In this document: one piece after another, positions 1-64,000 of the stretch
How the letters are laid out: every line of letters begins with the position of its first letter
Numbering within the stretch: position 1 is the first letter of the stretch
DNA from: Ignavibacteria bacterium
GTDB lineage: Bacteria; Bacteroidota; Ignavibacteria; Ignavibacteriales; Melioribacteraceae
Direction of reading: 5' to 3'
Assembly: GCA_012719345.1 (NCBI GenBank)
Contig: JAAYAN010000036.1
Location: 62,001 to 126,000 of the forward strand
DNA: 64,000 bases
Translations under genes and position numbers: made by a program
Notes under the pieces: model-generated
Told to the model about the DNA's origin: nothing
The model's input: the letters and a program-made list of their open reading frames with translations, nothing else
Databases searched by the model: none

Positions 1-126
1 TTCGTACATTATCAGTCAATTATGGGTGAAGGATACCGTTCACTTGAAGAAGGCCAAAAAGTATTATTTGAAGTTAATCAGGGACAGAAGGGACCTCAAG
101 CCAAGGAAGTGGAAGTCGTTAAATAA
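1..126 (+). CDS. Cold-shock protein (CspA family), C-terminal part
   Basis: The window opens inside this gene; only the last 41 codons are visible, in frame 1, ending at TAA 124-126. The peptide begins FVHYQSI, continues with [14 protein letters not shown] and ends KEVEVVK. This is the second half of a CspA-type OB fold: the FVHYQSI strand carries the RNP-2-like aromatic/His residues that stack on single-stranded nucleic acid. Family members are about 65-70 residues, so the missing part should be about 25-30 codons. Known family role: RNA chaperone or antiterminator, cytoplasmic. It is followed directly by a strong terminator, so its transcript ends here and the next gene is a separate unit. 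Confidence 0.92.
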
Positions 127-143
127 TATTTTAGCTTTTTTAC

Positions 144-170
144 AGGCACCTTGCGGTGCCTTTTTTTTTT
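144..170 (+). terminator. Intrinsic terminator of the cold-shock gene
   Basis: GGCACC (145-150) pairs with GGTGCC (155-160) around a TTGC loop, followed at once by ten T residues (161-170). It lies 18 bases after the cold-shock stop codon. Confidence 0.9.
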
Positions 171-311
171 ATTTTTTAACTCAGATTAAATATTCTTATT
201 ATAACTCCCAAAAAATTTTGCAATAATTTAACTTTTACAAGTTTAAAGTTGTTGCTGATAAAAATTAATAATAACATAGTAAGTTATAAATAAAATTATC
301 AGAGGACGTAT

Positions 312-1022
312 ATGCGATCAGAAATCTTGATTGTTAAAAATATCTCACGGGAAGGTCCTGGAATTTTGCAAGAAATATTAGATGAAAAAAAGATATCGTA
401 TAAAATAGTTGATTTATATAAAAATGAAAACTTGCCGGATCCCGAAAGCTTTTCGGCAGTTGTTGTTCTAGGAGGTCCGGACAGCGCCAATGATAAAAAT
501 TTGAAAATGGAAAATGAACTTGAGTTTATTAAAAGGACGATAAATTTGGGAATTCCTTATCTTGGAATATGCCTGGGTTTGCAAACGCTTGTTAAATCTG
601 CCGGCGGTAAAGTTATTAAAAGTCCGGTTAAAGAAATAGGGTTTAAAGATCCCGCCGGAAAAAATTTTGAAGTTGAACTGACTGAAAGCGGAAAAAAAGA
701 TCTTCTTTTTAACGGATTAGGAAATAAGTTTAAGGTTTTTCATTTACATGGCGAAACTGTAGAGCTGACAAATGAAATGACCTTACTGGCAGAAGGAAAT
801 TATTGCAGAAATCAGATAGTAAAATTCGGACGAAATGCTTACGGACTTCAATGCCATTTTGAACTTACCGGACAAATGTTCAATCAATGGCTTGATGAGG
901 ATGCAGATTTGAAAGAAATGATGAGGGAAACCCTTACAAAGGATTATAAAAAGATTAAAACTGAATATGAAAATACCGGAAGAAAGCTTTTTGAAAATTT
1001 CATAAAAATATCAGGTTTTTAA
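312..1022 (+). CDS. Class I glutamine amidotransferase-like protein
   Basis: This 236-residue cytoplasmic protein has the class I (triad) glutaminase fold. The nucleophile elbow GICLGLQ is near residues 91-97 with its Cys at about 93, and a CHFEL segment near residue 190 supplies the His and Glu of the triad. An LGGPDS turn near residue 53 fits the oxyanion region. It resembles the stand-alone GMP-synthase-like glutaminases annotated as type 1 glutamine amidotransferases. No synthetase domain is fused and no obvious ammonia-accepting partner is adjacent, so the substrate is unknown; a gamma-glutamyl hydrolase role is an alternative. The start is ATG 312 behind an AGAGGA Shine-Dalgarno. The gene stands alone, about 95 bases before the next. 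Confidence 0.82.
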   Translation: MRSEILIVKNISREGPGILQEILDEKKISYKIVDLYKNENLPDPESFSAVVVLGGPDSANDKNLKMENELEFIKRTINLGIPYLGICLGLQTLVKSAGGKVIKSPVKEIGFKDPAGKNFEVELTESGKKDLLFNGLGNKFKVFHLHGETVELTNEMTLLAEGNYCRNQIVKFGRNAYGLQCHFELTGQMFNQWLDEDADLKEMMRETLTKDYKKIKTEYENTGRKLFENFIKISGF

Positions 1023-1119
1023 TAAAAAGGTGGTTTTTTTATTAACGAGGAGGTTTGATTTAAAAGTTTTTTATTACTTTTGTTCAATAATAAAAATTTA
1101 AAAATACAAAGGTATGAAC

Positions 1120-2679
1120 ATGGGGAAAAGTGAAAAATTTATTCAGAAAATAAAAGAAAGTTATACTTTTAAAGGCGAAACAATTACAATGGGCGGTGCT
1201 ATATACGAAGGTGAATGTATAAACAATCTTAAAATAAAAATTCCGTTAAAAACCCTTAACCGCCACGGACTGATAGCAGGAGCAACAGGAACCGGCAAAA
1301 CAAAAACTTTGCAGGTTTTAGCTGAAGGGCTTTCCGAAAAAAGCATTCCGGTTTTATTAATGGATATTAAGGGAGATTTAAGCGGAATTGCAAAATCAGG
1401 AACTAATAATCCCAAAATTGAAGAAAGGCATAATAAAATAGGGGAGCCGTATAATCCCAAAGCTTTTCCGGTAGAACTTTTAACAATTTCCGACGAAAAA
1501 GGAGTAAGACTTCGGGCTACAGTTTCGGAATTCGGACCGGTTCTTTTTTCGAAAATTTTAGAATTAAATGATACACAGGCGGGAATAATTTCGGTGATAT
1601 TTAAGTATTGTGATGATAAAGGGCTTCCGCTGCTTGATCTAAAAGACTTTAAAAAAGTTATTCAATATATAACCAATGAAGGGAAAAAAGAAATTGAAGA
1701 ATCGTACGGGAAAATTTCCACTTCTTCAACCGGAATTATTTTAAGAAAAATAATTGAACTTGAACAGCAGAAAGCTGATCTTTTTTTTGGAGAAAAATCT
1801 TTTGAAGTTGATGATCTTGTACGCATAAATGACGAAGGATTGGGTGTAATATCTATATTAAGACTTATTGATATTCAGGACAGACCGAAATTATTTTCGA
1901 CATTTATGCTTAGTCTGCTTGGCGAAATTTACTCGTCTTTCCCGGAAGAAGGCGATTTAGACCAGCCCAAATTAATTATATTTATAGATGAAGCGCATTT
2001 AATTTTTAACGAAGCATCAAAAGCATTGCTCGATCAGATAGAAACTATAATTAAACTTATCCGCTCTAAAGGCGTTGGAATATTTTTCTGCACACAGAAT
2101 CCCACAGATGTTCCTCCGGCAGTTTTAAGTCAGTTAGGGTTAAAAATTCAGCACGCTTTAAGGGCTTTTACTGCAAAGGACAGGCAAATGATTAAGCTTA
2201 CTGCAGAAAATTATCCAATTTCGGAATTTTATAAAACCGATGAAATGTTAACTTCGCTGGGAATTGGCGAAGCAGCTATCAGCGCTTTAAATGAAAAAGG
2301 AAATCCTACTGATTTGGCTGCCACGTTGCTTTGCGCCCCAAAATCGAGAATGGATATTTTAGAAGAATCTGAAATTAATGAACTGCTTGCTAAATCGCAA
2401 TTGGCAAAAAAATATAACCAGTTAATAGATAGAGAAAGCGCATTCGAAATGCTTAGCGAAAAAATTGAAATGGCAAACAGACAAAAGGAAATTCCTGCCG
2501 AAAACTCTGTTTCCAGAAGCGGACGTCCTGCCCCTCGCGAAAAATCTACTTTCGAAACAATAATTAACAGTCCGGTTACTAAACAAGTAGGCACAACAAT
2601 TATGCGCGAAGTTACGCGCGGAATTTTAGGTGTTTTGGGGTTAGGCGGTACAACCCGAAGAAGAAAAAGTATATTTTAA
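1120..2679 (+). CDS. HerA-like P-loop ATPase, DUF853 family (YjgR-like)
   Basis: The protein has about 519 residues and belongs to the FtsK/HerA group of P-loop ATPases. Walker A is GATGTGKT (about residue 56) and Walker B is LIIFIDEAHLIF (about residue 287); a CTQNP segment after Walker B fits sensor 1. The C-terminal part is polar and ends in a basic RRRK tail. This is the DUF853 helicase-HerA-like family, whose cellular role is poorly defined. No NurA-type nuclease is adjacent, so it is not a canonical HerA-NurA end-resection pair. An in-frame ATG at 1114 is only one base after the AAAGG Shine-Dalgarno; ATG 1120, seven bases downstream of it, is the better start. The adjacent LysE exporter suggests no functional link. 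Confidence 0.85.
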   Translation: MGKSEKFIQKIKESYTFKGETITMGGAIYEGECINNLKIKIPLKTLNRHGLIAGATGTGKTKTLQVLAEGLSEKSIPVLLMDIKGDLSGIAKSGTNNPKIEERHNKIGEPYNPKAFPVELLTISDEKGVRLRATVSEFGPVLFSKILELNDTQAGIISVIFKYCDDKGLPLLDLKDFKKVIQYITNEGKKEIEESYGKISTSSTGIILRKIIELEQQKADLFFGEKSFEVDDLVRINDEGLGVISILRLIDIQDRPKLFSTFMLSLLGEIYSSFPEEGDLDQPKLIIFIDEAHLIFNEASKALLDQIETIIKLIRSKGVGIFFCTQNPTDVPPAVLSQLGLKIQHALRAFTAKDRQMIKLTAENYPISEFYKTDEMLTSLGIGEAAISALNEKGNPTDLAATLLCAPKSRMDILEESEINELLAKSQLAKKYNQLIDRESAFEMLSEKIEMANRQKEIPAENSVSRSGRPAPREKSTFETIINSPVTKQVGTTIMREVTRGILGVLGLGGTTRRRKSIF

Positions 2680-2695
2680 TTTCGGGAATTTGTGG

Positions 2696-3289
2696 ATGTG
2701 GATTAATTTAATTGGTTTTATAACTTTTGCTTTTACCGGTTCCATAACACCCGGTCCAAATAACCTTACTCTTTTTTCTTACGGAAGAACAAATAATTTC
2801 CGGCAGTCTTTGCATCTTATGGCTGGAATAATGTTCGGGGTATTTTGCATGCTTTATCTTGCCGGATACGGAATTGCACAATTAATAACAGCAAATAAAT
2901 ATATCGAGATTCTGTTAAAAATTGTTGGAACTGTTTGGCTTATTTATTTGGGATTTTTATTGAGTAAAATAAATCCCTTTGATGAAAATACAGAAGCCAG
3001 AATGATTTCTTTTAAGGAAGCTTTTTTAATGCAATTTATAAATCCAAAAGCTTGGCTTATGGCAATAGTTAGTGCCGGTGCTTTTATGCCTGATTTTTCG
3101 AACATTCATTTGAATGTGTTTGTCTTTTCTCTAACCTTTTGCGCAGTCGGAATTCCCTGTATGTTGATATGGTTAAAGATGAGTAAAGTTGTTTTTTTTG
3201 TATTTAAAAATGAGAAATCGAATAAATTTTTGAGTCATATTATTTTTGCGTTGATGATTTTAAGCGCTGCAAGTATTTGGATAAAATAA
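2696..3289 (+). CDS. LysE/RhtB-type amino-acid exporter
   Basis: A hydrophobic protein of about 197 residues with roughly six membrane segments. The N-terminal motif TPGPNN (about residues 20-25) and the INPKAWL motif in the middle are hallmarks of the LysE/RhtB translocator family, inner-membrane exporters of amino acids and derivatives. The family is clear but the substrate cannot be read from sequence. A TTG at 2690 is in frame, but ATG 2696 sits eight bases after the only purine-rich site (GGGA, 2684-2687) and is preferred. It follows the HerA-like gene by 16 bases and may share its transcript. Confidence 0.87.
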   Translation: MWINLIGFITFAFTGSITPGPNNLTLFSYGRTNNFRQSLHLMAGIMFGVFCMLYLAGYGIAQLITANKYIEILLKIVGTVWLIYLGFLLSKINPFDENTEARMISFKEAFLMQFINPKAWLMAIVSAGAFMPDFSNIHLNVFVFSLTFCAVGIPCMLIWLKMSKVVFFVFKNEKSNKFLSHIIFALMILSAASIWIK

Positions 3290-3313
3290 ATAGCACAAAC
3301 AGTTAAACAAAAA

Positions 3314-3345
3314 TTTGAGTTTTTAAAAATATTCTTATATATTTA
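3314..3345 (+). promoter_or_regulatory. Predicted FCB-type promoter of rpmE
   Basis: TTTG at 3314-3317, a 20-base spacer, then TATATTTA at 3338-3345. This fits the -33 TTTG / -7 TAnnTTTG pattern known from Bacteroidota primary sigma factors. It would start a leader of roughly 20-25 bases before the rpmE Shine-Dalgarno. Prediction only. Confidence 0.45.
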
Positions 3346-3374
3346 ATGTCTAAATTTTTGAAGGAAAAGATTAA

Positions 3375-3578
3375 ATGAAAAATAATATTCACCCAAATTA
3401 TCAGAAATGCGAAGTTAGTTGCGTATGCGGAAATACTTTTATAACACGCTCAACAGTTGATCATATCAAACTTGAAATTTGTTCAGAATGCCATCCTTTC
3501 TTTACCGGAAAGCAGAAAATTATTGATTCAACAGGAAGAGTTGACAGATTCAATAAAAAATACGGTATTAAAAGATAA
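3375..3578 (+). CDS. rpmE: 50S ribosomal protein L31
   Basis: A 67-residue protein matching the full length of L31. It begins [12 protein letters not shown] and contains two cysteine pairs, CVC (residues 16-18) and CSEC (about 36-39), typical of the zinc-binding (C+) form. HPFFTGKQK and the DRFNKKYG C-terminus are diagnostic. It is a component of the large subunit near the central protuberance. A GAAGGAAAAG Shine-Dalgarno precedes ATG 3375. The gene is monocistronic, with its own predicted promoter and a strong terminator. In bacteria that carry both forms, the C+ form is used when zinc is plentiful; no second copy is visible here. Confidence 0.97.
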
Positions 3579-3599
3579 AATTTTTGCTTTTTTGCAAAG

Positions 3600-3624
3600 G
3601 GCAGCTTAAAGCTGCCTTTTTTAT
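3600..3624 (+). terminator. Intrinsic terminator of rpmE
   Basis: GGCAGC (3600-3605) pairs with GCTGCC (3611-3616) around a short A/T loop, followed by a T-rich run (3617-3627). It ends the rpmE transcript 20 bases after the stop codon. Confidence 0.88.
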
Positions 3625-3715
3625 TTTAAATACCATACATTATTCATATTGTTTTTTAATTAATGTTAATTTGTTATTTTTACCTTAAAAATTATGGAAA
3701 GGAGTTTTTAGTTTA

Positions 3716-5089
3716 ATGCCTGATAATTCTGAAATAAACGAAGGATACAAAGAACTGAATTTGTATGAAGGTGTTAGAGGCATTGCCATAAAAATTCTTA
3801 ACCGGATTGACCGCACCGATGCTTATCTTGATAAATTGTTAGAAGTTGAATTAAGAAACAATGATCTATCGGCAAAGGATAAAGCATTGCTTTATGAAAT
3901 TGTTCATGGCGTTACAAGGTGGATGGGCAGAATAGACTGGATTTTAACCGGTTTTTATAAAGGTACTTTCTCAAAAGGAATTCCGAATATTAAAAATGCA
4001 TTACGCGTTGCATTATATCAAATAATGTTTTTGGATAAAGTACCTGACTATGCGGCAGTAAATGAATCGGTTAATTTTATAAAAAGACTTCAGGGACAGA
4101 AGCCTGCCGATCTTACTAATGCAATTTTGCGGAATATTATTAAGAACAAAGAAAATATACGCTATCCCGAGCGCGAACAAGATTTACCAGGATTTTTAAG
4201 CGCATATCAGTCGCACCCATCCTGGCTGGTAAAAAGATGGCTTTCGCAATTTGGCGAGGAATTTACCGAACAATTGCTTATTGCAAATAACGAAAAACCG
4301 CAAATGTTTTTAAGAGTTAATAAATTAAAAACTTCTGCCGAAGAGTTAAAAGGGCTTCTTAAATCGGTTAATTTAAAGTATTACGATGCCAATTACTTAA
4401 ATGAATTTATAAAGCTTGCATCAATCACTAACATTACGGACTGGGAATATTTTTCGAAAGGTTATTTCAGCATTCAGGATGAAAGCACCGGATTTCCCTG
4501 TTTACTGCTAGACGCAAAACCTGAACATAAAGTGTTAGATTTATGCGCTGCTCCGGGCGGTAAAACTACGCTTATTGCTGAGATGATGAAAAACAATGGC
4601 AAATTAGTTGCAATAGATAAATTTGCAGCGCGTATTAAAATTCTTAACGGCAATCTTGAAAGAATGGGAGTTAAGAATGCAGAAGTTGTTGAAAGCGATG
4701 CTTTGGAATTTGAAGGCGGTCCGTTCGACAGGATTTTAATTGACGCACCATGCTCGGGTTTAGGAACCCTTACAAAAAAACCGGATATCAAATGGAAAAG
4801 AGATTTAGGTGATATAAGAAAATTAAGATTTTCGCAAATGTCGCTGTTAAAAAAAGGAGCATCGCTTTTGAAGAGCGGGGGTTTCTTGGTATACAGTACC
4901 TGCACAATTGAAAAAGAAGAAAATTTTGGCATAATTAAGGATTTTTTAAGCGAGAATAAAGATTTTAAGCTGGTAAGCGCAAAAGGTTTTTTTGATGACA
5001 GTATAATTAATGAGGACGGCTGTATACAAACCTATCCGCATATTCATAAAATGGACGGAGCATTTGCGGCAAAATTAACTAAATTATAA
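3716..5089 (+). CDS. rsmB: 16S rRNA (cytosine-967-C5)-methyltransferase
   Basis: A 457-residue protein. It has an N-terminal NusB-like helical domain (about 15-150) and a C-terminal Fmu/NOP2-type SAM methyltransferase. The SAM loop is VLDLCAAPGGKT (about 273-284). APCSG (about 344-348) and STCTIEKEEN (about 394-403) carry the two conserved cysteines, the second of which forms the covalent adduct with the target cytosine. The NusB domain separates RsmB from RsmF and NSUN relatives. Start ATG 3716 lies 11 bases after GGAAAGGAG. It probably leads a transcript that continues into the RodZ-like gene (18-base gap) and ligA. Confidence 0.93.
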   Translation: MPDNSEINEGYKELNLYEGVRGIAIKILNRIDRTDAYLDKLLEVELRNNDLSAKDKALLYEIVHGVTRWMGRIDWILTGFYKGTFSKGIPNIKNALRVALYQIMFLDKVPDYAAVNESVNFIKRLQGQKPADLTNAILRNIIKNKENIRYPEREQDLPGFLSAYQSHPSWLVKRWLSQFGEEFTEQLLIANNEKPQMFLRVNKLKTSAEELKGLLKSVNLKYYDANYLNEFIKLASITNITDWEYFSKGYFSIQDESTGFPCLLLDAKPEHKVLDLCAAPGGKTTLIAEMMKNNGKLVAIDKFAARIKILNGNLERMGVKNAEVVESDALEFEGGPFDRILIDAPCSGLGTLTKKPDIKWKRDLGDIRKLRFSQMSLLKKGASLLKSGGFLVYSTCTIEKEENFGIIKDFLSENKDFKLVSAKGFFDDSIINEDGCIQTYPHIHKMDGAFAAKLTKL

Positions 5090-5107
5090 TAAATTGTAAA
5101 AGCGCCT

Positions 5108-8476
<3,369 letters not shown>

Positions 8477-8506
8477 AAAGTATTTTTTAATAAATATAAG
8501 TATTAT

Positions 8507-8863
8507 ATGAGCGATACAATAAATTTCGAATTGAAAAAAAACAACGGTGTTGTTGTAATGAAATTGAATGAACCCCGTGTTGACAGCAGTGTTGCGGGTT
8601 TATTAAAAGGAGAATTTTCAATTATTTTAACAGATGAAGAAATAAGATATCTTGTTCTGGATTTATCTCCTGTAGAATATTGCGACAGCAGCGGATTGAG
8701 TGCAATTTTGCTTGCATACAGGCTTCTTCAGTCGAATGAAGGAAATATTAAATTAGCTTCTCCGCAAAAAAATGTTAAGTCGCTGATTGAAATATCGCAG
8801 CTCGACCGAGTTTTGCCAATATATAACTCAGTTGATGAAGCATTAGCTGATGTAAAAAATTAA
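8507..8863 (+). CDS. STAS-domain anti-sigma-factor antagonist-like protein
   Basis: A 118-residue single-domain STAS protein of the SpoIIAA/RsbV type. The segment YCDSSGLSAILLAYR (about residues 61-75) holds the conserved D-S-S-G loop, where one serine is the phosphorylation site of the partner-switching kinase in characterised relatives. Known relatives release sigma factors, or control other partners, by binding an anti-sigma kinase. No RsbW-like kinase, PP2C phosphatase or sigma factor lies near, so its partners must be elsewhere. There is no clear Shine-Dalgarno. It lies 30 bases after the half-GT9 gene and probably shares its transcript. Confidence 0.87.
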   Translation: MSDTINFELKKNNGVVVMKLNEPRVDSSVAGLLKGEFSIILTDEEIRYLVLDLSPVEYCDSSGLSAILLAYRLLQSNEGNIKLASPQKNVKSLIEISQLDRVLPIYNSVDEALADVKN

Positions 8864-8881
8864 TAGTTCATCAGACTGAAA

Positions 8882-9715
8882 ATGCTGATGACTGCCGGAA
8901 GATTAAAAAAAATAAAAATGATTGTTTGCGATATCGACGGCACACTGTTGAATAATTCCGGCCAAATTGATATAGTTAACAAACGGGCGATAGAAAAACT
9001 TAAGCAGAAAAATATTATTTTTACTTTAGCTAGCGGACGAATACATTCGTCGGTATTGAAATTTGCGAATGAAATGTCTTTAGATGCGCCTTTAATTTCT
9101 CTTGACGGTTTGGTGATTAAAAATGCTGAAGGAAGAGTATTTTATCAGAATTTAATTTCGCAAAAAGCAGTGAAAAAAATAATAAATATCTGTAATAAAT
9201 TAGGAGCAATTCCTGCAATTACTACTTCGGAAGGCAGTTATATAAAGCAAGACAAAAAAAGTTCCATCGAAATTAAAAAAACCGGAGCCGGTTGGGTTTA
9301 TGTTGATGATTTATCGGTATATTATAAAAATGTTTTAGAAGTGAATGTAATCAGCGAAAGAAAAGAAATAATTACATATTTAAAGAATAAATTTAGTTTC
9401 CCTTTTTCTTTTAATTATTCTCCTAGGATTTACAAATCGGAAAACTCATTTAATTACTATCTGGAAATAAGAAAAAAAAAGTCAGATAAAGCCCGGGCAT
9501 TATTAAAATTATGCAAAATCCTTAATATTAATCCTTGTGAATGTGCAGTAATTTGCGATTGGTACAATGATATCCCGCTATTTAAGACTAAGGCATTGAA
9601 GGTTGCTTTAGCAAATTCTATTGACGAATTGAAAAATAATGCAGATATTGTAACATCAAAATCGAATGAAGAAAACGGAGTAGCAGAATTTATTGAAAAG
9701 ATATTTTGTGAGTAA
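8882..9715 (+). CDS. Cof-type HAD-superfamily phosphatase
   Basis: A 277-residue HAD type IIB hydrolase. Motif I is DIDGTLLN, the Asp nucleophile lying near residue 17. Motif II is LASGR, and motif IV is ICDWYNDIPLF, in which the usual G-D of the Cof group is C-D. A cap domain of about 100 residues sits between motifs II and III. These enzymes dephosphorylate sugar phosphates or cofactors such as FMN; the substrate is not predictable. Start choice is uncertain: ATG 8882 and 8888 and, close to motif I, ATG 8918 are all in frame and none has a strong Shine-Dalgarno. It is followed two bases later by the PgpH-like gene. Confidence 0.85.
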   Translation: MLMTAGRLKKIKMIVCDIDGTLLNNSGQIDIVNKRAIEKLKQKNIIFTLASGRIHSSVLKFANEMSLDAPLISLDGLVIKNAEGRVFYQNLISQKAVKKIINICNKLGAIPAITTSEGSYIKQDKKSSIEIKKTGAGWVYVDDLSVYYKNVLEVNVISERKEIITYLKNKFSFPFSFNYSPRIYKSENSFNYYLEIRKKKSDKARALLKLCKILNINPCECAVICDWYNDIPLFKTKALKVALANSIDELKNNADIVTSKSNEENGVAEFIEKIFCE

Positions 9716-9717
9716 AT

Positions 9718-11988
9718 ATGGAAAAAGATAAAAATAACCGTTTAAAAACAAGCCTGCGGGCAAAAATATTAATTATCTTTTTAACAATTGCACTTGTTGT
9801 TTTAATGTTTCCCAAAGGCGAGTCTTTGGAATCGGAAGTTACTGTCGGGTCTGTTTGGATTCAGGATGATTTGATAGCTTCAACATCATTCCCGATTTTA
9901 AAAAAACAAGAGCAATACGAATCTGAAAAACGTCGGGTGGCATCCAAAGTATTTCCGTTTTTTGTTAAGAATGAGGAAATATCAATCCAAAAAGAAATTG
10001 ATCTTATAAATTATAATAAAAAGTTAATAGGTCTTATTGATGAAGAATTGCTTCTTAATAATTCAACTCAAAATCCCAATAAATCAATACTAACTGAAAA
10101 ATCTTTTGCCGAGTTTAAAAAATTGAGAAGAAATGATTCCTCAAATTCATTAACGGATAAGAAAAGTTTGAGCTATGTTTTAAGAATTTGTTCCGGTATT
10201 TTGGGCACCATATATCAAAGGGGAGTATTAGATAAATATTACAGCGAAATAAAAAAGGATTCTATTTATATAAAAACCGGTAAATCGGGGATTGTTACAT
10301 TGAACCGCGATTATTTCGATCCGCTGAGTGTTCAGCAATTCATCAAAGATTATCTTGCAAAAAATTACAGTGACGATAAAGAATTGAACCAGGCAATTTA
10401 CGAATATGCAAATTTTTTTGTGGTTCCGGATATTATTTATGATGAAATATTAACACAAACCGCAATTGAAGATGCAGTTAATAAAGTATCTCCCAATATA
10501 GGAATTGTTAACGAAAATGAAAGAATTATAGCTAAGCACGATAAAATATCGGCTGAAGCAAAAATGAAAATCGATTCGTACCGAATTGCCAAAGCTGAAG
10601 AATCGGGGTTAACTGATAAAATTACGCAGCTTATCGGAAAGTCGCTTCACATAATTCTTATTTCTATAATTTTTATGATTTACATTTATCTTTTCCGCGA
10701 AAAAATATATACCGATAACTCAAAAATTTTAATCCTTGCAATCATAATTTTACTAATCAGTTTTCAGACGTTTTTGATACAGCAGATAAATGTTAATGCG
10801 GGAATAGAATATTTTATTCTTGTACCAGCCGGTGCGATGCTTTTAACTATTATTTTCGATTCCCGGATAGGTTTTTACGGAACAATAATAATAGCTCTTA
10901 TATGCGGAGCACTGAGAAGCAACGATTATGTTTTTACCACAACGAACATTCTTGCAGGCGCTGTTGCAGCATATACGGTAAGGGATATCCGTTACAGAAG
11001 TCAGATATTCCGTTCGTTCCTTTTTATTCTTGCAGCTTATATTTCTGCAATATTTGCTTTCGGACTTGAAAGTTTTACTTCTTATAACGAAATGCTTTAT
11101 CAGAGTGCGTTTGCTTTTGGCAATGCTCTTTTCAGTCCTGCAATAACTTACGGATTAATAATATTTTTTGAAAAATTCTTTAAAGTTACAACCGACCTTA
11201 CGCTTTTAGAACTTACAGATTTCAATCGTCCTCTGTTAAAAGAACTTGCTTCGAATGCTCCCGGAACATTTAACCACTCGATGATAATCGGTTCTATTGT
11301 AGAGGCTGCTGCAGAAAAAATTAATGCTAACCCTTTACAGGCGCGTGTAGGGGCATATTATCACGATATAGGGAAAATTACGGATCCCGTATTTTTTGTG
11401 GAAAATCAGATGGATAATTACAATGTTCACGAAGATTTCACACCAGAACAAAGTGCAAACCACATTGCCGATCATGTCCGCAAGGGTATTGAGCTTGCTG
11501 AAAAATATAATTTGCCTGATGAAATTATAAATTTTATACCGATGCATCATGGCACAATGGTAATAAGTTATTTTTACGAAAAAGCCAAGGAAAAAGCTCT
11601 TGCTGATGAAGTCGTTAATATTGATAATTTCCGATATCCGGGACCAAAACCGAATTCGAAAGAAACTGCGCTTGTGATGCTTGGCGATGCCTGCGAATCG
11701 GCTGTGCGATCTTTGCAGGAACCGGATGCAAAAAAAGTTGAAAATGTAATTACAAATCTCATCAATATGCGAATTGATGACGGACAGCTTGATAATTCAC
11801 CTTTAACTTTTGAAGATATTAAATTAATTAAGGAATCATTTACAAACAGTCTTGTTGGGCAGCATCATAAACGAATAAGATATCCGCGTCAAGATGAACT
11901 TGAGCAGGAAACAAAACTTCAGCTGGCTAAAACCGAGCCATTAAAAGAAGAAGAACCTGAAAACAAATCTTCCGATAAAAATGAATGA
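9718..11988 (+). CDS. 7TM-HD phosphodiesterase (PgpH/YqfF family)
   Basis: A 756-residue membrane protein. An N-terminal helix (about 14-31) is followed by a large extracytoplasmic 7TMR-HDED domain to about residue 300. Several membrane helices follow between about 308 and 485, and then a cytoplasmic HD domain containing HDIGK and the metal-ligand segment MHHGT. This is the architecture of Listeria PgpH, which degrades cyclic di-AMP, and of the FCB homologues. A c-di-AMP phosphodiesterase role is therefore likely but inferred; no diadenylate cyclase is in the window. The C-terminal tail is Glu/Lys-rich. It overlaps the recombinase gene by eight bases. Confidence 0.9.
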   Translation: MEKDKNNRLKTSLRAKILIIFLTIALVVLMFPKGESLESEVTVGSVWIQDDLIASTSFPILKKQEQYESEKRRVASKVFPFFVKNEEISIQKEIDLINYNKKLIGLIDEELLLNNSTQNPNKSILTEKSFAEFKKLRRNDSSNSLTDKKSLSYVLRICSGILGTIYQRGVLDKYYSEIKKDSIYIKTGKSGIVTLNRDYFDPLSVQQFIKDYLAKNYSDDKELNQAIYEYANFFVVPDIIYDEILTQTAIEDAVNKVSPNIGIVNENERIIAKHDKISAEAKMKIDSYRIAKAEESGLTDKITQLIGKSLHIILISIIFMIYIYLFREKIYTDNSKILILAIIILLISFQTFLIQQINVNAGIEYFILVPAGAMLLTIIFDSRIGFYGTIIIALICGALRSNDYVFTTTNILAGAVAAYTVRDIRYRSQIFRSFLFILAAYISAIFAFGLESFTSYNEMLYQSAFAFGNALFSPAITYGLIIFFEKFFKVTTDLTLLELTDFNRPLLKELASNAPGTFNHSMIIGSIVEAAAEKINANPLQARVGAYYHDIGKITDPVFFVENQMDNYNVHEDFTPEQSANHIADHVRKGIELAEKYNLPDEIINFIPMHHGTMVISYFYEKAKEKALADEVVNIDNFRYPGPKPNSKETALVMLGDACESAVRSLQEPDAKKVENVITNLINMRIDDGQLDNSPLTFEDIKLIKESFTNSLVGQHHKRIRYPRQDELEQETKLQLAKTEPLKEEEPENKSSDKNE

Positions 11989-12871
11989 GTTTGTTAGAGA
12001 ATATATTTCGGTTTTGCGGCTCGAAAAAAACTTGTCCGAAAATTCAGTAAGCGCTTATAAAAATGATTTAAATATTTTTATAACTTTTTTAACCGATTAT
12101 GGAATTACTGACTTTTCGGAAGTTGATAATAAGGCGCTGCTTGAATTTTTTAACAGAAAGGAACAATCCGAAAAAGAAACAACAACCAACGCAAGATGCA
12201 TTTCGGCATTGAAAGGATTTTTTAAGTTTCTCGAAAATTCATCGTATATAAAAAAAAACCCGATGGATAAAATTGAACCTCCGAGGATTATACGCAAGCC
12301 TCCGGAAGTATTGGCTTTTTCGGAAATAGAAAAGCTGCTGGATCAGCCTGATACAGAGGATAAACTGGGACTTAGAGACAAAGCGATGTTAGAGCTTTTT
12401 TATTCATCGGGACTTCGCATTTCGGAACTGATAAACATAAGGGTATCTGACCTTTTTTTTGAAGATGAAGTGATACGGGTTTTGGGGAAAGGATCAAAAG
12501 AAAGAATTATACCGGTAGGTTCGGACGCAATAAAATGGGTTACTGAATATTTAGTAAGATCGCGGCCGCTTCTTGAGAAAAAAAGCTTAAGCAAAAACAT
12601 TGTTTTTTTGAACAGAAACGGTAAAAAACTTTCGCGTATGGGAATTTGGAAACTTCTTAAAGGTTATTCTAAAAATGCCGGAATCGAAAAAGATGTTCAT
12701 CCGCACACTTTAAGGCATTCTTTTGCCACACATCTTGTTGAAGGTGGCGCAGATTTGCGAGCTGTTCAGGAAATGCTTGGTCATTCGGATATTTCAACAA
12801 CACAGATTTACACACACGTTGACAGGGATTTTATAAAACAAAATCACCGTGATTTTCATCCGCGGGGGTAA
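11981..12871 (+). CDS. Tyrosine recombinase, XerC/XerD type
   Basis: A 296-residue site-specific recombinase, the normal Xer length. The N-terminal SAM-like core-binding domain spans about 1-90 and the catalytic domain about 110-290. All catalytic positions are present: R146 (SGLRISEL), Lys in GKGSKER (about 170-173), H242 and R245 (HTLRHSFATH), H268 (LGHSDIS) and nucleophile Y277 (QIYTHV). It probably serves chromosome-dimer resolution at dif with FtsK, as XerC/D or as a single Xer enzyme; the paralogue cannot be decided here. It sits in a housekeeping operon without repeats or att-like sites, so it is not an integrase of a mobile element. Confidence 0.92.
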   Translation: MNEFVREYISVLRLEKNLSENSVSAYKNDLNIFITFLTDYGITDFSEVDNKALLEFFNRKEQSEKETTTNARCISALKGFFKFLENSSYIKKNPMDKIEPPRIIRKPPEVLAFSEIEKLLDQPDTEDKLGLRDKAMLELFYSSGLRISELINIRVSDLFFEDEVIRVLGKGSKERIIPVGSDAIKWVTEYLVRSRPLLEKKSLSKNIVFLNRNGKKLSRMGIWKLLKGYSKNAGIEKDVHPHTLRHSFATHLVEGGADLRAVQEMLGHSDISTTQIYTHVDRDFIKQNHRDFHPRG

Positions 12872-12872
12872 T

Positions 12873-14102
12873 TTGAAAAAGATATTCTGCTTAATATTTT
12901 TCGCGTTAATTTTAATTATTTATTTTTCGTGCTCGGAAAAAGATAAAAGACCGGTTATAAAACTTAAAAAAGAAAAACCAGTGTATATTGCAATAAAATT
13001 TCAGGATTCGCTGAAAGCAGAAACATTTGCAAGCAAGCTTGACGGATATTCTTTTGATACAGTTTTTGTTAAAGGTCTCTGTGAAAATGGAAACCAAAAA
13101 AAAGAATACAGGCTTTTAGCAGGTACATTCGCAAACATACGATCGGCGGGTGAAAAAGCGATGGAGATGATGTCGGATTCGGCAATTAAGGATTTTGAAT
13201 TATTCCGCGACAGTATAATTGAAAAAGGAAATTTTCAGAATTTCTTTTTTATCGGCACCCATCTCGACAGACCAGGACTATACCGTTATAACATTCTAAA
13301 GAAAAAATATTCTTTGGTATGGAGCCCCTGGGGTAAAAAAATAATTACGTTTGAACAGTCCGAAGATAAAACTAACTCTTTTTTTATTACAATATTCCGT
13401 TCAGGAAACAGAGGTTCGTTTCCTTATGTTACCGATGCAAGAATTTATCATTTCAATAAGGAAGAAGAAACTATTAATTCTGTTGAATATATAGGCAAAT
13501 GCCAAAGACTTCAGGCTGATTGGATATCGCGTGATACATTTCGTGTAATTTTGACCTATATCGATTCGGTAAACACATCATTCGTATATAAAAAAACGAT
13601 AAAATATTTAAGCAACGGGATTAGAGTTTTCAATGATTCGCTTAAATTCAATCTATTAACAGACGGTTACCCTTCGTTCCCCAAAAAAGGTTTTAAATAT
13701 TCTTCGGAAAAGAAGAAATACTTTATGGAGCTGAAGTCAGATTCGTCAATTAATATTGTTGAAAGAGAAGAATCTAAAAAAAACGAAATTGTTGGCATCA
13801 AAGGAAAAATAGTAAATTCATTATGGAATGAGGAAAAAGGGATATTAATCCTCACAACGCTCGAAAAAACGGAGAAGAATATAAAGTCTTTTATTTACGG
13901 AATTGATTTGGAAAAATATAATATTATTTTTGAAGATGAAATTTTTGGGATTACCAATACAAGATTTTACGGGAATTGTTTATTTTATGATTACATCTTA
14001 ATAGACAGAAAAATTATAAAAGTTTTTGATATTAAAAACTTAAATGAATATGCCGAAATTAAAATTAAAGGCAATTGCGGAATTAAAAATATTAAATTAT
14101 AA
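12873..14102 (+). CDS. Putative lipoprotein with SPOR-like segment
   Basis: About 409 residues, not matched to a named family. The best start is TTG 12873, five bases after a GGGGG Shine-Dalgarno. That gives a short N-terminus MKKIFC, a hydrophobic stretch and a lipobox-like FSC with Cys at about residue 20, so a lipid-anchored envelope protein is inferred. Residues about 35-105 resemble a SPOR fold, with an IAIKFQDSLKAETFA strand-helix, then YRLLAGTFANIRSAGEKA. SPOR domains bind denuded peptidoglycan in other bacteria. The rest looks beta-rich with repeated strand-turn units, possibly a propeller. It follows xerD by one base and probably closes this operon. Confidence 0.65.
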   Translation: MKKIFCLIFFALILIIYFSCSEKDKRPVIKLKKEKPVYIAIKFQDSLKAETFASKLDGYSFDTVFVKGLCENGNQKKEYRLLAGTFANIRSAGEKAMEMMSDSAIKDFELFRDSIIEKGNFQNFFFIGTHLDRPGLYRYNILKKKYSLVWSPWGKKIITFEQSEDKTNSFFITIFRSGNRGSFPYVTDARIYHFNKEEETINSVEYIGKCQRLQADWISRDTFRVILTYIDSVNTSFVYKKTIKYLSNGIRVFNDSLKFNLLTDGYPSFPKKGFKYSSEKKKYFMELKSDSSINIVEREESKKNEIVGIKGKIVNSLWNEEKGILILTTLEKTEKNIKSFIYGIDLEKYNIIFEDEIFGITNTRFYGNCLFYDYILIDRKIIKVFDIKNLNEYAEIKIKGNCGIKNIKL

Positions 14103-14212
14103 ATAGTTCAAAACTAAAGTAAAACGTTATCTTCTTATATTTAGAAACAAAATAAATCCGCTAAATTATAAAAAAATAAGTGCGACAATTCTTGCATTAA
14201 AACAGGATAAAT

Positions 14213-16033
14213 ATGTTTATAAATAAGTACCGTATAACACTTTTCTCTATATTTACAGCAATTATAGTTTTAATTATCGATCTGCAAATCCGCAACAACT
14301 ATTTATCGCAGTTTTCATTTACGGATATGTTTTTTTATATAATTTCTTTTATATCCGAACTGTTATTAATATTGATTTTATTTTCGCTATTCGATAAACA
14401 AAAGATTTTAGCAGGTCTGCTTATTTCAATTTATTTAATAGTAATTATAACTTCATATTCGTTTTATTTCTATTTTAATACTCTGCCGGGAATAAATACA
14501 TTTGCATTTTTATTTCTTTCACCGGAAAATTCAATAAGCATAATTAACGACGGGACTAGTATATTTCAATTAATAACAATAGTTGGAATAATTGCAATTA
14601 TATTAGCTGTTATTTATAAAAATTCGGGAAAGTATAAGCCATACTCAAAAATAATGCTGGCAATTTTCTTTGCAGTTTTTGTTATATTAAATTTAGTGCT
14701 TAACAATAATTTAAAATTTAAGGATAACCGTACTCTTCCTTTTACAAATGCTGTATTTTCTATAAAACAAGGATTTACTGAATATAAGAATTACGAACAG
14801 GCTGATAAAATTGGCAGCCGCTCATATAATCTGCCCGAAGTAAAATCGAAAAAGAAATCGGCTTTTAATATCATTTTAATAATGAACGAAGGTTTAAGTC
14901 CTTTTTATTTGATGGAGTACGACTATAAATTTGCAACCGATAGTTGTATCAATTCATTTATTAATAAAAACCGGACAGACATATTTCTATTTGATAAAGC
15001 ATTCTCAAATTCAACAGTTACGGCTGTTTCAGTCCCTTTTACCCTTGCAGGTGTCAATCCAGTTCAAGGGAAGCATCAATTATCGAATATCCCATTAGTT
15101 TATGAAATGTTGGAAAATAATTATGGCAATGTTGCAACTTCAGTAATCACATCATGGTCTTACGATGAGCTTTCGAGGTACAAAGATTATTTTTCTTCAG
15201 AAAAACTTGACTATTTTATTTATCGTGAAAAAATAAATGCCCCAAAGGTTGTTGATATGGCTGCAGATGACAGCCTTATAATAAATGAATTTTCGAAGTT
15301 TGCTAATTCATTAAAAAAAAGTGAGCGTTTTTTCACATTTCTTCATTTTTCAAACACTCATTATCCGTACTATTGTCCTGAGAAATTTAAAAAATTTCAT
15401 TTTGAAGATGAATTATTAAATAATTATTTAAATTCTGTTAATTACCTTGATAAGAATATTGATAGACTATTTAAAGTGCTGGAAGGTAAAAATTTGATGA
15501 AAAATACAATTATTATTTTCACTTCAGATCATTCGGAATCATTAGGCGAGCATATTAAGGAGAAAGGTCATTTCGGAAAGTTTTCAGCATTTAAAAATAA
15601 AATACCCATGTGGATTTATGTACCTGATGAAATTAAAAGTAAGATTGAAAGCAGAGGGGGAATTAAAGCAGAACGGGTAAGAAAAAACACTGCTCTGCCG
15701 GTAAGTAACAACGATATAATTCCTACAATACTTGATTTATATAACATAAAAAAACCTGAATATATGAAATACGGCAGTTCACTTTTTAATAAATTGGATA
15801 CCGCAAGAAATCTCTATGTTTATAATGGGAAGGGTGAAAACCGGACTGATTCAAAAGAATATTTTGGAATTATCAGCGCGGATAAATATTTTGTTGCTGC
15901 ATATGAGCACGAAGATATTAGCTACAATCTGTATAGACTTAATGATTTTTATCAGGAGCATAACTATTGGAAAAAAACTTTGCAATCCGATAGAACTGCT
16001 TATATAAAAAAAACCAAAGAAGTTTTTAAATGA
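14213..16033 (+). CDS. Membrane sulfatase-fold transferase, EptA-like
   Basis: A 606-residue protein with about five N-terminal membrane helices (7-23, 40-60, 66-88, about 118-134, 147-165) and a periplasmic sulfatase/alkaline-phosphatase-fold domain from about residue 215. Metal-site motifs are visible: IMNEGLS (Glu about 226) and SDHSESLGEH with a downstream GHFG. The segment STVTAVSVPF (about 267-276) closely resembles the nucleophile region of lipid A phosphoethanolamine transferases (T-x-T-A-x-S-V-P-C), though the Cys is Phe here. A phosphoethanolamine or phosphoglycerol transferase acting on lipid A or surface glycan is inferred; a plain sulfatase is less likely. It precedes the MsbA-like exporter, which fits lipid A decoration. 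Confidence 0.75.
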   Translation: MFINKYRITLFSIFTAIIVLIIDLQIRNNYLSQFSFTDMFFYIISFISELLLILILFSLFDKQKILAGLLISIYLIVIITSYSFYFYFNTLPGINTFAFLFLSPENSISIINDGTSIFQLITIVGIIAIILAVIYKNSGKYKPYSKIMLAIFFAVFVILNLVLNNNLKFKDNRTLPFTNAVFSIKQGFTEYKNYEQADKIGSRSYNLPEVKSKKKSAFNIILIMNEGLSPFYLMEYDYKFATDSCINSFINKNRTDIFLFDKAFSNSTVTAVSVPFTLAGVNPVQGKHQLSNIPLVYEMLENNYGNVATSVITSWSYDELSRYKDYFSSEKLDYFIYREKINAPKVVDMAADDSLIINEFSKFANSLKKSERFFTFLHFSNTHYPYYCPEKFKKFHFEDELLNNYLNSVNYLDKNIDRLFKVLEGKNLMKNTIIIFTSDHSESLGEHIKEKGHFGKFSAFKNKIPMWIYVPDEIKSKIESRGGIKAERVRKNTALPVSNNDIIPTILDLYNIKKPEYMKYGSSLFNKLDTARNLYVYNGKGENRTDSKEYFGIISADKYFVAAYEHEDISYNLYRLNDFYQEHNYWKKTLQSDRTAYIKKTKEVFK

Positions 16034-16197
16034 TAAACTTCTTGTACCAAGTATCATTCCCTAAATTATTACAGTTATTATACATTTTTGATAAAAATCA
16101 AAAAAGAAGGTAATACAGCAATCTCTTTGCTGAACCATTGATTTGAAAATAATTCCGATGTAAATAATCACCATAAATATTACAAGCGTTATTTTCT

Positions 16198-16205
16198 TAT
16201 ATTTG
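16198..16205 (+). promoter_or_regulatory. Possible -7 promoter element upstream of the ABC transporter gene
   Basis: TATATTTG, an exact match to TAnnTTTG, lies 22 bases before the first possible start of the MsbA-like gene in a 193-base intergenic gap that holds nothing else I recognise. No TTTG is visible about 20 bases upstream, so this is weak. Confidence 0.3.
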
Positions 16206-16226
16206 AAACCACAATAAATTATTAAA

Positions 16227-18098
16227 TTGAAGGAAACTTTAAGATTGTTCAAATACAAAACTTATTTCCGAATACTAACCTATTTAAAGCCGTATTGGTT
16301 TAATCTGTTTCTATCAATAATCTGCACAATCTTATTTGCACTTTTTAACGGCTTATCAGTTTACCTTTCAATACCGCTTTTAGGTACACTTTTTAATGAA
16401 ACTCAAGAGGCCCAACAGTCGGAACTCACTACACAATCTGATAATGCATTTTTACCGGATTTTATTGATCAGCCTTTGAATAACATTACCAGTTTTTTTG
16501 CGAATGCAATATTATCAGGTTCAAAGTTTGATGTTTTATCTAAAATATGTGTAGTTATTCTAATTGCCTTTTTATTAAAGAATATTTTTGGATACCTGCA
16601 GGCATATTTTTTATCTTTTGTCGAACAAAATTTTGTTAAAGATTTCCGTGATGATGCATTTAGCCATTTACATTCACTTCCGCTAAGTTACTTTAAAAAT
16701 GAAAAAACCGGTCATTTAATTTCGAAAATAACTAACGATGCAGCGGTTGTTCAAAGCATTTCGCCTGTGTTTTTTAATTTAGTACGCGAACCGCTTACAA
16801 TAGCCGTTTTTATTGGAATTGCTTTGTCAATAAGCTGGCAACTTACAGTATTTTCATTTCTCATTCTCCCGTTTTCTCTTCTTATAATTGGTTGGATTGG
16901 ACTCAAGATTAAGAAGCAAAGTTTAAACTTACAAGAAAAGATGGCGGGTATAACCTCTATTTTAGAAGAAACAATAAACGGTGTTAAAATTATTAAAGCA
17001 TTCGGGATGGAAAATTATGAAATTAATAAGTTCAAAAATGAAACCACCAAATACTCAAAAATAATTTTAAAGATGGTAAGGATAAAAAATGCAGCATCCC
17101 CTATAACAGAATTTTTAAGTGTTTTAATTGGTGTAATAATCATTTTTTTGGGAGGGAAATTAGTACTTACAACTCAAGAACTTAAAGCCAGCGAATTTTT
17201 AGGATTACTTTTTGCTATTTTCCAGATAATGCCGCCAATTAAAGAACTAAGTAACGTAAATAATATGATTCAAGTTTCCAGCGCTGCTGCCGAGCGGATT
17301 TTTGAAATAGTTGATACCACGCCGGATATTCAAGATGCTATAAATCCATCTGAAAAAGAAACTCTCGAAAATAGTATTGAATTTAAAAATGTAAGTTTTA
17401 TTTACTCCGATTCTGATGACAAAGTTTTAGATGATGTTTCCTTTAAAGTAAACAAAGGGCAAATTATTGCTCTTGTAGGAAGCAGCGGAGCAGGAAAAAC
17501 CACGCTGGTCGATCTCATTCCGCGATTTTACGACCCTTCGGACGGAGCTGTTTTAATTGATGGTACCGATATACGCGATATGAAAATTGAAAATCTGCGA
17601 AGACTTATGGGAATTGTTACGCAGGAAACAGTTTTGTTTAACGAATCCGTGAAAAATAATATTTCCTACGGAACCGGAAATGTTAGTGATGAGGATATTA
17701 TTAACGCGGCAAAAGCTGCAAATGCGCACGATTTTATAATGGAATTGCCGGAGGGGTATAATCAGATTATCGGAGAAAGGGGCACAAAACTTTCCGGCGG
17801 GCAGCGTCAAAGACTTTCGATTGCCCGGGCGCTTTTAAAAAATCCGCCGATTATGATTTTTGACGAGGCAACTTCTGCACTCGATAACGAATCGGAAGTA
17901 TTAGTTCAGCAGGCAATTGAAAGATTAATGAAAGAAAGAACAACTTTTGTAATAGCACACAGATTAAGTACAATCCGAAATGCAGATAGAATTCTTGTGC
18001 TTGATCACGGGAAAATAATTCAGGATGGATCGCACGACGAATTAATTAAAAACGAAAAAGGTTTATACAAAAAACTTTACGATATGCAATTCCGGTAA
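16227..18098 (+). CDS. MsbA-like ABC exporter (permease fused to ATPase)
   Basis: A 623-residue half-transporter. Membrane helices occupy about 25-350 and the nucleotide-binding domain about 385-620. Walker A is GSSGAGKTT (about 418-426), the ABC signature is LSGGQRQR, Walker B/D-loop is MIFDEATSALD, and the H-loop is in FVIAHRLST. The closest recognisable group is MsbA/lipid A-core flippases and related multidrug exporters. Position between an EptA-like enzyme and an O-antigen ligase supports a lipid A or glycolipid substrate, but a general lipid or drug exporter cannot be excluded. The start is uncertain: TTG 16227 overlaps the only purine-rich site (GAAGGA), and TTG 16245 lies about ten bases beyond it. 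Confidence 0.87.
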   Translation: MKETLRLFKYKTYFRILTYLKPYWFNLFLSIICTILFALFNGLSVYLSIPLLGTLFNETQEAQQSELTTQSDNAFLPDFIDQPLNNITSFFANAILSGSKFDVLSKICVVILIAFLLKNIFGYLQAYFLSFVEQNFVKDFRDDAFSHLHSLPLSYFKNEKTGHLISKITNDAAVVQSISPVFFNLVREPLTIAVFIGIALSISWQLTVFSFLILPFSLLIIGWIGLKIKKQSLNLQEKMAGITSILEETINGVKIIKAFGMENYEINKFKNETTKYSKIILKMVRIKNAASPITEFLSVLIGVIIIFLGGKLVLTTQELKASEFLGLLFAIFQIMPPIKELSNVNNMIQVSSAAAERIFEIVDTTPDIQDAINPSEKETLENSIEFKNVSFIYSDSDDKVLDDVSFKVNKGQIIALVGSSGAGKTTLVDLIPRFYDPSDGAVLIDGTDIRDMKIENLRRLMGIVTQETVLFNESVKNNISYGTGNVSDEDIINAAKAANAHDFIMELPEGYNQIIGERGTKLSGGQRQRLSIARALLKNPPIMIFDEATSALDNESEVLVQQAIERLMKERTTFVIAHRLSTIRNADRILVLDHGKIIQDGSHDELIKNEKGLYKKLYDMQFR

Positions 18099-18100
18099 AT

Positions 18101-19252
18101 ATGGAAGAATGTAAAATAAAAGTTAACGAAAAATTGGTTGTGTCAGTAATTGCAGGATTACTTTGCAGCTTTGTAATTTCTCTTCTTCTTTTTCAGGTTT
18201 TTGCAGTGCTGCTTTTTATTTTCTGGCTCTTTGAACCTTGGGTGAAAAAATTAAAGACATTCGACAGTTTTGTATATATCATCTTTGTGTTCGGAATTAT
18301 CCGGGCGGCTTCAATTTTCTTTTCAGAATATCCCGAGGAAAGTTATGAGGCATTTGCACGGGAAAGTCTTTTTTACACAACTTTTATCTCGCTGAATTAT
18401 TATCTGAAAAGAATTGAAAGAAAGAAATTTTCTTTATTGTACAAAATATTTATAAATGCCGGTGTAGTTGTTTCTGCAATCGGGATTATTCAGTTTGCTG
18501 CCGGTTTTGTTCACCGGGCACAAGGATTGTCTTTCGGTTATTCAACATTTTCTTTATACCTTTTATTTGTTTTTGTTTTTCTTATTAACAGCCGGCAGTT
18601 TAATAGTGAAAAAGAGAAATATTTCTGGGCGATTAAATCGGGGATTATACTTTCCGGAATAATTACTTCACTTGGTCGGACAAATATTGTAATTGCAATT
18701 TTAGCAGGGATTGTCAGTTTGATAATTCGAAGAGAAAAGGTAAAATTTGTATTTGTAATGGTAATTGTTGTGGTTTTAATTTCTCTCGGTTCATTCTCCG
18801 AAAACAAAAGCGAAATTCAAAACAGAATCAGCCAGCCTGCTGCTCTTTCGGACAGGGATATTATTTGGAATGGATTCAAGGAGATTTATGACGAGCATCC
18901 TGTTTTAGGTTTTGGTCCGCGAACATTCAGTAAAGTATTCCCTTTTAAAGAGCAGTTTGCTGATAAGGGAATCAATAGCTGGCATAACGAATTTTTCCAA
19001 TTATATATTGAAAGCGGGATATTTGCTTTTTTAACGGTATTGTTCTTTTATTTTTTCATTTTTACTGATGCTATAAAAAAGTTAAAATTGTATGAAAAAG
19101 GCGAAACGAAAGATATAATTTTTGCAATGCTGTTTCTAATCCCATCCTTAATACTTGCTTCGGTAACTGACTTTTTATGGGCAAGCATAATTATTTCAGC
19201 ATTGATTGCAGTGTCAACAAATATTTATATCGGAATAAAACAAAGTAACTAA
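18101..19252 (+). CDS. O-antigen ligase / polymerase family membrane protein
   Basis: A 383-residue protein with about ten hydrophobic segments. The large periplasmic loop carries GFGPRTFSKVF and then SWHNEFFQLYIESGI, the H-N-x-x-x-Q-x-x-x-E-x-G pattern of the Wzy_C/WaaL family. These proteins join O-antigen to lipid A-core or polymerise repeat units using polyprenyl-linked substrates. Ligase versus polymerase cannot be decided. It starts two bases after the ABC transporter stop, so it shares that transcript. Its stop overlaps the stop of the convergent sugar-transferase gene by four bases. Confidence 0.85.
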   Translation: MEECKIKVNEKLVVSVIAGLLCSFVISLLLFQVFAVLLFIFWLFEPWVKKLKTFDSFVYIIFVFGIIRAASIFFSEYPEESYEAFARESLFYTTFISLNYYLKRIERKKFSLLYKIFINAGVVVSAIGIIQFAAGFVHRAQGLSFGYSTFSLYLLFVFVFLINSRQFNSEKEKYFWAIKSGIILSGIITSLGRTNIVIAILAGIVSLIIRREKVKFVFVMVIVVVLISLGSFSENKSEIQNRISQPAALSDRDIIWNGFKEIYDEHPVLGFGPRTFSKVFPFKEQFADKGINSWHNEFFQLYIESGIFAFLTVLFFYFFIFTDAIKKLKLYEKGETKDIIFAMLFLIPSLILASVTDFLWASIIISALIAVSTNIYIGIKQSN

Positions 19253-20646
19253 TTCCCTGTGTTCCTTCCGGTAAAAACCTGCCACACGGTTTCAAAAATT
19301 ATCTGGAAATCCAGCCAGATGCTCCAGTTTTCGATATACCAGATATCATATTCAATACGTTTTTTGGTGCGGATTTTTTTCTCTTCTTCATCATCAACAT
19401 CGCCGCGAAGACCGTGGATTTGAGCCCAGCCTGTAATTCCGGGTAAAACTCTGTGACGAAGCCGTATTTCATCTACTATTCCGCTGTAAGCGTTTTGAAA
19501 GGGAATTGCATGCGGGCGCGGACCGACAATGGACATATCGCCTTTTAAAACATTTATAAACTGAGGAATTTCATCAAGGTTAGTTTTGCGTAAAATCTTC
19601 CCGATTTTTGTAATCCTGTCATCATCGTCTGTAACCGGTTTATCCGAATTTTTATCAGCGCTTGCCGCTAAATTCATTGTCCGGAATTTGTAGCATTTAA
19701 ATATCTGGTTATTAAAACCGACTCTTTCCTGAATAAAAAATGCTGGACCTTTCGAAGAAATTCTAATTAAAATTGATATAACCGGAAGAAGCCACCACAA
19801 AATAAAAACTGCCGCTAAACCGGAAAATAAAATATCAACCGTACGTTTAAGCCATCGCCACTGAATTTCTTCAAGAGGATTGTTTCTGACAGTGATTACA
19901 GGAAAATTTCCGAAAAGATTTATTTTGAATTTATTCGAATGCAGTTTGGAATAATCGGGGATGATATATGATTTAACGGCTTTTCTGTCGCAAATTTTCA
20001 TTAATGAATCGAGCTGCGAGTATTGGGTTACTGGCAGCGCGATTACAACATCGTCAATATTTTTTGATGCAATTGTTTCTTCAAGCACTTCGGTTTTTCC
20101 CAGAACATCTGCGCTATTTTCAAAATCATCCAAAAATCCGGTAAAAGAATATCCGAAACTTGGGTTTGAAAGAAGAAAATCCTTAAACTCGCAGCCAAGT
20201 TCGCCTGCGCCGATAATAAGAATTTTTCGCAACGAAATATCTTTTTTACGATATTTTTTTTGTAGAACACGGAAAACAATTTCCTTAAAAATTATTAGAA
20301 CAAAAGTGAGAGAAGTATTTATAAAAATAAAATTACGCGTAAAAAGATTTTCCTTAAATAAGAAAAGGAATAAAACATCGGTAATTAAAATCAGCAGTAC
20401 AGATTTAAAAATAATTGTTGAATGAACCGAAGCAGAGCGCGTGTAAAAATCCTCATAAATTTTTAACGGATTTGAAGCTGCAAGCCATACAAGATTTTCG
20501 ATTGCGAGAAGGATGAAAATAAAATTCCGCTCGAGCAAAATATCAGCGGATTGCGCCATAATTCCAGCTGCAATAAATGCAAAATTAAGGATTAAGAGAT
20601 CGGTAAATTTGCGGAAATTATGAATTGAACGGCTGTTTATTATCAT
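19249..20646 (-). CDS. Undecaprenyl-phosphate sugar-1-phosphate transferase (WbaP-like)
   Basis: A 465-residue initiating transferase for surface glycan assembly. Four N-terminal membrane helices (about 12-115) lead to a CoA-binding-like Rossmann domain (KILIIGAGELGCEF) and then the membrane-associated bacterial sugar transferase domain from about residue 265. Key motifs are KRTVDILFS, ERVGFNNQIFKCYKFRTM, TDDDDRITKIGKILRKTNLDEIPQ and VGPRPHA. It transfers a hexose-1-phosphate to undecaprenyl phosphate at the inner membrane, the first step of an O-antigen or exopolysaccharide unit. The sugar (glucose or galactose) is not predictable. It follows the GT4 gene by four bases on the same strand, so the two form an operon. 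Confidence 0.93.
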   Translation of the reverse strand: MIINSRSIHNFRKFTDLLILNFAFIAAGIMAQSADILLERNFIFILLAIENLVWLAASNPLKIYEDFYTRSASVHSTIIFKSVLLILITDVLFLFLFKENLFTRNFIFINTSLTFVLIIFKEIVFRVLQKKYRKKDISLRKILIIGAGELGCEFKDFLLSNPSFGYSFTGFLDDFENSADVLGKTEVLEETIASKNIDDVVIALPVTQYSQLDSLMKICDRKAVKSYIIPDYSKLHSNKFKINLFGNFPVITVRNNPLEEIQWRWLKRTVDILFSGLAAVFILWWLLPVISILIRISSKGPAFFIQERVGFNNQIFKCYKFRTMNLAASADKNSDKPVTDDDDRITKIGKILRKTNLDEIPQFINVLKGDMSIVGPRPHAIPFQNAYSGIVDEIRLRHRVLPGITGWAQIHGLRGDVDDEEEKKIRTKKRIEYDIWYIENWSIWLDFQIIFETVWQVFTGRNTGN

Positions 20647-20650
20647 AGTT

Positions 20651-21766
20651 TTATCTTTTAAACACCGAGTATTTTTCTTGAATGAAATTCGAGATATTTT
20701 GTTCGAATGTTTTGCGCGAAAATATTGAAGCGTGCCGGCTTATTAAATCAGGGGCGTATAAATTCGAATCTTCAAAATTCTTAACCGCTTGAATTACCGA
20801 CTCGGCAGTTTGCTCGCTGAATAAAATTCCAGTTTTACCGTCAATTACAGTTTCGCTGGCTCCACCAATTTTATAAGCAATTACGGGTGTTCCGCAGGAC
20901 TGGGCTTCTACTATTGTAATCCCGAAATCCTCTTCGGCTGCAAAAACAAAGGCTTTTGCTTTCTGAATCAATTTAATCAATTCGTTTTGATTTTGATGAC
21001 CTAAAATTTCAATGTTTGATGAGGCTAAGTTTTTAATCTTCTTCTCATCAGGTCCCGAACCGACTACCAAAAGTTTTTTATCCGGCATTTTAGAAAATGC
21101 TTCAACAACTAAATCAACTTTCTTATAAGGAACAAACCTTGAAATAATTAAATAATAATCATCTTTTTCAGAAACACACTTAAATAAGTCAGTATCCACC
21201 GGAGGAAAAATAACTTCAGCATCGCGGTTGTAAATCTTCTTAATCCTTTTTGCAACGTGACTGGAATTTGCAATAAAATAATCAACGCGGTTAGCGGTTG
21301 ATAAGTCCCACATTCTTATTTTGTGAAGCGCATATTTTGCTATCAATCCTTTCAATCCTTTATTTAATCCACTCTCGTTTATGTATTGATGATATAAATC
21401 CCAAGCATAACGGATGGGAGTGTGGCAATAGCAGATATGAAGCTGGTTGGCGTTTGAAAGAACGCCTTTAGCAAATGCGTGCGAACTTGAAATTATGAGC
21501 TCGTAGCCCGAAATATCAAGCTGCTCAACAGCAAAAGGAAACAGCGGAAAATAGTGACGGTGAAATTTTGAAGCTAACGGCAGATTTTGAATGAAACTGG
21601 TGAAAGGTTTTTTATTATTCAGTATAATTTTTCTTTCTTCGGGCGATTGTAAAAAATCTGCAATTGTAAAAATATCCGATTCCGGAAAAAGATTGTTAAA
21701 CGATTCCACACACTTTTCGGAACCCATATAAATTGTAAACCAATCGTGAACTATTGCTGTTTTCAC
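20651..21766 (-). CDS. Glycosyltransferase family 4 (WbaZ-like)
   Basis: A 371-residue GT-B enzyme. The N-terminal AIVHDWFTIYMGSEK and the central CHTPIRYAWDLYHQYI resemble WbaZ and related mannosyltransferases. The C-terminal Rossmann domain has ISRFVPYKKVDLVVEAF and the nucleotide-sugar motif AEEDFGITIVEAQSCGTPVIAY, the E-x7-E pattern of GT4. It is cytoplasmic and probably adds the second sugar to the lipid-linked unit begun by the downstream sugar transferase. A mannosyl donor is suggested only by similarity. It is the first gene of a two-gene minus-strand unit; its promoter must lie in the divergent 94-base gap shared with the GT2 at 21861. Confidence 0.87.
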   Translation of the reverse strand: MKTAIVHDWFTIYMGSEKCVESFNNLFPESDIFTIADFLQSPEERKIILNNKKPFTSFIQNLPLASKFHRHYFPLFPFAVEQLDISGYELIISSSHAFAKGVLSNANQLHICYCHTPIRYAWDLYHQYINESGLNKGLKGLIAKYALHKIRMWDLSTANRVDYFIANSSHVAKRIKKIYNRDAEVIFPPVDTDLFKCVSEKDDYYLIISRFVPYKKVDLVVEAFSKMPDKKLLVVGSGPDEKKIKNLASSNIEILGHQNQNELIKLIQKAKAFVFAAEEDFGITIVEAQSCGTPVIAYKIGGASETVIDGKTGILFSEQTAESVIQAVKNFEDSNLYAPDLISRHASIFSRKTFEQNISNFIQEKYSVFKR

Positions 21767-21860
21767 AAAACCTGCAGAAATTAACTTTAAAAAATTCTTA
21801 TCTTTTAATTAGATTTAATAACCATATTATAAGTGTTAAAATAATAAAAATTGAGTAAAA

Positions 21861-22634
21861 TTGATAACAGTTGTAACCATAACATACAATAACTTCGAAG
21901 AATTGGTCAAAACTCTTAACAGTGTCCCAAAATCGGCAGATGTTGAATCAGTTGTTGTTAACGGAGGGAATTGTCCGAAAACATTTGAATTTTTGAAAAA
22001 TTACAATGGAATTGTAATTAATGAAAAGGATAAAGGAATATCGGATGCATTCAATAAAGGGATTAAAAAATCTTCCGGCGAATTTATAATGTTTCTCAAC
22101 AGCGGCGATATTTTAATTGATTCATCATATCCCGTAAATGCAGAAAAAATATTTCGTGATAATCAGGAAATTTCATTTATTCATTCGAATTTTATTTTTG
22201 AAGATAACATCGGTGGCAGACTTTTGATGAAGCCCATAATGAAAAATATCGGGAGAGGTATGCCTTATTTTCATCCGACAATGATTGTGCGGAAAAGCGT
22301 TTTCAGCAAGACCGGATTTTTCGATACCGATTATAAAATTGCAATGGATTACGATTTTGCCATAAAACTTGATAAACACGGAATAAAAGGATATTATGTT
22401 TCCGATAAAGCGCCTGTAGTAATGGATGGTACCGGAAAATCGGCAGAGCAGGAATATACAGCAATAATGGAATGCTGGAGGGCTTTAAGAAAAAATAATT
22501 ATTTGAGTGTTACTGTTATTTTAAATTTCGGCGTACGAATTGTTTTATATTATTTCAGAAGAATTTTAGTTGCAGCCGGATTATCATCACTTTTAAGTAA
22601 ACTGAAAAAAATCAAGCATAAAAGCGCCGTTTGA
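21861..22634 (+). CDS. Glycosyltransferase family 2
   Basis: A 257-residue GT-A protein. It begins MITVVTITYNNFEELVKTLNS, and the GISDAFNKGIKKSSGEFIMFLNSGD segment (about 70-92) contains a donor-binding motif in which the usual DxD is replaced by NSGD, as in several GT2 members of the PGL/WcaA type. A HPTMIVRKSVF segment then a DYDFAIKL segment fit the acceptor region. The donor and acceptor are unknown. It begins with TTG 21861 and has no strong Shine-Dalgarno; no ATG fits the family start. Its 3' end overlaps the convergent GT2 gene by 23 bases. Confidence 0.85.
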   Translation: MITVVTITYNNFEELVKTLNSVPKSADVESVVVNGGNCPKTFEFLKNYNGIVINEKDKGISDAFNKGIKKSSGEFIMFLNSGDILIDSSYPVNAEKIFRDNQEISFIHSNFIFEDNIGGRLLMKPIMKNIGRGMPYFHPTMIVRKSVFSKTGFFDTDYKIAMDYDFAIKLDKHGIKGYYVSDKAPVVMDGTGKSAEQEYTAIMECWRALRKNNYLSVTVILNFGVRIVLYYFRRILVAAGLSSLLSKLKKIKHKSAV

Positions 22635-23493
22635 GGTGAATCATTCCTTTTATTAAACCGTAAAATCTGCCGGCTAAAGCTGCCAGATTTGTAAGCACAA
22701 AAGAAGGATTTAATTTAATAAGAGCGCGGAAAAATTGAAGAAAGGGTACAAAGAACATTTCAAAAAACTCATAAAGAACAATAGGTTTTTGTTTTAGGAT
22801 AAGCCATTTCCAAACAAGCGCGCCTTTTCCTATCCCATATTTAAACGATTTCCTGAAACCTTTTTTTAATGATTCATTAAACGGAGGAACGTGATACACA
22901 ATCAATTCCGGGAAAAATTCCATCGGGATTTTATTAAAAAAGGCTTCCCAGCAAAAATCAGTTTCTTCGCCGCTTCCGAAATATGATCCGGCGCCGAAGG
23001 TTTCATCAAACCTTCCTAATTGATTAAAAATATCTTTGTGAACCACAAAATTAGAGCCCATCAAATTTTTTGTATTCCTGAAAAATTTAAGACTTCCGCC
23101 TTTTTTATGACGCAGGCTGTAAAATTCATTTGTATCGTCACGTACAATGCTGCCGGCAAAAATTTTAAGCTGCTTGTTTTGCTCAATTAAATTTTTCAGA
23201 ATTTCGGAATAATTTTCGCAGGGGTAACCGTCGTCATCGCAAAAGAAAATCCATTCGGTATCTTCAGGAATTTTAAGACAATTGCGCGCAGCGGATACAG
23301 AATTTTTATCAGATTTCTGTCTTTCGAAAATTGAATTTCCGGTTATTCTTTCGGGCAGCTCAAGTTCTGTGTCATTCTGGTCTATTAAAATAACTTTTAA
23401 CGGACTTATCTTTTGGTTTAATGAAGCTTGTAAACTTCTTTCAACAAGTTCTGCCGGGCGGTTTATTGTATTTGTAGCGATAATGTATTTCAT
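22612..23493 (-). CDS. Glycosyltransferase family 2 (rhamnosyltransferase-like)
   Basis: A 293-residue GT-A protein. The N-terminus IIATNTINRPAELVERSL leads to a classic metal-binding CDDDGYP motif near residue 91. SGEETDFCWEAF and a late hydrophobic, basic helix region suggest membrane association. It is a cytoplasmic enzyme of surface-glycan synthesis with unknown donor. It is transcribed alone on the minus strand, divergent from the flippase gene and convergent, with a 23-base overlap, with the GT2 at 21861. Antisense transcription through that overlap is possible. Confidence 0.86.
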   Translation of the reverse strand: MKYIIATNTINRPAELVERSLQASLNQKISPLKVILIDQNDTELELPERITGNSIFERQKSDKNSVSAARNCLKIPEDTEWIFFCDDDGYPCENYSEILKNLIEQNKQLKIFAGSIVRDDTNEFYSLRHKKGGSLKFFRNTKNLMGSNFVVHKDIFNQLGRFDETFGAGSYFGSGEETDFCWEAFFNKIPMEFFPELIVYHVPPFNESLKKGFRKSFKYGIGKGALVWKWLILKQKPIVLYEFFEMFFVPFLQFFRALIKLNPSFVLTNLAALAGRFYGLIKGMIHLKRRFYA

Positions 23494-23618
23494 AATTCCA
23501 AAAATAAGATATTTTAATCTTTCAGTAACTAAAAAGTTTTAGGAATTAGCTATATTACTAATTAAGATTGAACTATTTACTGAACTCCGTTCAAATATAT
23601 AAAATTGGACATTGTTTT

Positions 23619-24995
23619 ATGCTTTCTGGCATAATTAAAATTATAAAAGAAAATGATTTCTTTTGCAAGCTTATCCCTGAAAATGGCAGAAGCCGAAATG
23701 TGATAAAACATATTGCAGGCTCCTTTTTTGTAAAGATCGGTTCTGCTGCGGTAGGGCTTATTTTGGTTCCGCTTACAATATCGTATGTTAATACAGTTAC
23801 TTATGGGATTTGGTTAACTCTCAGTTCAATTGTCCTTTGGATCAGCTATTTTGATATTGGAATTGGAAACGGATTAAGAAATAAATTTGCGGAGCTTAAG
23901 GCAAGTGAAAGCAATATTATTATCAAGAAATATATCAGTACTGCGTATGCTTTGTTTATTATTTTGTTTTTATGTATCTGGCTGGCGGTATTTCTGTTAT
24001 CAGAAAATATAAGCTGGGCTGCTATATTAAATGCACCATCATATATGAATAATGAATTGAAAATATCAGGTTTAATAATAACCGGTTTTTTTTGTTTGCA
24101 GATGGTACTTAAAGTGATAACTACCGTATTAACTGCTGATCAGAAGCCTGCATTTGCTTCGTTTATTGATTTTATCGGACAATTTCTTATTCTTGCATCC
24201 ATATTCGTATTAACTTTATATACGAAAGGTTCAATTCTTTATCTTGCCACTGCTGCCGGTTTAATGCCGGTTTTAGTATTACTGGGTTCAACAATTATTC
24301 TTTTCAAATCGAGATATAATCTTTATATACCATCATTCAGGATGATTGATTTCTCCTGTGCAAGAGATATTATGGGACTCGGAATAAAGTTTTTCCTGAT
24401 ACAAATATCGGCTTTGATAATTTATCAAACAAGTAATATAATAATCACTCATATAAGCGGTCCCGAAGATGTAACTGTTTATAATATAGCTTTTAAATAT
24501 TTCAGTCTTTCTTCAATGCTTTTTTTGATTTTGATAACTCCTTTCTGGTCAGCTTTTACCGAAGCATATTACAAAAAGGAATATAAATGGATGAAATCCG
24601 CATTGAAAAAACTAAGACAGATATTTTATTTGTTTATAATATTGATAACAGTGATGTTAGTAATTTCTCCGTATTTTTATGAAATCTGGATTGGCAATAA
24701 AATTCATATTGGAATATCGATTTCAATTTTAATGTCTTTTCTTTTTCTTTTGATGATATGGAATAATTTGCATTCCTATATTCTAAATGGAACAGGACGA
24801 ATTAAACTTCAGCTTTATGTAGCAGTTGCTGGATCAGCTGTTTTTATCCCGCTTGCTGTTTTGCTTGGGAGGTTTTATGGAATGCAGGGTGTAATTGCGG
24901 CATCAATTATTGTTAATTTGGTAAGTGCTTTTTACTCACCATTTCAGGTTAATTTGATTGTAGGAAATAGAGCTAAAGGTATTTGGAACAGCTGA
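23619..24995 (+). CDS. Polysaccharide flippase, Wzx-like (MATE/MOP fold)
   Basis: About 458 residues with some twelve hydrophobic segments. It has the pattern of oligosaccharide flippases: a short cytoplasmic start, then VKIGSAAVGLILVPLTISYV and NTVTYGIWLTLSSI in the first helices. It would move the undecaprenyl-linked repeat unit across the inner membrane. A TTG at 23568 is in frame and adds 17 residues, but ATG 23619 gives a more normal N-terminus and is preferred; neither has a strong Shine-Dalgarno. The gene heads a run of five tightly packed genes through wecE, coupled to the next by an ATGA overlap. Confidence 0.87.
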   Translation: MLSGIIKIIKENDFFCKLIPENGRSRNVIKHIAGSFFVKIGSAAVGLILVPLTISYVNTVTYGIWLTLSSIVLWISYFDIGIGNGLRNKFAELKASESNIIIKKYISTAYALFIILFLCIWLAVFLLSENISWAAILNAPSYMNNELKISGLIITGFFCLQMVLKVITTVLTADQKPAFASFIDFIGQFLILASIFVLTLYTKGSILYLATAAGLMPVLVLLGSTIILFKSRYNLYIPSFRMIDFSCARDIMGLGIKFFLIQISALIIYQTSNIIITHISGPEDVTVYNIAFKYFSLSSMLFLILITPFWSAFTEAYYKKEYKWMKSALKKLRQIFYLFIILITVMLVISPYFYEIWIGNKIHIGISISILMSFLFLLMIWNNLHSYILNGTGRIKLQLYVAVAGSAVFIPLAVLLGRFYGMQGVIAASIIVNLVSAFYSPFQVNLIVGNRAKGIWNS

Positions 24996-26266
24996 TGAAA
25001 AATGTTTTATTAATAACTGGTCAAGATATTACCAAATCTTCAGGAATTATTGCATTTGATGTTCTGAATGCTTTGAAAGACCGGAATAATGTAAAAATTC
25101 TTACTAATGTTAAAGCGGGTGAGGAAAACCAATTCGTAATAAGGTTTAAACCCAAATATCCTATTTTAATAATCATTGCAAAAATTATTAAAAATATCGA
25201 AGAAAAATTCAGAAAAAGAAATCCGAAATACTACATGGCAAGTGTAGATATGTTTTTTACCAATATTTGGTCAGATGGAATATTAAAAGCACTGCCTTTT
25301 AAACCGGATATTATTTTTTATCTTCATCCGGTTAACTATTTAACTATGCGGGATTTACATATTGTTAGCAAAAAATGCGAGGCGCCGTTATTAATATATA
25401 TGATGGATATGGCAATTCTTACTGGCGGCTGCCATTATGCCTGGGATTGCAAAGGTTATAAATCGGATTGCGGAAAATGTCCCGGATTGCATTCATCTAA
25501 TTCTTACGATAAAACTTCAGAAGTTATTAAGCTTAAAAAAAAATATATCAAAGATTCAGAGATTTATCCTGTTGCGGCTTCTGCCTGGCAATGGAATCAG
25601 CTTAATGAAAGTTCTGTTTTTGAAAATCAGAAAAAATATAAAATTATGTCGCCCACAAACGAAACGCTGTTTTATCCGGGTGATAAAGTCAAAGAAAGAG
25701 AATTTCTCGGTATTCCTAAAAATAAAAAAATTATCTTTTTCGGCGCAGTTTATGAACACGAAGAAAGAAAAGGATTTGCTCAACTTTTAGAGATAATAAA
25801 AATTTTGTATAAAATATCCGGTGAAAAAGAAAAAAGTGAAATACATTTTATTATTGCCGGAAAATTTTCAGAAAAATTTGAGAAGGAAATTCCATTTGGA
25901 AAAACACAAATCGGATTTTTACCTCATGATAAATTAAGCGCTGCATATCGTGCCGCAGATATTTATTTAAATTCCTCAATAGAAGATTCAGGTCCTACTA
26001 TGATAAACCAGGCAGTTATGAGCGGCACTCCGGTTGTATGTTTTGAAATGGGTGTTGCGCCTGATTTAGTAATTAATGGAGTAACAGGTTTTAAAGTTGA
26101 TTTGTATGATTGCCGTGCTTTGGCTGAAGCATTGTTGAAATTATTAAGGTTATCGGAAGATGAATATATGAAGATGTCTGAAAATTGCAGAAATCTTGCA
26201 GTACAAACCTGCAGCCATAAAACAATATCCGAGGAATTTCAGAAAATAATCGATGAATTAACTTAA
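24995..26266 (+). CDS. Glycosyltransferase family 4
   Basis: About 423 residues of GT-B fold. The N-terminal domain begins NVLLITGQDITKSSG and carries a distinctive cysteine-rich stretch, HYAWDCKGYKSDCGKCPG (about 149-166), seen in some WbcM/WcaC-like GT4 enzymes. The C-terminal domain has IFFGAVYEHEERKGFAQLL and SSIEDSGPTMINQAVMSGTPVV, the E-x7-E-type donor site with NQAVMSGTP. The start is taken at ATG 24995, which overlaps the flippase stop in ATGA; an in-frame TTG at 24983 is less likely. The donor sugar is unknown. Confidence 0.88.
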   Translation: MKNVLLITGQDITKSSGIIAFDVLNALKDRNNVKILTNVKAGEENQFVIRFKPKYPILIIIAKIIKNIEEKFRKRNPKYYMASVDMFFTNIWSDGILKALPFKPDIIFYLHPVNYLTMRDLHIVSKKCEAPLLIYMMDMAILTGGCHYAWDCKGYKSDCGKCPGLHSSNSYDKTSEVIKLKKKYIKDSEIYPVAASAWQWNQLNESSVFENQKKYKIMSPTNETLFYPGDKVKEREFLGIPKNKKIIFFGAVYEHEERKGFAQLLEIIKILYKISGEKEKSEIHFIIAGKFSEKFEKEIPFGKTQIGFLPHDKLSAAYRAADIYLNSSIEDSGPTMINQAVMSGTPVVCFEMGVAPDLVINGVTGFKVDLYDCRALAEALLKLLRLSEDEYMKMSENCRNLAVQTCSHKTISEEFQKIIDELT

Positions 26267-26276
26267 AATTAAATTT

Positions 26277-26975
26277 ATGAAAAAAAATATTGCTATACTC
26301 CAATCCAATTATATTCCGTGGAAGGGATACTTCGACCTGATTGCGCGTTCAGATGAATTTATTCTGTATGATGAAATGCAATACACAAAAAACGACTGGC
26401 GGAACAGGAACAAGATAAAAACATTAGCAGGAACAATGTGGTTAACAATTCCGGTTTCAGTAAAAAGTCTTCATCAGAAAATTAACGAAACCAGGATAGC
26501 AGATAAAAGCTGGATAAAAAAACATAAAAATGCAATAATTACAAATTACTCAAAGGCTTTGTATTATAAGGAATTCAGTGGAAAGATTTTTTCTATATAC
26601 GAAGAATTGGAAGAAGAGGAATGTCTCAGCAAAATAAATCAGAAATTTATTAACGAAATTTGCATTTTGCTGGGAATAAAAACGAAAATTATGCGTTCGG
26701 AAGATTATAATCTCATTGAAGGGAAAACCGAAAGATTGGTTGATTTATGCAAGCAAGCCGGTGCCACCGAGTATCTTTCCGGACCAGCGGCAAAGGGATA
26801 TCTGAAGGAAAAATTATTTGAGGAAGCCGGAATTAATGTAACCTGGATGGATTATTCGGGATATTCTGAATACAGCCAGCTCTTTCTTCCATTTGATCAC
26901 TATGTTAGTATTATAGATTTAATTTTAAATGAAGGCAGCAATTCAAGTAATTACTTAAAATATGTGAATAAATAA
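26277..26975 (+). CDS. WbqC-family protein
   Basis: A 232-residue protein with the signature start of the WbqC family, IAILQSNYIPWKGYFDLI, then EFILYDEMQYTKNDWRNRN. Near the end it has TEYLSGPAAKGYL. WbqC-like proteins recur in O-antigen and capsule loci and near amino-sugar genes; their reaction is not established, although an aminoacyl or acyl modification of an amino sugar has been suggested from context. Its position directly before an N-acyltransferase and a WecE aminotransferase supports a role in modifying a 4-amino sugar (inference). A one-base overlap (TAATG) couples it to the next gene. Confidence 0.9.
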   Translation: MKKNIAILQSNYIPWKGYFDLIARSDEFILYDEMQYTKNDWRNRNKIKTLAGTMWLTIPVSVKSLHQKINETRIADKSWIKKHKNAIITNYSKALYYKEFSGKIFSIYEELEEEECLSKINQKFINEICILLGIKTKIMRSEDYNLIEGKTERLVDLCKQAGATEYLSGPAAKGYLKEKLFEEAGINVTWMDYSGYSEYSQLFLPFDHYVSIIDLILNEGSNSSNYLKYVNK

Positions 26976-27598
26976 TGAATAAACTGGCAATAATTGGCAG
27001 CGGAGAGCTGGGAAGGCAAATAAAACACTTAGCGGCAGTTCAAGGTAAATATTCTTTTGCCGGATTTTTTGATGATTTTGCTGAACCTGATAAAACTCCC
27101 GGTCTGCTTGGAAAAATTGACGATATCCCTGCTTTATTTAGAAAAGGAAAATTTGATTTCCTTTTTTCGGGAATTGGTTACAAACATATGATAAAAAGAA
27201 AAGAAATCTTTCAGTCTCTAGCAAAAAATCACGAATTTGGAACCATACTTCATCCGAGTGCGGTTATTGATTTCACTTCAAAAATAGGTATGGGCTGCGC
27301 TATATATCCCGGTGTTGTTATTGACAAAGATGCAGTGATAGGGGAGAATGTGCTGCTTAATAATGCCGCAGTAATTTCACATACCAGCATAATAGGATCG
27401 CATTCATTTATCTCTCCGGCAACAGCGATAGCAGGATTTTCAGAGATAGGAGAAAGCGTTTTTCTTGGAATAGGAACAATATTAATTGATAATATAAAAA
27501 TTTCGTCTTGCGTAAGCACAGGGGCGGGGACAGTTGTAATAAAAAATATCTCAGAGCCCGGGCTATATGCAGGAAATCCAGCGAGGTTTATAAAATGA
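26975..27598 (+). CDS. NeuD/PglD-type sugar-nucleotide O/N-acyltransferase
   Basis: A 207-residue trimeric left-handed beta-helix acyltransferase. The N-terminal Rossmann-like half has IIGSGELGRQIKHLA (about 5-19). The C-terminal half is built of hexapeptide repeats (SKIGMGCAIYPGVVIDKDAVIGENVLL and similar) and ends GLYAGNPARFIK. Known relatives are NeuD (sialic acid O-acetyltransferase) and PglD (UDP-4-amino-sugar N-acetyltransferase). Because it lies immediately before a 4-aminotransferase, acylation of the 4-amino group of a dTDP- or UDP-dideoxyhexose is the likely job (inference). Its stop overlaps the wecE start in ATGA. Confidence 0.9.
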   Translation: MNKLAIIGSGELGRQIKHLAAVQGKYSFAGFFDDFAEPDKTPGLLGKIDDIPALFRKGKFDFLFSGIGYKHMIKRKEIFQSLAKNHEFGTILHPSAVIDFTSKIGMGCAIYPGVVIDKDAVIGENVLLNNAAVISHTSIIGSHSFISPATAIAGFSEIGESVFLGIGTILIDNIKISSCVSTGAGTVVIKNISEPGLYAGNPARFIK

Positions 27599-28728
27599 AG
27601 GAAATTCCATTTAACAAGCCGTATCTTACAGGAAAGGAGATGCATTATATCTATCAAGCTGTATATAGCGGAAAAATTTCCGGAAATGGGATTCTTACAA
27701 AAAAATGCAATTCTTTTTTCGAAAAGAGGTATGGATTTAAAAAAGCCCTGCTTACCACCTCTTGCACAGATGCATTAGAAATGTGCGCAATGCTTGCAGA
27801 TATAAAATCCGGTGATGAGGTTATAATTCCTTCTTATACTTTTGTATCTACTGCACTTGCTTTTGTAAGACAAGGCGCAAAAATTGTTTTTGCAGACAGC
27901 CGAACCGATCATCCCGGGATAGATGAAGATAAAATCGAATCATTAATTTCATCAAAAACTAAAGCAATTGTTCCCGTCCATTATGCTGGTGTTGCCTGCG
28001 ATATGGATAAAATAATGGCTTTAGCCGATAAGTATAATCTTATAGTTATTGAAGATGCGGCTCAAGCGGTTGAATCGTATTATAAAGGTAAACCTCTTGG
28101 GAGCATCGGTCATCTTTCGGCTTTTTCATTTCACGAGACAAAGAATATAAACTCAGGCGAGGGAGGATTGTTAGTTATAAATGATGAAAAATTTATACGA
28201 AGATCAGAGATAATCTGGGAAAAGGGAACAAACAGAGCTGAATTTTTCAGGGGTGAAGTAAATAAATACGGATGGGTAGATATCGGTTCATCATTTCTGC
28301 CGTCTGAAATTATTGCAGCTTATCTCTATGCACAGATTGAAAACCTTGAAATGATCCAGAATAAAAGAAAATTCTTATGGGAGTGTTACTACAACGAATT
28401 GAGAGATTTAAGTTTGAAAGGAAAAATTAAAGTTCCATTTGTTCCCGACTATGCAACCAATAACGGACATATGTTTTATGTTATATGTTCAACTCTTGAA
28501 CAACGAAATTCAATTATTACGAGACTGAAAGAAAATTCTATACTGGCAGTTTTTCATTATATCTCTCTTCACAGTTCAGAATACTATGCAAAATATTACA
28601 GCGGCTGCCAGTTAAAAATGTCTGATTATTATACTGATTGTCTTTTAAGGTTGCCAATGTACTATGAGTTGGATGAAACAGATATAAAACGAATTTGCAA
28701 AATTATTAGGGATTTGTTAGAAGAATAA
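27595..28728 (+). CDS. wecE: dTDP-4-dehydro-6-deoxyhexose 4-aminotransferase (WecE/RffA-like)
   Basis: A 377-residue PLP enzyme of the DegT/DnrJ/EryC1/StrS family. It is close to E. coli RffA along its whole length: PFNKPYLTGKE at the start, TSCTDALEMCA, DEVIIPSYTFVSTALAF, VPVHYAGVACDMDKIMALA, VIEDAAQAV and then SFHETKNINSGEGG, whose Lys (about 182) would bind PLP. RffA makes dTDP-4-amino-4,6-dideoxygalactose. ATG 27595 is chosen because it overlaps the previous stop in ATGA; an upstream in-frame ATG at 27508 lies well inside that gene and is unlikely. No RmlA/RmlB supplying the keto sugar is in view. Confidence 0.9.
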   Translation: MKEIPFNKPYLTGKEMHYIYQAVYSGKISGNGILTKKCNSFFEKRYGFKKALLTTSCTDALEMCAMLADIKSGDEVIIPSYTFVSTALAFVRQGAKIVFADSRTDHPGIDEDKIESLISSKTKAIVPVHYAGVACDMDKIMALADKYNLIVIEDAAQAVESYYKGKPLGSIGHLSAFSFHETKNINSGEGGLLVINDEKFIRRSEIIWEKGTNRAEFFRGEVNKYGWVDIGSSFLPSEIIAAYLYAQIENLEMIQNKRKFLWECYYNELRDLSLKGKIKVPFVPDYATNNGHMFYVICSTLEQRNSIITRLKENSILAVFHYISLHSSEYYAKYYSGCQLKMSDYYTDCLLRLPMYYELDETDIKRICKIIRDLLEE

Positions 28729-28751
28729 AAAAGGGCAGAAATAATCTGCCC
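28727..28751 (-). terminator. Intrinsic terminator of the lectin gene
   Basis: Read on the minus strand, GGGCAGA (28751-28745) pairs with TCTGCCC (28739-28733) around a five-base A/T loop, followed by a run of six T (28732-28727). It lies 13 bases after the lectin stop. On the plus strand it has no T tract, but the stem may still help to end wecE transcripts. Confidence 0.85.
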
Positions 28752-28763
28752 CATTAAATGACT

Positions 28764-29126
28764 TTATTTACCTGCTGAAACTGCAAGCCAGCTTCCGCCT
28801 ATAGCATAAATTTTTGTATCTCCCCAAGTTTTAATAGTAATCATAAAACCGTCTCGGGAAACTGATTTTGCAACAACATCATATCTAAGATTTGCACTTT
28901 TATCAGATTCCAGCAAACTAACAGATAGAATAATGTCAGGTTTTACATCAAAACCTTTTGGGAAACTTACTTCAATGGAATAAGTTCTGTCACCAGTACC
29001 GCTTGCTAAAGTATAATTCTGCGATGCTGAACTGGCAGAAAAACTACCGGATTGTACTTCTTGGGCAAACGTGCTTACCATACCCATTAAAAAAAATAAC
29101 GCAATTACTAATCCTGCTTTTTTCAT
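28764..29126 (-). CDS. Secreted H-type lectin-domain protein
   Basis: A 120-residue protein with a signal peptide: basic MKKAG start, hydrophobic core and a cleavage site after STFA (about residue 21). The mature part is one domain. The strands SIEVSFPKGFDVKPDIILSV, then LESDKSANLRYDVVA, SRDGFMITIKTW and GGSWLAVSAGK match the H-type lectin pattern (F-x-x-P-x-V/I, then D, R, V, then G-F-x-v/i, then W-x-A near the end). H-type lectins are trimeric or hexameric beta-sandwich GalNAc/glycan binders, best known from snails and Dictyostelium. There is a near-perfect AGGAGG Shine-Dalgarno, an intergenic region on each side and its own terminator, so it is monocistronic and probably well expressed. 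The ligand is unknown. Confidence 0.72.
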   Translation of the reverse strand: MKKAGLVIALFFLMGMVSTFAQEVQSGSFSASSASQNYTLASGTGDRTYSIEVSFPKGFDVKPDIILSVSLLESDKSANLRYDVVAKSVSRDGFMITIKTWGDTKIYAIGGSWLAVSAGK

Positions 29127-29252
29127 TTTACCTCCTGAATTGTGATTGATTAAGATAAATATGTAAATTTTAGAAGTCTGATTTCGAAATTGTATTTTTT
29201 GATGAAATAATTTAATAAAAAAATTGTAAAATTGTTCAGTAAAAAATAAAAA

Positions 29253-30026
29253 ATGATTTTTATGAACTTATCATCGATTCTTATTGCAAAAAATGAAGAG
29301 CAAAATATCGAAAAATGCATTAAAAGTTTAGTTAATTGCATTGATGAAATAAATGTATTTATCGATGACTTATCAGATGACAGAACATTTGAAATTGCTG
29401 ATAAGTTTAACAATGTTAAATTAAGAAAAATTAAATGGCAGGGGTTTTCGGAAACAAAACAAGAAGCATTGAAATTTGTTACAAACGACTGGGTTTTATG
29501 GATTGATGCGGATGAAGTTTTAACTGAAAAGTTATCGGAAGAACTTACTAAATTTAAGGATAATATTCCTCTGCATTCTGTTTATTCAGTTCCACGGAAA
29601 GCTTTTTTTTTAGGAAAATGGATAAAACATTGCGGCTGGTATCCGGATAGGGTGAACAGACTTTTTAATAAGAATGAGATAAAATTTTCTCAAAGTTCGG
29701 TGCACGAATTTTTGCACTATAAAGGGCAGACAGGAAAACTAAAAAACGATCTTCTGCATTTTACCGACCCGGATATATTTCATTATTTTGAGAAGTTTAA
29801 TTTGTATACAAGTCTCGCTGCTGAGGAGCTTAATAAAAAGAAAAGAGCTTTTAAAATATCCGATATTCTTCTGAGACCTGCATTTACTTTTTTTAAGATG
29901 TTTATTATAAAAAAGGGTTTTCTTGATGGAATTCAAGGATTTATATTATGTGTTTTTTCATCTGCATATGTATTTACAAAATATTGCAAATTATGGGAAT
30001 TGAATAAAAAGGGAATTCAAATATGA
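29253..30026 (+). CDS. Glycosyltransferase family 2, WaaE/KdtX-like
   Basis: A 257-residue GT-A enzyme. LSSILIAKNEEQNIEKCIKS starts the fold, VLWIDADEVL (about 86-95) carries the metal-binding DAD, and VNRLFNKNEIKFSQSSVHEFL is typical of the WaaE/KdtX group, which adds a glucose to the LPS inner core. Two ATGs (29253, 29262) fit the start and neither has a visible Shine-Dalgarno. It overlaps nadK by ATGA, so the two are translationally coupled. LPS-core or glycan extension is the likely role; the acceptor is inferred. Confidence 0.87.
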   Translation: MIFMNLSSILIAKNEEQNIEKCIKSLVNCIDEINVFIDDLSDDRTFEIADKFNNVKLRKIKWQGFSETKQEALKFVTNDWVLWIDADEVLTEKLSEELTKFKDNIPLHSVYSVPRKAFFLGKWIKHCGWYPDRVNRLFNKNEIKFSQSSVHEFLHYKGQTGKLKNDLLHFTDPDIFHYFEKFNLYTSLAAEELNKKKRAFKISDILLRPAFTFFKMFIIKKGFLDGIQGFILCVFSSAYVFTKYCKLWELNKKGIQI

Positions 30027-30904
30027 CCATAGGTATTGTTCCGAACTTGGCAAAAAACAATGTTTTGGAAATTCTTCAGAGACTGGTTCTGAAATTAGCA
30101 GAATTTAAGTTCAATATTCTTATTCAAGAAAGCACTGAACTGCCTGATGATTTCCGTGATGGAATCCGAGGTTTTACAGATTTTGTAAATTATTCTGAAT
30201 TCTATTCGCAAAGCGAAATTGTTTTTACCTTAGGCGGCGACGGTACAATGCTAAGCACAGCATTTGAGTCGAGAAACTATGATGTTCCTCTTGTAGGCAT
30301 AAATTTGGGAAAGCTTGGTTTTCTTGCAGAAATAAATCTGGATAATATTGGAAAATTTATTGATGATATAAAAAAGGGTAAAACAATAATTGAAGAAAGG
30401 ATTACGCTTGAAGCTTTTTGCACGGAATGCCCGCTAACAAAAATGTTTGCCGTTAACGATATTGTTATAGATAAGGGAATGTGGCCCAAAATGATAGAAA
30501 TTACGATTAAGGTTGATGATGAATATGTATCAACGTTTTCGGCTGACGGAGTAATTGTTGCAACCCCTACCGGTTCAACAGGTTATTCTTTATCAACTGG
30601 AGGTCCAATTGTTTTTCCAAAAGCAAAATCAATTATTATCAGTCCCGTTGCTCCGCACACTTTAACAATGCGTCCGCTTGTTTTATCTTGCGAACAGAAA
30701 ATTAATATTACGGTAAATTCCCAGAATAAAAGTGTTCAGGTAAATTGCGACGGACAGAGAGTAAATCAATTCCGCTCTCCAGCATCTCTTCAGATAGGTA
30801 AAAGTTCAAGACCAATGAGGCTGCTTCATTCAAAAGATAACAGTTATTTTAGTATTTTACGCGAAAAGTTATTCTGGGGATTGGATGTAAGGCAGAATAG
30901 TTGA
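30023..30904 (+). CDS. nadK: NAD kinase
   Basis: A 293-residue protein of the PpnK family. It has the GGDGTML motif (about residues 72-78), where the Asp is catalytic, and the diagnostic FSADGVIVATPTGSTGYSLS segment near residue 175. A GINLGKLGFLAEI segment lies between them. It phosphorylates NAD to NADP in the cytoplasm. It is coupled by an ATGA overlap to a glycosyltransferase gene and ends 11 bases before the convergent recG stop, with no terminator visible between the two genes. Confidence 0.97.
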   Translation: MTIGIVPNLAKNNVLEILQRLVLKLAEFKFNILIQESTELPDDFRDGIRGFTDFVNYSEFYSQSEIVFTLGGDGTMLSTAFESRNYDVPLVGINLGKLGFLAEINLDNIGKFIDDIKKGKTIIEERITLEAFCTECPLTKMFAVNDIVIDKGMWPKMIEITIKVDDEYVSTFSADGVIVATPTGSTGYSLSTGGPIVFPKAKSIIISPVAPHTLTMRPLVLSCEQKINITVNSQNKSVQVNCDGQRVNQFRSPASLQIGKSSRPMRLLHSKDNSYFSILREKLFWGLDVRQNS

Positions 30905-30915
30905 GACTGATAGAT

Positions 30916-33093
30916 TTATCCTATTTTAGCAAACTGAATTTTATTTGAATATTTTTCTTTAATTATACTTTTTATAATTTTATTTTCATCTTTTGTTAAT
31001 GTGTTATCCTCCGCTACAATATTAAATGCGGCTTCGCGTGCAAGATTAAGCTCTTCGGTATCTGTAATTATATTGCCGTATTTTAAATCCGGCAAGCCGC
31101 TTTGCTGTAAACCGAAAATATCTCCTGGACCCCTGAGTTTAAGATCAATTTCAGCAAGTTTAAAACCGTCGTTGTAACTTACCATTGCATTCAGTCTTAT
31201 TAAAGATTTATGTTTTTCAATTTCGCTTTTGGAAAGATATTCAAAATTATAATCGAAGTTATTGTTTGTTATGTTTTGTTTTGAAATTAAAATACAATAA
31301 GCCTGCTTGCCGCTTCTTCCTACTCTTCCTCTCAGCTGATGAAGCTGCGAAAGCCCGAAACGGTATGCATCATTTATAACAATTATATTTGCATCAGGAA
31401 TATCAATACCAACTTCAATTACTACTGTAGATACAAGGATATCATATTTTTTTGAAGCAAAATCAATCATTACCTGTTCTTTTTCCTGCCAGCTGAGTTT
31501 TCCATGAATCAATCCTACTCGTAAATCGGGAAAAACCTCATTTTTTAATTTTCCGAAATATGTTTCAGCATCTTTCAAATCACTTTTTTCCGATTCCTCA
31601 ACTAAAGGATAAACTATAAAAGATTGATAACCTTCGGATGTTTTTTCAGAAATAAATTTATAGATATCAGGCAGTTTATCTTCTTTTCTCACAATCGTTT
31701 TTACAGGCAGTCTGTTAAGCGGCATTTGATCGATTACTGATACATCAAGATCTCCATATATTGTCATTGTTAAAGTTCTGGGTATTGGTGTTGCCGACAT
31801 TACAATTACATCCGGGGAAATTCCCTTTTCAGTTAAAGTTTTCCGTTGAAAAACTCCAAAACGATGCTGCTCGTCGATAACAACTAGACCTAGTTTACTA
31901 AAACTTACTGATTCCTGAATTAAAGCATGTGTTCCAATAATTATCTGCGCACTTCCGGATTTTATTTTTCCGAGTGCGGATTTTTTTTCGCGCATGTTCT
32001 GGCTGCCAAGCAATAGCGAAACTTTAATATTGAATTCGTATAATAGTTTGCAGATGTTTTTAAAATGCTGGTCTGCAAGTATTTCTGTAGGTGCCATAAG
32101 GACTGCCTGAAATCCGTTGTCAACACAAATAAGCATTGCAATTAAAGCTACAATAGTTTTTCCGCTGCCAACGTCTCCCTGAATCAACCGGTTCATAGGG
32201 CTATCATTTTCCATGTCTTTTCGGATATCACTTAATACCGATAACTGTGACTCGGTAAGCTGAAAAGGAAGTGAATCTAAAAAATTCTTGACAATGCTTG
32301 TTTTAATTATTTTTGACGAACCGTTAATTTTTTTGCTGCGGTTTAATTTTCTTCCTGCAATTAATACCTGCTGGAAAAAAAATTCTTCAAATTTAAATCT
32401 TCTTTGAGCGGATTCCAGCAAAGTTTTATTTTCAGGGAAATGAAGATTTAAGACCGAATGGTTAATGCCAAGCAGAGAGTATGATTTAATTATGCTGTCA
32501 GGAAGAGTTTCCGGGATTTTATCGGCATTTTCAGCAACAGCTTGTTCCATAATTTTCCGCAGACTTAAATCGCCTAAATTTGCAGAGCGGACATCTTTTG
32601 GTATTCTGTAAAAACTGATAATTTTGCCGGTGTTACGAAATTCAAGATTTTCAGAATCATCAATAAAATCAAAATCGGGATGAACAAATTGCAGGTGTCC
32701 GTAACGGGTAATTGCAGGTTTTGCGGATAAAGCGTAAAGCTGGTTTTCTTTGAACCTGTCTTTGAAAAATTTTATTCCCTGAAACCAAACGCATTCAAAA
32801 AAACCTGCCGAATCTTTCATTGTAACTTTGAATACTTGCTTTTTTGCCCTCTGGATAAGCTCAGTCTCAACAACTTTACCAATTATTGTAACTTCGCCCT
32901 CATAGCCGTCAATTAAATATTTAATAACTTTAGATGAACTTAATACCGAAGATCGGTCGAGATAACGCGAGGGGAAGAAAAAAAGAAGATCATAAATTGT
33001 TTTCAGACCTACGGTTTCAAAAGCTTTTGCTCTTTGCGGTCCGACATATTTAAGAAACTGAACGGATTTATTTAATTCATCTGGAATTTCCAT
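30916..33093 (-). CDS. recG: ATP-dependent DNA helicase RecG
   Basis: A 725-residue protein. The N-terminal wedge/OB domain (about 60-170) is followed by a superfamily 2 helicase core: Walker A GDVGSGKT, motif II VIDEQHRFG (DEQH), motif III MSATPIPRTL, motif V-VI VVIEVGIDIPDAN and QLRGRVGRSG. The wedge domain separates it from Mfd and PriA. It regresses stalled forks and branch-migrates Holliday junctions. It is the last gene of the long minus-strand block, 43 bases after gpsA, and ends convergent with nadK. Confidence 0.97.
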   Translation of the reverse strand: MEIPDELNKSVQFLKYVGPQRAKAFETVGLKTIYDLLFFFPSRYLDRSSVLSSSKVIKYLIDGYEGEVTIIGKVVETELIQRAKKQVFKVTMKDSAGFFECVWFQGIKFFKDRFKENQLYALSAKPAITRYGHLQFVHPDFDFIDDSENLEFRNTGKIISFYRIPKDVRSANLGDLSLRKIMEQAVAENADKIPETLPDSIIKSYSLLGINHSVLNLHFPENKTLLESAQRRFKFEEFFFQQVLIAGRKLNRSKKINGSSKIIKTSIVKNFLDSLPFQLTESQLSVLSDIRKDMENDSPMNRLIQGDVGSGKTIVALIAMLICVDNGFQAVLMAPTEILADQHFKNICKLLYEFNIKVSLLLGSQNMREKKSALGKIKSGSAQIIIGTHALIQESVSFSKLGLVVIDEQHRFGVFQRKTLTEKGISPDVIVMSATPIPRTLTMTIYGDLDVSVIDQMPLNRLPVKTIVRKEDKLPDIYKFISEKTSEGYQSFIVYPLVEESEKSDLKDAETYFGKLKNEVFPDLRVGLIHGKLSWQEKEQVMIDFASKKYDILVSTVVIEVGIDIPDANIIVINDAYRFGLSQLHQLRGRVGRSGKQAYCILISKQNITNNNFDYNFEYLSKSEIEKHKSLIRLNAMVSYNDGFKLAEIDLKLRGPGDIFGLQQSGLPDLKYGNIITDTEELNLAREAAFNIVAEDNTLTKDENKIIKSIIKEKYSNKIQFAKIG

Positions 33094-33136
33094 GAATCAA
33101 ATATATTAAAATTAAGCAGAAAAAAATAATGTTCGG

Positions 33137-34135
33137 TCAGTATTCCGATTTGATTTCGCGGGTCATTAATTCGAACGTAGCTTTTATGGGGTCTTTATCC
33201 TCAAAAAGTATTGAATAAACAGCCGAAGCGATTGGAAGTTCAATATTATATTTCTGCGATAACTGGTGAACCGCTCTGCAGGTTTCAACACCTTCTGCAA
33301 CCATTTTCATCGATTTAAGTATTTCCGATAATTTTAAGCCTTTCCCAATCTGTTCTCCTACATATCTGTTACGGCTGTGTTTGCTTCCGCAGGTAACAAT
33401 AAGATCACCCATTCCCGAAAGACCTGTAAAGGTTCTTGGATCAGTTCCCAAAGCTGTTCCCAGACGCGAAAGTTCAGCAACGCCTCTTGTCATAATTGCA
33501 GCTTTTGTATTATCGCCAAAACCAGCTCCGTCAATGATTCCGGCTCCGATAGCAATCACATTTTTTAATGAACCGCCTAATTCAACCCCGTAAATATCGG
33601 ATGAGGAATAAACACGGAAATATGAGGTACTGAATGCAACCTGAACTTCCTGGCAGGTAAAAGCATCATAAGATGCCGCTACAACAGTTGTTGGTATTTT
33701 CCGGCTTACTTCTTCAGCGTGACTAGGACCCGATATTACGGCAATATACTTTTCCGGAAGTTCGGGCATCTCATCCTTAATAATTTGCGAAATTGTCATT
33801 AAGGTTCCCGTTTCAATTCCTTTCGAAACGCTTACAAGAATTGTGTCGCTTATATCAAGCAATTTAATTTTCTGAATAACCTTACGCATAAACTGGGATG
33901 GAACAGCAAGAACAATCATTTGCTGTTTTTCGCAAGCAGCGGATAAAGAATTTGTAATCATTATTTCTTCAGGAATTTTTATACCCGGCAGAAATGTGTC
34001 GTTACAGCGGGTTCTGGAAATTAATTCGGCGTATTCCGGATCAAATTCCCACAATGTAACATTGTGTCCGTTATAATAAAGTAATATGGCGAGTGTTGTA
34101 CCCCACCCGCCTGCGCCTATAACTGAAATTTTCAT
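33137..34135 (-). CDS. gpsA: Glycerol-3-phosphate dehydrogenase [NAD(P)+]
   Basis: A 332-residue protein. NAD-binding GAGGWGT lies at residues 7-13; VSVSKGIE and then ISGPSHAEEV mark the GpsA subfamily; ELGGSLKNVIAIGAGI holds the catalytic Lys, and GLSGMGDLIVTC the substrate site. It reduces dihydroxyacetone phosphate to sn-glycerol-3-phosphate. It lies three bases after plsY, whose product acylates glycerol-3-phosphate, so the pair forms the first two steps of phospholipid synthesis. Confidence 0.97.
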   Translation of the reverse strand: MKISVIGAGGWGTTLAILLYYNGHNVTLWEFDPEYAELISRTRCNDTFLPGIKIPEEIMITNSLSAACEKQQMIVLAVPSQFMRKVIQKIKLLDISDTILVSVSKGIETGTLMTISQIIKDEMPELPEKYIAVISGPSHAEEVSRKIPTTVVAASYDAFTCQEVQVAFSTSYFRVYSSSDIYGVELGGSLKNVIAIGAGIIDGAGFGDNTKAAIMTRGVAELSRLGTALGTDPRTFTGLSGMGDLIVTCGSKHSRNRYVGEQIGKGLKLSEILKSMKMVAEGVETCRAVHQLSQKYNIELPIASAVYSILFEDKDPIKATFELMTREIKSEY

Positions 34136-34138
34136 TTG

Positions 34139-34804
34139 TCAGGATTTTTTTCTGGAAAGAGAAATTTTATTTTCGCTGCCTTCTAAAAGTCTTTTTATAT
34201 TAGCTCTGTGAGTATAAACAATCAATAATGCTATCAGTATACTGAAAGGAAGAACGGTATGATAGCCTAAAATATCAACATTAAAAATATTTTCGCGTAT
34301 TATCATTATTACAGGTATTGAAAGCGTTGCAAGTATGGAACCAAGTGAAATGTAGCGTGAAACCAACACAACAACTGCGAAAACTGCAACAGCTAAAAGC
34401 ATATCGATAGTGATAATTGTTATAAGAAATCCTAACCCTGTAGCAATGCCTTTACCGCCTTTAAAACCGGCAAAAATTGTCCAAATATGTCCGATAACAG
34501 CAAAAATACCGGCAATTATTTGTATCAGAGTGAAGTCGTCGAAAGGTGTCATATTGTTAAACGGAATATTGCCATAATGAAGTCTGGCAATAACAATAAC
34601 TGCAAAAGCTCCTTTTAACGCATCCAGAAGAATAACAAGCAATCCATATTTCCAGCCGATTACTCTGAAAACATTAGTTCCGCCGGCATTACCGCTTCCG
34701 TGTTTGCGAATATCGATTCCTTTAACAAGTTTGCTGATAATTATGCTTGTTGGAATTGAACCGACAAGATAAGATAAAAGAATTATTAAACCAAATATAT
34801 ACAT
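34139..34804 (-). CDS. plsY: Acyl-phosphate:glycerol-3-phosphate acyltransferase
   Basis: A 221-residue inner-membrane protein with about five hydrophobic helices. The three conserved PlsY motifs are present: GSIPTSIIIS and HGSGNAGGTNVFR near residues 16-48, and AGFKGGKGIATGLG (about 112-125). It uses acyl-phosphate to acylate glycerol-3-phosphate at position 1. It ends three bases before gpsA. The C-terminal tail is polar and basic. No plsX is in the window. Confidence 0.96.
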   Translation of the reverse strand: MYIFGLIILLSYLVGSIPTSIIISKLVKGIDIRKHGSGNAGGTNVFRVIGWKYGLLVILLDALKGAFAVIVIARLHYGNIPFNNMTPFDDFTLIQIIAGIFAVIGHIWTIFAGFKGGKGIATGLGFLITIITIDMLLAVAVFAVVVLVSRYISLGSILATLSIPVIMIIRENIFNVDILGYHTVLPFSILIALLIVYTHRANIKRLLEGSENKISLSRKKS

Positions 34805-34862
34805 ATAAAATCTCCGTCTACAAACTTATACAATTTGAAAAATTTTTACAATGAAATTATTT

Positions 34863-35540
34863 TTACTGTGAGCACAGAGCCGAAAAAAAATCAAGATCGG
34901 ACTGAGTGGTTACTTTAATATTCAGCGAAGAACCTTCAACAATTTTTATTTTGTAGCCTGCTTTTTTTACAAGCATCGATTCGTCAGTTCCATAAAAATT
35001 TTCACTGTAAGCTTTTTTCATTGAATTGAGAAGAATACCAGCCCTGAAGATTTGAGGAGTCTGGACATAGTAAATTCCTTCTCTTTCAATATAACTTTCA
35101 ACAAAATTATCTCCCTTTAAAAGAGTATCTTTTGCTTTTATTGCTACTATAATACTATCGAAAATTTCTGCTTGTTTTAAAGCTTCATCTATCAGGTTTG
35201 ATGAAATAAGAGGACGTGCGGCATCGTGCACGGCAACAATGTCATTTTCCTCTGCATTGCAGCTTAGAAGCGCATTATAAACAGAATCCTGTCTTTCTTT
35301 TCCGCCTTCAACAACTTTTAAAACCTTGGAAAGCTTATATTTTTTAATGCAGTCATTTATCAACCCGAAATATTCAGGCTGTGCCGCAATAATAATAATA
35401 TCGGCAAGAGAACTGTTCTGAAACTTTTCAATGGTATAAACAAAAAGTTCTTTCCCGTTAAATTTAATGTACTGTTTGGGCAGGGAAGCATTCAATCTCT
35501 TCCCTGACCCTCCAGAAGGAATAATCACAAATCGTTTCAT
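34863..35540 (-). CDS. ispD: 2-C-methyl-D-erythritol 4-phosphate cytidylyltransferase
   Basis: A 225-residue nucleotidyltransferase. The N-terminal IPSGGSGKRLNASLPKQYI is the CTP-binding G-x-G-x-R-x-x-x-x-x-P-K loop. VVEGGKERQDSVYNAL and VAVHDAARPL (about 105-114) are IspD signatures, and YVQTPQIFRA follows. It makes CDP-ME in the non-mevalonate isoprenoid pathway, which supplies undecaprenyl carriers for wall and glycan synthesis. It lies three bases after queA and 58 bases before plsY. A ribitol-5-phosphate cytidylyltransferase is a less likely alternative. Confidence 0.94.
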   Translation of the reverse strand: MKRFVIIPSGGSGKRLNASLPKQYIKFNGKELFVYTIEKFQNSSLADIIIIAAQPEYFGLINDCIKKYKLSKVLKVVEGGKERQDSVYNALLSCNAEENDIVAVHDAARPLISSNLIDEALKQAEIFDSIIVAIKAKDTLLKGDNFVESYIEREGIYYVQTPQIFRAGILLNSMKKAYSENFYGTDESMLVKKAGYKIKIVEGSSLNIKVTTQSDLDFFSALCSQ

Positions 35541-35543
35541 AGT

Positions 35544-36581
35544 TTATAAAATCAGCATTGCATCGCCGTAACTTAAAAAGCGGTATTTTTCTTTCAAGGC
35601 TTTTTTGTATGCTTTCATCATAAAGTCGTAATCTGCAAACGCTGCAACAAGCATTAATAAAGTAGATTCAGGCATATGAAAATTAGTAATCAGTTTTTTT
35701 GTTATTTTAAAATCGTATGGCGGAAAAATAAATTTATCAGTCCATCCATAATTTGCTTTAACCAATCCATCGGCAGTAACGCTGCTTTCGAGCGCGCGGG
35801 TGGCACTTGTTCCGGTAACAAAAATATTCTTTTTCGAATTTATTGCATTATTTATAATTTCTGCAGATTCCTGTGGAATTTCAAAATATTCTGAATCCAT
35901 CTTGTGTTTGGTTAAATCTTCTACTTCAACCGAGCGAAAAGTTCCGAGTCCGATATGAAGAATAACAGGAACAATTTTAACACCTTTTTTCTTGATTTTT
36001 TCTACCAATTCACTTGTAAAGTGCAGACCAGCTGTGGGTGCGGCAACACTTCCATCCACTTGGGCAAAAACAGTTTGATAGTTTTCTTTATCTTCAGGAA
36101 CAGCTTCGCGTTTAATATATGGGGGCAGAGGAGTAAGTCCTATTTTTTCAATGGCATCAAAAATATCTTTGGAATCGTTATTAAATCTTACTGTGCGTCC
36201 GCGGCTTGTAGTATTATCAATTACTTCGCACCAAAGATTGTCGTTGAAATATATTCTGTTTCCTATTCGTACTTTACGGGCCGGATCTACAATTACATCC
36301 CAGATATTTTCTTCTTTATTTAATTCGCGCAAAACAAATACTTCTATCTTTGCATTTGTTCTTTCCTTCGAACCATAAAGCCGCGCCTGCATAACTTTTG
36401 TTTTATTAACAACAAGAACATCCCCTTTGTTCATATAATCAACGATATCCGAAAAAACTTTATGTTCAATCGTATTATCTGCTCTGTTAAGAACCATCAT
36501 AAGCGCGCTATCCCTTGGACTGACTGGGAATCTTGCTATTTGGTTCTTGCCCAGATTATAACTGAAATCTGATAGTTTCAT
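35544..36581 (-). CDS. queA: S-adenosylmethionine:tRNA ribosyltransferase-isomerase
   Basis: A 345-residue protein of normal QueA length. MKLSDFSYNL begins it, and RDSALMMVL, VVNKTKVMQARL, then the invariant AAPTAGLHFT and NFHMPESTLLMLVAAF, define the family. It transfers and isomerises the ribosyl part of SAM onto preQ1 in the wobble position of tRNAs, the penultimate step of queuosine synthesis. AGGAG lies close before ATG 36581. It follows ppdK after a hairpin, so part of its transcription may be independent of ppdK. Confidence 0.97.
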   Translation of the reverse strand: MKLSDFSYNLGKNQIARFPVSPRDSALMMVLNRADNTIEHKVFSDIVDYMNKGDVLVVNKTKVMQARLYGSKERTNAKIEVFVLRELNKEENIWDVIVDPARKVRIGNRIYFNDNLWCEVIDNTTSRGRTVRFNNDSKDIFDAIEKIGLTPLPPYIKREAVPEDKENYQTVFAQVDGSVAAPTAGLHFTSELVEKIKKKGVKIVPVILHIGLGTFRSVEVEDLTKHKMDSEYFEIPQESAEIINNAINSKKNIFVTGTSATRALESSVTADGLVKANYGWTDKFIFPPYDFKITKKLITNFHMPESTLLMLVAAFADYDFMMKAYKKALKEKYRFLSYGDAMLIL

Positions 36582-36611
36582 TTACACTCCTGTTTCGTCT
36601 ATGCAAAGTTA

Positions 36612-36637
36612 AAACTGCCCGGGAGCAATTCCCGGGC
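36612..36637 (-). terminator. GC-rich hairpin after ppdK, probable partial terminator
   Basis: On the minus strand GCCCGGGA (36637-36630) pairs with TCCCGGGC (36624-36617) around a short loop, then CAGTTTTAAC. The stem is strong but the T tract is short, so readthrough into queA is likely. Confidence 0.6.
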
Positions 36638-36649
36638 GTTAATCGATGC

Positions 36650-39427
36650 TTATTTCTTTTTCTTTGTAGTTTTCTTTACTTCCTTTTTTGATACTTTTTT
36701 TGCATTAGCTTTAGTATCCATAATTGCTGCACGGGCTGCCGAAAGTTTTGCTATAGGAACACGGAAAGGTGAACAACTCACATAATTTAATCCGAGTTTA
36801 TAACAGAATTCAACAGATGCAGGATCTCCGCCTTGCTCTCCGCATATACCGACTTTTAAGTCCGAACGTGTCTTGCGTCCGTCCTTAACTGCCATTTCAA
36901 TTAACTGTCCAACACCGTCCTGGTCAATCGTCTGGAAAGGATCGGAAGTTAAAATCTTCTGGTCGAGATATTCATTCATAAAACCGCCGATATCATCACG
37001 GCTGAATCCAAATGTCATTTGTGTTAAATCGTTTGTTCCAAACGAGAAAAACTGTGCGGTTTTTGCCATTCTTTCGCTTAGCAAACAAGCGCGGGGAATT
37101 TCGATCATTGTACCGTAGAGATAGTTTATCGATTTAACTTTGAATTTTTTACATACTTCTTCATATACTTTATCTGCAATTACTTTTGTAACATCCAATT
37201 CAGCTGCTTCGCAAGTTACCGGTATCATTATTTCCGGTTTTGGGTGATGGCCTTCTTTTATTAGCTCAAGAGTCGATTCGAAAATTGCACGGAACTGAAT
37301 TTCTGAAACTTCGGGATAGGTTATACTTAAACGAACTCCGCGATGACCCATCATAGGGTTATTTTCGTGCAAAGCCTCTCCGCGTTTTGCAACATCCGAA
37401 ACTTTAATTTTCAACTCTTTAGCTAATTCAGCTTGTTTTTCTTTACTCTGCGGAACAAATTCGTGCAATGGTGGATCGAGCAATCGGAAAGTTACAGGTA
37501 AATTATCCATTGCCAATAAGGTGGCTTTAATATCTTTTTTCATGTATGGATATAATTCGTTCAGCGCAATAACCCTTTCAGCCTGTGTATTGCTGAGAAT
37601 CATCTTGCGAAGCGCCAGCAAAGGTTTTTCTGATCCTGTTCCGTAAAACATATGTTCGGTTCTGAAAAGTCCTATTCCTTCTGCTCCAAAATCTCGTGCA
37701 ATCTTTGCGTCTTCAGGTGTTTCTGCATTTGTACGGACTCCCATTGTACGGAAAGAATCGACCATTTTCATAAATTGTTTGAAACGAGGATTTTCGGATG
37801 CGTCCATTAGTTTTAAAGCTTTCTGATATACGTGGCCTTTTGTTCCGTTTAAAGTTACAACATCTCCTTCTTTTAAAACAATGTTAGTTCCTTCAATTTT
37901 TGCCGATTTTGTTGCAGGATTAACATGCAGTTTTCCGGCTCCCACAATACAACATTTTCCCCAGCCGCGAGCTACAAGAGCTGCGTGAGAAGTCATTCCG
38001 CCGCGTGCAGTAAGTATTCCTGAAGCTGCGCGCATTCCTTCAACATCTTCGGGGTTGGTTTCTTCACGGATAAGAATTACAGTTTTTCCCTGGCGTTCCC
38101 ATGCAACTGCATCTTCCGCTGTGAAAACAAGCTGACCGACTGCGGCACCAGGACCGGCTGGCAAACCTTTTACTAATACAGGAACTTTCTTTTCTTCTGC
38201 GGGATCGCAAATAGGATGTAATAACTCATCAAGCTGAGCAGGCTCTACGCGTAATACAGCAGTTTTTTCATCAATAAGTTTTTCTTTTAACATATCCATT
38301 GCCATATTCAATGCAGCTGTTCCGGTACGTTTGCCTGTGCGGCACTGAAGCATGTATAATTTGCCTTCTTGAATTGTAAATTCAATATCGAGCATGTCTC
38401 TGTAATTTTTTTCGAGAATGTTACGGATTTTTTCCAACTCTTTATATGTTTTAGGCATTTGTTCCTGCATACTTTTCAAATGCTTATTCTGTTCATTTTT
38501 TGTGTCGTTATTTAACGGATTAGGAGTACGAATTCCGGCAACAACATCTTCTCCTTGTGCGTTTATTAACCATTCGCCATAGAATATATTTTCACCCGTT
38601 GCAGGGTTACGTGTAAATGCAACACCTGTAGCAGATGAATCGCCCATATTTCCGAATACCATTGCCTGTACGTTTACGGCAGTTCCCCAATTATCAGGAA
38701 TTCCTTCTATGCGGCGGTAGGAAATTGCTTTTTTCCCGTTCCAGCTTTTAAAAACAGCTTTTATTCCGCCGAACAATTGTTCTTTTGCATCGTCCGGAAA
38801 TTCTTTGCCGATTTCTTTCTTTATAGTTTTCTTAAAATCATCCGCCAATTGTTTTAAATCATCTGCGGTAAGATCTGTATCAAGCTCAACTTTTTTAGCT
38901 TTTTTGTAACTGTCAAGCATGTCATCCAGTTTTTTACGGATATTTATATCGAGTCCTTCAGCTTTGTCCATAACAACATCTGCATACATCATAATTAAAC
39001 GTCTGTACGAATCCCAAACAAAACGAGGATTATTAGTTTTTTTTATCAGACCGGGAATTGTGTCGGTGCAAAGTCCGACGTTAAGAACTGTGTCCATCAT
39101 TCCGGGCATTGAACTTCTTGCACCTGAACGGCAGGATAATAATAGCGGATTTTTAGCATCGCCGTATTTCATTCCCATTTCTGATTCAACTTTTTTCATT
39201 CCTGCCCAAACTTCATCTGCTAAAGTTTTTGGCAGTTCGTGATTATTTGCATAATAAGCTGTGCAACATTCTGTAGTAATTGTTAATCCTGCCGGAACTG
39301 GTAATTCCAGATTTACCATTTCTGCAAGATTTGCCCCTTTACCTCCCAGAAGATTTTTCATATCTGCTTTTCCTTCAGCTTTTTTGCCGCCGAAATAGTA
39401 AACATATTTGATCTTATTCTTAGCCAT
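36650..39427 (-). CDS. ppdK: Pyruvate, phosphate dikinase
   Basis: A 925-residue PPDK. It has an N-terminal ATP-grasp domain with GGKGANLAEM and DTVLNVGL, a central phospho-histidine domain with GGMTSHAALVARGWGKCC (catalytic His) and a C-terminal PEP/pyruvate barrel with EGIGLFRTEHMF and VGICGEQGGDP (catalytic Cys). It interconverts pyruvate, ATP and Pi with PEP, AMP and PPi, giving glycolytic or gluconeogenic flexibility. The last 20 or so residues are a Lys-rich tail (KKVSKKEVKKTTKKKK), which is unusual. A strong GGGAGGA Shine-Dalgarno lies before ATG 39427, only 19 bases after lpxK. Confidence 0.97.
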   Translation of the reverse strand: MAKNKIKYVYYFGGKKAEGKADMKNLLGGKGANLAEMVNLELPVPAGLTITTECCTAYYANNHELPKTLADEVWAGMKKVESEMGMKYGDAKNPLLLSCRSGARSSMPGMMDTVLNVGLCTDTIPGLIKKTNNPRFVWDSYRRLIMMYADVVMDKAEGLDINIRKKLDDMLDSYKKAKKVELDTDLTADDLKQLADDFKKTIKKEIGKEFPDDAKEQLFGGIKAVFKSWNGKKAISYRRIEGIPDNWGTAVNVQAMVFGNMGDSSATGVAFTRNPATGENIFYGEWLINAQGEDVVAGIRTPNPLNNDTKNEQNKHLKSMQEQMPKTYKELEKIRNILEKNYRDMLDIEFTIQEGKLYMLQCRTGKRTGTAALNMAMDMLKEKLIDEKTAVLRVEPAQLDELLHPICDPAEEKKVPVLVKGLPAGPGAAVGQLVFTAEDAVAWERQGKTVILIREETNPEDVEGMRAASGILTARGGMTSHAALVARGWGKCCIVGAGKLHVNPATKSAKIEGTNIVLKEGDVVTLNGTKGHVYQKALKLMDASENPRFKQFMKMVDSFRTMGVRTNAETPEDAKIARDFGAEGIGLFRTEHMFYGTGSEKPLLALRKMILSNTQAERVIALNELYPYMKKDIKATLLAMDNLPVTFRLLDPPLHEFVPQSKEKQAELAKELKIKVSDVAKRGEALHENNPMMGHRGVRLSITYPEVSEIQFRAIFESTLELIKEGHHPKPEIMIPVTCEAAELDVTKVIADKVYEEVCKKFKVKSINYLYGTMIEIPRACLLSERMAKTAQFFSFGTNDLTQMTFGFSRDDIGGFMNEYLDQKILTSDPFQTIDQDGVGQLIEMAVKDGRKTRSDLKVGICGEQGGDPASVEFCYKLGLNYVSCSPFRVPIAKLSAARAAIMDTKANAKKVSKKEVKKTTKKKK

Positions 39428-39446
39428 TAATAAGTCCTCCCTTTAT

Positions 39447-40493
39447 TTAGTTTGTTTTGCTTAATACTATTTTAGTTAGTTCTTCCTTATTTTCGATTTT
39501 TAAATCGATTTTCAAGTAATAAATATCAATATCGTCAAGTTCTTTGGAATAATTTTTTAACTTAACTGCATCCTTTTGGGTTGTAATTACAGAGTTAGCA
39601 TTCGTATCATAAAATTTTTTTCGTATAAGTTGAATTTCTTTAAGCGAATAATTTTTATGATCTTGAAAAAGAAGCTGGTTGTCTGCATCAATTTTATTCT
39701 TTGCAAGAATGCTTAAAAAAGAAACGGGATTGGCAATTCCGCTTACAACAAGACTTTTTTGTCCGGCAAAATCATTTAAACTGAAATACTCGTGGTTTTT
39801 AACATCAAAAAATCCTTCTGTTGTATAATATCCGTAAAAAATTTCTTTTCCTTTAAAGTACTTGTTTATATTTTCAGGTAATTCGTATTTTTCATCGAAT
39901 TTACGGTTAATTATTATTACATCTGCTCGTTTAACTGAACTGAACGGCTCCCGCATAATTCCCAAAGGTAAAAGATTTTGTTCAAGCGAATTTGTATCTA
40001 ATAAAAATCTTTGATCAAAAATTAAAATATCCAAATTCCTGTGTATCCATCTATGCTGAAACGCATCGTCTAAAACAATAGTTTCAAGCTTATATAGTTT
40101 ATTCAATTTTTGTGCGCCTTCAGTTCTTTTTTCGCAAACTGCAGCAGCAACTTTACATTCCATCGAAGCAAAATATATCTCGTCTCCGCATTGGTCAACT
40201 TCTGAAAGCATTTTTTCTCCGTCCGAAACAAGTAAAAAACCTTTTGTGCTTCTTCCGTAACCGCGGCTTAAAATTCCGCTTTTTATACCGGCATTCTTTA
40301 AAATTTTGCTAATCATAATAACAGCAGGTGTTTTCCCTGAGCCGCCTACAGTAATATTTCCTATAGAAATAACCTTGCATCCTGTTGTTTCGGTTTTGAA
40401 AATTCCCTTGTTAAACAAAAAATTACGAAAACCTATTACTGCATAATAGATTAAAACAAAGGGTGAAAGTAATATTTTTAGAAAATTATTCAG
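39447..40493 (-). CDS. lpxK: Tetraacyldisaccharide 4'-kinase, probable CTG start
   Basis: LpxK phosphorylates the 4' position of lipid A disaccharide at the inner membrane. The P-loop GNITVGGSGKTP, SRGYGR, DDAFQHR and TTQKDAVKL are family motifs. The first standard start codon (TTG at 40418) gives 323 residues and removes the N-terminal helix. Reading upstream in frame restores a family-like start, FLKILLSPFVLIYYAV then GFRNFLFNKGI. The frame closes at a TAA 15 bases further on, and the only plausible initiator is CTG at 40493-40491, nine bases after AGGAAG. That gives 348 residues and an eight-base overlap with the preceding gene. A sequencing error or another rare start are alternatives. 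Confidence 0.88.
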   Translation of the reverse strand: MNNFLKILLSPFVLIYYAVIGFRNFLFNKGIFKTETTGCKVISIGNITVGGSGKTPAVIMISKILKNAGIKSGILSRGYGRSTKGFLLVSDGEKMLSEVDQCGDEIYFASMECKVAAAVCEKRTEGAQKLNKLYKLETIVLDDAFQHRWIHRNLDILIFDQRFLLDTNSLEQNLLPLGIMREPFSSVKRADVIIINRKFDEKYELPENINKYFKGKEIFYGYYTTEGFFDVKNHEYFSLNDFAGQKSLVVSGIANPVSFLSILAKNKIDADNQLLFQDHKNYSLKEIQLIRKKFYDTNANSVITTQKDAVKLKNYSKELDDIDIYYLKIDLKIENKEELTKIVLSKTN

Positions 40494-41142
40494 CGATCTT
40501 GGCTTCCTGTGTTAACTTGATTAAAAGATTTTCAGTTTCCGATATTAAAACTGATGTTTCATCGTAATTCAAATCCGGATTTATTGTAATAGGATCTGAA
40601 AAAACAAGTGTTGCATTGCTGAACGGTTTGGGTATCTTAAAACTGTCCCAGCTTTTCAGCTCGAAATAATTGCTGTAATCTGTACCCACAAGAATAAGCG
40701 GTACGCCGGATTTTTTAGAAGCTATTACAGCGCCGGCTTTCATTTTTTCCGGCGGTCCTTTTGGTCCGTCGGGGGTTATACAAATACTTTTTTGCTGATG
40801 AAGAATGTTAACCAGTTCTTCAAGCGACTCTTTTCCGCCTTTGCTGCTGGATCCTCTTACAAGCATGTAGTTCCATTTCTTAAGAAGCCTGGCTAACAAT
40901 TCACCGTCTTTGCTTTGACTAACAAGGGCAACAAAATTTTTATCCCTGAAAAAAAACCAAGGTATAAGCATACTTCCGTGCCAAAAAGCAATAACAGCAT
41001 TTTTATCGTTTTCAAGAATATTTTTCAAGTATCCGTAGTTGATAATATTAATTTTAACTGTGCGGCACAAAATACCCAGCAAAAGATTTAGGAGACCGTA
41101 ACCAAGAATGTAAAAGAACTTTTTTTTAATTTGCTTAAACAT
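40486..41142 (-). CDS. DUF374 lysophospholipid acyltransferase, LpxJ-like
   Basis: A 218-residue protein with an N-terminal hydrophobic helix (about 8-25) and the DUF374 acyltransferase domain. AFWHGSMLIPWFF (about 51-63) carries the catalytic His, LVSQSKDGELLARLL and RGSSSKGGKESL follow, and ITPDGPKGP is the phosphate-binding loop. DUF374 includes LpxJ, a late lipid A secondary acyltransferase of epsilonproteobacteria. Its position between lpxB and lpxK strongly suggests a lipid A acyltransferase here (inference). Its start overlaps lpxB by eight bases and its end overlaps the proposed lpxK start by eight. Confidence 0.85.
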   Translation of the reverse strand: MFKQIKKKFFYILGYGLLNLLLGILCRTVKINIINYGYLKNILENDKNAVIAFWHGSMLIPWFFFRDKNFVALVSQSKDGELLARLLKKWNYMLVRGSSSKGGKESLEELVNILHQQKSICITPDGPKGPPEKMKAGAVIASKKSGVPLILVGTDYSNYFELKSWDSFKIPKPFSNATLVFSDPITINPDLNYDETSVLISETENLLIKLTQEAKIAE

Positions 41143-42265
41143 TTTTTATTTCTTCAATTATTATTTTTGCAGCTTCTTCAGAAGCATTTTTATTTCCCAG
41201 CAATTCTTCCAGAGCTGCCAGATCATTTTTCAACCGGTTATAATAATTAACGTCATCTAAAATTATAGAGCATTCTTCAGAAATTTTTCTGCTGTCAACA
41301 TCATTCTGAATTAACTCTTTTATTACGTTTTTTTGAAGAATTATATTTACAATAGCTATGTTTTTAATTTTAATAAGCACTCTGCCAATTTCATACGTCA
41401 AGCGCGAAGTTTTATAAACCACAACATAAGGAAGACAAAAAAGACCGGCTTCTAATGTTGAAGTGCCTGATTTAATAATTCCTAACCGGGAATATTTAAG
41501 AAGTTCGTATGTAAAGCCTTTAATTATCTTAAAATCTTCCAGCTCAGGTTTGCCTCTAAAAATATCTTCGCTTATATTCCCTGAACAAGCAATAACAGAC
41601 TGCAAATTGTATTTATCTGATAAATACCGGGCAGCTTTCACACATTCCGGAAGAATCAATTCTATTTCGTGATGGCGGCTTCCGGGCATTATAAGTAAAA
41701 TATCTTTCGATATTTCAAATTTTTTCTTGAACTCGTCTTCTTCAATAAAATTATAATTTTTTATTCTCTCAATTAATGGGTGTCCCGAAAAAGTTACTTT
41801 TACACCTTCTTTTTTATAAAGCTCCTTTTCGAAAGGGAAAAGCACAATCATATGATCGACAAGCTTTTTTATCTTCGAAATACGTCCTTTCCCCCAAGCC
41901 CATATTTGCGGAGAAATGTAGTAAATAATTTTCAGCCCTAATTTTTTAAGTTTTTTTGCAATGCTTAAATTAAATCCGGGATAATCGATAAGCACAGCGG
42001 TTTTTGTGTTAAAAAACAAAACGTTATCAATAATATCTTTTTGAACTTTTTTTATAAACGGTATGTGTTTAATCACTTCCGTAAAACCAAGGAAAGCAAG
42101 TTTTTCGATATCGTAAACAGCATTTAAACCCGCGTCCTTCATATTTTTTCCGCCGATGCCGAAAATGTTAATATCCGGCTTAAACCTAATTAATTCTTTA
42201 ATTAAAGCCGAACCGTGAAGGTCGCCGGAAGCTTCACCGGCAATTATTAGCAACGAATCATTCAA
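41135..42265 (-). CDS. lpxB: Lipid-A-disaccharide synthase
   Basis: A 376-residue GT-B glycosyltransferase of family 19. LIIAGEASGDLHGSALI (about 5-21) and GIGGKNMKDAG are the N-terminal LpxB hallmarks; YYISPQIWAWGKGRI is diagnostic; the C-terminal half has IMPGSRHHEI and SRLGIIKSGTSTLEAGLF. It joins UDP-diacylglucosamine and lipid X at the inner-membrane surface. It begins two bases after the ICMT-like gene and overlaps the DUF374 gene by eight bases, so these are coupled. Confidence 0.97.
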   Translation of the reverse strand: MNDSLLIIAGEASGDLHGSALIKELIRFKPDINIFGIGGKNMKDAGLNAVYDIEKLAFLGFTEVIKHIPFIKKVQKDIIDNVLFFNTKTAVLIDYPGFNLSIAKKLKKLGLKIIYYISPQIWAWGKGRISKIKKLVDHMIVLFPFEKELYKKEGVKVTFSGHPLIERIKNYNFIEEDEFKKKFEISKDILLIMPGSRHHEIELILPECVKAARYLSDKYNLQSVIACSGNISEDIFRGKPELEDFKIIKGFTYELLKYSRLGIIKSGTSTLEAGLFCLPYVVVYKTSRLTYEIGRVLIKIKNIAIVNIILQKNVIKELIQNDVDSRKISEECSIILDDVNYYNRLKNDLAALEELLGNKNASEEAAKIIIEEIKNV

Positions 42266-42267
42266 AT

Positions 42268-42858
42268 TTAAACCAGTTTAATTTCGAATATCCAAAATAA
42301 TATCAAAATCAAAATAATAATAAAAAAAGCCTGAAGAGTTCTTTTCTCAGATTTCAATCCTTTTTTGATATCGTATTCAGGCTGCACTATACCCGGGTTT
42401 TTGAATGGTGTTAATCGGGGAAAAATTCTTGGGACTTCCTTGAAATATAAATTGTAATTATCGAAAGTTGCAGCCAGATATCTTTCTTCTTCAAGAATTA
42501 TATAATAATATTGAAAAAGAAAAAACAAAATTGCAATTATCTGCAGATACGGAAATAAAGACATTGAAATTATGCCTATTCCAAAATAGATAAGAATATT
42601 TCCAAAATAAAGAGGATTGCGTATATAGCTGTAAGGACCGCTAATAACCAGAAACGAGCCTCCTACCTTTCCGGTTGTACGTGTTTCGCTTCCTGCGTGG
42701 CTCACAGCCCAAAGCCTGATCAGTTCGCCAGCAAGAGCAATTAAAAAACCTGTTGCAAGACTGATACCCGAAACACGTTGAAAAAGCAGCATAATTATTA
42801 CAAACGGTATTGGGGTATAACTTCTGTATTTAAATAATAATTTTGATAATTTTTCCAT
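42268..42858 (-). CDS. Isoprenylcysteine/phospholipid methyltransferase-like membrane protein
   Basis: A 196-residue integral membrane protein with about five hydrophobic helices. The C-terminal part has GPYSYIRNPLYFGNILIYFG and then EEERYLAATFDNYNLYFKEVPRIFP, the G-P-Y-x-x-x-R-N-P-x-Y pattern and E-E-R motif of the ICMT/PEMT family, which bind SAM. Bacterial members methylate lipids or unknown small substrates. It sits just before lpxB, so a lipid substrate is plausible but not shown. Spacings of three bases upstream and two downstream place it in the lipid A operon. Confidence 0.82.
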   Translation of the reverse strand: MEKLSKLLFKYRSYTPIPFVIIMLLFQRVSGISLATGFLIALAGELIRLWAVSHAGSETRTTGKVGGSFLVISGPYSYIRNPLYFGNILIYFGIGIISMSLFPYLQIIAILFFLFQYYYIILEEERYLAATFDNYNLYFKEVPRIFPRLTPFKNPGIVQPEYDIKKGLKSEKRTLQAFFIIILILILFWIFEIKLV

Positions 42859-42861
42859 TTT

Positions 42862-43593
42862 TTATCCTAATGAATATATTTCTTTGCGTTTTAATTCCGC
42901 TTGATGTCTTTTTTTTAATTTTTTCTTTAACAACATACTTTCAACTCTTTTCTTTACATCGGAAAAATTGGAATAAGGAAAAAAACTTATGCGATTGATT
43001 TCGCAGAATTTAAGCAAAGATTGTTTTGCAAAAATGAAATCGCAAAATTGTGCCGGACAGGTATCACTGTATCCGTCGCCAATAAATATTGTAAATTCGT
43101 TATCGCCGCTGTTATTTAAGATGTGATTTCTTTTGCAATTTGCGCACTTTTTGCATTCTTCATCCGGAAAAGGGAAAACAGGTATAAATTCTCCTTTTTC
43201 ACCGAACTCAAGTCTGTTGTAAAATCTCGGGATATAATCCAGTCCGTTATTTTTCAATATTCTATCGATATAATAATTGAATCCGTCGCTGACAATAAAA
43301 ATATCAAATCCGTTTTTATTGCATAAATCTGCAAAAGATTTAAAATGCTCGTCAATTTTTATACTGTCAATAAAATTTTCAAATTCGTTCGGAATATAAT
43401 TTTTAATAGTTTCGCACAATAAAATCCACGATTCTCTTGAGTTAATTTCTTTATCAATCCATCTTCGAACAATTTCTCTGGCTTTTTCTTTGTTTCCGAA
43501 TTTCAGAAAAAATTCCTCACCGACATCTGTTGTTGAAATAGTTCCGTCGAAATCGATAAAAATCTTAAATATTTTCTTCTCTTCAAAAATCAT
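42862..43593 (-). CDS. HAD-family phosphatase, MtnX/PHOSPHO1-like
   Basis: A 243-residue HAD subfamily IB protein. Motif I is FIDFDGTIS (about 11-19), motif II IVSDGF (about 100-105), and motif III/IV IGDGYSDTCPAQ. A CKKCANCKRNHI cluster just before the last motif parallels the cysteine-containing loop in MtnX and PHOSPHO1 relatives. Known members remove phosphate from 2-hydroxy-3-keto-5-methylthiopentenyl-1-phosphate or from phosphoethanolamine/phosphocholine. No other methionine-salvage gene is nearby, and a lipid-headgroup substrate would fit the neighbourhood better (inference). The tail is Lys/Arg-rich. It shares one base with the smc stop. Confidence 0.8.
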   Translation of the reverse strand: MIFEEKKIFKIFIDFDGTISTTDVGEEFFLKFGNKEKAREIVRRWIDKEINSRESWILLCETIKNYIPNEFENFIDSIKIDEHFKSFADLCNKNGFDIFIVSDGFNYYIDRILKNNGLDYIPRFYNRLEFGEKGEFIPVFPFPDEECKKCANCKRNHILNNSGDNEFTIFIGDGYSDTCPAQFCDFIFAKQSLLKFCEINRISFFPYSNFSDVKKRVESMLLKKKLKKRHQAELKRKEIYSLG

Positions 43594-46500
43594 CAGGCAG
43601 TTGCCAGTTGTTCGTTAAATTGTACTCCTACCAGTTTCGAAATTCCTTCTTCCTGCATTGTAACTCCGTACATATTTTCCGAAGCTTCCATTGTGCGTTT
43701 GTTGTGCGTTACCATAATAAACTGTGTGTTCAAGCTGAATTCTTTTATCAATTTTGTAAACCGGTCGATATTTGCATCGTCAAGCGGAGCATCAACTTCA
43801 TCCAGAATACAGAACGGACTTGGTTTGACGAGATAAATTGCAAATAAAAGTGCTGTGGCTGTTAAAGTTTTTTCACCGCCCGAAAGAAGTTCTATTGATG
43901 TAGGACGTTTTCCTTTAGGCTTTGCGCTGATTTCTATTTTCGCTTCAAGAGGATCAACTCCTTCTTGAATTATTAGATCAGCTTCGTCACCTGGATTAAA
44001 CAATCCGCGGAAAATTTTTATGAAGTTTTGTCTGATCGCTTCGAAAGTATCCATAAAAAGAGTTTGTGCGGTATTGTTGATTTCCTGGATGGTTTTAATT
44101 AAATCTTTTTCGGCATCAATTAAGTCGTTCCGCTGTTTTGTAAAAAATTGAAGTCTTTCGTTTTCTTCTTCAAATTCGGAATAGGCAAGCAGATTAATCG
44201 GACCGAGCTGTTTGATTCTGTTTTTTAGAGAGCTTACTTCCTGATGTTCTGCCTCAAAATTAAAATTGTCCTCATCTTCAAAATCTTTCAGATCAACATC
44301 AATTGTATAGGTCTCTTTAATATTTTGTTTTACATTCTCAACTTTAAGGTCAATCTGGTTTATTTTCAGATCAACTTCGTGAAGTTCATCAGATAATTTT
44401 TGCCGCTCGTGACGGAGAAAAGTAAGCTGTTTTTCCAGTTTCAAAGCTTCATCTTTAACACTAAGCAGTCTGCCCTCAATTTCTTTTTGTTCGTTTTCAA
44501 GCTTTATCTGAACTTCTTTCAACTCATCAAATTCAAATTGATAATCTTCCAAAATGCTCTTTAAGGAAGTAATCTCTTCCTTTGTATTCGAAATGTCTTC
44601 GTTCCTTTTCCCTATGGTTTCGGTAATTTTTAAAAGACTTTGTTCGCTTCGTTCAATTGTATTATGTGTGTTCTGAAGTTTGCCTTTAAGCCTTTCAAGT
44701 TCAAGTTTGCCTTGATTTAATTGGTAAACAAAGGAATTATATTCAGTTTCAATTTCCCTTACTTCCTGTTCAGCGGATTTAAAAACATCCTCTGCTTCTT
44801 TTCGGGCGATTAAATCGGCTTTTATTATTTCCGAAAGTTTAGTGAGTTCATCGTCGGTATTGTTCGTCTGTACGGCAAGTTCCTGCAGCTGTTTCTGAAG
44901 GATTTCAATTTCTTCGGATGATTTGTTGTTTTCGTATTCAAGCTGCGAAATTTGTTTTTCGATGCTTGTTATTTCATTTAACAAAATTCTTCCTTGATCG
45001 GAAATGCTGTTCAGGTCAATCCCGGAAATCAATTCTTCTTTTACGGAAATAGCTGTGCGGGTTTGTTCCAGATTTTGCTGGAGTTTAGGATATTCAAGTT
45101 TCAGTTCTTCTAAAAGCTGCTTTCTACCGAAAAGCGTATCGTCTAATTTCGGCAGCGATCCGGCTTCTATTATACCGTTATTTTGAACCAAATCGCCGTT
45201 TAATGTTGCATAATTGAATTCGGGAAAAATTTTACTCAATTTAATTGCCGAATCCAAATCTTTTGCCAAAGCAGTGTTGTTGAGAATCTTATTAAAATAA
45301 GGTTTCCATTTTGGTTTTGTTTGAACCATAAGATAAGCCCATCCTAAAAAATCCTTATTTTTTTCAATTTTCTTTCTCTGAGTATTTTTGCGCAAACCGC
45401 TTAGTTTATTTAACAGTCCGCTGCTTTTAGTATTTTGCAGCAAATAAAAAGATGCTTTCCCGAGATCGTTTTTTTGAAGATATAAAACAGCTTTGTTTAA
45501 ATCATCGGTGTTTTCGATAAGCATATTATTCAGCACGCTTTTAAGAGATGCTTCAAGGGCAAACCGGTATTTTTCTTCGGTAGAGCCTACATCCGCAAAA
45601 AGCGTTTTTTCTTTATCTGTCCATCCTTCGCTTTCTAAAAGCGTTTTCGCGCCTTTCGATACTCCCTCGAGATTGGTAATAAGCGATTGCAGGAATTCTA
45701 TTTTATTTTCGAGATTTACAAGCAGCGATTTTTCATCAAGCTCTTTATCTTTTAACCCCGATAATTCTCTTTCAAGCGTTTCCTTTTCGTTTCTTTTGGA
45801 AGCAAGAAGTTTTTCAGATTCTTCAATTTTATTTTCGATATTTACTTTTTCTACGCTTAAATCTTCAAGAAATCCTACAGTTTTTGCCATATTATTGGTA
45901 ATTTTCTGTATCCTTTCTTCAATCCGGCGCATTTCAACTTTGTTTTTCTCGAACTTATCCGTTAAAGAATTGTTGAGGTTCTCTTTTGCATTTATTTCTT
46001 TAAAGATTTCGATAAGTTCATCGCTCTTTTTCTTTAAAGCTTCGCGTTTTTCCTTTAAGAAATTTTCTTTTTCCAATGTAGAAGCGGCGGATTTCTCAAT
46101 ATCGGTTTCTTTTAGTCCAATTTCATTAGTATACTGATTCACCAATTCTTTGCTTTCGGCAAGAATATCTTCGGTTTCTTCTTTTGTGTAAGCAAGTTCT
46201 TCAAGTTCCTGCTGAAACCGCAGGAGGTTTCGTGATAACGATTTTTCCCGCTCTTCCGAAACAGAAATATTTTTCTGTACAGTATGAAGTTTTTCGGTTT
46301 GTTTTGTTACTTCTTCACGTTTTAATTTCAGTTCGGCATCAATTTCATTTATGCGGTCGCGGTAAACATTTAATTCTTCTTCAAAACTTTTTATTTCGCT
46401 ATCAATTTCTTCTTTCCGGATTTTATAATTCTGCGTCCGGTCTTTCAATTCGGTTTTCTTTTTATTAAGATAAGAATATTCGCGCTCGGCTAAATTTATT

Positions 46501-47177
46501 TCCTTTTCGCGTAAAACTGTGTTCAGCTGATTGTATTTATCAGCGCGGCTTGCCTGTCTTTCGAGGGCATTCACTTTCTTTTCTACTTCAGCATAAATAT
46601 CGTTAACTCTTGTTAAATCTGCTTTAACATCTTCAAGTTTTTTTAATGCCAGTCGTCTGCGGAGTTTGTATTTATTAACTCCTGCGGCTTCTTCAAACAT
46701 ATTCCTGCGTTCTTCGGCTTTATTGCTGAGGATGGTTTCAATCATTTTTAATTCGATAACCGAATAGGCATTTGTCCCCATTCCCGTATCCATAAAAAGA
46801 TTTGTTATGTCTTTTAAGCGGCAAAGATTTCCATTTAGAAGATATTCGCTTTCACCCGAACGGAAAATACGGCGGGTGATTGTAACTTCGGAATACTCGG
46901 TAGGCAGAACACCCCTGTCGTTAACAAGAGTCAGCGAAACTTCTGCCATTCCCATCGGTTTTTTTGATGTCGTTCCGTTAAAAATAACGTTTTCCATTTT
47001 ATCGCTTCGCAAAGTGCTGCTTTTTTGTTCGCCAAGGCACCATCTTATTGCATCAACTATATTTGTTTTTCCGCATCCGTTCGGACCTACAATTCCAGTT
47101 ACACCTTTTGTGAGATGCACGACTGTTTTGTTGGCAAAAGATTTAAAACCGAATATTTCTAATTTGGATAAATACAA
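43593..47177 (-). CDS. smc: Chromosome segregation protein SMC
   Basis: A 1194-residue SMC ATPase. The N-terminal head has MYLSKLEIFGFKSFAN and Walker A GPNGCGKTN. Two coiled-coil arms (about 170-500 and 680-1020) flank a hinge. The C-terminal head has LLSGGEKTLTATALLFA (signature) and FCILDEVDAPLDD (Walker B). It organises and segregates the chromosome with ScpA/ScpB, which are not in the window. It starts at TTG 47177 behind AGGTGA, nine bases after the GH2-like gene. Placement upstream of the lipid A genes is unexpected for its function. Confidence 0.97.
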   Translation of the reverse strand: MYLSKLEIFGFKSFANKTVVHLTKGVTGIVGPNGCGKTNIVDAIRWCLGEQKSSTLRSDKMENVIFNGTTSKKPMGMAEVSLTLVNDRGVLPTEYSEVTITRRIFRSGESEYLLNGNLCRLKDITNLFMDTGMGTNAYSVIELKMIETILSNKAEERRNMFEEAAGVNKYKLRRRLALKKLEDVKADLTRVNDIYAEVEKKVNALERQASRADKYNQLNTVLREKEINLAEREYSYLNKKKTELKDRTQNYKIRKEEIDSEIKSFEEELNVYRDRINEIDAELKLKREEVTKQTEKLHTVQKNISVSEEREKSLSRNLLRFQQELEELAYTKEETEDILAESKELVNQYTNEIGLKETDIEKSAASTLEKENFLKEKREALKKKSDELIEIFKEINAKENLNNSLTDKFEKNKVEMRRIEERIQKITNNMAKTVGFLEDLSVEKVNIENKIEESEKLLASKRNEKETLERELSGLKDKELDEKSLLVNLENKIEFLQSLITNLEGVSKGAKTLLESEGWTDKEKTLFADVGSTEEKYRFALEASLKSVLNNMLIENTDDLNKAVLYLQKNDLGKASFYLLQNTKSSGLLNKLSGLRKNTQRKKIEKNKDFLGWAYLMVQTKPKWKPYFNKILNNTALAKDLDSAIKLSKIFPEFNYATLNGDLVQNNGIIEAGSLPKLDDTLFGRKQLLEELKLEYPKLQQNLEQTRTAISVKEELISGIDLNSISDQGRILLNEITSIEKQISQLEYENNKSSEEIEILQKQLQELAVQTNNTDDELTKLSEIIKADLIARKEAEDVFKSAEQEVREIETEYNSFVYQLNQGKLELERLKGKLQNTHNTIERSEQSLLKITETIGKRNEDISNTKEEITSLKSILEDYQFEFDELKEVQIKLENEQKEIEGRLLSVKDEALKLEKQLTFLRHERQKLSDELHEVDLKINQIDLKVENVKQNIKETYTIDVDLKDFEDEDNFNFEAEHQEVSSLKNRIKQLGPINLLAYSEFEEENERLQFFTKQRNDLIDAEKDLIKTIQEINNTAQTLFMDTFEAIRQNFIKIFRGLFNPGDEADLIIQEGVDPLEAKIEISAKPKGKRPTSIELLSGGEKTLTATALLFAIYLVKPSPFCILDEVDAPLDDANIDRFTKLIKEFSLNTQFIMVTHNKRTMEASENMYGVTMQEEGISKLVGVQFNEQLATA

Positions 47178-47186
47178 ATATCACCT

Positions 47187-49751
47187 TTACTGCATTAAAG
47201 CAAATTGCTTAAATGCGTTAATTACATAATAAATGCTAGCTTCCGACATTTGGAAGTAAAGAATAACAAACCCCCACGAAAGAAATATAAAAACAATACT
47301 GAAAAAATAAGCTTTGGCTGGGTGTATGTCTAAAATAACATAAATACCCTTTATCAGCCGCTGGAAAATCCATAAAAAGAAAAGAGCTAAAAATATGTAA
47401 ATATAGGTATTGTATTCGTGAGCTTTTAAAATTTTATAGAGAGCCAATTCCAGCGGAAGCAGCAAAAGAATCGGAAGAAAAGACCAGGTTGTCATAAAAT
47501 AAATGCTTGATATAAGCACTCTGTTTTTTAGGAACATTGATGCAATCTTAATAAAGAGAGTAATTGAAAGTATAAACAAAAGCAGGATAATAAAAAGATA
47601 AATAAAAGCTTTAACCGGACTGATGCTTAATCCTCCGATAAAGTTGGTAAAAGAAATGCTGCCGAGAGAAATTATTGTTTTATCGAGGAATAAGTTGTTT
47701 TTAAGATAAAAAAGCAGATTCGTAAACAAAAGAGATAACGAACCCACAATTAAAACCAGAAGAAAATTTGAATGGAATCCCGATAAAATGCGCTGATCGC
47801 GGACATCCGCATAGAAATTATAAGGGCGAAGCAGAGCGCGGGAGGCGTCTTCCCTGAATTTTCTTTTTGAGTTTATAAGCATAGCCGCCAGCGACGAGAT
47901 GACCAGGCACACGATTAAAAAAAACAGCGGTGAATCATTCGGGTCGGTACCTATTGGGATGTTAAATTTTTCGCCGTTTTTAAGTTTCGATTTGATTATG
48001 TTGTAGCTAAGTCTGTTTGTTTTTCGGTCTATTCCTAAAATTCCGGTATAACATAAATTCTGAGGATTATATCCTGCGGCAAGGGATGAGTAATGAATTT
48101 TGTAATCAAACATCGAATTAAAAATTATTCCGTTTAATTTCTTTTCGATTACAAAATCCAGTGCGTTTTCAATATTACGTGCTTGCGACTCGTATGAATT
48201 ATTATTTTTGTAGCCGTTTGTGCTTCCGTTAAAAGTAGGGTATGTGTAAGGTCCGATAATTATATTTTCTGCACCGAATTTGATAATTGCATCGTTAATC
48301 CTGTCAATCTGTCCTTCAAACGACTTGCTGAAAATTTCGAGGCAGATAAAATCAAGGTTTTCAATTTTGCTTTCGGGAATACCTGCAAATGAGGCAAAAG
48401 TAACTTTACCGCTTCGGTTTTTAATTATTTTTGCAGAATTTTTAACAAAATCCAAGTGTTCCTGCGAATAGGGTAAAAAACCTGTCCCGATAGAATATCC
48501 TATAATTACGTTGCTTTGCAAACCGGAAATTACTTGCGAAATGTATCTTCCGGTTTTTTCGGAAAAATCATCGCTGCTGATGATTTCTGACGGTATCGAA
48601 ATAAAAGGAAGTTCAATAATTGCATATAACCCTATTTGTTCGCATCCCATCAGTATTTCGGGGGATGGCAGCGAATGTGAAAAAATTACAGTATTAAAAC
48701 CTGCATTTTTAATAATCTTAAGATCATTGATAAAGTTTTTATAAGCAGAAGAATTACCTTTTTTGAATAGTGGCTGAATATATGTTACTGCGTAAATATT
48801 TAATTTTCCCTCATTAAAAATAAGTTTGCTGCTTTCGGAATTTTGATTAACAAGGGGTAAAGTTTCAATTTTTCTATCGATAAGAGTATCGTTTTTAAAC
48901 AGCGAAATTTTTTGTATATAGGAATAAGGCTGTTCGGGCGACCAAAGATTAGGATTGTTTATTGACTGCAAAACAGATGCAGATGCTTCCTGATGTGAAA
49001 GGATAGTTTTTACAGAATCAATTAACTGATTGCTTTGATTATATAATGCAGAACTTAACGTAAAAACATCGCTTCTTTTGTTTATATCGTAAGTCTCAGG
49101 AAAAAAAGCTTTAATACTAGTCTTTATTTCCGTGCGATTATTATTTTTGTTTACTCTCAGATTTGAGACAGTATTTTTTATCCAGAATTTAGGTTCAACC
49201 GATAAATAAACATTATCAAAAACACCGCCGGATATTTCGGGTAAAAGGTAATTTTTTAATATTGGAACAGATGCTCCTTTTTCCGAATGGAAGAATACAT
49301 GAAGTTTTATGTAGTTTTTTTTGTTCTTCAAAAAAAGATTTTCATTCAGTTCAAATTCTGCAGGAATTTCACCGAATGCATGTTTAAAGATAATTTCATC
49401 ATTTATTTGAATGTTTACAGAAGAACTGATTTTTGAAATGTGAAGATTTATAGTGTTCTTCTTAAAGTCGAATTGTTTTATATCTATTTCGCGTTCAAAT
49501 ATTATTTCTTCTGTTCCGCTGAAACTTGCAGGCAGCGAAAGTGAAGACTTGTTTTCAGGCTTTTCGGGAAGGTAAGCACGCCAGCCGCTTTTCAATTCGA
49601 TAATTTTACGCTTCGAGGAAGTATTTGTATTTTCCCTAAAAACATCTTTCTGGGAAATTCCTGATAATTCCTTAATTAGTATTTGACCATTGACGGTGAG
49701 GACGGAGAATCCTAAAATCAGAGAAAAAAATAACCTGTAAAAATGTATCAT
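47187..49751 (-). CDS. Membrane protein with GH2-like ectodomain, probably non-catalytic, and Yip1-like C-terminus
   Basis: About 854 residues from ATG 49751 (an in-frame ATG at 49778 adds nine; positions here count from 49778). A signal peptide (to about 31) leads to a GH2 sugar-binding jelly roll (about 60-200, with SGGVFDNVYLSV), an Ig-like domain (to about 310, with the GH2 signature NLWSPEQPYSY) and a TIM-barrel region (about 320-600, with KNAGFNTVIFSHSLPSPEI and CEQIGLYAIIELPF). The acid/base position, Asn-Glu in active enzymes, reads GYSIGTGF (Gly-Thr, about 431-432), and the expected nucleophile strand IIIGPYTYP has no Glu. The C-terminal third has about seven membrane helices beginning at 616, with a basic RALLRPYNFYADVR segment like bacterial Yip1 proteins. 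Role unknown; a glycan-binding receptor is one possibility. Confidence 0.68.
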   Translation of the reverse strand: MIHFYRLFFSLILGFSVLTVNGQILIKELSGISQKDVFRENTNTSSKRKIIELKSGWRAYLPEKPENKSSLSLPASFSGTEEIIFEREIDIKQFDFKKNTINLHISKISSSVNIQINDEIIFKHAFGEIPAEFELNENLFLKNKKNYIKLHVFFHSEKGASVPILKNYLLPEISGGVFDNVYLSVEPKFWIKNTVSNLRVNKNNNRTEIKTSIKAFFPETYDINKRSDVFTLSSALYNQSNQLIDSVKTILSHQEASASVLQSINNPNLWSPEQPYSYIQKISLFKNDTLIDRKIETLPLVNQNSESSKLIFNEGKLNIYAVTYIQPLFKKGNSSAYKNFINDLKIIKNAGFNTVIFSHSLPSPEILMGCEQIGLYAIIELPFISIPSEIISSDDFSEKTGRYISQVISGLQSNVIIGYSIGTGFLPYSQEHLDFVKNSAKIIKNRSGKVTFASFAGIPESKIENLDFICLEIFSKSFEGQIDRINDAIIKFGAENIIIGPYTYPTFNGSTNGYKNNNSYESQARNIENALDFVIEKKLNGIIFNSMFDYKIHYSSLAAGYNPQNLCYTGILGIDRKTNRLSYNIIKSKLKNGEKFNIPIGTDPNDSPLFFLIVCLVISSLAAMLINSKRKFREDASRALLRPYNFYADVRDQRILSGFHSNFLLVLIVGSLSLLFTNLLFYLKNNLFLDKTIISLGSISFTNFIGGLSISPVKAFIYLFIILLLFILSITLFIKIASMFLKNRVLISSIYFMTTWSFLPILLLLPLELALYKILKAHEYNTYIYIFLALFFLWIFQRLIKGIYVILDIHPAKAYFFSIVFIFLSWGFVILYFQMSEASIYYVINAFKQFALMQ

Positions 49752-49972
49752 CACACCCACAAAAAAAATTAAAAACAATTTAAAAATATACTATCAAAAC
49801 GAGGGTAAAGCAATGTGAATAAATGAACCGGTGCAGGATAATCTATATAAACAGGTCGGTTTTTAGTATGCTATACCTGCCTATGGTTCTTAATTCCTAT
49901 TTTCAGAAAAAGTATTAAAAAAAATACAAACAGATAATAGAGTAAGTTTTAACAGGCATATATTACAGTTTT

Positions 49973-50005
49973 AGTTGCAAAAATCAATATTTTTTATTAT
50001 GTTTT
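49973..50005 (+). promoter_or_regulatory. Predicted promoter of greA
   Basis: GTTG at 49973-49976, a 21-base spacer, and TATGTTTT at 49998-50005 resemble the FCB -33/-7 elements. A start about 7 bases downstream would put the 5' end of the mRNA at the foot of the stem-loop at 50011. Prediction only. Confidence 0.35.
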
Positions 50006-50010
50006 CGAAC

Positions 50011-50057
50011 GCCACTGCTAAACTTTTGAAAGGGTTCTGCGGTGGCAATTTTTTTTA
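50011..50057 (+). promoter_or_regulatory. Terminator-like stem-loop in the greA leader
   Basis: GCCACTGC (50011-50018) pairs with GCGGTGGC (50039-50046) with one G-U wobble across a 20-base loop, followed by AA and eight T residues (50049-50056). It has the form of an intrinsic terminator yet lies just before the greA Shine-Dalgarno (GGAGAG, 50070-50075). It could be an attenuator of greA or the terminator of a short leader RNA. Confidence 0.6.
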
Positions 50058-50082
50058 AATCAGAAACACGGAGAGCAGAATA

Positions 50083-50553
50083 GTGGCAAGCATGGTATAT
50101 TTAACAAAAGAACGAATGATTGAATTGGAAAATGAATTAAGAACGCTTAAAACCGAAGGCCGCAAACAAATGGCTGAAAGAATTGCCACAGCGCGGTCAT
50201 ACGGCGATTTATCCGAAAATGCCGAATATGATGCTGCAAAAGAAGAACAAGGACTGCTTGAACTGAATATTAGTAAAAAAGAAGCTTTGCTGGCAAATGC
50301 CAAAGTTGTAGATACAACATCTTTCACAAAAGATAAAGTGCACATTTTAGCAAAGGTTAAAGTTAAGAACTTAAATAATAATCAAATATACGATTACGAA
50401 ATGGTAAGTCCCGAAGAAGCGAATCTGCAAAGCGGAAAAATAGCGGTTACTTCTCCTGTTGGACAAGCATTAATGGGCAGGGAATTAGGCGAAACAGTTG
50501 CCGCCAAAGTGCCTGCCGGACTTATTAAATTTGAGATACTAAATATCGAATAA
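50083..50553 (+). CDS. greA: Transcription elongation factor GreA
   Basis: A 156-residue protein of normal GreA length. The N-terminal antiparallel coiled coil (about 8-75) holds the tip motif ARSYGDLSENAEYDAAKEEQ, whose acidic residues reach into the RNA polymerase secondary channel and stimulate transcript cleavage. The C-terminal FKBP-like domain ends SPVGQALMGRELGE ... VPAGLIKFEILNI. The start is GTG 50083, seven bases after GGAGAG; ATG 50092 is less well placed. It is preceded by the leader stem-loop described separately and followed by ribD after four bases. Confidence 0.97.
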   Translation: MASMVYLTKERMIELENELRTLKTEGRKQMAERIATARSYGDLSENAEYDAAKEEQGLLELNISKKEALLANAKVVDTTSFTKDKVHILAKVKVKNLNNNQIYDYEMVSPEEANLQSGKIAVTSPVGQALMGRELGETVAAKVPAGLIKFEILNIE

Positions 50554-50557
50554 TTTA

Positions 50558-51649
50558 TTGGAAGAAGAAAAATACATCCTAATGACAATCGAACTTGCCA
50601 GGAAAGGAGCCGGGATGGTAAGTCCCAATCCTCTTGTGGGGGCGGTTATTGTTAAAAACGGAAATATAATCGGGAGCGGATGGCATCAAAAATTCGGCGG
50701 CAAGCATGCCGAAATAAATGCAATTGAAAGCTGTTCCGAAAATGTGATTGATGCTTCGCTCTATGTTAATTTAGAACCTTGTTCCCATTACGGAAAAACT
50801 CCTCCCTGTGCAGAAGCAATAATAAAAAGCGGTATAAAAAAGGTATTTATCGGAACAAAAGATCCGAATCCAGTTGTTTCCGGCAGAGGCATTGAAATGC
50901 TTAAAAATGCCGGAATTGAAGTAAAAAGCGGTATTTTAGAAAACGAATGTTATGAATTGAACAAATTCTTTTTTAAACATATCACAGAAAAAATGCCTTT
51001 TATTACTTTGAAGATTGCTCAGACTATTGATGGGAAAATTGCAGATTCATTCGGAAATTCCAAATGGATAAGCAGCCGGGAATCGAGAAAGCTGGTTCAT
51101 CGGCTGCGCAGTGAATATGATGCGGTTATGGCAGGTAAAGGTACGGTTAAAGCTGATAACCCCGAATTAAATGTAAGGCTATTCGACGGAAAGGACCCGA
51201 ATGTGATTATTATCGACAGAGATTTGGGGCTTGATTCCGGTTACAGAGTTTTTAACGAAAATAAAGACCGGCAAATATTCATCATTTCCTGCGAATATTC
51301 AAAATCGAAAACTGAAAAAATAAAAATTTTTGAAAATACCGGTGTAAAAATTCTGTTTGTTCCCGAAAACGAAAACGGTTATCCGGTAATGAAAAATGCA
51401 TTTCAGAAATTAGCGGAAAATAATATTACTTCAATCCTTGCCGAAGGAGGTTCGGCTATTTTTTCAGCTGTTTTACGCGAAAATCTGGTTGACGAAATTT
51501 TACTTTTTGTCTGCCCTAAAATTTTAGGAAAAGGGTTAAGTCCTTTCGAAAAACTTCCTGCACTGAATATTGAAGACAGCTTTAATTTTAATTTATCCGA
51601 AAATATTAATGTTGGCGGAGATGTTCTGCTGAAATATAAAAAGGTGTAA
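50558..51649 (+). CDS. ribD: Bifunctional riboflavin deaminase/reductase
   Basis: A 363-residue RibD. The N-terminal zinc deaminase (about 1-145) has GGKHAEINAIE and EPCSHYGKTPPCAEAI, giving the His/Cys/Cys zinc ligands and catalytic Glu. The C-terminal reductase (about 147-363) has LKIAQTIDGKIAD and ILAEGGSAIFSAVL. It carries out steps two and three of riboflavin synthesis. The start is TTG 50558, giving the family-like N-terminus EEEKYILMTIELARKGAG; no Shine-Dalgarno is visible, so coupling to greA translation is likely. It lies one base before ribE. Confidence 0.96.
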   Translation: MEEEKYILMTIELARKGAGMVSPNPLVGAVIVKNGNIIGSGWHQKFGGKHAEINAIESCSENVIDASLYVNLEPCSHYGKTPPCAEAIIKSGIKKVFIGTKDPNPVVSGRGIEMLKNAGIEVKSGILENECYELNKFFFKHITEKMPFITLKIAQTIDGKIADSFGNSKWISSRESRKLVHRLRSEYDAVMAGKGTVKADNPELNVRLFDGKDPNVIIIDRDLGLDSGYRVFNENKDRQIFIISCEYSKSKTEKIKIFENTGVKILFVPENENGYPVMKNAFQKLAENNITSILAEGGSAIFSAVLRENLVDEILLFVCPKILGKGLSPFEKLPALNIEDSFNFNLSENINVGGDVLLKYKKV

Positions 51650-51650
51650 A

Positions 51651-52286
51651 ATGTTTACCGGATTGGTAGAAGAAATCGGAATAATTGATAAAATTGTTAA
51701 TCCCGGAGAAGGACGCGAAATTACAATCAAGGCTTCAAAAATTCTTGATGAACTGAAAGAAGGTGACAGCATTAATGTAAACGGTGTTTGCCAAACAGTT
51801 ATCCGGTTTGATAAAAAGACTTTTACGGTTGAAGCTGTAGCTGAAACAATAAAAAAAACAAATCTCGGGCTGCTTTCCAAAGGAGATAAGGTAAACCTCG
51901 AAAGCTCGCTTACTTTAAGTAAAAAACTCGGCGGGCACTTTGTCCTTGGTCATGTTGATACAACCGGTAAAGTTTTAAATATAAGTAAAAATCCTCAAAG
52001 TATTTTACTCGAAATATCTTATCCGCCTGAATTCCAAAACTATATTATTCACGTCGGTTCAATTTGCATTGAGGGTATAAGTCTTACGGTTGCAAGTTTT
52101 ACAAATAAAAGTTTAACAGTTTCGGTTATTCCGCATACTTGGGCTAATACCAATCTGGAAGAGAAAAAAGTCGCTTCTGTGCTTAATCTGGAGTTCGATG
52201 TTCTCGGGAAATATGCTGCAAAAATTCTCGGTAAAGAAAGCAAGGGAAAAATATCGGACGACTGGTTGAAAAAGCTGGGCTACTAA
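51651..52286 (+). CDS. ribE: Riboflavin synthase, alpha subunit
   Basis: A 211-residue protein with two lumazine-binding repeats. MFTGLVEEIGII begins the first; GDSINVNGVCQTV holds the catalytic-site Cys region; GGHFVLGHVDTTG begins the second, with SICIEGISLTV as its counterpart. It dismutates 6,7-dimethyl-8-ribityllumazine to riboflavin. It follows ribD immediately. The ribBA and ribH genes are not in the window, so the riboflavin pathway is split in this genome. Confidence 0.96.
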   Translation: MFTGLVEEIGIIDKIVNPGEGREITIKASKILDELKEGDSINVNGVCQTVIRFDKKTFTVEAVAETIKKTNLGLLSKGDKVNLESSLTLSKKLGGHFVLGHVDTTGKVLNISKNPQSILLEISYPPEFQNYIIHVGSICIEGISLTVASFTNKSLTVSVIPHTWANTNLEEKKVASVLNLEFDVLGKYAAKILGKESKGKISDDWLKKLGY

Positions 52287-53672
52287 ATGAAAACTTCCGA
52301 ACAAAAAGTACTTAAGTTTATCGACGAGAAAAAAATGATTTCTCCGGGCGATAAAATTCTTGTGGCTTTCAGCGGCGGACCCGATTCGGTATTTGCGTTA
52401 AATTTTCTTAAAAAATATCAAAGAAGATTAAAAATTGAGCTGGCTGCGGCTCATATTAATCATAATTTGCGAAAAAATGCGTTAAAGGACGAGCAATTTT
52501 GCAAGAAATTTTGCAGAGAGATGGAAATTGATTTATTTGTTCATTCTGCCGATGTAAAAGAAGTTTCCAAGAAATTAAAAATTTCTATAGAAGAAGCAGC
52601 CCGCGGTGTAAGATATGATTTCGTAAATAAAAAAATGCTCGAAATTAAATTCGATAAAATTGTAACAGCTCACAATAAAAATGATAATCTTGAAACGGTA
52701 TTGCTTAATCTTTTCAAGGGTACAGGCATAAGAGGACTTTCAGGAATTCCGGTAGTACGCGGAAAAATAATCAGACCTTTTCTTGTTCTTTCTAAAGATG
52801 AAATATTAAACTGCCTGAAACATCAAAACATAAATTACAGGATTGATGAATCAAATTTATCGGACGATTATCAAAGAAATTTTATCAGGAACCGGCTTGT
52901 ATCCGAAATAAAAGAAAGTATTAACCCGAATATTGATGAAGCTGTTTTTCGCACATCACAAAATGTTTCAGGGTATAAAGATTTTTTGAGCGAAAAAATT
53001 GTTAAAAAATATCGAAAGAAAATTGCAGTGGAAAGCGGACAAATATCTGTCCCTGTTGAACTCTATAAAAAATCTGGTGTTTTTATAATATCAGAACTGC
53101 TTATCGAATCGGTTTCCGAAAAATTTGGAATAGAACTGAGTTTTGAGAATCTGAAACAGATAAACAGTCTTTTTGAAAAACAAAAAGGCAAAAATCTGGA
53201 ACTTGCCGGCGGAATAAATGTAATACGCGAATCTGATAAAATTGTTCTTTACAGGAAAAATACAAATACTAATTCCGAAGAAATTATTATTCATCCAGGT
53301 CAGATTATAAAAACAGGAAATTTTGAAATCTATATCGAACAAACAGAAAATGCAGACAATATCAAAGCAGGCAAAGGCAGTTACGAAATTATTTCTGCGG
53401 ATAATATAACCAATATTTTTATATTACGCAGTTGGAAAAAAAATGATAAGTTCATTCCTTTGGGAATGAAAAACTTAAAAAAAGTTTCGGATTTTCTGAC
53501 AGACATTAAAGTTCCATCAAAAGATAGAAAAGAGCAGTTGGTTCTTGTTAATGATGATAAATTGGTATGGATTTTAGGTTACAGAATTGACGACAGATTC
53601 AAGGTTACAGATACAACAGAAAAATATTACAAATTATGGTTGAAACCGATTCGAAAGGAAACAAAATACTAA
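52287..53672 (+). CDS. tilS: tRNA(Ile)-lysidine synthase
   Basis: A 461-residue enzyme. The PP-loop SGGPDS (about residues 30-35) binds ATP; AAHINHNLR and VTAHNKNDNLETVLLNLFKGTGIRGLSGIP are TilS signatures; the C-terminal domain ends with SWKKNDKFIPLGMKNLKKVSDFLTD, the substrate-recognition segment. It converts cytidine 34 of the AUA-decoding tRNA(Ile) to lysidine and is essential in most bacteria. It follows ribE with no gap and overlaps hpt by 37 bases. Confidence 0.96.
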   Translation: MKTSEQKVLKFIDEKKMISPGDKILVAFSGGPDSVFALNFLKKYQRRLKIELAAAHINHNLRKNALKDEQFCKKFCREMEIDLFVHSADVKEVSKKLKISIEEAARGVRYDFVNKKMLEIKFDKIVTAHNKNDNLETVLLNLFKGTGIRGLSGIPVVRGKIIRPFLVLSKDEILNCLKHQNINYRIDESNLSDDYQRNFIRNRLVSEIKESINPNIDEAVFRTSQNVSGYKDFLSEKIVKKYRKKIAVESGQISVPVELYKKSGVFIISELLIESVSEKFGIELSFENLKQINSLFEKQKGKNLELAGGINVIRESDKIVLYRKNTNTNSEEIIIHPGQIIKTGNFEIYIEQTENADNIKAGKGSYEIISADNITNIFILRSWKKNDKFIPLGMKNLKKVSDFLTDIKVPSKDRKEQLVLVNDDKLVWILGYRIDDRFKVTDTTEKYYKLWLKPIRKETKY

Positions 53673-54199
53673 AAGTAGGCAGCGAAAAATTTGTTGAATA
53701 TATTTCGGAAGAAAAAATTCAAAAACGTATTGCCGAACTTGGAGAAGAAATTTCAAAAGAATACCGCGACAAACTTCCTGTTTTTATCGGAATATTAAAC
53801 GGCTCTTTTCTATTTATGGCTGATTTAATGAAAAATGTTACAGTCAGAAGTGAAATTGACTTTCTTAAATTATCGAGTTATGGCGACGCAAAAATTTCTT
53901 CGGGAAAAGTTGAACTGATTAAGGAACTTAATGCCGATATAACCGACAGATACGTTGTAGTTGTGGAAGATATTGTAGACTCAGGCTTATCAATCAAATA
54001 TATAAGCGAACTGATACTTAAACATCAGCCTGCAGGTTTAAAGGTTGCGTCACTTCTTGTTAAACCAAAAAGCATTAAGTACGATGTAAAAGTTGATTAT
54101 ACGGGATTTGAAATTCCAGATAAGTTTGTTCTTGGATACGGACTTGATTATGCACAAAAATACAGAAATTTACGCTCAATTTTTATACTTAGCGAATAA
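53636..54199 (+). CDS. hpt: Hypoxanthine phosphoribosyltransferase
   Basis: A 187-residue purine-salvage enzyme. GILNGSFLFMADL forms the PPi loop, and VVVVEDIVDSGLSI (about 102-115) the PRPP-binding motif with two acidic residues. LLVKPKS and FVLGYGLDYAQKYRNL complete the Hpt pattern. It makes IMP or GMP from the free bases. The only in-frame start that keeps the family N-terminus is ATG 53636, inside tilS, giving a 37-base overlap and an N-terminal addition of about ten residues. The order tilS-hpt-ftsH is conserved in many bacteria. Confidence 0.95.
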   Translation: MVETDSKGNKILKVGSEKFVEYISEEKIQKRIAELGEEISKEYRDKLPVFIGILNGSFLFMADLMKNVTVRSEIDFLKLSSYGDAKISSGKVELIKELNADITDRYVVVVEDIVDSGLSIKYISELILKHQPAGLKVASLLVKPKSIKYDVKVDYTGFEIPDKFVLGYGLDYAQKYRNLRSIFILSE

Positions 54200-54214
54200 C
54201 GGAGATTTTTAACA

Positions 54215-56308
54215 ATGTTTAAAGGAATACAAAAATTTTATCAATCGGATAATTCCGAAAAAAAGAGTCAGGGAGAAAAAAAACCTTCCGGCGCACCAAA
54301 AGGACCTGACGGCGAATTTGATTGGAACAAAATAATGCGCGGAGTGTTAGGCTGGGGAATATTTGCAATTATTGCCATTGCAGTTTGGCAGTTGCTTTAT
54401 GTAAATGCCGCTAATGTACAGGAAGTATCGTACGATGTTTACGAAAAATATTTAAGCGAAGGGAAAATAGCCGAAGCGAAAATCACAAAAACGGATATTA
54501 ATGATTATTCACTTGAAGGAAAACTTAAATCTCCCGAAAAAATTGTTGTTGGTACAAAGACCAAAGAATTTTCGAGATTTACAACAACTTTAGTTGAACC
54601 TTTAATTGAAAACAACGAAAAATTATGGAAAGAAAAAGGCATAAAGTATTCTTTTATTAAAGAAAGCAATGAATGGATGAACGCACTTTTCAGTTTTCTT
54701 CCATTAATATTGCTTGTTACGATACTGATTTTATTTATGAGAAAAATGCAGGGCGGTGCCGGAGGCGGTACCCGCGGTATATTCAATTTCGGTAAAAGCA
54801 AAGCCAAGATGATTTCCGAAATGGGAATTAAAATCACCTTTAAAGATGTAGCCGGAGCTGATGAAGCAAAGCAGGAACTTGAAGAAATAATTGAATTTCT
54901 GAAAGAACCGAGCAAATTTCAGCGGCTTGGCGGTAAAATACCAAGAGGTGTTTTACTTTTAGGTCCTCCCGGAACAGGTAAAACATTACTTGCCCGCGCA
55001 GTAGCAGGTGAAGCCGGGGTACCGTTTTTTTCGATAAGCGGTGCGGATTTTGTTGAAATGTTTGTAGGAGTAGGCGCAAGCCGTGTACGAGATTTATTCG
55101 ATCAAGGAAAGAAAAACGCTCCTTGTATAATTTTTATTGATGAAATTGATGCCGTTGGACGCCATCGCGGAGCCGGACTTGGCGGCGGACATGATGAAAG
55201 AGAACAAACTCTTAATCAGCTTTTAGTTGAAATGGACGGGTTTGAACAAAACAGCGGCGTAATTATAATTGCTGCAACTAACCGTCCGGATGTACTCGAC
55301 CCGGCATTATTGCGTCCCGGAAGATTCGACAGGCAGGTAGTGGTTGACAGACCTGATGTTAACGGACGCGAAGGAATACTAAAAGTGCATACGCGAAAAA
55401 TTCCTTTAGCACAAGATGTAGATCTTAAAACACTGGCAAAAGGTACACCAGGTTTATCCGGTGCCGATTTGGCAAATATGGTAAACGAAGCCGCGCTGCT
55501 TGCTGCACGAAAGAACAGCAATAGTGTTTGTATGCGCGATTTTGAAGAAGCAAAAGACAAAGTTATGATGGGAACCGAACGTAAAAGTATGCTTATTTCG
55601 GAAAAAGAAAAGAAGATTACAGCTTATCACGAAATAGGACATGTTCTTGTTGCAAGAATGATTCCTGAAGCAGATCCGGTTCATAAAGTTACCATTATTC
55701 CTCGTGGACGAGCTTTAGGAGTAACTACTTATCTTCCTGTAGATGAAAAACACACATATTCAAAACAATATCTTGAAGCAATAATTACTTATGCTTTAGG
55801 TGGAAGAGCTGCAGAAATGCTTGTTTTCGGACAGCTTACTACCGGAGCCGGAAATGATATTGAAAGAGCTTCGAACATTGCCCGAAAAATGGTTTGCGAA
55901 TGGGGAATGAGCGAAAAACTTGGTCCGGTGGCATATGGAACTAAAGAAGAAGAATTATTTTTAGGACGTGAAGTTACAAAACATAAGGATTACAGCGAAA
56001 AGACAGCTCAGGAAATTGACGACGAAGTAAAAACGATTGTCGGCAAGTGTATGAAACGGGCAGACGATATCCTGAAAGATAATGTTGAAATTCTTCATAA
56101 ACTTTCTGCTGAATTGCTCGAACGTGAAATTCTTGATTCCGAGGAAATTGATAAAATTATAAATGGAGAAGAACTTCCGCCGATACAAAAGAATGGCAGC
56201 AACGGGTCTGTTGAAGAGAATGCAGAAGGAAAAGGAGAATTGCCTGATCATGTAAAAGATTTACTGGAAAAAAAGGAAAAGAGAAGCAGGAAAGATACTG
56301 ATGCATGA
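54215..56308 (+). CDS. ftsH: ATP-dependent zinc metalloprotease FtsH
   Basis: A 697-residue membrane AAA+ protease. A longer than usual cytoplasmic N-terminus (about 45 residues, polar) precedes TM1 (about 46-63). A periplasmic domain and TM2 (about 157-175) follow. The AAA domain has Walker A GPPGTGKT (250-257), Walker [13 protein letters not shown] and the second region of homology [20 protein letters not shown]. The pore loop is FVEMFVGVG and the zinc site HEIGH, where most FtsH have HEAGH. It degrades misassembled membrane proteins and, in other bacteria, LpxC. It starts 15 bases after hpt, behind GGAG. Confidence 0.97.
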
Positions 56309-56963
56309 TTTCAATAATGGGACAATAGATTATAAAAGTGAAGTGATGAGAAAGACCATTCACCTCATTTCGCTGTCAATTCCAATTATTTACTGTTTTA
56401 TTGAAAGGCATCTTGCTCTTAAGATTCTTGTTCCAATAACGCTACTTTTTTTAGTTATTGATATTGGAAGATATTATTTTCCGGCTCTGAATAAGATTGT
56501 GATTAATATATTCGGTTTTATGTTAAGAGATCACGAAATAGACAAGACAAAAAAAAATCTGAGTGGAGCAACTTATGTCCTGCTTTCAGCAGCAATTGTT
56601 GTGTTCTTTTTTCCTAAAGAATTTGCAATTACAGGTTTTTCAATTTTGATAATAAGCGATATTCTGGCTGCGCTTGTAGGCAGGAAGTTTGGCAGACATA
56701 AATTCCTTTTTAAAAGTCTCGAAGGAACACTTGCTTTTTTTATATCAGCTTGTATAGTAACTCTATTTACGCCTAAATTCGAATACAATTTTGCTGAATA
56801 TTTAATTGCGTTTGCTTCGGCGGGAGTGGGTGCAATTTTCGAAAATATAAGTTACGGCTGGGCAGATGATAATCTCGCAATTCCGGTATCGATAGGAATA
56901 AGTCTTTGGATATTGTATTATTTGTTTCTCCCGGAATTAAGTCCGCAACTTATTTTATTTTAA
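56301..56963 (+). CDS. Polyprenol/diacylglycerol kinase-like membrane protein (SEC59/CdsA-related)
   Basis: A 220-residue protein with about seven hydrophobic helices. [36 protein letters not shown] and [17 protein letters not shown] (about 119-135), then [10 protein letters not shown], match the dolichol/phytol/diacylglycerol kinase group that shares the CTP-dependent fold of CdsA. CTP-dependent phosphorylation of a polyprenol or other lipid alcohol is likely; the exact substrate is inferred. It overlaps the end of ftsH by eight bases, so translation is coupled. Confidence 0.83.
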
Positions 56964-57007
56964 CAGAAACTAAAAATGACTTAAATTGTTTAAGCTGCAA
57001 AAAAAAG

Positions 57008-58135
57008 ATGGACAAAATGATAAATACTAGATTTGCCAAGTTTTATAAAGTATTGTTTTTATTAACATTTTTATCAGTATTATTTGTTACCGGCTGCAGT
57101 GATGTTAAACTGCCTGCACTTGGAGCCGAGGATGAAATAATTGTTGTTGCCGACTCGGCGGATTATTTACAGTTGCAGGAATCGTTATCGGCTGTTTTCT
57201 GCAAAATAATAAAAACGCCTCAGAATGAGCAGCTTTATAATCTTAAAAGAATCAATTACGAAAAGCTAAGCTTTTATAAACAACGAAAAAACCTGATAAT
57301 TATTTCTCCGTTAAATTCCGAAACAGAAATAAGCAAATACTTGAAATCAATATTGGATGCGAAGGTAGCAGAAAAAGTTAATGCCGGTGAAGAATTTGTA
57401 TTTAATAAATACGATTTGTGGGCGCGCAATCAGATAGTTATGATTATGGCATCACCTGATATAGAAAGTCTGAATAGAAATATTTTAAAAGAGCAGGAAA
57501 ATTTGTTGTACTATGTACAAAATTTATCGAACAAAAGAATAGCAGAATCTCTTTACAATGACCAATACGAGAAGAAGGATATCGAAGGAAAATTCCTTAA
57601 AAATTACGGATGGATGATTTATGTTCAGGCCGATTATCTTCTTGCTAAAGAAGTGCCCGAAGATAATTTTGTATGGCTTCGACGTTCACCTGGAACAGAT
57701 ATGGAACGCTGGCTTTTTGTCCATTGGATAGAAAATGCATCTCCAAATCTTCTTCACCCTGATTCGGTATTTGCCATCCGCGATAAAATTACTAAAAAGT
57801 ATTATAGAACTATGGACGATACAACCTATGTTATGTCTGTAGATATGGACGATTATAAGTTTGTATCCGAAGTGAATTTTTTAGGCAGATATGCGTTAAT
57901 GACAAACGCTTTATGGAAAATGTCCGATAACACCATGGGCGGTCCTTTCATAAACTATACTTTTTATGATGAAAAAACTCACCGTATTTATATGCTTGAC
58001 GGATCAATATTTGCTCCTAAATTCGAAAAGAAAAAGCTTATTCAGCAAATGGATGTTACGCTGCAGTCGTTTTTAACCGAAAGTGAAGTTCCGGCTGAAC
58101 GCAAAGAAGATTTATTTGACAGTATGAATGATTAA
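57008..58135 (+). CDS. DUF4837 family lipoprotein
   Basis: About 375 residues. The N-terminus has a hydrophobic stretch (VLFLLTFLSVLFV) and the lipobox VTGC (Cys at about residue 29), so it is lipid-anchored in the envelope. ALGAEDEIIVVADSADY follows, then two similar alpha-beta halves, with a WLRRSPGTDMERWLFVHW segment and GPFINYTFYDEKTHRIYMLDG near the end. This matches DUF4837, a family largely limited to Bacteroidota and relatives, with no known function. ATG 57008 (or 57017) is chosen; the in-frame ATG at 56906 lies inside the upstream gene and would remove the signal peptide. It ends eight bases from a convergent gene. Confidence 0.85.
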   Translation: MDKMINTRFAKFYKVLFLLTFLSVLFVTGCSDVKLPALGAEDEIIVVADSADYLQLQESLSAVFCKIIKTPQNEQLYNLKRINYEKLSFYKQRKNLIIISPLNSETEISKYLKSILDAKVAEKVNAGEEFVFNKYDLWARNQIVMIMASPDIESLNRNILKEQENLLYYVQNLSNKRIAESLYNDQYEKKDIEGKFLKNYGWMIYVQADYLLAKEVPEDNFVWLRRSPGTDMERWLFVHWIENASPNLLHPDSVFAIRDKITKKYYRTMDDTTYVMSVDMDDYKFVSEVNFLGRYALMTNALWKMSDNTMGGPFINYTFYDEKTHRIYMLDGSIFAPKFEKKKLIQQMDVTLQSFLTESEVPAERKEDLFDSMND

Positions 58136-58143
58136 CAAAATTA

Positions 58144-59115
58144 TTATTTAATCCATAAATCTTTTTTGAAAAGAAATTTTGAAACTGTGCTTTCAAACCA
58201 AAGTCTGCTTTTACTTTTATTTTCGGTTATCATATTGTGTATTATTTCCGAAATCTCTTTAGTGCGTAAGTAACCGTATATTTTATGCGGATTATGTTCT
58301 TCGCCGAATATATAATTATTATCAACAAATTTGTCTTCGGGTATTACTTTTGATCTGTTATTCTTAAAAAAATCGGCAAGTTTGAAATAACAGCTGATTT
58401 TATCCTGCGGATCAGTGAAATTGTACCAATGTTTTTTTATTGAATTTGGGACAGGCAATTTATCGGCAGCATCAATATTTCTTTCTTTCTTAATTTTTTC
58501 TAAAAGATAAGGAATTCCGATTGGTGAGCCGGCAGAAATGAAAGTGTCTATTTCAAAATCGATTTCCGAAAGTACATCATAAGCAATCAGCGACCCCATT
58601 GAGTGACCGATAAGCAATATTTTACGATCGCGATGTTTTTGCATATTTTCGGCGAGTATTGAACGTATAACTTCCTTTGCGGCAAACTTTACTTTGTATT
58701 TTGTTTCGGAAGAATAATAAATATCAATTTCCCGGAAATATTTCTTTATAATTGTTTCAGTAACTAACGGTAAAGTCTGGTAGAAATTGTTGCTTAAAAT
58801 AACCCTGTCGATTTTTGATCTAAAATATCCAAAAAAACTTTCTTTTAGATTTTTATTATACAGTTGCCCGTTAGCTTTTTGATAAGGCTCGTTAATATAT
58901 AAATGGCTTGTTTTATCGTTCGTTTTTGGGTTCATAGGTTCGGAATAAATATAATCAGCCCAATAAACCAATTCAAAATCGTAATAAGGTAAAATACCGA
59001 AATGATTTAACAAACCTTCGGAAATGGACATCTCCCACCATTTTTTAAGAAGCTTTTTGGGCGGTTTGTTTCCTAATCCGTGTATTCCGATAATAAGCGG
59101 TTTATTTTTTGTCAT
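58144..59115 (-). CDS. Alpha/beta-hydrolase, lipase-like
   Basis: A 323-residue protein. IIGIHGLGNKPPK (about 8-20) supplies the oxyanion loop HGLG, and LIGHSMGSLIAYDVL (about 168-182) is the nucleophile elbow with Ser172; SAGSPIGIPYL follows. The catalytic His is probably in the C-terminal third. No signal peptide is seen, so it is probably cytoplasmic or peripheral. The pattern is that of PGAP1-like or lecithin-acyltransferase-like esterases; the substrate is unknown. Its start overlaps the DUF2723 gene by 14 bases, and it is last in a three-gene operon with glnE. Confidence 0.8.
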   Translation of the reverse strand: MTKNKPLIIGIHGLGNKPPKKLLKKWWEMSISEGLLNHFGILPYYDFELVYWADYIYSEPMNPKTNDKTSHLYINEPYQKANGQLYNKNLKESFFGYFRSKIDRVILSNNFYQTLPLVTETIIKKYFREIDIYYSSETKYKVKFAAKEVIRSILAENMQKHRDRKILLIGHSMGSLIAYDVLSEIDFEIDTFISAGSPIGIPYLLEKIKKERNIDAADKLPVPNSIKKHWYNFTDPQDKISCYFKLADFFKNNRSKVIPEDKFVDNNYIFGEEHNPHKIYGYLRTKEISEIIHNMITENKSKSRLWFESTVSKFLFKKDLWIK

Positions 59116-61042
59116 TTTTTAAAAGATTAATAATTGTCGGATTAATAGAGAACTCCGGGAAATTGTTACTTGCAAAATTAAGATATTTTTGAGCAGAACT
59201 ATTAAAACCATTTTGATTTTCGTAAAGTGCACGATTGATAAGGACATCGAAAACAAAAGCGCTGGCATTTTTTTCGTAGTTGTCATCTCTGCCCGTTTTC
59301 CGAAGCTTGAAATCAGGAAACGGAGCAGCAGAATATTCATCTTTTTTTACAACTTTATAAAGGAAAAGATGGGGAACAAGAGTGCAGTCTTCGGGCAATT
59401 GAAGTTCCCCCGTTCTTAATTCTTTCTGCAAAAATTCGGGTCCGATATAAACATTACGTTTGCTTACGTTATTTTTAATCAGCCCTGTAATTATTTTCCG
59501 GAAATACAACTCAAGAACCTGCGGATTAAAATTTCCTCCCGATTCAAATACTTCAAGTTCCTTCAGAAATGAATTAATTTCGTAATCCAAGCCTATTAAA
59601 ACTCCGGGAAAACTTTTATAAATCTGCTTAAAATACCAGCTTCTGCGCAATAATTCTTTATCAATAACAGCGGCATCCGGTCTGAAATTTTCTGCTTTCT
59701 GGAAATAAAGTGAAGAAGAAATAAAGTAATCCCATTGATATGAAAGGATTATTGAATTTTTCTCGACACTGCTTAGCAGAGATTTTGTGTAATCATTGTA
59801 GAAATAATTTTCAGACTGATCAACTTCGGAATAATTAAAATATACTTCGAATAACAGTGGAAGCAATAAAATGGGAAATGAAATTGCAATATTTAATTTT
59901 CTCTCGGAAAAACGTTCTAAAAGCCAGTAAACGCCAAACGAAAACCAGATTGCGGAAATAATTAATGCAGATAGAAAATAAGTTTCGATATCCGAAATGT
60001 CGTAATTAATTGTAAACAAAACTGCGAAAACAAAAGTTATAAAAAGCATTCTTTCAACAGCGGAAGATTTTCGAAACGAAATTATCAGCCCAGTTATAAT
60101 TATAGCAATTGCGGCAGCTCTGAATTCAGTAATATAATTCTTGAAGAAAAAGAAAAGGTGTTTTTTTGCAGCATCAATACCGGTAAACATCCAAACACTG
60201 TATTGTTTGCCGCTGATATGCCGGAATAAACGCGTGATGTTATCGGCATTTCCCCAATTTAAATAAGGATTTTGCTGCGCGCGCAGAAGAATGTAAGAAT
60301 ACCCGGCGGCTAAAATTATAGTAAATACTGCTGAAAACTTAATAATATCAATAAAACTTACAGCTTTGATTTTGTACTGGCGGGAAAATAAATAAATTGC
60401 TGCAGGAATAAACAGCAATGTGGTCATATGGTTCAGGAACCCGAAAGCAAATGAAATGCTTAAAAATATCCAATTGTTAAAAGAATATTCTCCGTTTAAA
60501 ATGTTTTTAGAAATTCTGGAAAGCGCGAGTAAAATTAAACTGAAAAAAAGTAATTGCAGAGAATAAACTTCTACTGAGGTGCTTTGGAGCCAATAAGTTT
60601 TGCTGAATGAAAGTATAAATCCCGAAAGAACCGCTGAAAATTTGAGATGCGTTTCCTTCAGCATAGGTTTTTCGGAAACTGAATTCTTTTTCTCCTTTTT
60701 ATTTTTTGTTTTTATAGGTTCATAAAATCCAGAAAATGAAAGGAATAAAAAATTGAATGCAGCTTTGATGAAAAATATTGTTGCTATGCTGCAAAAAACA
60801 GCACTTAAAATATTCGATTTGTAAATTGGAGTTAAAGGCAATGATATTTGCTGAAATAGATATCCGATGATTGTAAAAACGGGATAACCTGTAGGATGAG
60901 CAACGCCCAAAGTATATTGAACCGCTGCAAGTTCACCTGAATCAATTTTAACAACTGTGGGAGCTAAAGTGAAAAGATAAACCAAAAATACAATCAGTCC
61001 CGAAATTGAGGCGAAATATTTCGAAATTAAATTTTTAATCAA
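59102..61042 (-). CDS. DUF2723 membrane protein (TMEM260/PMT-like)
   Basis: A 646-residue protein with about eleven membrane helices in the first 400 residues and a soluble C-terminal part. The start SGLIVFLVYLFTLAPTVV then DSGELAAVQYTLGVAHPTGYP is diagnostic of DUF2723; the D-S-G-E loop corresponds to the catalytic acidic loop of GT-C glycosyltransferases. The human homologue TMEM260 is an O-mannosyltransferase, so a protein or lipid glycosyltransferase using polyprenyl-linked sugars is plausible (inference). The C-terminal residues look like a short TPR-type helical tail. The gene overlaps glnE by four bases and the hydrolase by 14. Confidence 0.9.
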   Translation of the reverse strand: MIKNLISKYFASISGLIVFLVYLFTLAPTVVKIDSGELAAVQYTLGVAHPTGYPVFTIIGYLFQQISLPLTPIYKSNILSAVFCSIATIFFIKAAFNFLFLSFSGFYEPIKTKNKKEKKNSVSEKPMLKETHLKFSAVLSGFILSFSKTYWLQSTSVEVYSLQLLFFSLILLALSRISKNILNGEYSFNNWIFLSISFAFGFLNHMTTLLFIPAAIYLFSRQYKIKAVSFIDIIKFSAVFTIILAAGYSYILLRAQQNPYLNWGNADNITRLFRHISGKQYSVWMFTGIDAAKKHLFFFFKNYITEFRAAAIAIIITGLIISFRKSSAVERMLFITFVFAVLFTINYDISDIETYFLSALIISAIWFSFGVYWLLERFSERKLNIAISFPILLLPLLFEVYFNYSEVDQSENYFYNDYTKSLLSSVEKNSIILSYQWDYFISSSLYFQKAENFRPDAAVIDKELLRRSWYFKQIYKSFPGVLIGLDYEINSFLKELEVFESGGNFNPQVLELYFRKIITGLIKNNVSKRNVYIGPEFLQKELRTGELQLPEDCTLVPHLFLYKVVKKDEYSAAPFPDFKLRKTGRDDNYEKNASAFVFDVLINRALYENQNGFNSSAQKYLNFASNNFPEFSINPTIINLLKNDKK

Positions 61043-63843
61043 CTTGAAAAAACCTTTTCGAATATTTTCGAATTTTCTGCGGCTATCTTTTTTAATTTCA
61101 AATCAAGCTCATCATTTTTGTATCCTAAAAAAGCAGAAAGCAGCCGTTTTTTATTTTTATCGGAAGGGATAATAGTGTTATTCTGATTAAACAAAGTCTG
61201 CACTGCTAATTCAATAGTTTTTAATTCTGTAAAATTATCGTACAAAGGTGAAATAAAATCGTATTCCGATTTGAACCCGGTAATGAATTTAATTTTTTGA
61301 AGGTTATTGCGGCAGTTCATTGCAACGTAATTTGCAGGATCGAGCATTTGCAGATACTGCAAAACAAATTCAATATCAATTATGCTGCCTTTGCTTTTTT
61401 TTGTGTTAAAACTTGTGCCTAAAGGTGATAAATTACTGCGTAAAATAGATAAGTACATTTCTTTAATGTTTTTCTTCAATTCTTCCGGTTTAAAAGAAGA
61501 AAGCTGCTTTTCGATAATTGCCAGAAAATCCTCGTAAAGAGAAGGATTGCCGGTACAAAAACATACTTTGGAAAGCGCCTGAAATTCCCAGATGCGGGCT
61601 CGGTTTTTCAGATATGTTTCATATTTACGTATATCCCAAACCAAAGGACCTTTTTGCCCTTCGGGACGTAACCTGAAATCAACCGGAAAAGGCGAAAGAA
61701 AGCTGCGCGATTCTACCATGAAATTTTCAAAATCATTTTCAATTACCGGATCGTTTTCTTTTCGCAGGGCAATAATTGTAAGATCGACATCCGAAGCAAA
61801 ATTCATCTCCGAAATCCCGAAACTTCCTTGTCCCGCAATAAAATAATTATGTTTAATATATTTATTATCAACAGCCTGCTGAATCCGGTAGTGGACTAAT
61901 TCGCTTAATGTGCGCGATACAATTTGATGATTAATCAGTTTCAACGCGAACTGAATGCATAAAGAGAAAATGATATGATCATTGGAAATCCCTGGTAAAA
62001 GCGAACTAAAATCGGATGTAAAACAAGCACGCGTAAGATAAAATTCCCCTAGTTCTTTGTTAATGCTCATCATATCAACAGCTTTTTGCGAATATTCACA
62101 AATGGTAAGAAACGATATAAAAAACTTTTCGTTCGCAAATTCTGTGTACCAGATAGAAGGAAATTTTACCGAACGGATTATTTTTACAAAATTTTCTAAT
62201 ACTCTGTCGGGATCGGAAGCCTGCGACAGATATTTTAAAAGAGCTGGTTCAATTTTATCGAAAAGATTTATTGTCCGTGAATCGAATTCTTTTTGTCCTA
62301 AAAGTCCGGTACCTTGTTTAAGGAATTTTATGTTTTTTTCTGCGCGGTTTTTATCGCTGAAACTAAGATTGTTCAAGATGCTCATTTCGTTTATTTCTTT
62401 TTGGTTTTGGATGGTAAGGCTTTCAAAAAAGTTTCTTACATTTTTTCTGTGCGTTGCCATCAAATGTTTAAATTCGGAAGCATTTTTTAACTTAAGGTAA
62501 GCTGCAATTTTTTCAACAAATTCCAGCGATTTGGGTATTTCGTGAGTTTGCAGGTCATTCATCAGCTGTAAAAAATGCTCTGTTTTCCGGAAGAATACAT
62601 ATGCTTCCTTAAGCATTTCAGCTTCTTTCTCTTTTAGGATATTTCTCTGTTCCAAAAGGGATATTGCAACAAGGGTATTTCCGGAACGTATGTCTTTTAA
62701 TCTTCCTCCGTTAAGCAGCTGTAATGCCTGGATGCTGAATTCGATATCCCGTATTCCGCCCGGAAAATGTTTCACATCATCTTTCGATCCGGTGCGTAAC
62801 TCGATGTTTGCTTTCATTTTGGCAATTTGCAGCAGCGGCGAAACTGTAAAAGTAGTGGGGAAAATAAACGCGCTTATAAATTTCTTAAATTGATCGAACA
62901 GATACTTGTTTCCGCAAAGAAAATCCATTTTAATAAGCATCTGCCGTTCCCAATCTTCTCCTTTTGCCTCGTAATAGCGCATAAAATCGTTTATGGTTCG
63001 GCACAAAGGGGAGTTCTTGCCATCGGGGCGTAGCCGGAAATCGACCCTGAATATATAACCTTTTTCGGTCATTTCGGATGAATGTTTAATAAAAAGCAGA
63101 ACAGCTTCTGATAGTACTTCAAAAAAAGTAAGTCCTGCATTTCCTTTTATCTCGTTGTTATCGAAAAAAAGCATTAAGTCAATATCGGAACTGTAGTTAA
63201 TCTCGTTCCCCCCAAGCTTGCCTAAAGAAACCAAGCAAAATCTGTCGATTTTTTCGGTAATATTATATTTACTAATAGTCTCATTGTAGCAAAGATAAAA
63301 AAGTTCGGAATTGACAGCTCTTGCCAAAATTGAAAGCTGTTCAGTTATTTTTAAAAGTTCTGTGCTGAAAATAATATCTTTAACCCCGATTTTAAGAGTT
63401 TCGCGGCGTTTGAAATTTCTTAAATAATTCAATTTCGAATTAAGAGTTTTAAACTTCTGAAGCTGCAGCGAAATTTCATTTCGGCAGGATTCGTCATTTA
63501 AATCTGAGTTAAGATAATCGGTATTAAAAAGAGAATAAAGATATTCGGGGTTGCGGACAAGAATATCGGTAAGATAATTGCTGTTTGCTGAAACAGCAAT
63601 TATAATTTCGCGGAGAAGTTCATATCTCAGCAGATCGGTAAAAAGAGAAACTTTATCGTATGCCGAATTTAGAATTCTGATAAGATTGGTTTCAGATTCC
63701 CGAGTAAAATAGTAATCAGCTGTTTCTGCTTCCATCAACGAAAAAAGCTTTTTGATTTCACTTTCCTCAATGAAAGAATCTGCTGCTTTTTTAACGGTTT
63801 CGGTAAAATCCTGCGAAAACTTATATATTTTGTCCGGATTCAA
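61039..63843 (-). CDS. glnE: Glutamine synthetase adenylyltransferase/deadenylase-like (GlnE)
   Basis: A 934-residue protein, the normal GlnE length. It has two nucleotidyltransferase domains: GGNEINYSSDIDLMLFF (about 215-231) and ISEMNFASDVDLTIIA (about 680-695). Each carries the G-x-x-x-D-x-D metal site, is followed by an R-L-R-P-(D/E)-G motif, and has a helical GlnD_UR_UTase-like domain. In Proteobacteria the first domain removes and the second adds AMP on glutamine synthetase, under PII control. No PII or glnA gene is nearby, so this regulation is inferred. It starts at ATG 63843. Confidence 0.92.
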   Translation of the reverse strand: MNPDKIYKFSQDFTETVKKAADSFIEESEIKKLFSLMEAETADYYFTRESETNLIRILNSAYDKVSLFTDLLRYELLREIIIAVSANSNYLTDILVRNPEYLYSLFNTDYLNSDLNDESCRNEISLQLQKFKTLNSKLNYLRNFKRRETLKIGVKDIIFSTELLKITEQLSILARAVNSELFYLCYNETISKYNITEKIDRFCLVSLGKLGGNEINYSSDIDLMLFFDNNEIKGNAGLTFFEVLSEAVLLFIKHSSEMTEKGYIFRVDFRLRPDGKNSPLCRTINDFMRYYEAKGEDWERQMLIKMDFLCGNKYLFDQFKKFISAFIFPTTFTVSPLLQIAKMKANIELRTGSKDDVKHFPGGIRDIEFSIQALQLLNGGRLKDIRSGNTLVAISLLEQRNILKEKEAEMLKEAYVFFRKTEHFLQLMNDLQTHEIPKSLEFVEKIAAYLKLKNASEFKHLMATHRKNVRNFFESLTIQNQKEINEMSILNNLSFSDKNRAEKNIKFLKQGTGLLGQKEFDSRTINLFDKIEPALLKYLSQASDPDRVLENFVKIIRSVKFPSIWYTEFANEKFFISFLTICEYSQKAVDMMSINKELGEFYLTRACFTSDFSSLLPGISNDHIIFSLCIQFALKLINHQIVSRTLSELVHYRIQQAVDNKYIKHNYFIAGQGSFGISEMNFASDVDLTIIALRKENDPVIENDFENFMVESRSFLSPFPVDFRLRPEGQKGPLVWDIRKYETYLKNRARIWEFQALSKVCFCTGNPSLYEDFLAIIEKQLSSFKPEELKKNIKEMYLSILRSNLSPLGTSFNTKKSKGSIIDIEFVLQYLQMLDPANYVAMNCRNNLQKIKFITGFKSEYDFISPLYDNFTELKTIELAVQTLFNQNNTIIPSDKNKKRLLSAFLGYKNDELDLKLKKIAAENSKIFEKVFSS

Positions 63844-64000
63844 AACTTCCTGAAAATTAAAAATTGATATGCAAATTTATGAAATAATTACTCAATTCTT
63901 TTTTGTAATTTGTCCGAAAACAATCGAATATGTTTGTTTGGAATTTTTAAGTTAATCTATTTTCATCATCGGATTGGCGCGCTGGCAAAGCTGAAGCGGC
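63844..64000. other. Right edge, unassigned
   Basis: The glnE upstream region (63844-63960) is AT-rich and holds no gene I can support. The last 35 or so bases are clearly GC-richer. On the minus strand they contain open reading tails ending at 63947 or 63956 (for example LQLCQRANPMMKID before TAA), which may be the end of the gene upstream of glnE. Too short to assign. Confidence 0.3.

Follow-up and report, generated by a model that had tools for sequence, protein, structure and literature searches.

The window, by which we mean the whole 64,000-nucleotide stretch of Ignavibacteria DNA analysed here, carries inside a block of surface-glycan genes a gene whose product is, judging from its sequence, a genuine single-domain H-type lectin. 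In related bacteria, the lectin repeatedly accompanies expanded glycan cassettes in a slot that is bounded, as here, by the genes for an MsbA-like ABC transporter and for NAD kinase. We suggest, with about as much confidence as doubt, that the protein is an exported lectin that would be retained in the cell envelope and would bind the cell's own Wzy-type polysaccharide.

The open reading frame of 120 amino acids lies exactly where an earlier sequence-only reading had placed it, and its features are listed with those of the surrounding block in Table 1. That reading had also proposed a signal peptide with a 99-residue mature protein, a strong Shine-Dalgarno sequence and a terminator of the gene's own, and all three were recovered. 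The N-terminus reads as MKK, a hydrophobic core and TFA/QEV, and cleavage after A21 would leave 99 residues. Both A21 and Q22 recur in at least 90% of the 28 homologues that were aligned, which fits cleavage at that site and a mature lectin of that length. The terminator-like hairpin is found on the lectin strand 3' of the stop codon, where one was detected against 0.2 expected in shuffled sequences. Six promoter-like sites were counted in 28600-29400 against 4.1 in shuffles, and thus there is no evidence of the lectin gene's own promoter. The gene is antiparallel to both neighbours, the end of the DegT gene (28728) being 36 bp off and the start of the GT2 gene (29253) 127 bp off. The statement that it interrupts plus-strand glycan genes on the opposite strand holds for these two flanking genes, but the genes at 19249-20646, 20651-21766 and 22612-23493 are also on the minus strand. 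No Rfam match and no tRNA gene were found in the window.

Table 1. The lectin gene, its signals and the surface-glycan block around it (positions in the window)
Feature	Position	Strand	Evidence
MsbA-like ABC transporter, left edge of variable slot	16227..18098	+	PF00664 + PF00005; ortholog edge in relatives
Wzy/O-antigen ligase-like	18101..19252	+	PF04932 58.3 bits
Initiating sugar-phosphate transferase	19249..20646	-	PF02397 218 bits
GT4 glycosyltransferase	20651..21766	-	PF00534
GT2 glycosyltransferase	21861..22634	+	PF00535
GT2 glycosyltransferase	22612..23493	-	PF00535 26.6 bits
Wzx-like flippase (weak)	23568..24995	+	PF01943 27.0 bits, under cut-off 28.2
GT4 glycosyltransferase	24983..26266	+	PF00534
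WbqC-like protein	26277..26975	+	PF08889 259 bits
PglD/hexapeptide acyltransferase	26975..27598	+	PF17836, PF00132
DegT-type sugar aminotransferase	27592..28728	+	PF01041 279.8 bits
Intrinsic-terminator-like hairpin, T-run beyond	28732..28752	-	8 pairs, 5 G-C
H-type lectin gene, 120 aa	28764..29126	-	PF09458 70.4 bits; Helix pomatia agglutinin E 1.2e-7
H_lectin domain, residues 51-116	28779..28976	-	hmmscan coordinates
Predicted signal peptide, residues 1-21, cleavage A21/Q22	29064..29126	-	by reading + homologue conservation
Shine-Dalgarno AGGAGG	29131..29136	-	4 nt upstream of lectin ATG, read from sequence
GT2 glycosyltransferase, conserved right edge	29253..30026	+	PF00535; same GT2-NADK order in relatives
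NAD kinase, right edge of slot	30023..30904	+	PF20143, PF01513; positions in relatives

The assignment to the H-type lectins, which the sequence-only reading had made from a strand pattern, was borne out by a profile search. The protein matched Pfam H_lectin (PF09458) with 70.4 bits, the cut-off being 24 (E 1.4e-19), over profile positions 2-67 of 67, i.e. 66 of 67 positions, and it was the only H_lectin match in the source genome. When PDB sequences were searched with phmmer, the agglutinins of Helix pomatia (HPA) and Helix aspersa (E 1.2e-7), the discoidins and SLL-2 were found, in agreement with the profile, while NCBIfam gave no family at E up to 0.1. The H-type lectin fold is moderately supported by AlphaFold2 models, which were built with only two sequences. 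The full-length model has the six strands that had been anticipated, and the 11 best PDB matches to it are without exception H-type lectins (E 0.045-0.25 for a model of mean pLDDT only 55.9). On the contrary, the model of the mature region (pLDDT 66.2) had no PDB match at E 0.001 or better; HPA, at Z 5.5, was tied with unrelated beta sandwiches at Z about 5-6, such as the periplasmic lysozyme inhibitor PliG, and in model comparisons of this kind such values are the level expected of a common beta-sandwich arrangement. Since the full-length model is weak and the mature-region model yields no clear winner, the claim of family and fold rests on sequence.

The position inside a glycan locus is confirmed by the Wzy_C, Bac_transf, GT4, GT2, WbqC, PglD and DegT families around the lectin. 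Of the families expected in a Wzx/Wzy-type locus, those of Wzy, the initiating transferase and the glycosyltransferases are present above cut-off, namely PF04932, PF02397, PF00534 twice and PF00535 three times; the Wzx-like protein is just under its cut-off, and among six flippase candidates from related loci, four reached flippase families above cut-off. The genes for the WbqC-like protein, the PglD-type acyltransferase and the DegT aminotransferase are consecutive at 26277-28728, and this run suggests an N-acylated amino sugar in the glycan. We placed the start of the DegT gene at 27592, and the listed open frame begins at 27508.

To survey the slot, both edge genes were sought in 57 genomes of the family (G000-G056), and the 38 genomes with the MsbA-like ABC transporter and NAD kinase genes on one contig were tabulated; the other 19, in which one edge gene was not detected or the two were on separate contigs, were left out (G004, G013, G018, G021, G025-G029, G033, G039, G042, G045, G047 and G052-G056). 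The interval ranges from 24 bp to 11.9 kb. The lectin is inside it in all six genomes with an interval of at least 8 kb and in 3 of 32 with a shorter one (Fisher 3.0e-5). With one genome per genus, the same cut gives 5/5 against 2/22 (p 2.6e-4), and a 5-kb cut gives 6/7 against 3/31 (p 2.0e-4). Because the 8-kb cut was chosen after the gaps were seen and the genomes share ancestry, these p values describe rather than prove. Place and strand of the lectin vary within the slot. It adjoins the flippase gene in three loci (L061, L063 and L075), is found beside GT2c in several, and stands between Wzy and a capsule-synthesis-type (Capsule_synth) gene in L066 and L078. In three of the left-out genomes (G013, G027 and G055), the lectin is next to slot genes. 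Two of them, G013 and G027, have a divided block whose NAD-kinase part retains the lectin, together with neighbours that are flippase-like to the eye and reach no Pfam family. Linkage to glycan genes was also seen by distance: among the matches listed, 7 of 64 lectins have a Bac_transf gene no more than 10 kb away, where at most 1.05 would be expected (P 8e-5 under independence; 123 marker rows, with weak partial rows left out of observed and expected alike). In the same seven genomes, a Wzy_C gene is likewise at most 10 kb from the lectin, three of the seven being one genus.

Two kinds of slot count against an own-glycan ligand. First, G019 has a partial cassette (5.9 kb) of a Wzy-like gene, two GT4 genes and Bac_transf, with neither flippase nor lectin. 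Second, G005, G031 and G046 have the lectin in the slot without a glycan cassette, in a gap of about 0.5 kb, where the lectin is the only open reading frame of at least 90 amino acids between the edge genes (loci L089, L095 and L088). Lectin-less slots that were opened contain GT2 alone (G030 and G001) or Wzy and GT2 (G034).

Homologues are also found far from any such slot. A lectin match (E up to 1e-3) is present in 40 of 97 sampled relatives, the source genome included, and in 27 of 61 genera. In a sample of the phylum, 24 of 395 genomes have a match above the family cut-off, and 23 of these belong to two families of the same order. By setting, the 68 lectin reading frames comprise 13 in the slot group, 9 in a second group, 33 single-domain forms elsewhere and 13 fusions to an OmpA domain. 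The second group (L080, L081, L094, L096, L097, L111, L112, L113 and L124) has RmlD-like, PfkB, GT4 and UDP-glucose dehydrogenase genes nearby, which speaks for a link to glycans, and many of the 33 stand by metabolic genes (class-IV aminotransferase, aromatic amino acid lyase/HutH-like, amylase). As most single-domain homologues outside the window's group are by unrelated genes, the family at large needs no nearby glycan locus. Proximity to a possible ligand locus, which the sequence-only reading had pointed out, is strengthened by the slot survey for the window's own lineage, but most homologues elsewhere in the order have no glycan genes beside them. These observations bear on the alternative that the ABC-NADK interval simply tolerates insertions, such that the lectin and the glycan genes both landed there and the ligand is unrelated to the locus. 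This would explain why the lectin is alone in the slot in three genomes and why lectins of the same family stand beside unrelated housekeeping genes at most other loci, but it sits poorly with the finding that six of six large cassettes, across five genera, contain the lectin at varying place and strand, and we regard it as rather unlikely.

The homologue tree (116 columns) has poor resolution. On it, the glycan-slot rows, 13 in number, require four changes and the OmpA rows six, at least two of which are forced by starred branches; on such a tree, one origin of the glycan-slot lectins is possible. A near-identical copy of the lectin (95%) is present in the public MAG 'Bacteroidetes bacterium UR.bin223'. 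Two lectin copies with one in-frame TGA each (G051:C250:10150-10518 and G034:C7:26460-26660) are apparently decaying, one H-type lectin (L090:7969-8439) has a proline- and lysine-rich tail and no OmpA domain, and frames of about 900 amino acids in another family of the phylum (G329:C52 and G435:C13) give sub-threshold H_lectin matches. A viral origin was considered and rejected: when viral_contigs were searched, the window lectin gave 2 pattern matches and query A2 gave 57, none of which was confirmed, 50,697 phage records were without a match, and PHROG was without a match for the window lectin. An origin from mobile elements was likewise rejected, with only three plasmid records found, all from Paracoccus and all matching in part; in two, the protein carries the annotation H-type lectin domain protein. 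A Paracoccus plasmid H-type lectin gene (L130:5884-6267) is near a Hint-domain gene and a hydrolase gene.

The best clue to where these lectins work is given, on sequence grounds, by the OmpA fusions, and it comes from relatives, not from the window protein itself. The 13 fused homologues have 240-255 amino acids with a C-terminal OmpA-like domain (PF00691), and both domains were confirmed by Pfam in all six tested. They are encoded at L068, L070, L086, L102, L103 and L105 (two in tandem at each of the last two), L104, L106, L107, L108 and L109. A regular expression for what we take to be the peptidoglycan-binding motif of OmpA domains matched 12 of the 13. They carry a signal peptide by reading, and a lipobox-like motif is absent from them as from all 68 homologue rows (regular expression). 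OmpA domains place their proteins in the periplasm, and the fused homologues indicate that at least part of the lectin family is probably held there. A single-domain lectin accompanies the fusion in 10 of the 11 family genomes that have one and is present in 14 of the 46 that do not (Fisher 3.6e-4; the genomes are related). In seven loci (L086, L103, L104, L106, L107, L108 and L109), a large C25-type peptidase is encoded less than 4 kb from the fused lectin; that of L086 (6349-10317) has Peptidase_C25 and FlgD_ig domains and resembles a type IX secretion sortase.

For the window lectin, Pfam gave no secretion-tail family at E up to 10. By analogy with its OmpA-fused relatives, and with lipobox and secretion tail both absent, we infer residence in the envelope or periplasm. 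The protein had been described as secreted; its export signal stands, but in a Gram-negative-type cell a signal peptide shows export, not release outside. Adhesion and matrix cross-linking, both suggested in the same reading, are conjecture, as is release outside; the OmpA-fused relatives point to the periplasm instead. An alternative is that the lectin reaches the outside and, as an adhesin or agglutinin, binds foreign glycans of bacteria, hosts, particles or predators, as is thought for the H-type lectins of snails and slime moulds. GalNAc-type glycans are ligands of known H-type lectins, which are believed to aggregate bacteria (PMC11377244), and the structurally similar foot domain of the R pyocin is proposed to bind core LPS (PMC6363177). 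However, the window protein has no secretion-tail family in Pfam, its OmpA-fused relatives point inward, and its being kept in the same glycan slot by several related bacteria hints at the handling of own sugars rather than foreign ones. We consider such an outward role distinctly unlikely.

The sugar site was compared with that of HPA, which we take to consist of Asp26, Arg63, Trp83, His84 and Tyr89 with roles in GalNAc binding. The alignment of lectin residues 47-116 with HPA 29-98 is free of gaps. R81, W101 and Y107 correspond to Arg63, Trp83 and Tyr89, while G102 stands in place of His84, and Asp26 is beyond the alignment. In the 68 homologue rows (65 distinct), R47 and W101 are found in 68/68, R81 in 63/68 and D103 in 52/68, and position 107 is variable, being Tyr in only 16 rows. 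Conservation of this kind indicates that a sugar site in the family is likely. Since His84 is replaced by Gly and position 107 varies, the specificity of HPA cannot be assumed. A further alternative is that a peptide or a partner protein takes the place of the sugar at this site, as CofJ does in the H-type domain of the CofB pilus tip (PMC12442223). The lost His84 and the variable position 107 could be counted in its favour, but the almost invariant R81 and W101 and the glycan-locus association speak against it, and we think it very unlikely.

Based on these observations, our preferred reading, a lectin for the cell's own polysaccharide, would run as follows. The single-domain lectin would be exported by the Sec pathway and would stay in the envelope, either as a periplasmic protein or at the outer surface of the outer membrane. 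There it would bind a sugar of the polysaccharide (O-antigen or capsule) made by the surrounding Wzy-type block, which we infer to be its ligand. Small oligomers, presumably trimers as in known H-type lectins, would bind several repeat units at once, and the bound lectin may hold the glycan, organise it or gather it, either while it is being assembled or afterwards. The ligand may, speculatively, be an N-acylated amino sugar, because the DegT aminotransferase gene adjoins that for the PglD-type acyltransferase. A wider version, which we put forward tentatively and think rather unlikely, is that self-glycan lectins occur throughout the lineage, soluble forms travelling with Wzy-type cassettes and being paired in many genomes with the peptidoglycan-anchored H-lectin/OmpA fusions, so that the two together would form a periplasmic scaffold to capture or tether the cell's own polysaccharide during export.

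H-type lectins in bacteria are already known, and it is the setting in a surface-glycan slot that is new. The window lectin shares its Pfam family with Helix pomatia and Helix aspersa agglutinin (2ccv and 4q56), SLL-2 (3wmp) and the C-terminal domains of discoidins I and II; unlike these, it is bacterial, has no cysteine and is encoded in a surface-glycan locus, and Gly stands for His84 of HPA. The view that invertebrates and slime moulds are the main source of such lectins is too narrow, because bacterial members are in print (Burkholderia thailandensis BTH_II1638 and the CofB tip of the E. coli CFA/III pilus) and in RefSeq, which annotates H-type lectins in Paracoccus (e.g. WP_010400911). 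These proteins have an H-type lectin domain like the window lectin. The Paracoccus match has 37% identity over only 63% of the query, its gene being next to those for a hydrolase and an ABC transporter, and CofB, unlike the window lectin, is a minor pilin. The 13 fused homologues share a C-terminal OmpA domain with peptidoglycan-anchored proteins of the OmpA family, whereas the window protein has none. To our knowledge, none of the Paracoccus, Burkholderia and CofB proteins is known from an O-antigen locus. In searches of open-licence literature, which leaves most subscription journals outside, we found no report of an H-lectin/OmpA fusion and none that places an H-type lectin among O-antigen genes. 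The R pyocin fibre foot and the discoidin-like domains of phage tailspikes, proposed LPS binders, have a similar fold by published DALI comparisons, and this is a structural likeness only.

Lectins have usually been studied as readers of foreign sugars. More examples may be sought by looking for H_lectin domains that are encoded within or beside Wzy-type cassettes or that are joined to an OmpA domain. If our reading is true, a lectin encoded in the block for the cell's own polysaccharide, together with peptidoglycan-anchored relatives, would be a candidate member of a class, so far little known, of envelope proteins that handle glycans.

What the first reader, a model, noticed from the sequence alone, without database searches (positions are those of the whole stretch)
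47187..49751. GH2-fold ectodomain without catalytic glutamates, fused to a Yip1-like membrane domain
The protein keeps the jelly roll, Ig-like domain and TIM-barrel signatures of glycoside hydrolase family 2. The acid/base Asn-Glu reads Gly-Thr, and the nucleophile strand has no Glu. The last third is a multi-pass membrane domain, starting with a basic RALLRP segment like Yip1 proteins. I know of no characterised protein with this order. It may be a glycan sensor, or a scaffold at the head of a long operon (smc, lipid A genes, ppdK).
Basis: partly seen in the sequence, partly recalled or inferred. Interest (0 to 1): 0.66.

Follow-up and report, generated by a model that had tools for sequence, protein, structure and literature searches.

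The report
Dead-enzyme membrane protein beside chromosome gene
A bacterial inner-membrane protein carries a sugar-cutting-enzyme fold that has lost its cutting residues, joined to a Yip1 membrane domain known from trafficking and membrane-shaping proteins, and it sits next to the chromosome-organising gene smc (or, in one branch, the division gene ftsZ), which makes it a candidate unknown part of the machinery for growth and division.

Summary
It encodes a signal peptide, a complete GH2 fold (jelly roll, Ig-like, TIM barrel; AF2 pLDDT 87, best Foldseek hits all GH2, profile E 1e-61), one linker TM, a basic cytosolic segment and a five-TM domain that orthologs place in Pfam Yip1. Both catalytic glutamates are lost (Thr423-Gly424, Pro501). 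It is a single-copy, vertically inherited family present in nearly every genome of its order (Ignavibacteriales) and in 115 of 392 sampled genomes of the phylum. None of 124 aligned copies has both glutamates, yet most (85) keep the nucleophile Glu, so the window copy is the extreme case. The best-conserved part is the cytosolic segment, not the enzyme cleft. The ectodomain is dispensable: one clade has a TIM barrel only, another no ectodomain at all. The gene lies about 10-30 bp upstream of smc in 71 of 71 order-level loci and keeps that place even without the ectodomain; the TIM-only clade has it directly after ftsZ. I infer a non-catalytic membrane factor tied to chromosome/division machinery, its ectodomain a ligand-binding accessory. 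Function is untested.

The parts
47187..49751 (-). whole gene, 854 aa (P0001), GH2-fold ectodomain + Yip1-like membrane domain
   Evidence: ortholog in nearly all relatives
49683..49751 (-). signal peptide, residues 1-23 (Q23, invariant in the order, at its end)
   Evidence: sequence; helix 2-17 in the model; invariant Q23
49188..49682 (-). jelly-roll (sugar-binding-like) domain, about residues 24-188
   Evidence: DSSP strands; GH2_N hits in orthologs
48852..49187 (-). Ig-like domain, about residues 189-300 (PF00703, above cut-off at 219-294)
47952..48851 (-). TIM barrel, about residues 301-600; acid/base position is Thr423-Gly424, nucleophile position is Pro501
48480..48485 (-). codons 423-424, lost acid/base Asn-Glu (reads Thr-Gly)
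   Evidence: profile alignment to 8dhe, 5z1a, 3cmg, 5uj6, 6ed1
48249..48251 (-). codon 501, lost nucleophile Glu (reads Pro; Glu in 54 of 67 order-level sequences)
47868..47927 (-). linker transmembrane helix TM1, residues 609-628
   Evidence: DSSP and hydropathy
47778..47867 (-). cytosolic juxtamembrane segment KRKFREDASRALLRPYNFYADVRDQRILSG, residues 629-658: most conserved part of the family
47190..47780 (-). Yip1-like five-TM region, about residues 658-854, with conserved W756-S-F-L-P760
43593..47177 (-). smc, 9 bp downstream, same strand
36650..43593 (-). rest of the same-strand run: HAD phosphatase, ICMT/PEMT-like, lpxB, DUF374 acyltransferase-like, lpxK, ppdK

Best explanation
This is the window's copy of an ancient, single-copy, vertically inherited inner-membrane protein family of Ignavibacteria and related classes. 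Its working core is a Yip1-like five-TM domain with a strongly conserved basic segment on the cytosolic side (sequence and models shown; sidedness inferred). The periplasmic GH2 fold is a pseudo-glycosidase: it cannot do canonical two-glutamate GH2 chemistry and is kept as a binding or structural accessory, in the way Klotho or the 4F2hc ectodomain use dead glycosidase folds (analogy from general knowledge). I infer that the core acts at the membrane in chromosome organisation or cell division: its cytosolic segment recruits or positions a partner made together with it (SMC in most lineages, the FtsA/FtsZ ring in one clade) or remodels membrane there, while the ectodomain contacts an envelope ligand (peptidoglycan, another glycan or a protein). 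Shown: architecture, loss of catalytic residues, dispensable ectodomain, conserved linkage. Inferred: partner, ligand and process.
For: GH2 fold. None of 124 aligned sequences has both glutamates (acid/base Glu in 3, nucleophile Glu in 85). Yip1; the third TM of the Yip1 domain carries W756-x-F-L-P760, matching the eukaryotic YIPF motif 3 (phi-phi-G-Y-x-phi-phi-P...; PMC6682643), and one search aligns it Trp to Tyr and Pro to Pro. Presence: 56 of 58 relatives, 115 of 392 phylum genomes. The cytosolic segment is the most conserved part (mean majority 0.81 against 0.56 for the TIM barrel); the window copy has 0 of 20 deviations there but 18 of 62 in the TIM barrel and 12 of 28 in the jelly roll, the most of 67 sequences. 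Natural deletions: in genus g71 of family f13 all 7 genomes have the stand-alone membrane domain, directly upstream of smc in 7 of 7; in family f35 all 27 genomes have a TIM-only version, directly downstream of ftsZ in 9 of 9 loci with flank. smc next in 71 of 71 order-level loci with room and in 30 of 41 loci across classes, while upstream neighbours vary. Tree distances correlate with smc at 0.95. Archaeal members of the same Pfam family were predicted to act in membrane remodelling (PMC5898192).
Against: No direct evidence of contact with SMC or FtsZ; gene neighbourhood can reflect shared expression only. In family f7 the gene instead precedes hrcA-grpE-dnaJ and smc lies elsewhere, and in other class-level loci (for example L073, L081, L084, L086, L087) smc is not adjacent. 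Some lineages lack the gene altogether (several f13 genera), so it is not universally essential. The retained nucleophile Glu in most copies is unexplained by a purely structural ectodomain. The Yip1 assignment rests on orthologs: the window copy scores below threshold and profile-profile comparison with bacterial Yip1 is weak (probability 18%).
Confidence: 0.42

Rival explanations
1. Glycan or peptidoglycan sensor: the pseudo-GH2 ectodomain binds a sugar in the periplasm and the Yip1 domain passes the signal inward.
For: GH2 fold kept over great distances with conserved cleft-region residues (Y324, R356, E380, D467, E472, N545 and the Glu at 501 in most orthologs); neighbours include lipid A genes; dead glycosidase folds often become binders.
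Against: Ectodomain reduced to a TIM barrel in f35 and absent in f13 g71; in the window copy several of these residues are lost (R356I, K359H, E501P); no signalling domain on the cytosolic side.
Confidence: 0.22
2. Enzyme by another route: most family members keep the nucleophile Glu and hydrolyse, transglycosylate or do other chemistry without the usual acid/base; the window lineage lost this later.
For: Glu at the nucleophile position in 54 of 67 order-level and 31 of 58 wide-set sequences; other conserved polar residues in the barrel.
Against: Acid/base Glu absent in all but 3 of 124 sequences, and those 3 lack the nucleophile; a clade without the barrel keeps the gene.
Confidence: 0.1
3. 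Transporter, channel or lipid-handling membrane protein; the smc and ftsZ neighbours reflect shared growth-related expression only.
For: YIPF proteins have been suggested to be channels, transporters or receptors (PMC6682643); lpxB, lpxK, DUF374 and ICMT/PEMT-like genes lie in the same run; compact core with conserved prolines.
Against: The best conserved part is a charged cytosolic segment rather than the TM interior; linkage to chromosome/division genes recurs in two clades with different gene partners.
Confidence: 0.22
4. Artefact: assembly chimera, frameshift or decaying pseudogene.
For: The window copy is the most divergent of 67 aligned copies in jelly roll and TIM barrel.
Against: Open frame of 854 aa with full-length orthologs of the same order in dozens of genomes; confident model; cytosolic segment perfectly kept.
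Confidence: 0.01

Closest known systems
GH2 beta-glucuronidases (8dhe, 5z1a, 6mvf; PF02837-PF00703-PF02836)
   Same: three-domain order and fold over about 570 residues; TIM barrel alignable throughout
   Different: acid/base and nucleophile glutamates not kept together in any copy; followed by a membrane domain
Yip1 / YIPF family (PF04893, COG2881)
   Same: five TM segments after a basic cytosolic segment ending in a proline; Y/W-x-phi-phi-P motif in the third TM; Pfam cut-off passed by orthologs and by the stand-alone f13 copy
   Different: preceded by a signal peptide, a periplasmic ectodomain and an extra TM; signature RxFRE..RAL.RPYNFFADIRDQR not seen in the 22 ordinary Yip1 proteins aligned (A4); window copy below cut-off
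Klotho (dead GH1 folds) and 4F2hc/rBAT (GH13-fold ectodomain), from general knowledge
   Same: non-catalytic glycosidase fold as ectodomain of a membrane protein
   Different: different GH family, membrane part and organisms; no homology claimed
Archaeal COG2881 membrane cassettes (PMC5898192)
   Same: Yip1-type membrane protein, predicted role in membrane remodelling and perhaps division
   Different: no GH2 ectodomain described; different neighbours

Membership tests
Glycoside hydrolase family 2 | jelly roll + Ig-like + TIM barrel fold | tested here: met
Glycoside hydrolase family 2 | acid/base Glu after Asn on strand 4 | tested here: not met
   Thr423-Gly424; Glu in only 3 of 124 family sequences
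Glycoside hydrolase family 2 | nucleophile Glu on strand 7 | tested here: not met
   Pro501 in the window copy; Glu kept in 85 of 124 family sequences
Glycoside hydrolase family 2 | glycosidase activity | not testable with these tools
   needs assay
Yip1 domain family (PF04893) | Pfam profile score above the curated cut-off | tested here: inconclusive
   met for orthologs (35.7 bits L086, 29.6 bits in G093) and for the stand-alone copy (32.8 bits); not met for the window protein
Yip1 domain family (PF04893) | five TM segments, N-terminal side cytosolic, C-terminus outside | tested here: inconclusive
   predicted helices and hydropathy agree; sidedness inferred from signal peptide and helix count only
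Yip1 domain family (PF04893) | YIPF motif 3 in the third TM, phi-phi-G-Y-x-phi-phi-P | tested here: met
   core Y/W-x-phi-phi-P as W756-S-F-L-P760 (the motif's Gly is Thr); W756 invariant, P760 invariant or nearly so, aligned with A-Y-S-Y-T-P of bacterial Yip1
Yip1 domain family (PF04893) | YIPF motif 1, K/R-phi/T-x-x-phi-phi-x-P | tested here: inconclusive
   phi-phi-x-P present (L640-L641-R642-P643), no K/R seven residues before the proline (sequence)
Yip1 domain family (PF04893) | match to a solved Yip1 structure | not testable with these tools
   C-terminal model has no PDB match and no Yip1 structure was found in the PDB by sequence

The most novel reading that the evidence does not exclude
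An unrecognised membrane-anchored cell-cycle factor that physically couples the chromosome organiser SMC (and in another clade the FtsZ ring) to the envelope, with a dead glycosidase as periplasmic sensor or anchor: an ancient conserved part of the division or segregation machinery in Ignavibacteria and related classes.
Probability: 0.22. Interest if true: 0.87.

Novelty: new variant of a known kind. Interest (0 to 1): 0.64.

Why it matters
[quoted passage not shown] Here is a large, single-copy, deeply conserved family in which evolution has already made the informative deletions (whole ectodomain, TIM only, membrane domain only) and in which the gene stays next to smc or ftsZ. That gives a concrete, testable handle on what a prokaryotic Yip1 domain does and on whether SMC has a membrane partner in this phylum. 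It also warns annotators: automatic beta-galactosidase/glucuronidase labels on these genes would be wrong.

Tried and rejected
Pfam scan of the window protein alone: only the Ig-like GH2 domain passes; Yip1 is invisible there and appeared only through orthologs. Profile-profile comparison with bacterial Yip1 proteins gave weak support (probability 18%). Foldseek of the C-terminal model against PDB found nothing, and no solved Yip1 structure was found by sequence. Literature searches for a GH-Yip1 fusion, pseudo-GH2 membrane proteins, or Yip1 near smc gave none; one (Yip1 with FtsZ) led to the archaeal survey PMC5898192. Promoter scan around the gene start: no more sites than in shuffles, so no promoter claim is made. 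Naming the outlying classes was not possible: the single genome-contig scan showed only the best 80 of 325 relatives, all titled as Ignavibacteria, Bacteroidetes/Chlorobi-type or unnamed bacterium MAGs. Rejected: pseudogene/assembly artefact; recent horizontal gain (single-copy, distances track smc at r 0.95). Not tested: presence outside the phylum.

Full report
1. What is there. The gene runs on the minus strand from ATG at 49751 to the stop at 47187-47189 and encodes 854 residues. The plus-strand frame is full of stops. An AlphaFold2 model made with 66 orthologs is confident throughout (pLDDT 87.2, pTM 0.84): signal-peptide helix, beta-sandwich, Ig-like domain, alpha/beta barrel, linker helix 609-628, two short helices 630-651, and the membrane helices of a five-TM region up to residue 854.

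2. The ectodomain is GH2 by fold and by descent. Against the PDB the model's best 50 Foldseek hits are all GH2-type enzymes, mainly glucuronidases (E down to 6e-31, target TM mostly 0.5-0.8). A profile of 58 orthologs matches Tannerella glucuronidase 8dhe at E 1.4e-61 along profile positions 39-612.

3. It is not a GH2 enzyme in the usual sense. In the printed alignments the catalytic Asn-Glu falls on the family's Ser-Ser/Gly-Ser (Thr423-Gly424 here) and the nucleophile Glu on a position that is Pro501 here. Over 124 aligned sequences (two overlapping alignments, so not all independent) none has both glutamates; 3 have the acid/base, 85 the nucleophile. So the acid/base was lost almost family-wide, the nucleophile is kept in most of the order (54 of 67), and the window copy has lost both. 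The window copy is also the most deviant of 67 at conserved sites in the jelly roll (12 of 28) and barrel (18 of 62), but deviates at 0 of 20 conserved sites of the cytosolic segment. A2 was chosen by similarity to the window protein, which should have worked against that result.

4. The membrane domain is Yip1-like. PF04893 is the only family that recurs widely among the C-termini (33 of 46, best 1.2e-9). L086 passes the curated cut-offs for GH2_N, GH2, GH2_C and Yip1 in one protein; an ortholog in G093 passes at 29.6 bits. The YIPF motif in the third TM, whose proline is essential in yeast (P180; PMC6682643), is present as W756-S-F-L-P760 and conserved through the order. The window copy itself falls below the Pfam threshold, and profile-profile support against 22 bacterial Yip1 proteins is weak. 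No solved Yip1 structure was found.

5. A conserved family, not an oddity. Full-length orthologs, one per genome, occur in nearly all genomes of the order and in other orders and classes of the phylum. The best named hits are Ignavibacteriales, Melioribacter and Ignavibacterium. Tree distances correlate with those of smc at 0.95.

6. Gene linkage. At order level smc is the next gene in 71 of 71 loci where the contig continues, mostly 5-30 bp away. Across classes it is next in 30 of 41 loci, while the upstream neighbours change. In family f7 the gene instead precedes hrcA-grpE-dnaJ.

7. Natural deletions. In genus g71 of family f13, seven of seven genomes encode only the membrane domain (the 258-aa example passes PF04893 at 32.8 bits), directly upstream of smc. 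In family f35, 27 of 27 genomes encode a barrel-only version, homologous to the full family over 422 columns (E 1.2e-12), and ftsZ lies directly upstream in nine of nine loci with enough flank. Other f13 genera have no detectable copy.

8. Reading. The part that evolution keeps longest is the cytosolic segment plus Yip1 domain next to chromosome or division genes. The ectodomain is a non-catalytic accessory that is missing in whole or part in two clades and is drifting in the window lineage. (That these clades lost it, rather than never gained it, is inferred from their scattered position and from the residual barrel.) The best-supported explanation is therefore a membrane factor of chromosome organisation or division with a dead-glycosidase ectodomain as binder or spacer. 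Linkage is the only evidence for the process, so confidence is moderate (0.42). A glycan sensor, a transporter-like function with incidental linkage, and a non-canonical enzyme remain as rivals.

9. Novelty. Both parts are known folds. The fusion, its depth of conservation, the dispensable ectodomain and the smc/ftsZ linkage were not found described in the papers searched.

Noticed in passing
L220:9929-10705 (+) and L267-L273: Stand-alone copies of the Yip1 membrane domain without any ectodomain, immediately upstream of smc in all seven genomes of one genus (family f13).
   Followed up: yes
L254:4046-5608, L253:4314-5918, L257-L266: TIM-barrel-only version fused to the membrane domain, directly downstream of ftsA-ftsZ or ftsZ, in family f35 (27 of 27 genomes have the gene).
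   Followed up: partly
L071, L076-L079, L085: In family f7 the gene heads hrcA-grpE-dnaJ and is divergent from a very long ORF of about 2300 aa that looks SprA-like; smc there follows mreC/mreD-like genes (L207, L217).
   Followed up: no
L252:4330-7057: In G097 the ortholog appears split by frame changes (569-aa and 418-aa frames); decaying gene or assembly error not resolved.
   Followed up: no
L070:8241-10808, L082:7957-10662, L086:8258-10744: The only three aligned family members with a Glu at the acid/base position all lack the nucleophile Glu.
   Followed up: partly
G000 (whole genome): No PF04893 (Yip1) match anywhere in the window's own genome, although many relatives have separate Yip1 proteins.
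   Followed up: partly
window 40486-41142 and 42268-42858 (-): DUF374 acyltransferase-like and ICMT/PEMT-like genes of unclear role lie between smc and lpxK; the HAD-ICMT-lpxB order after smc recurs in many relatives.
   Followed up: no
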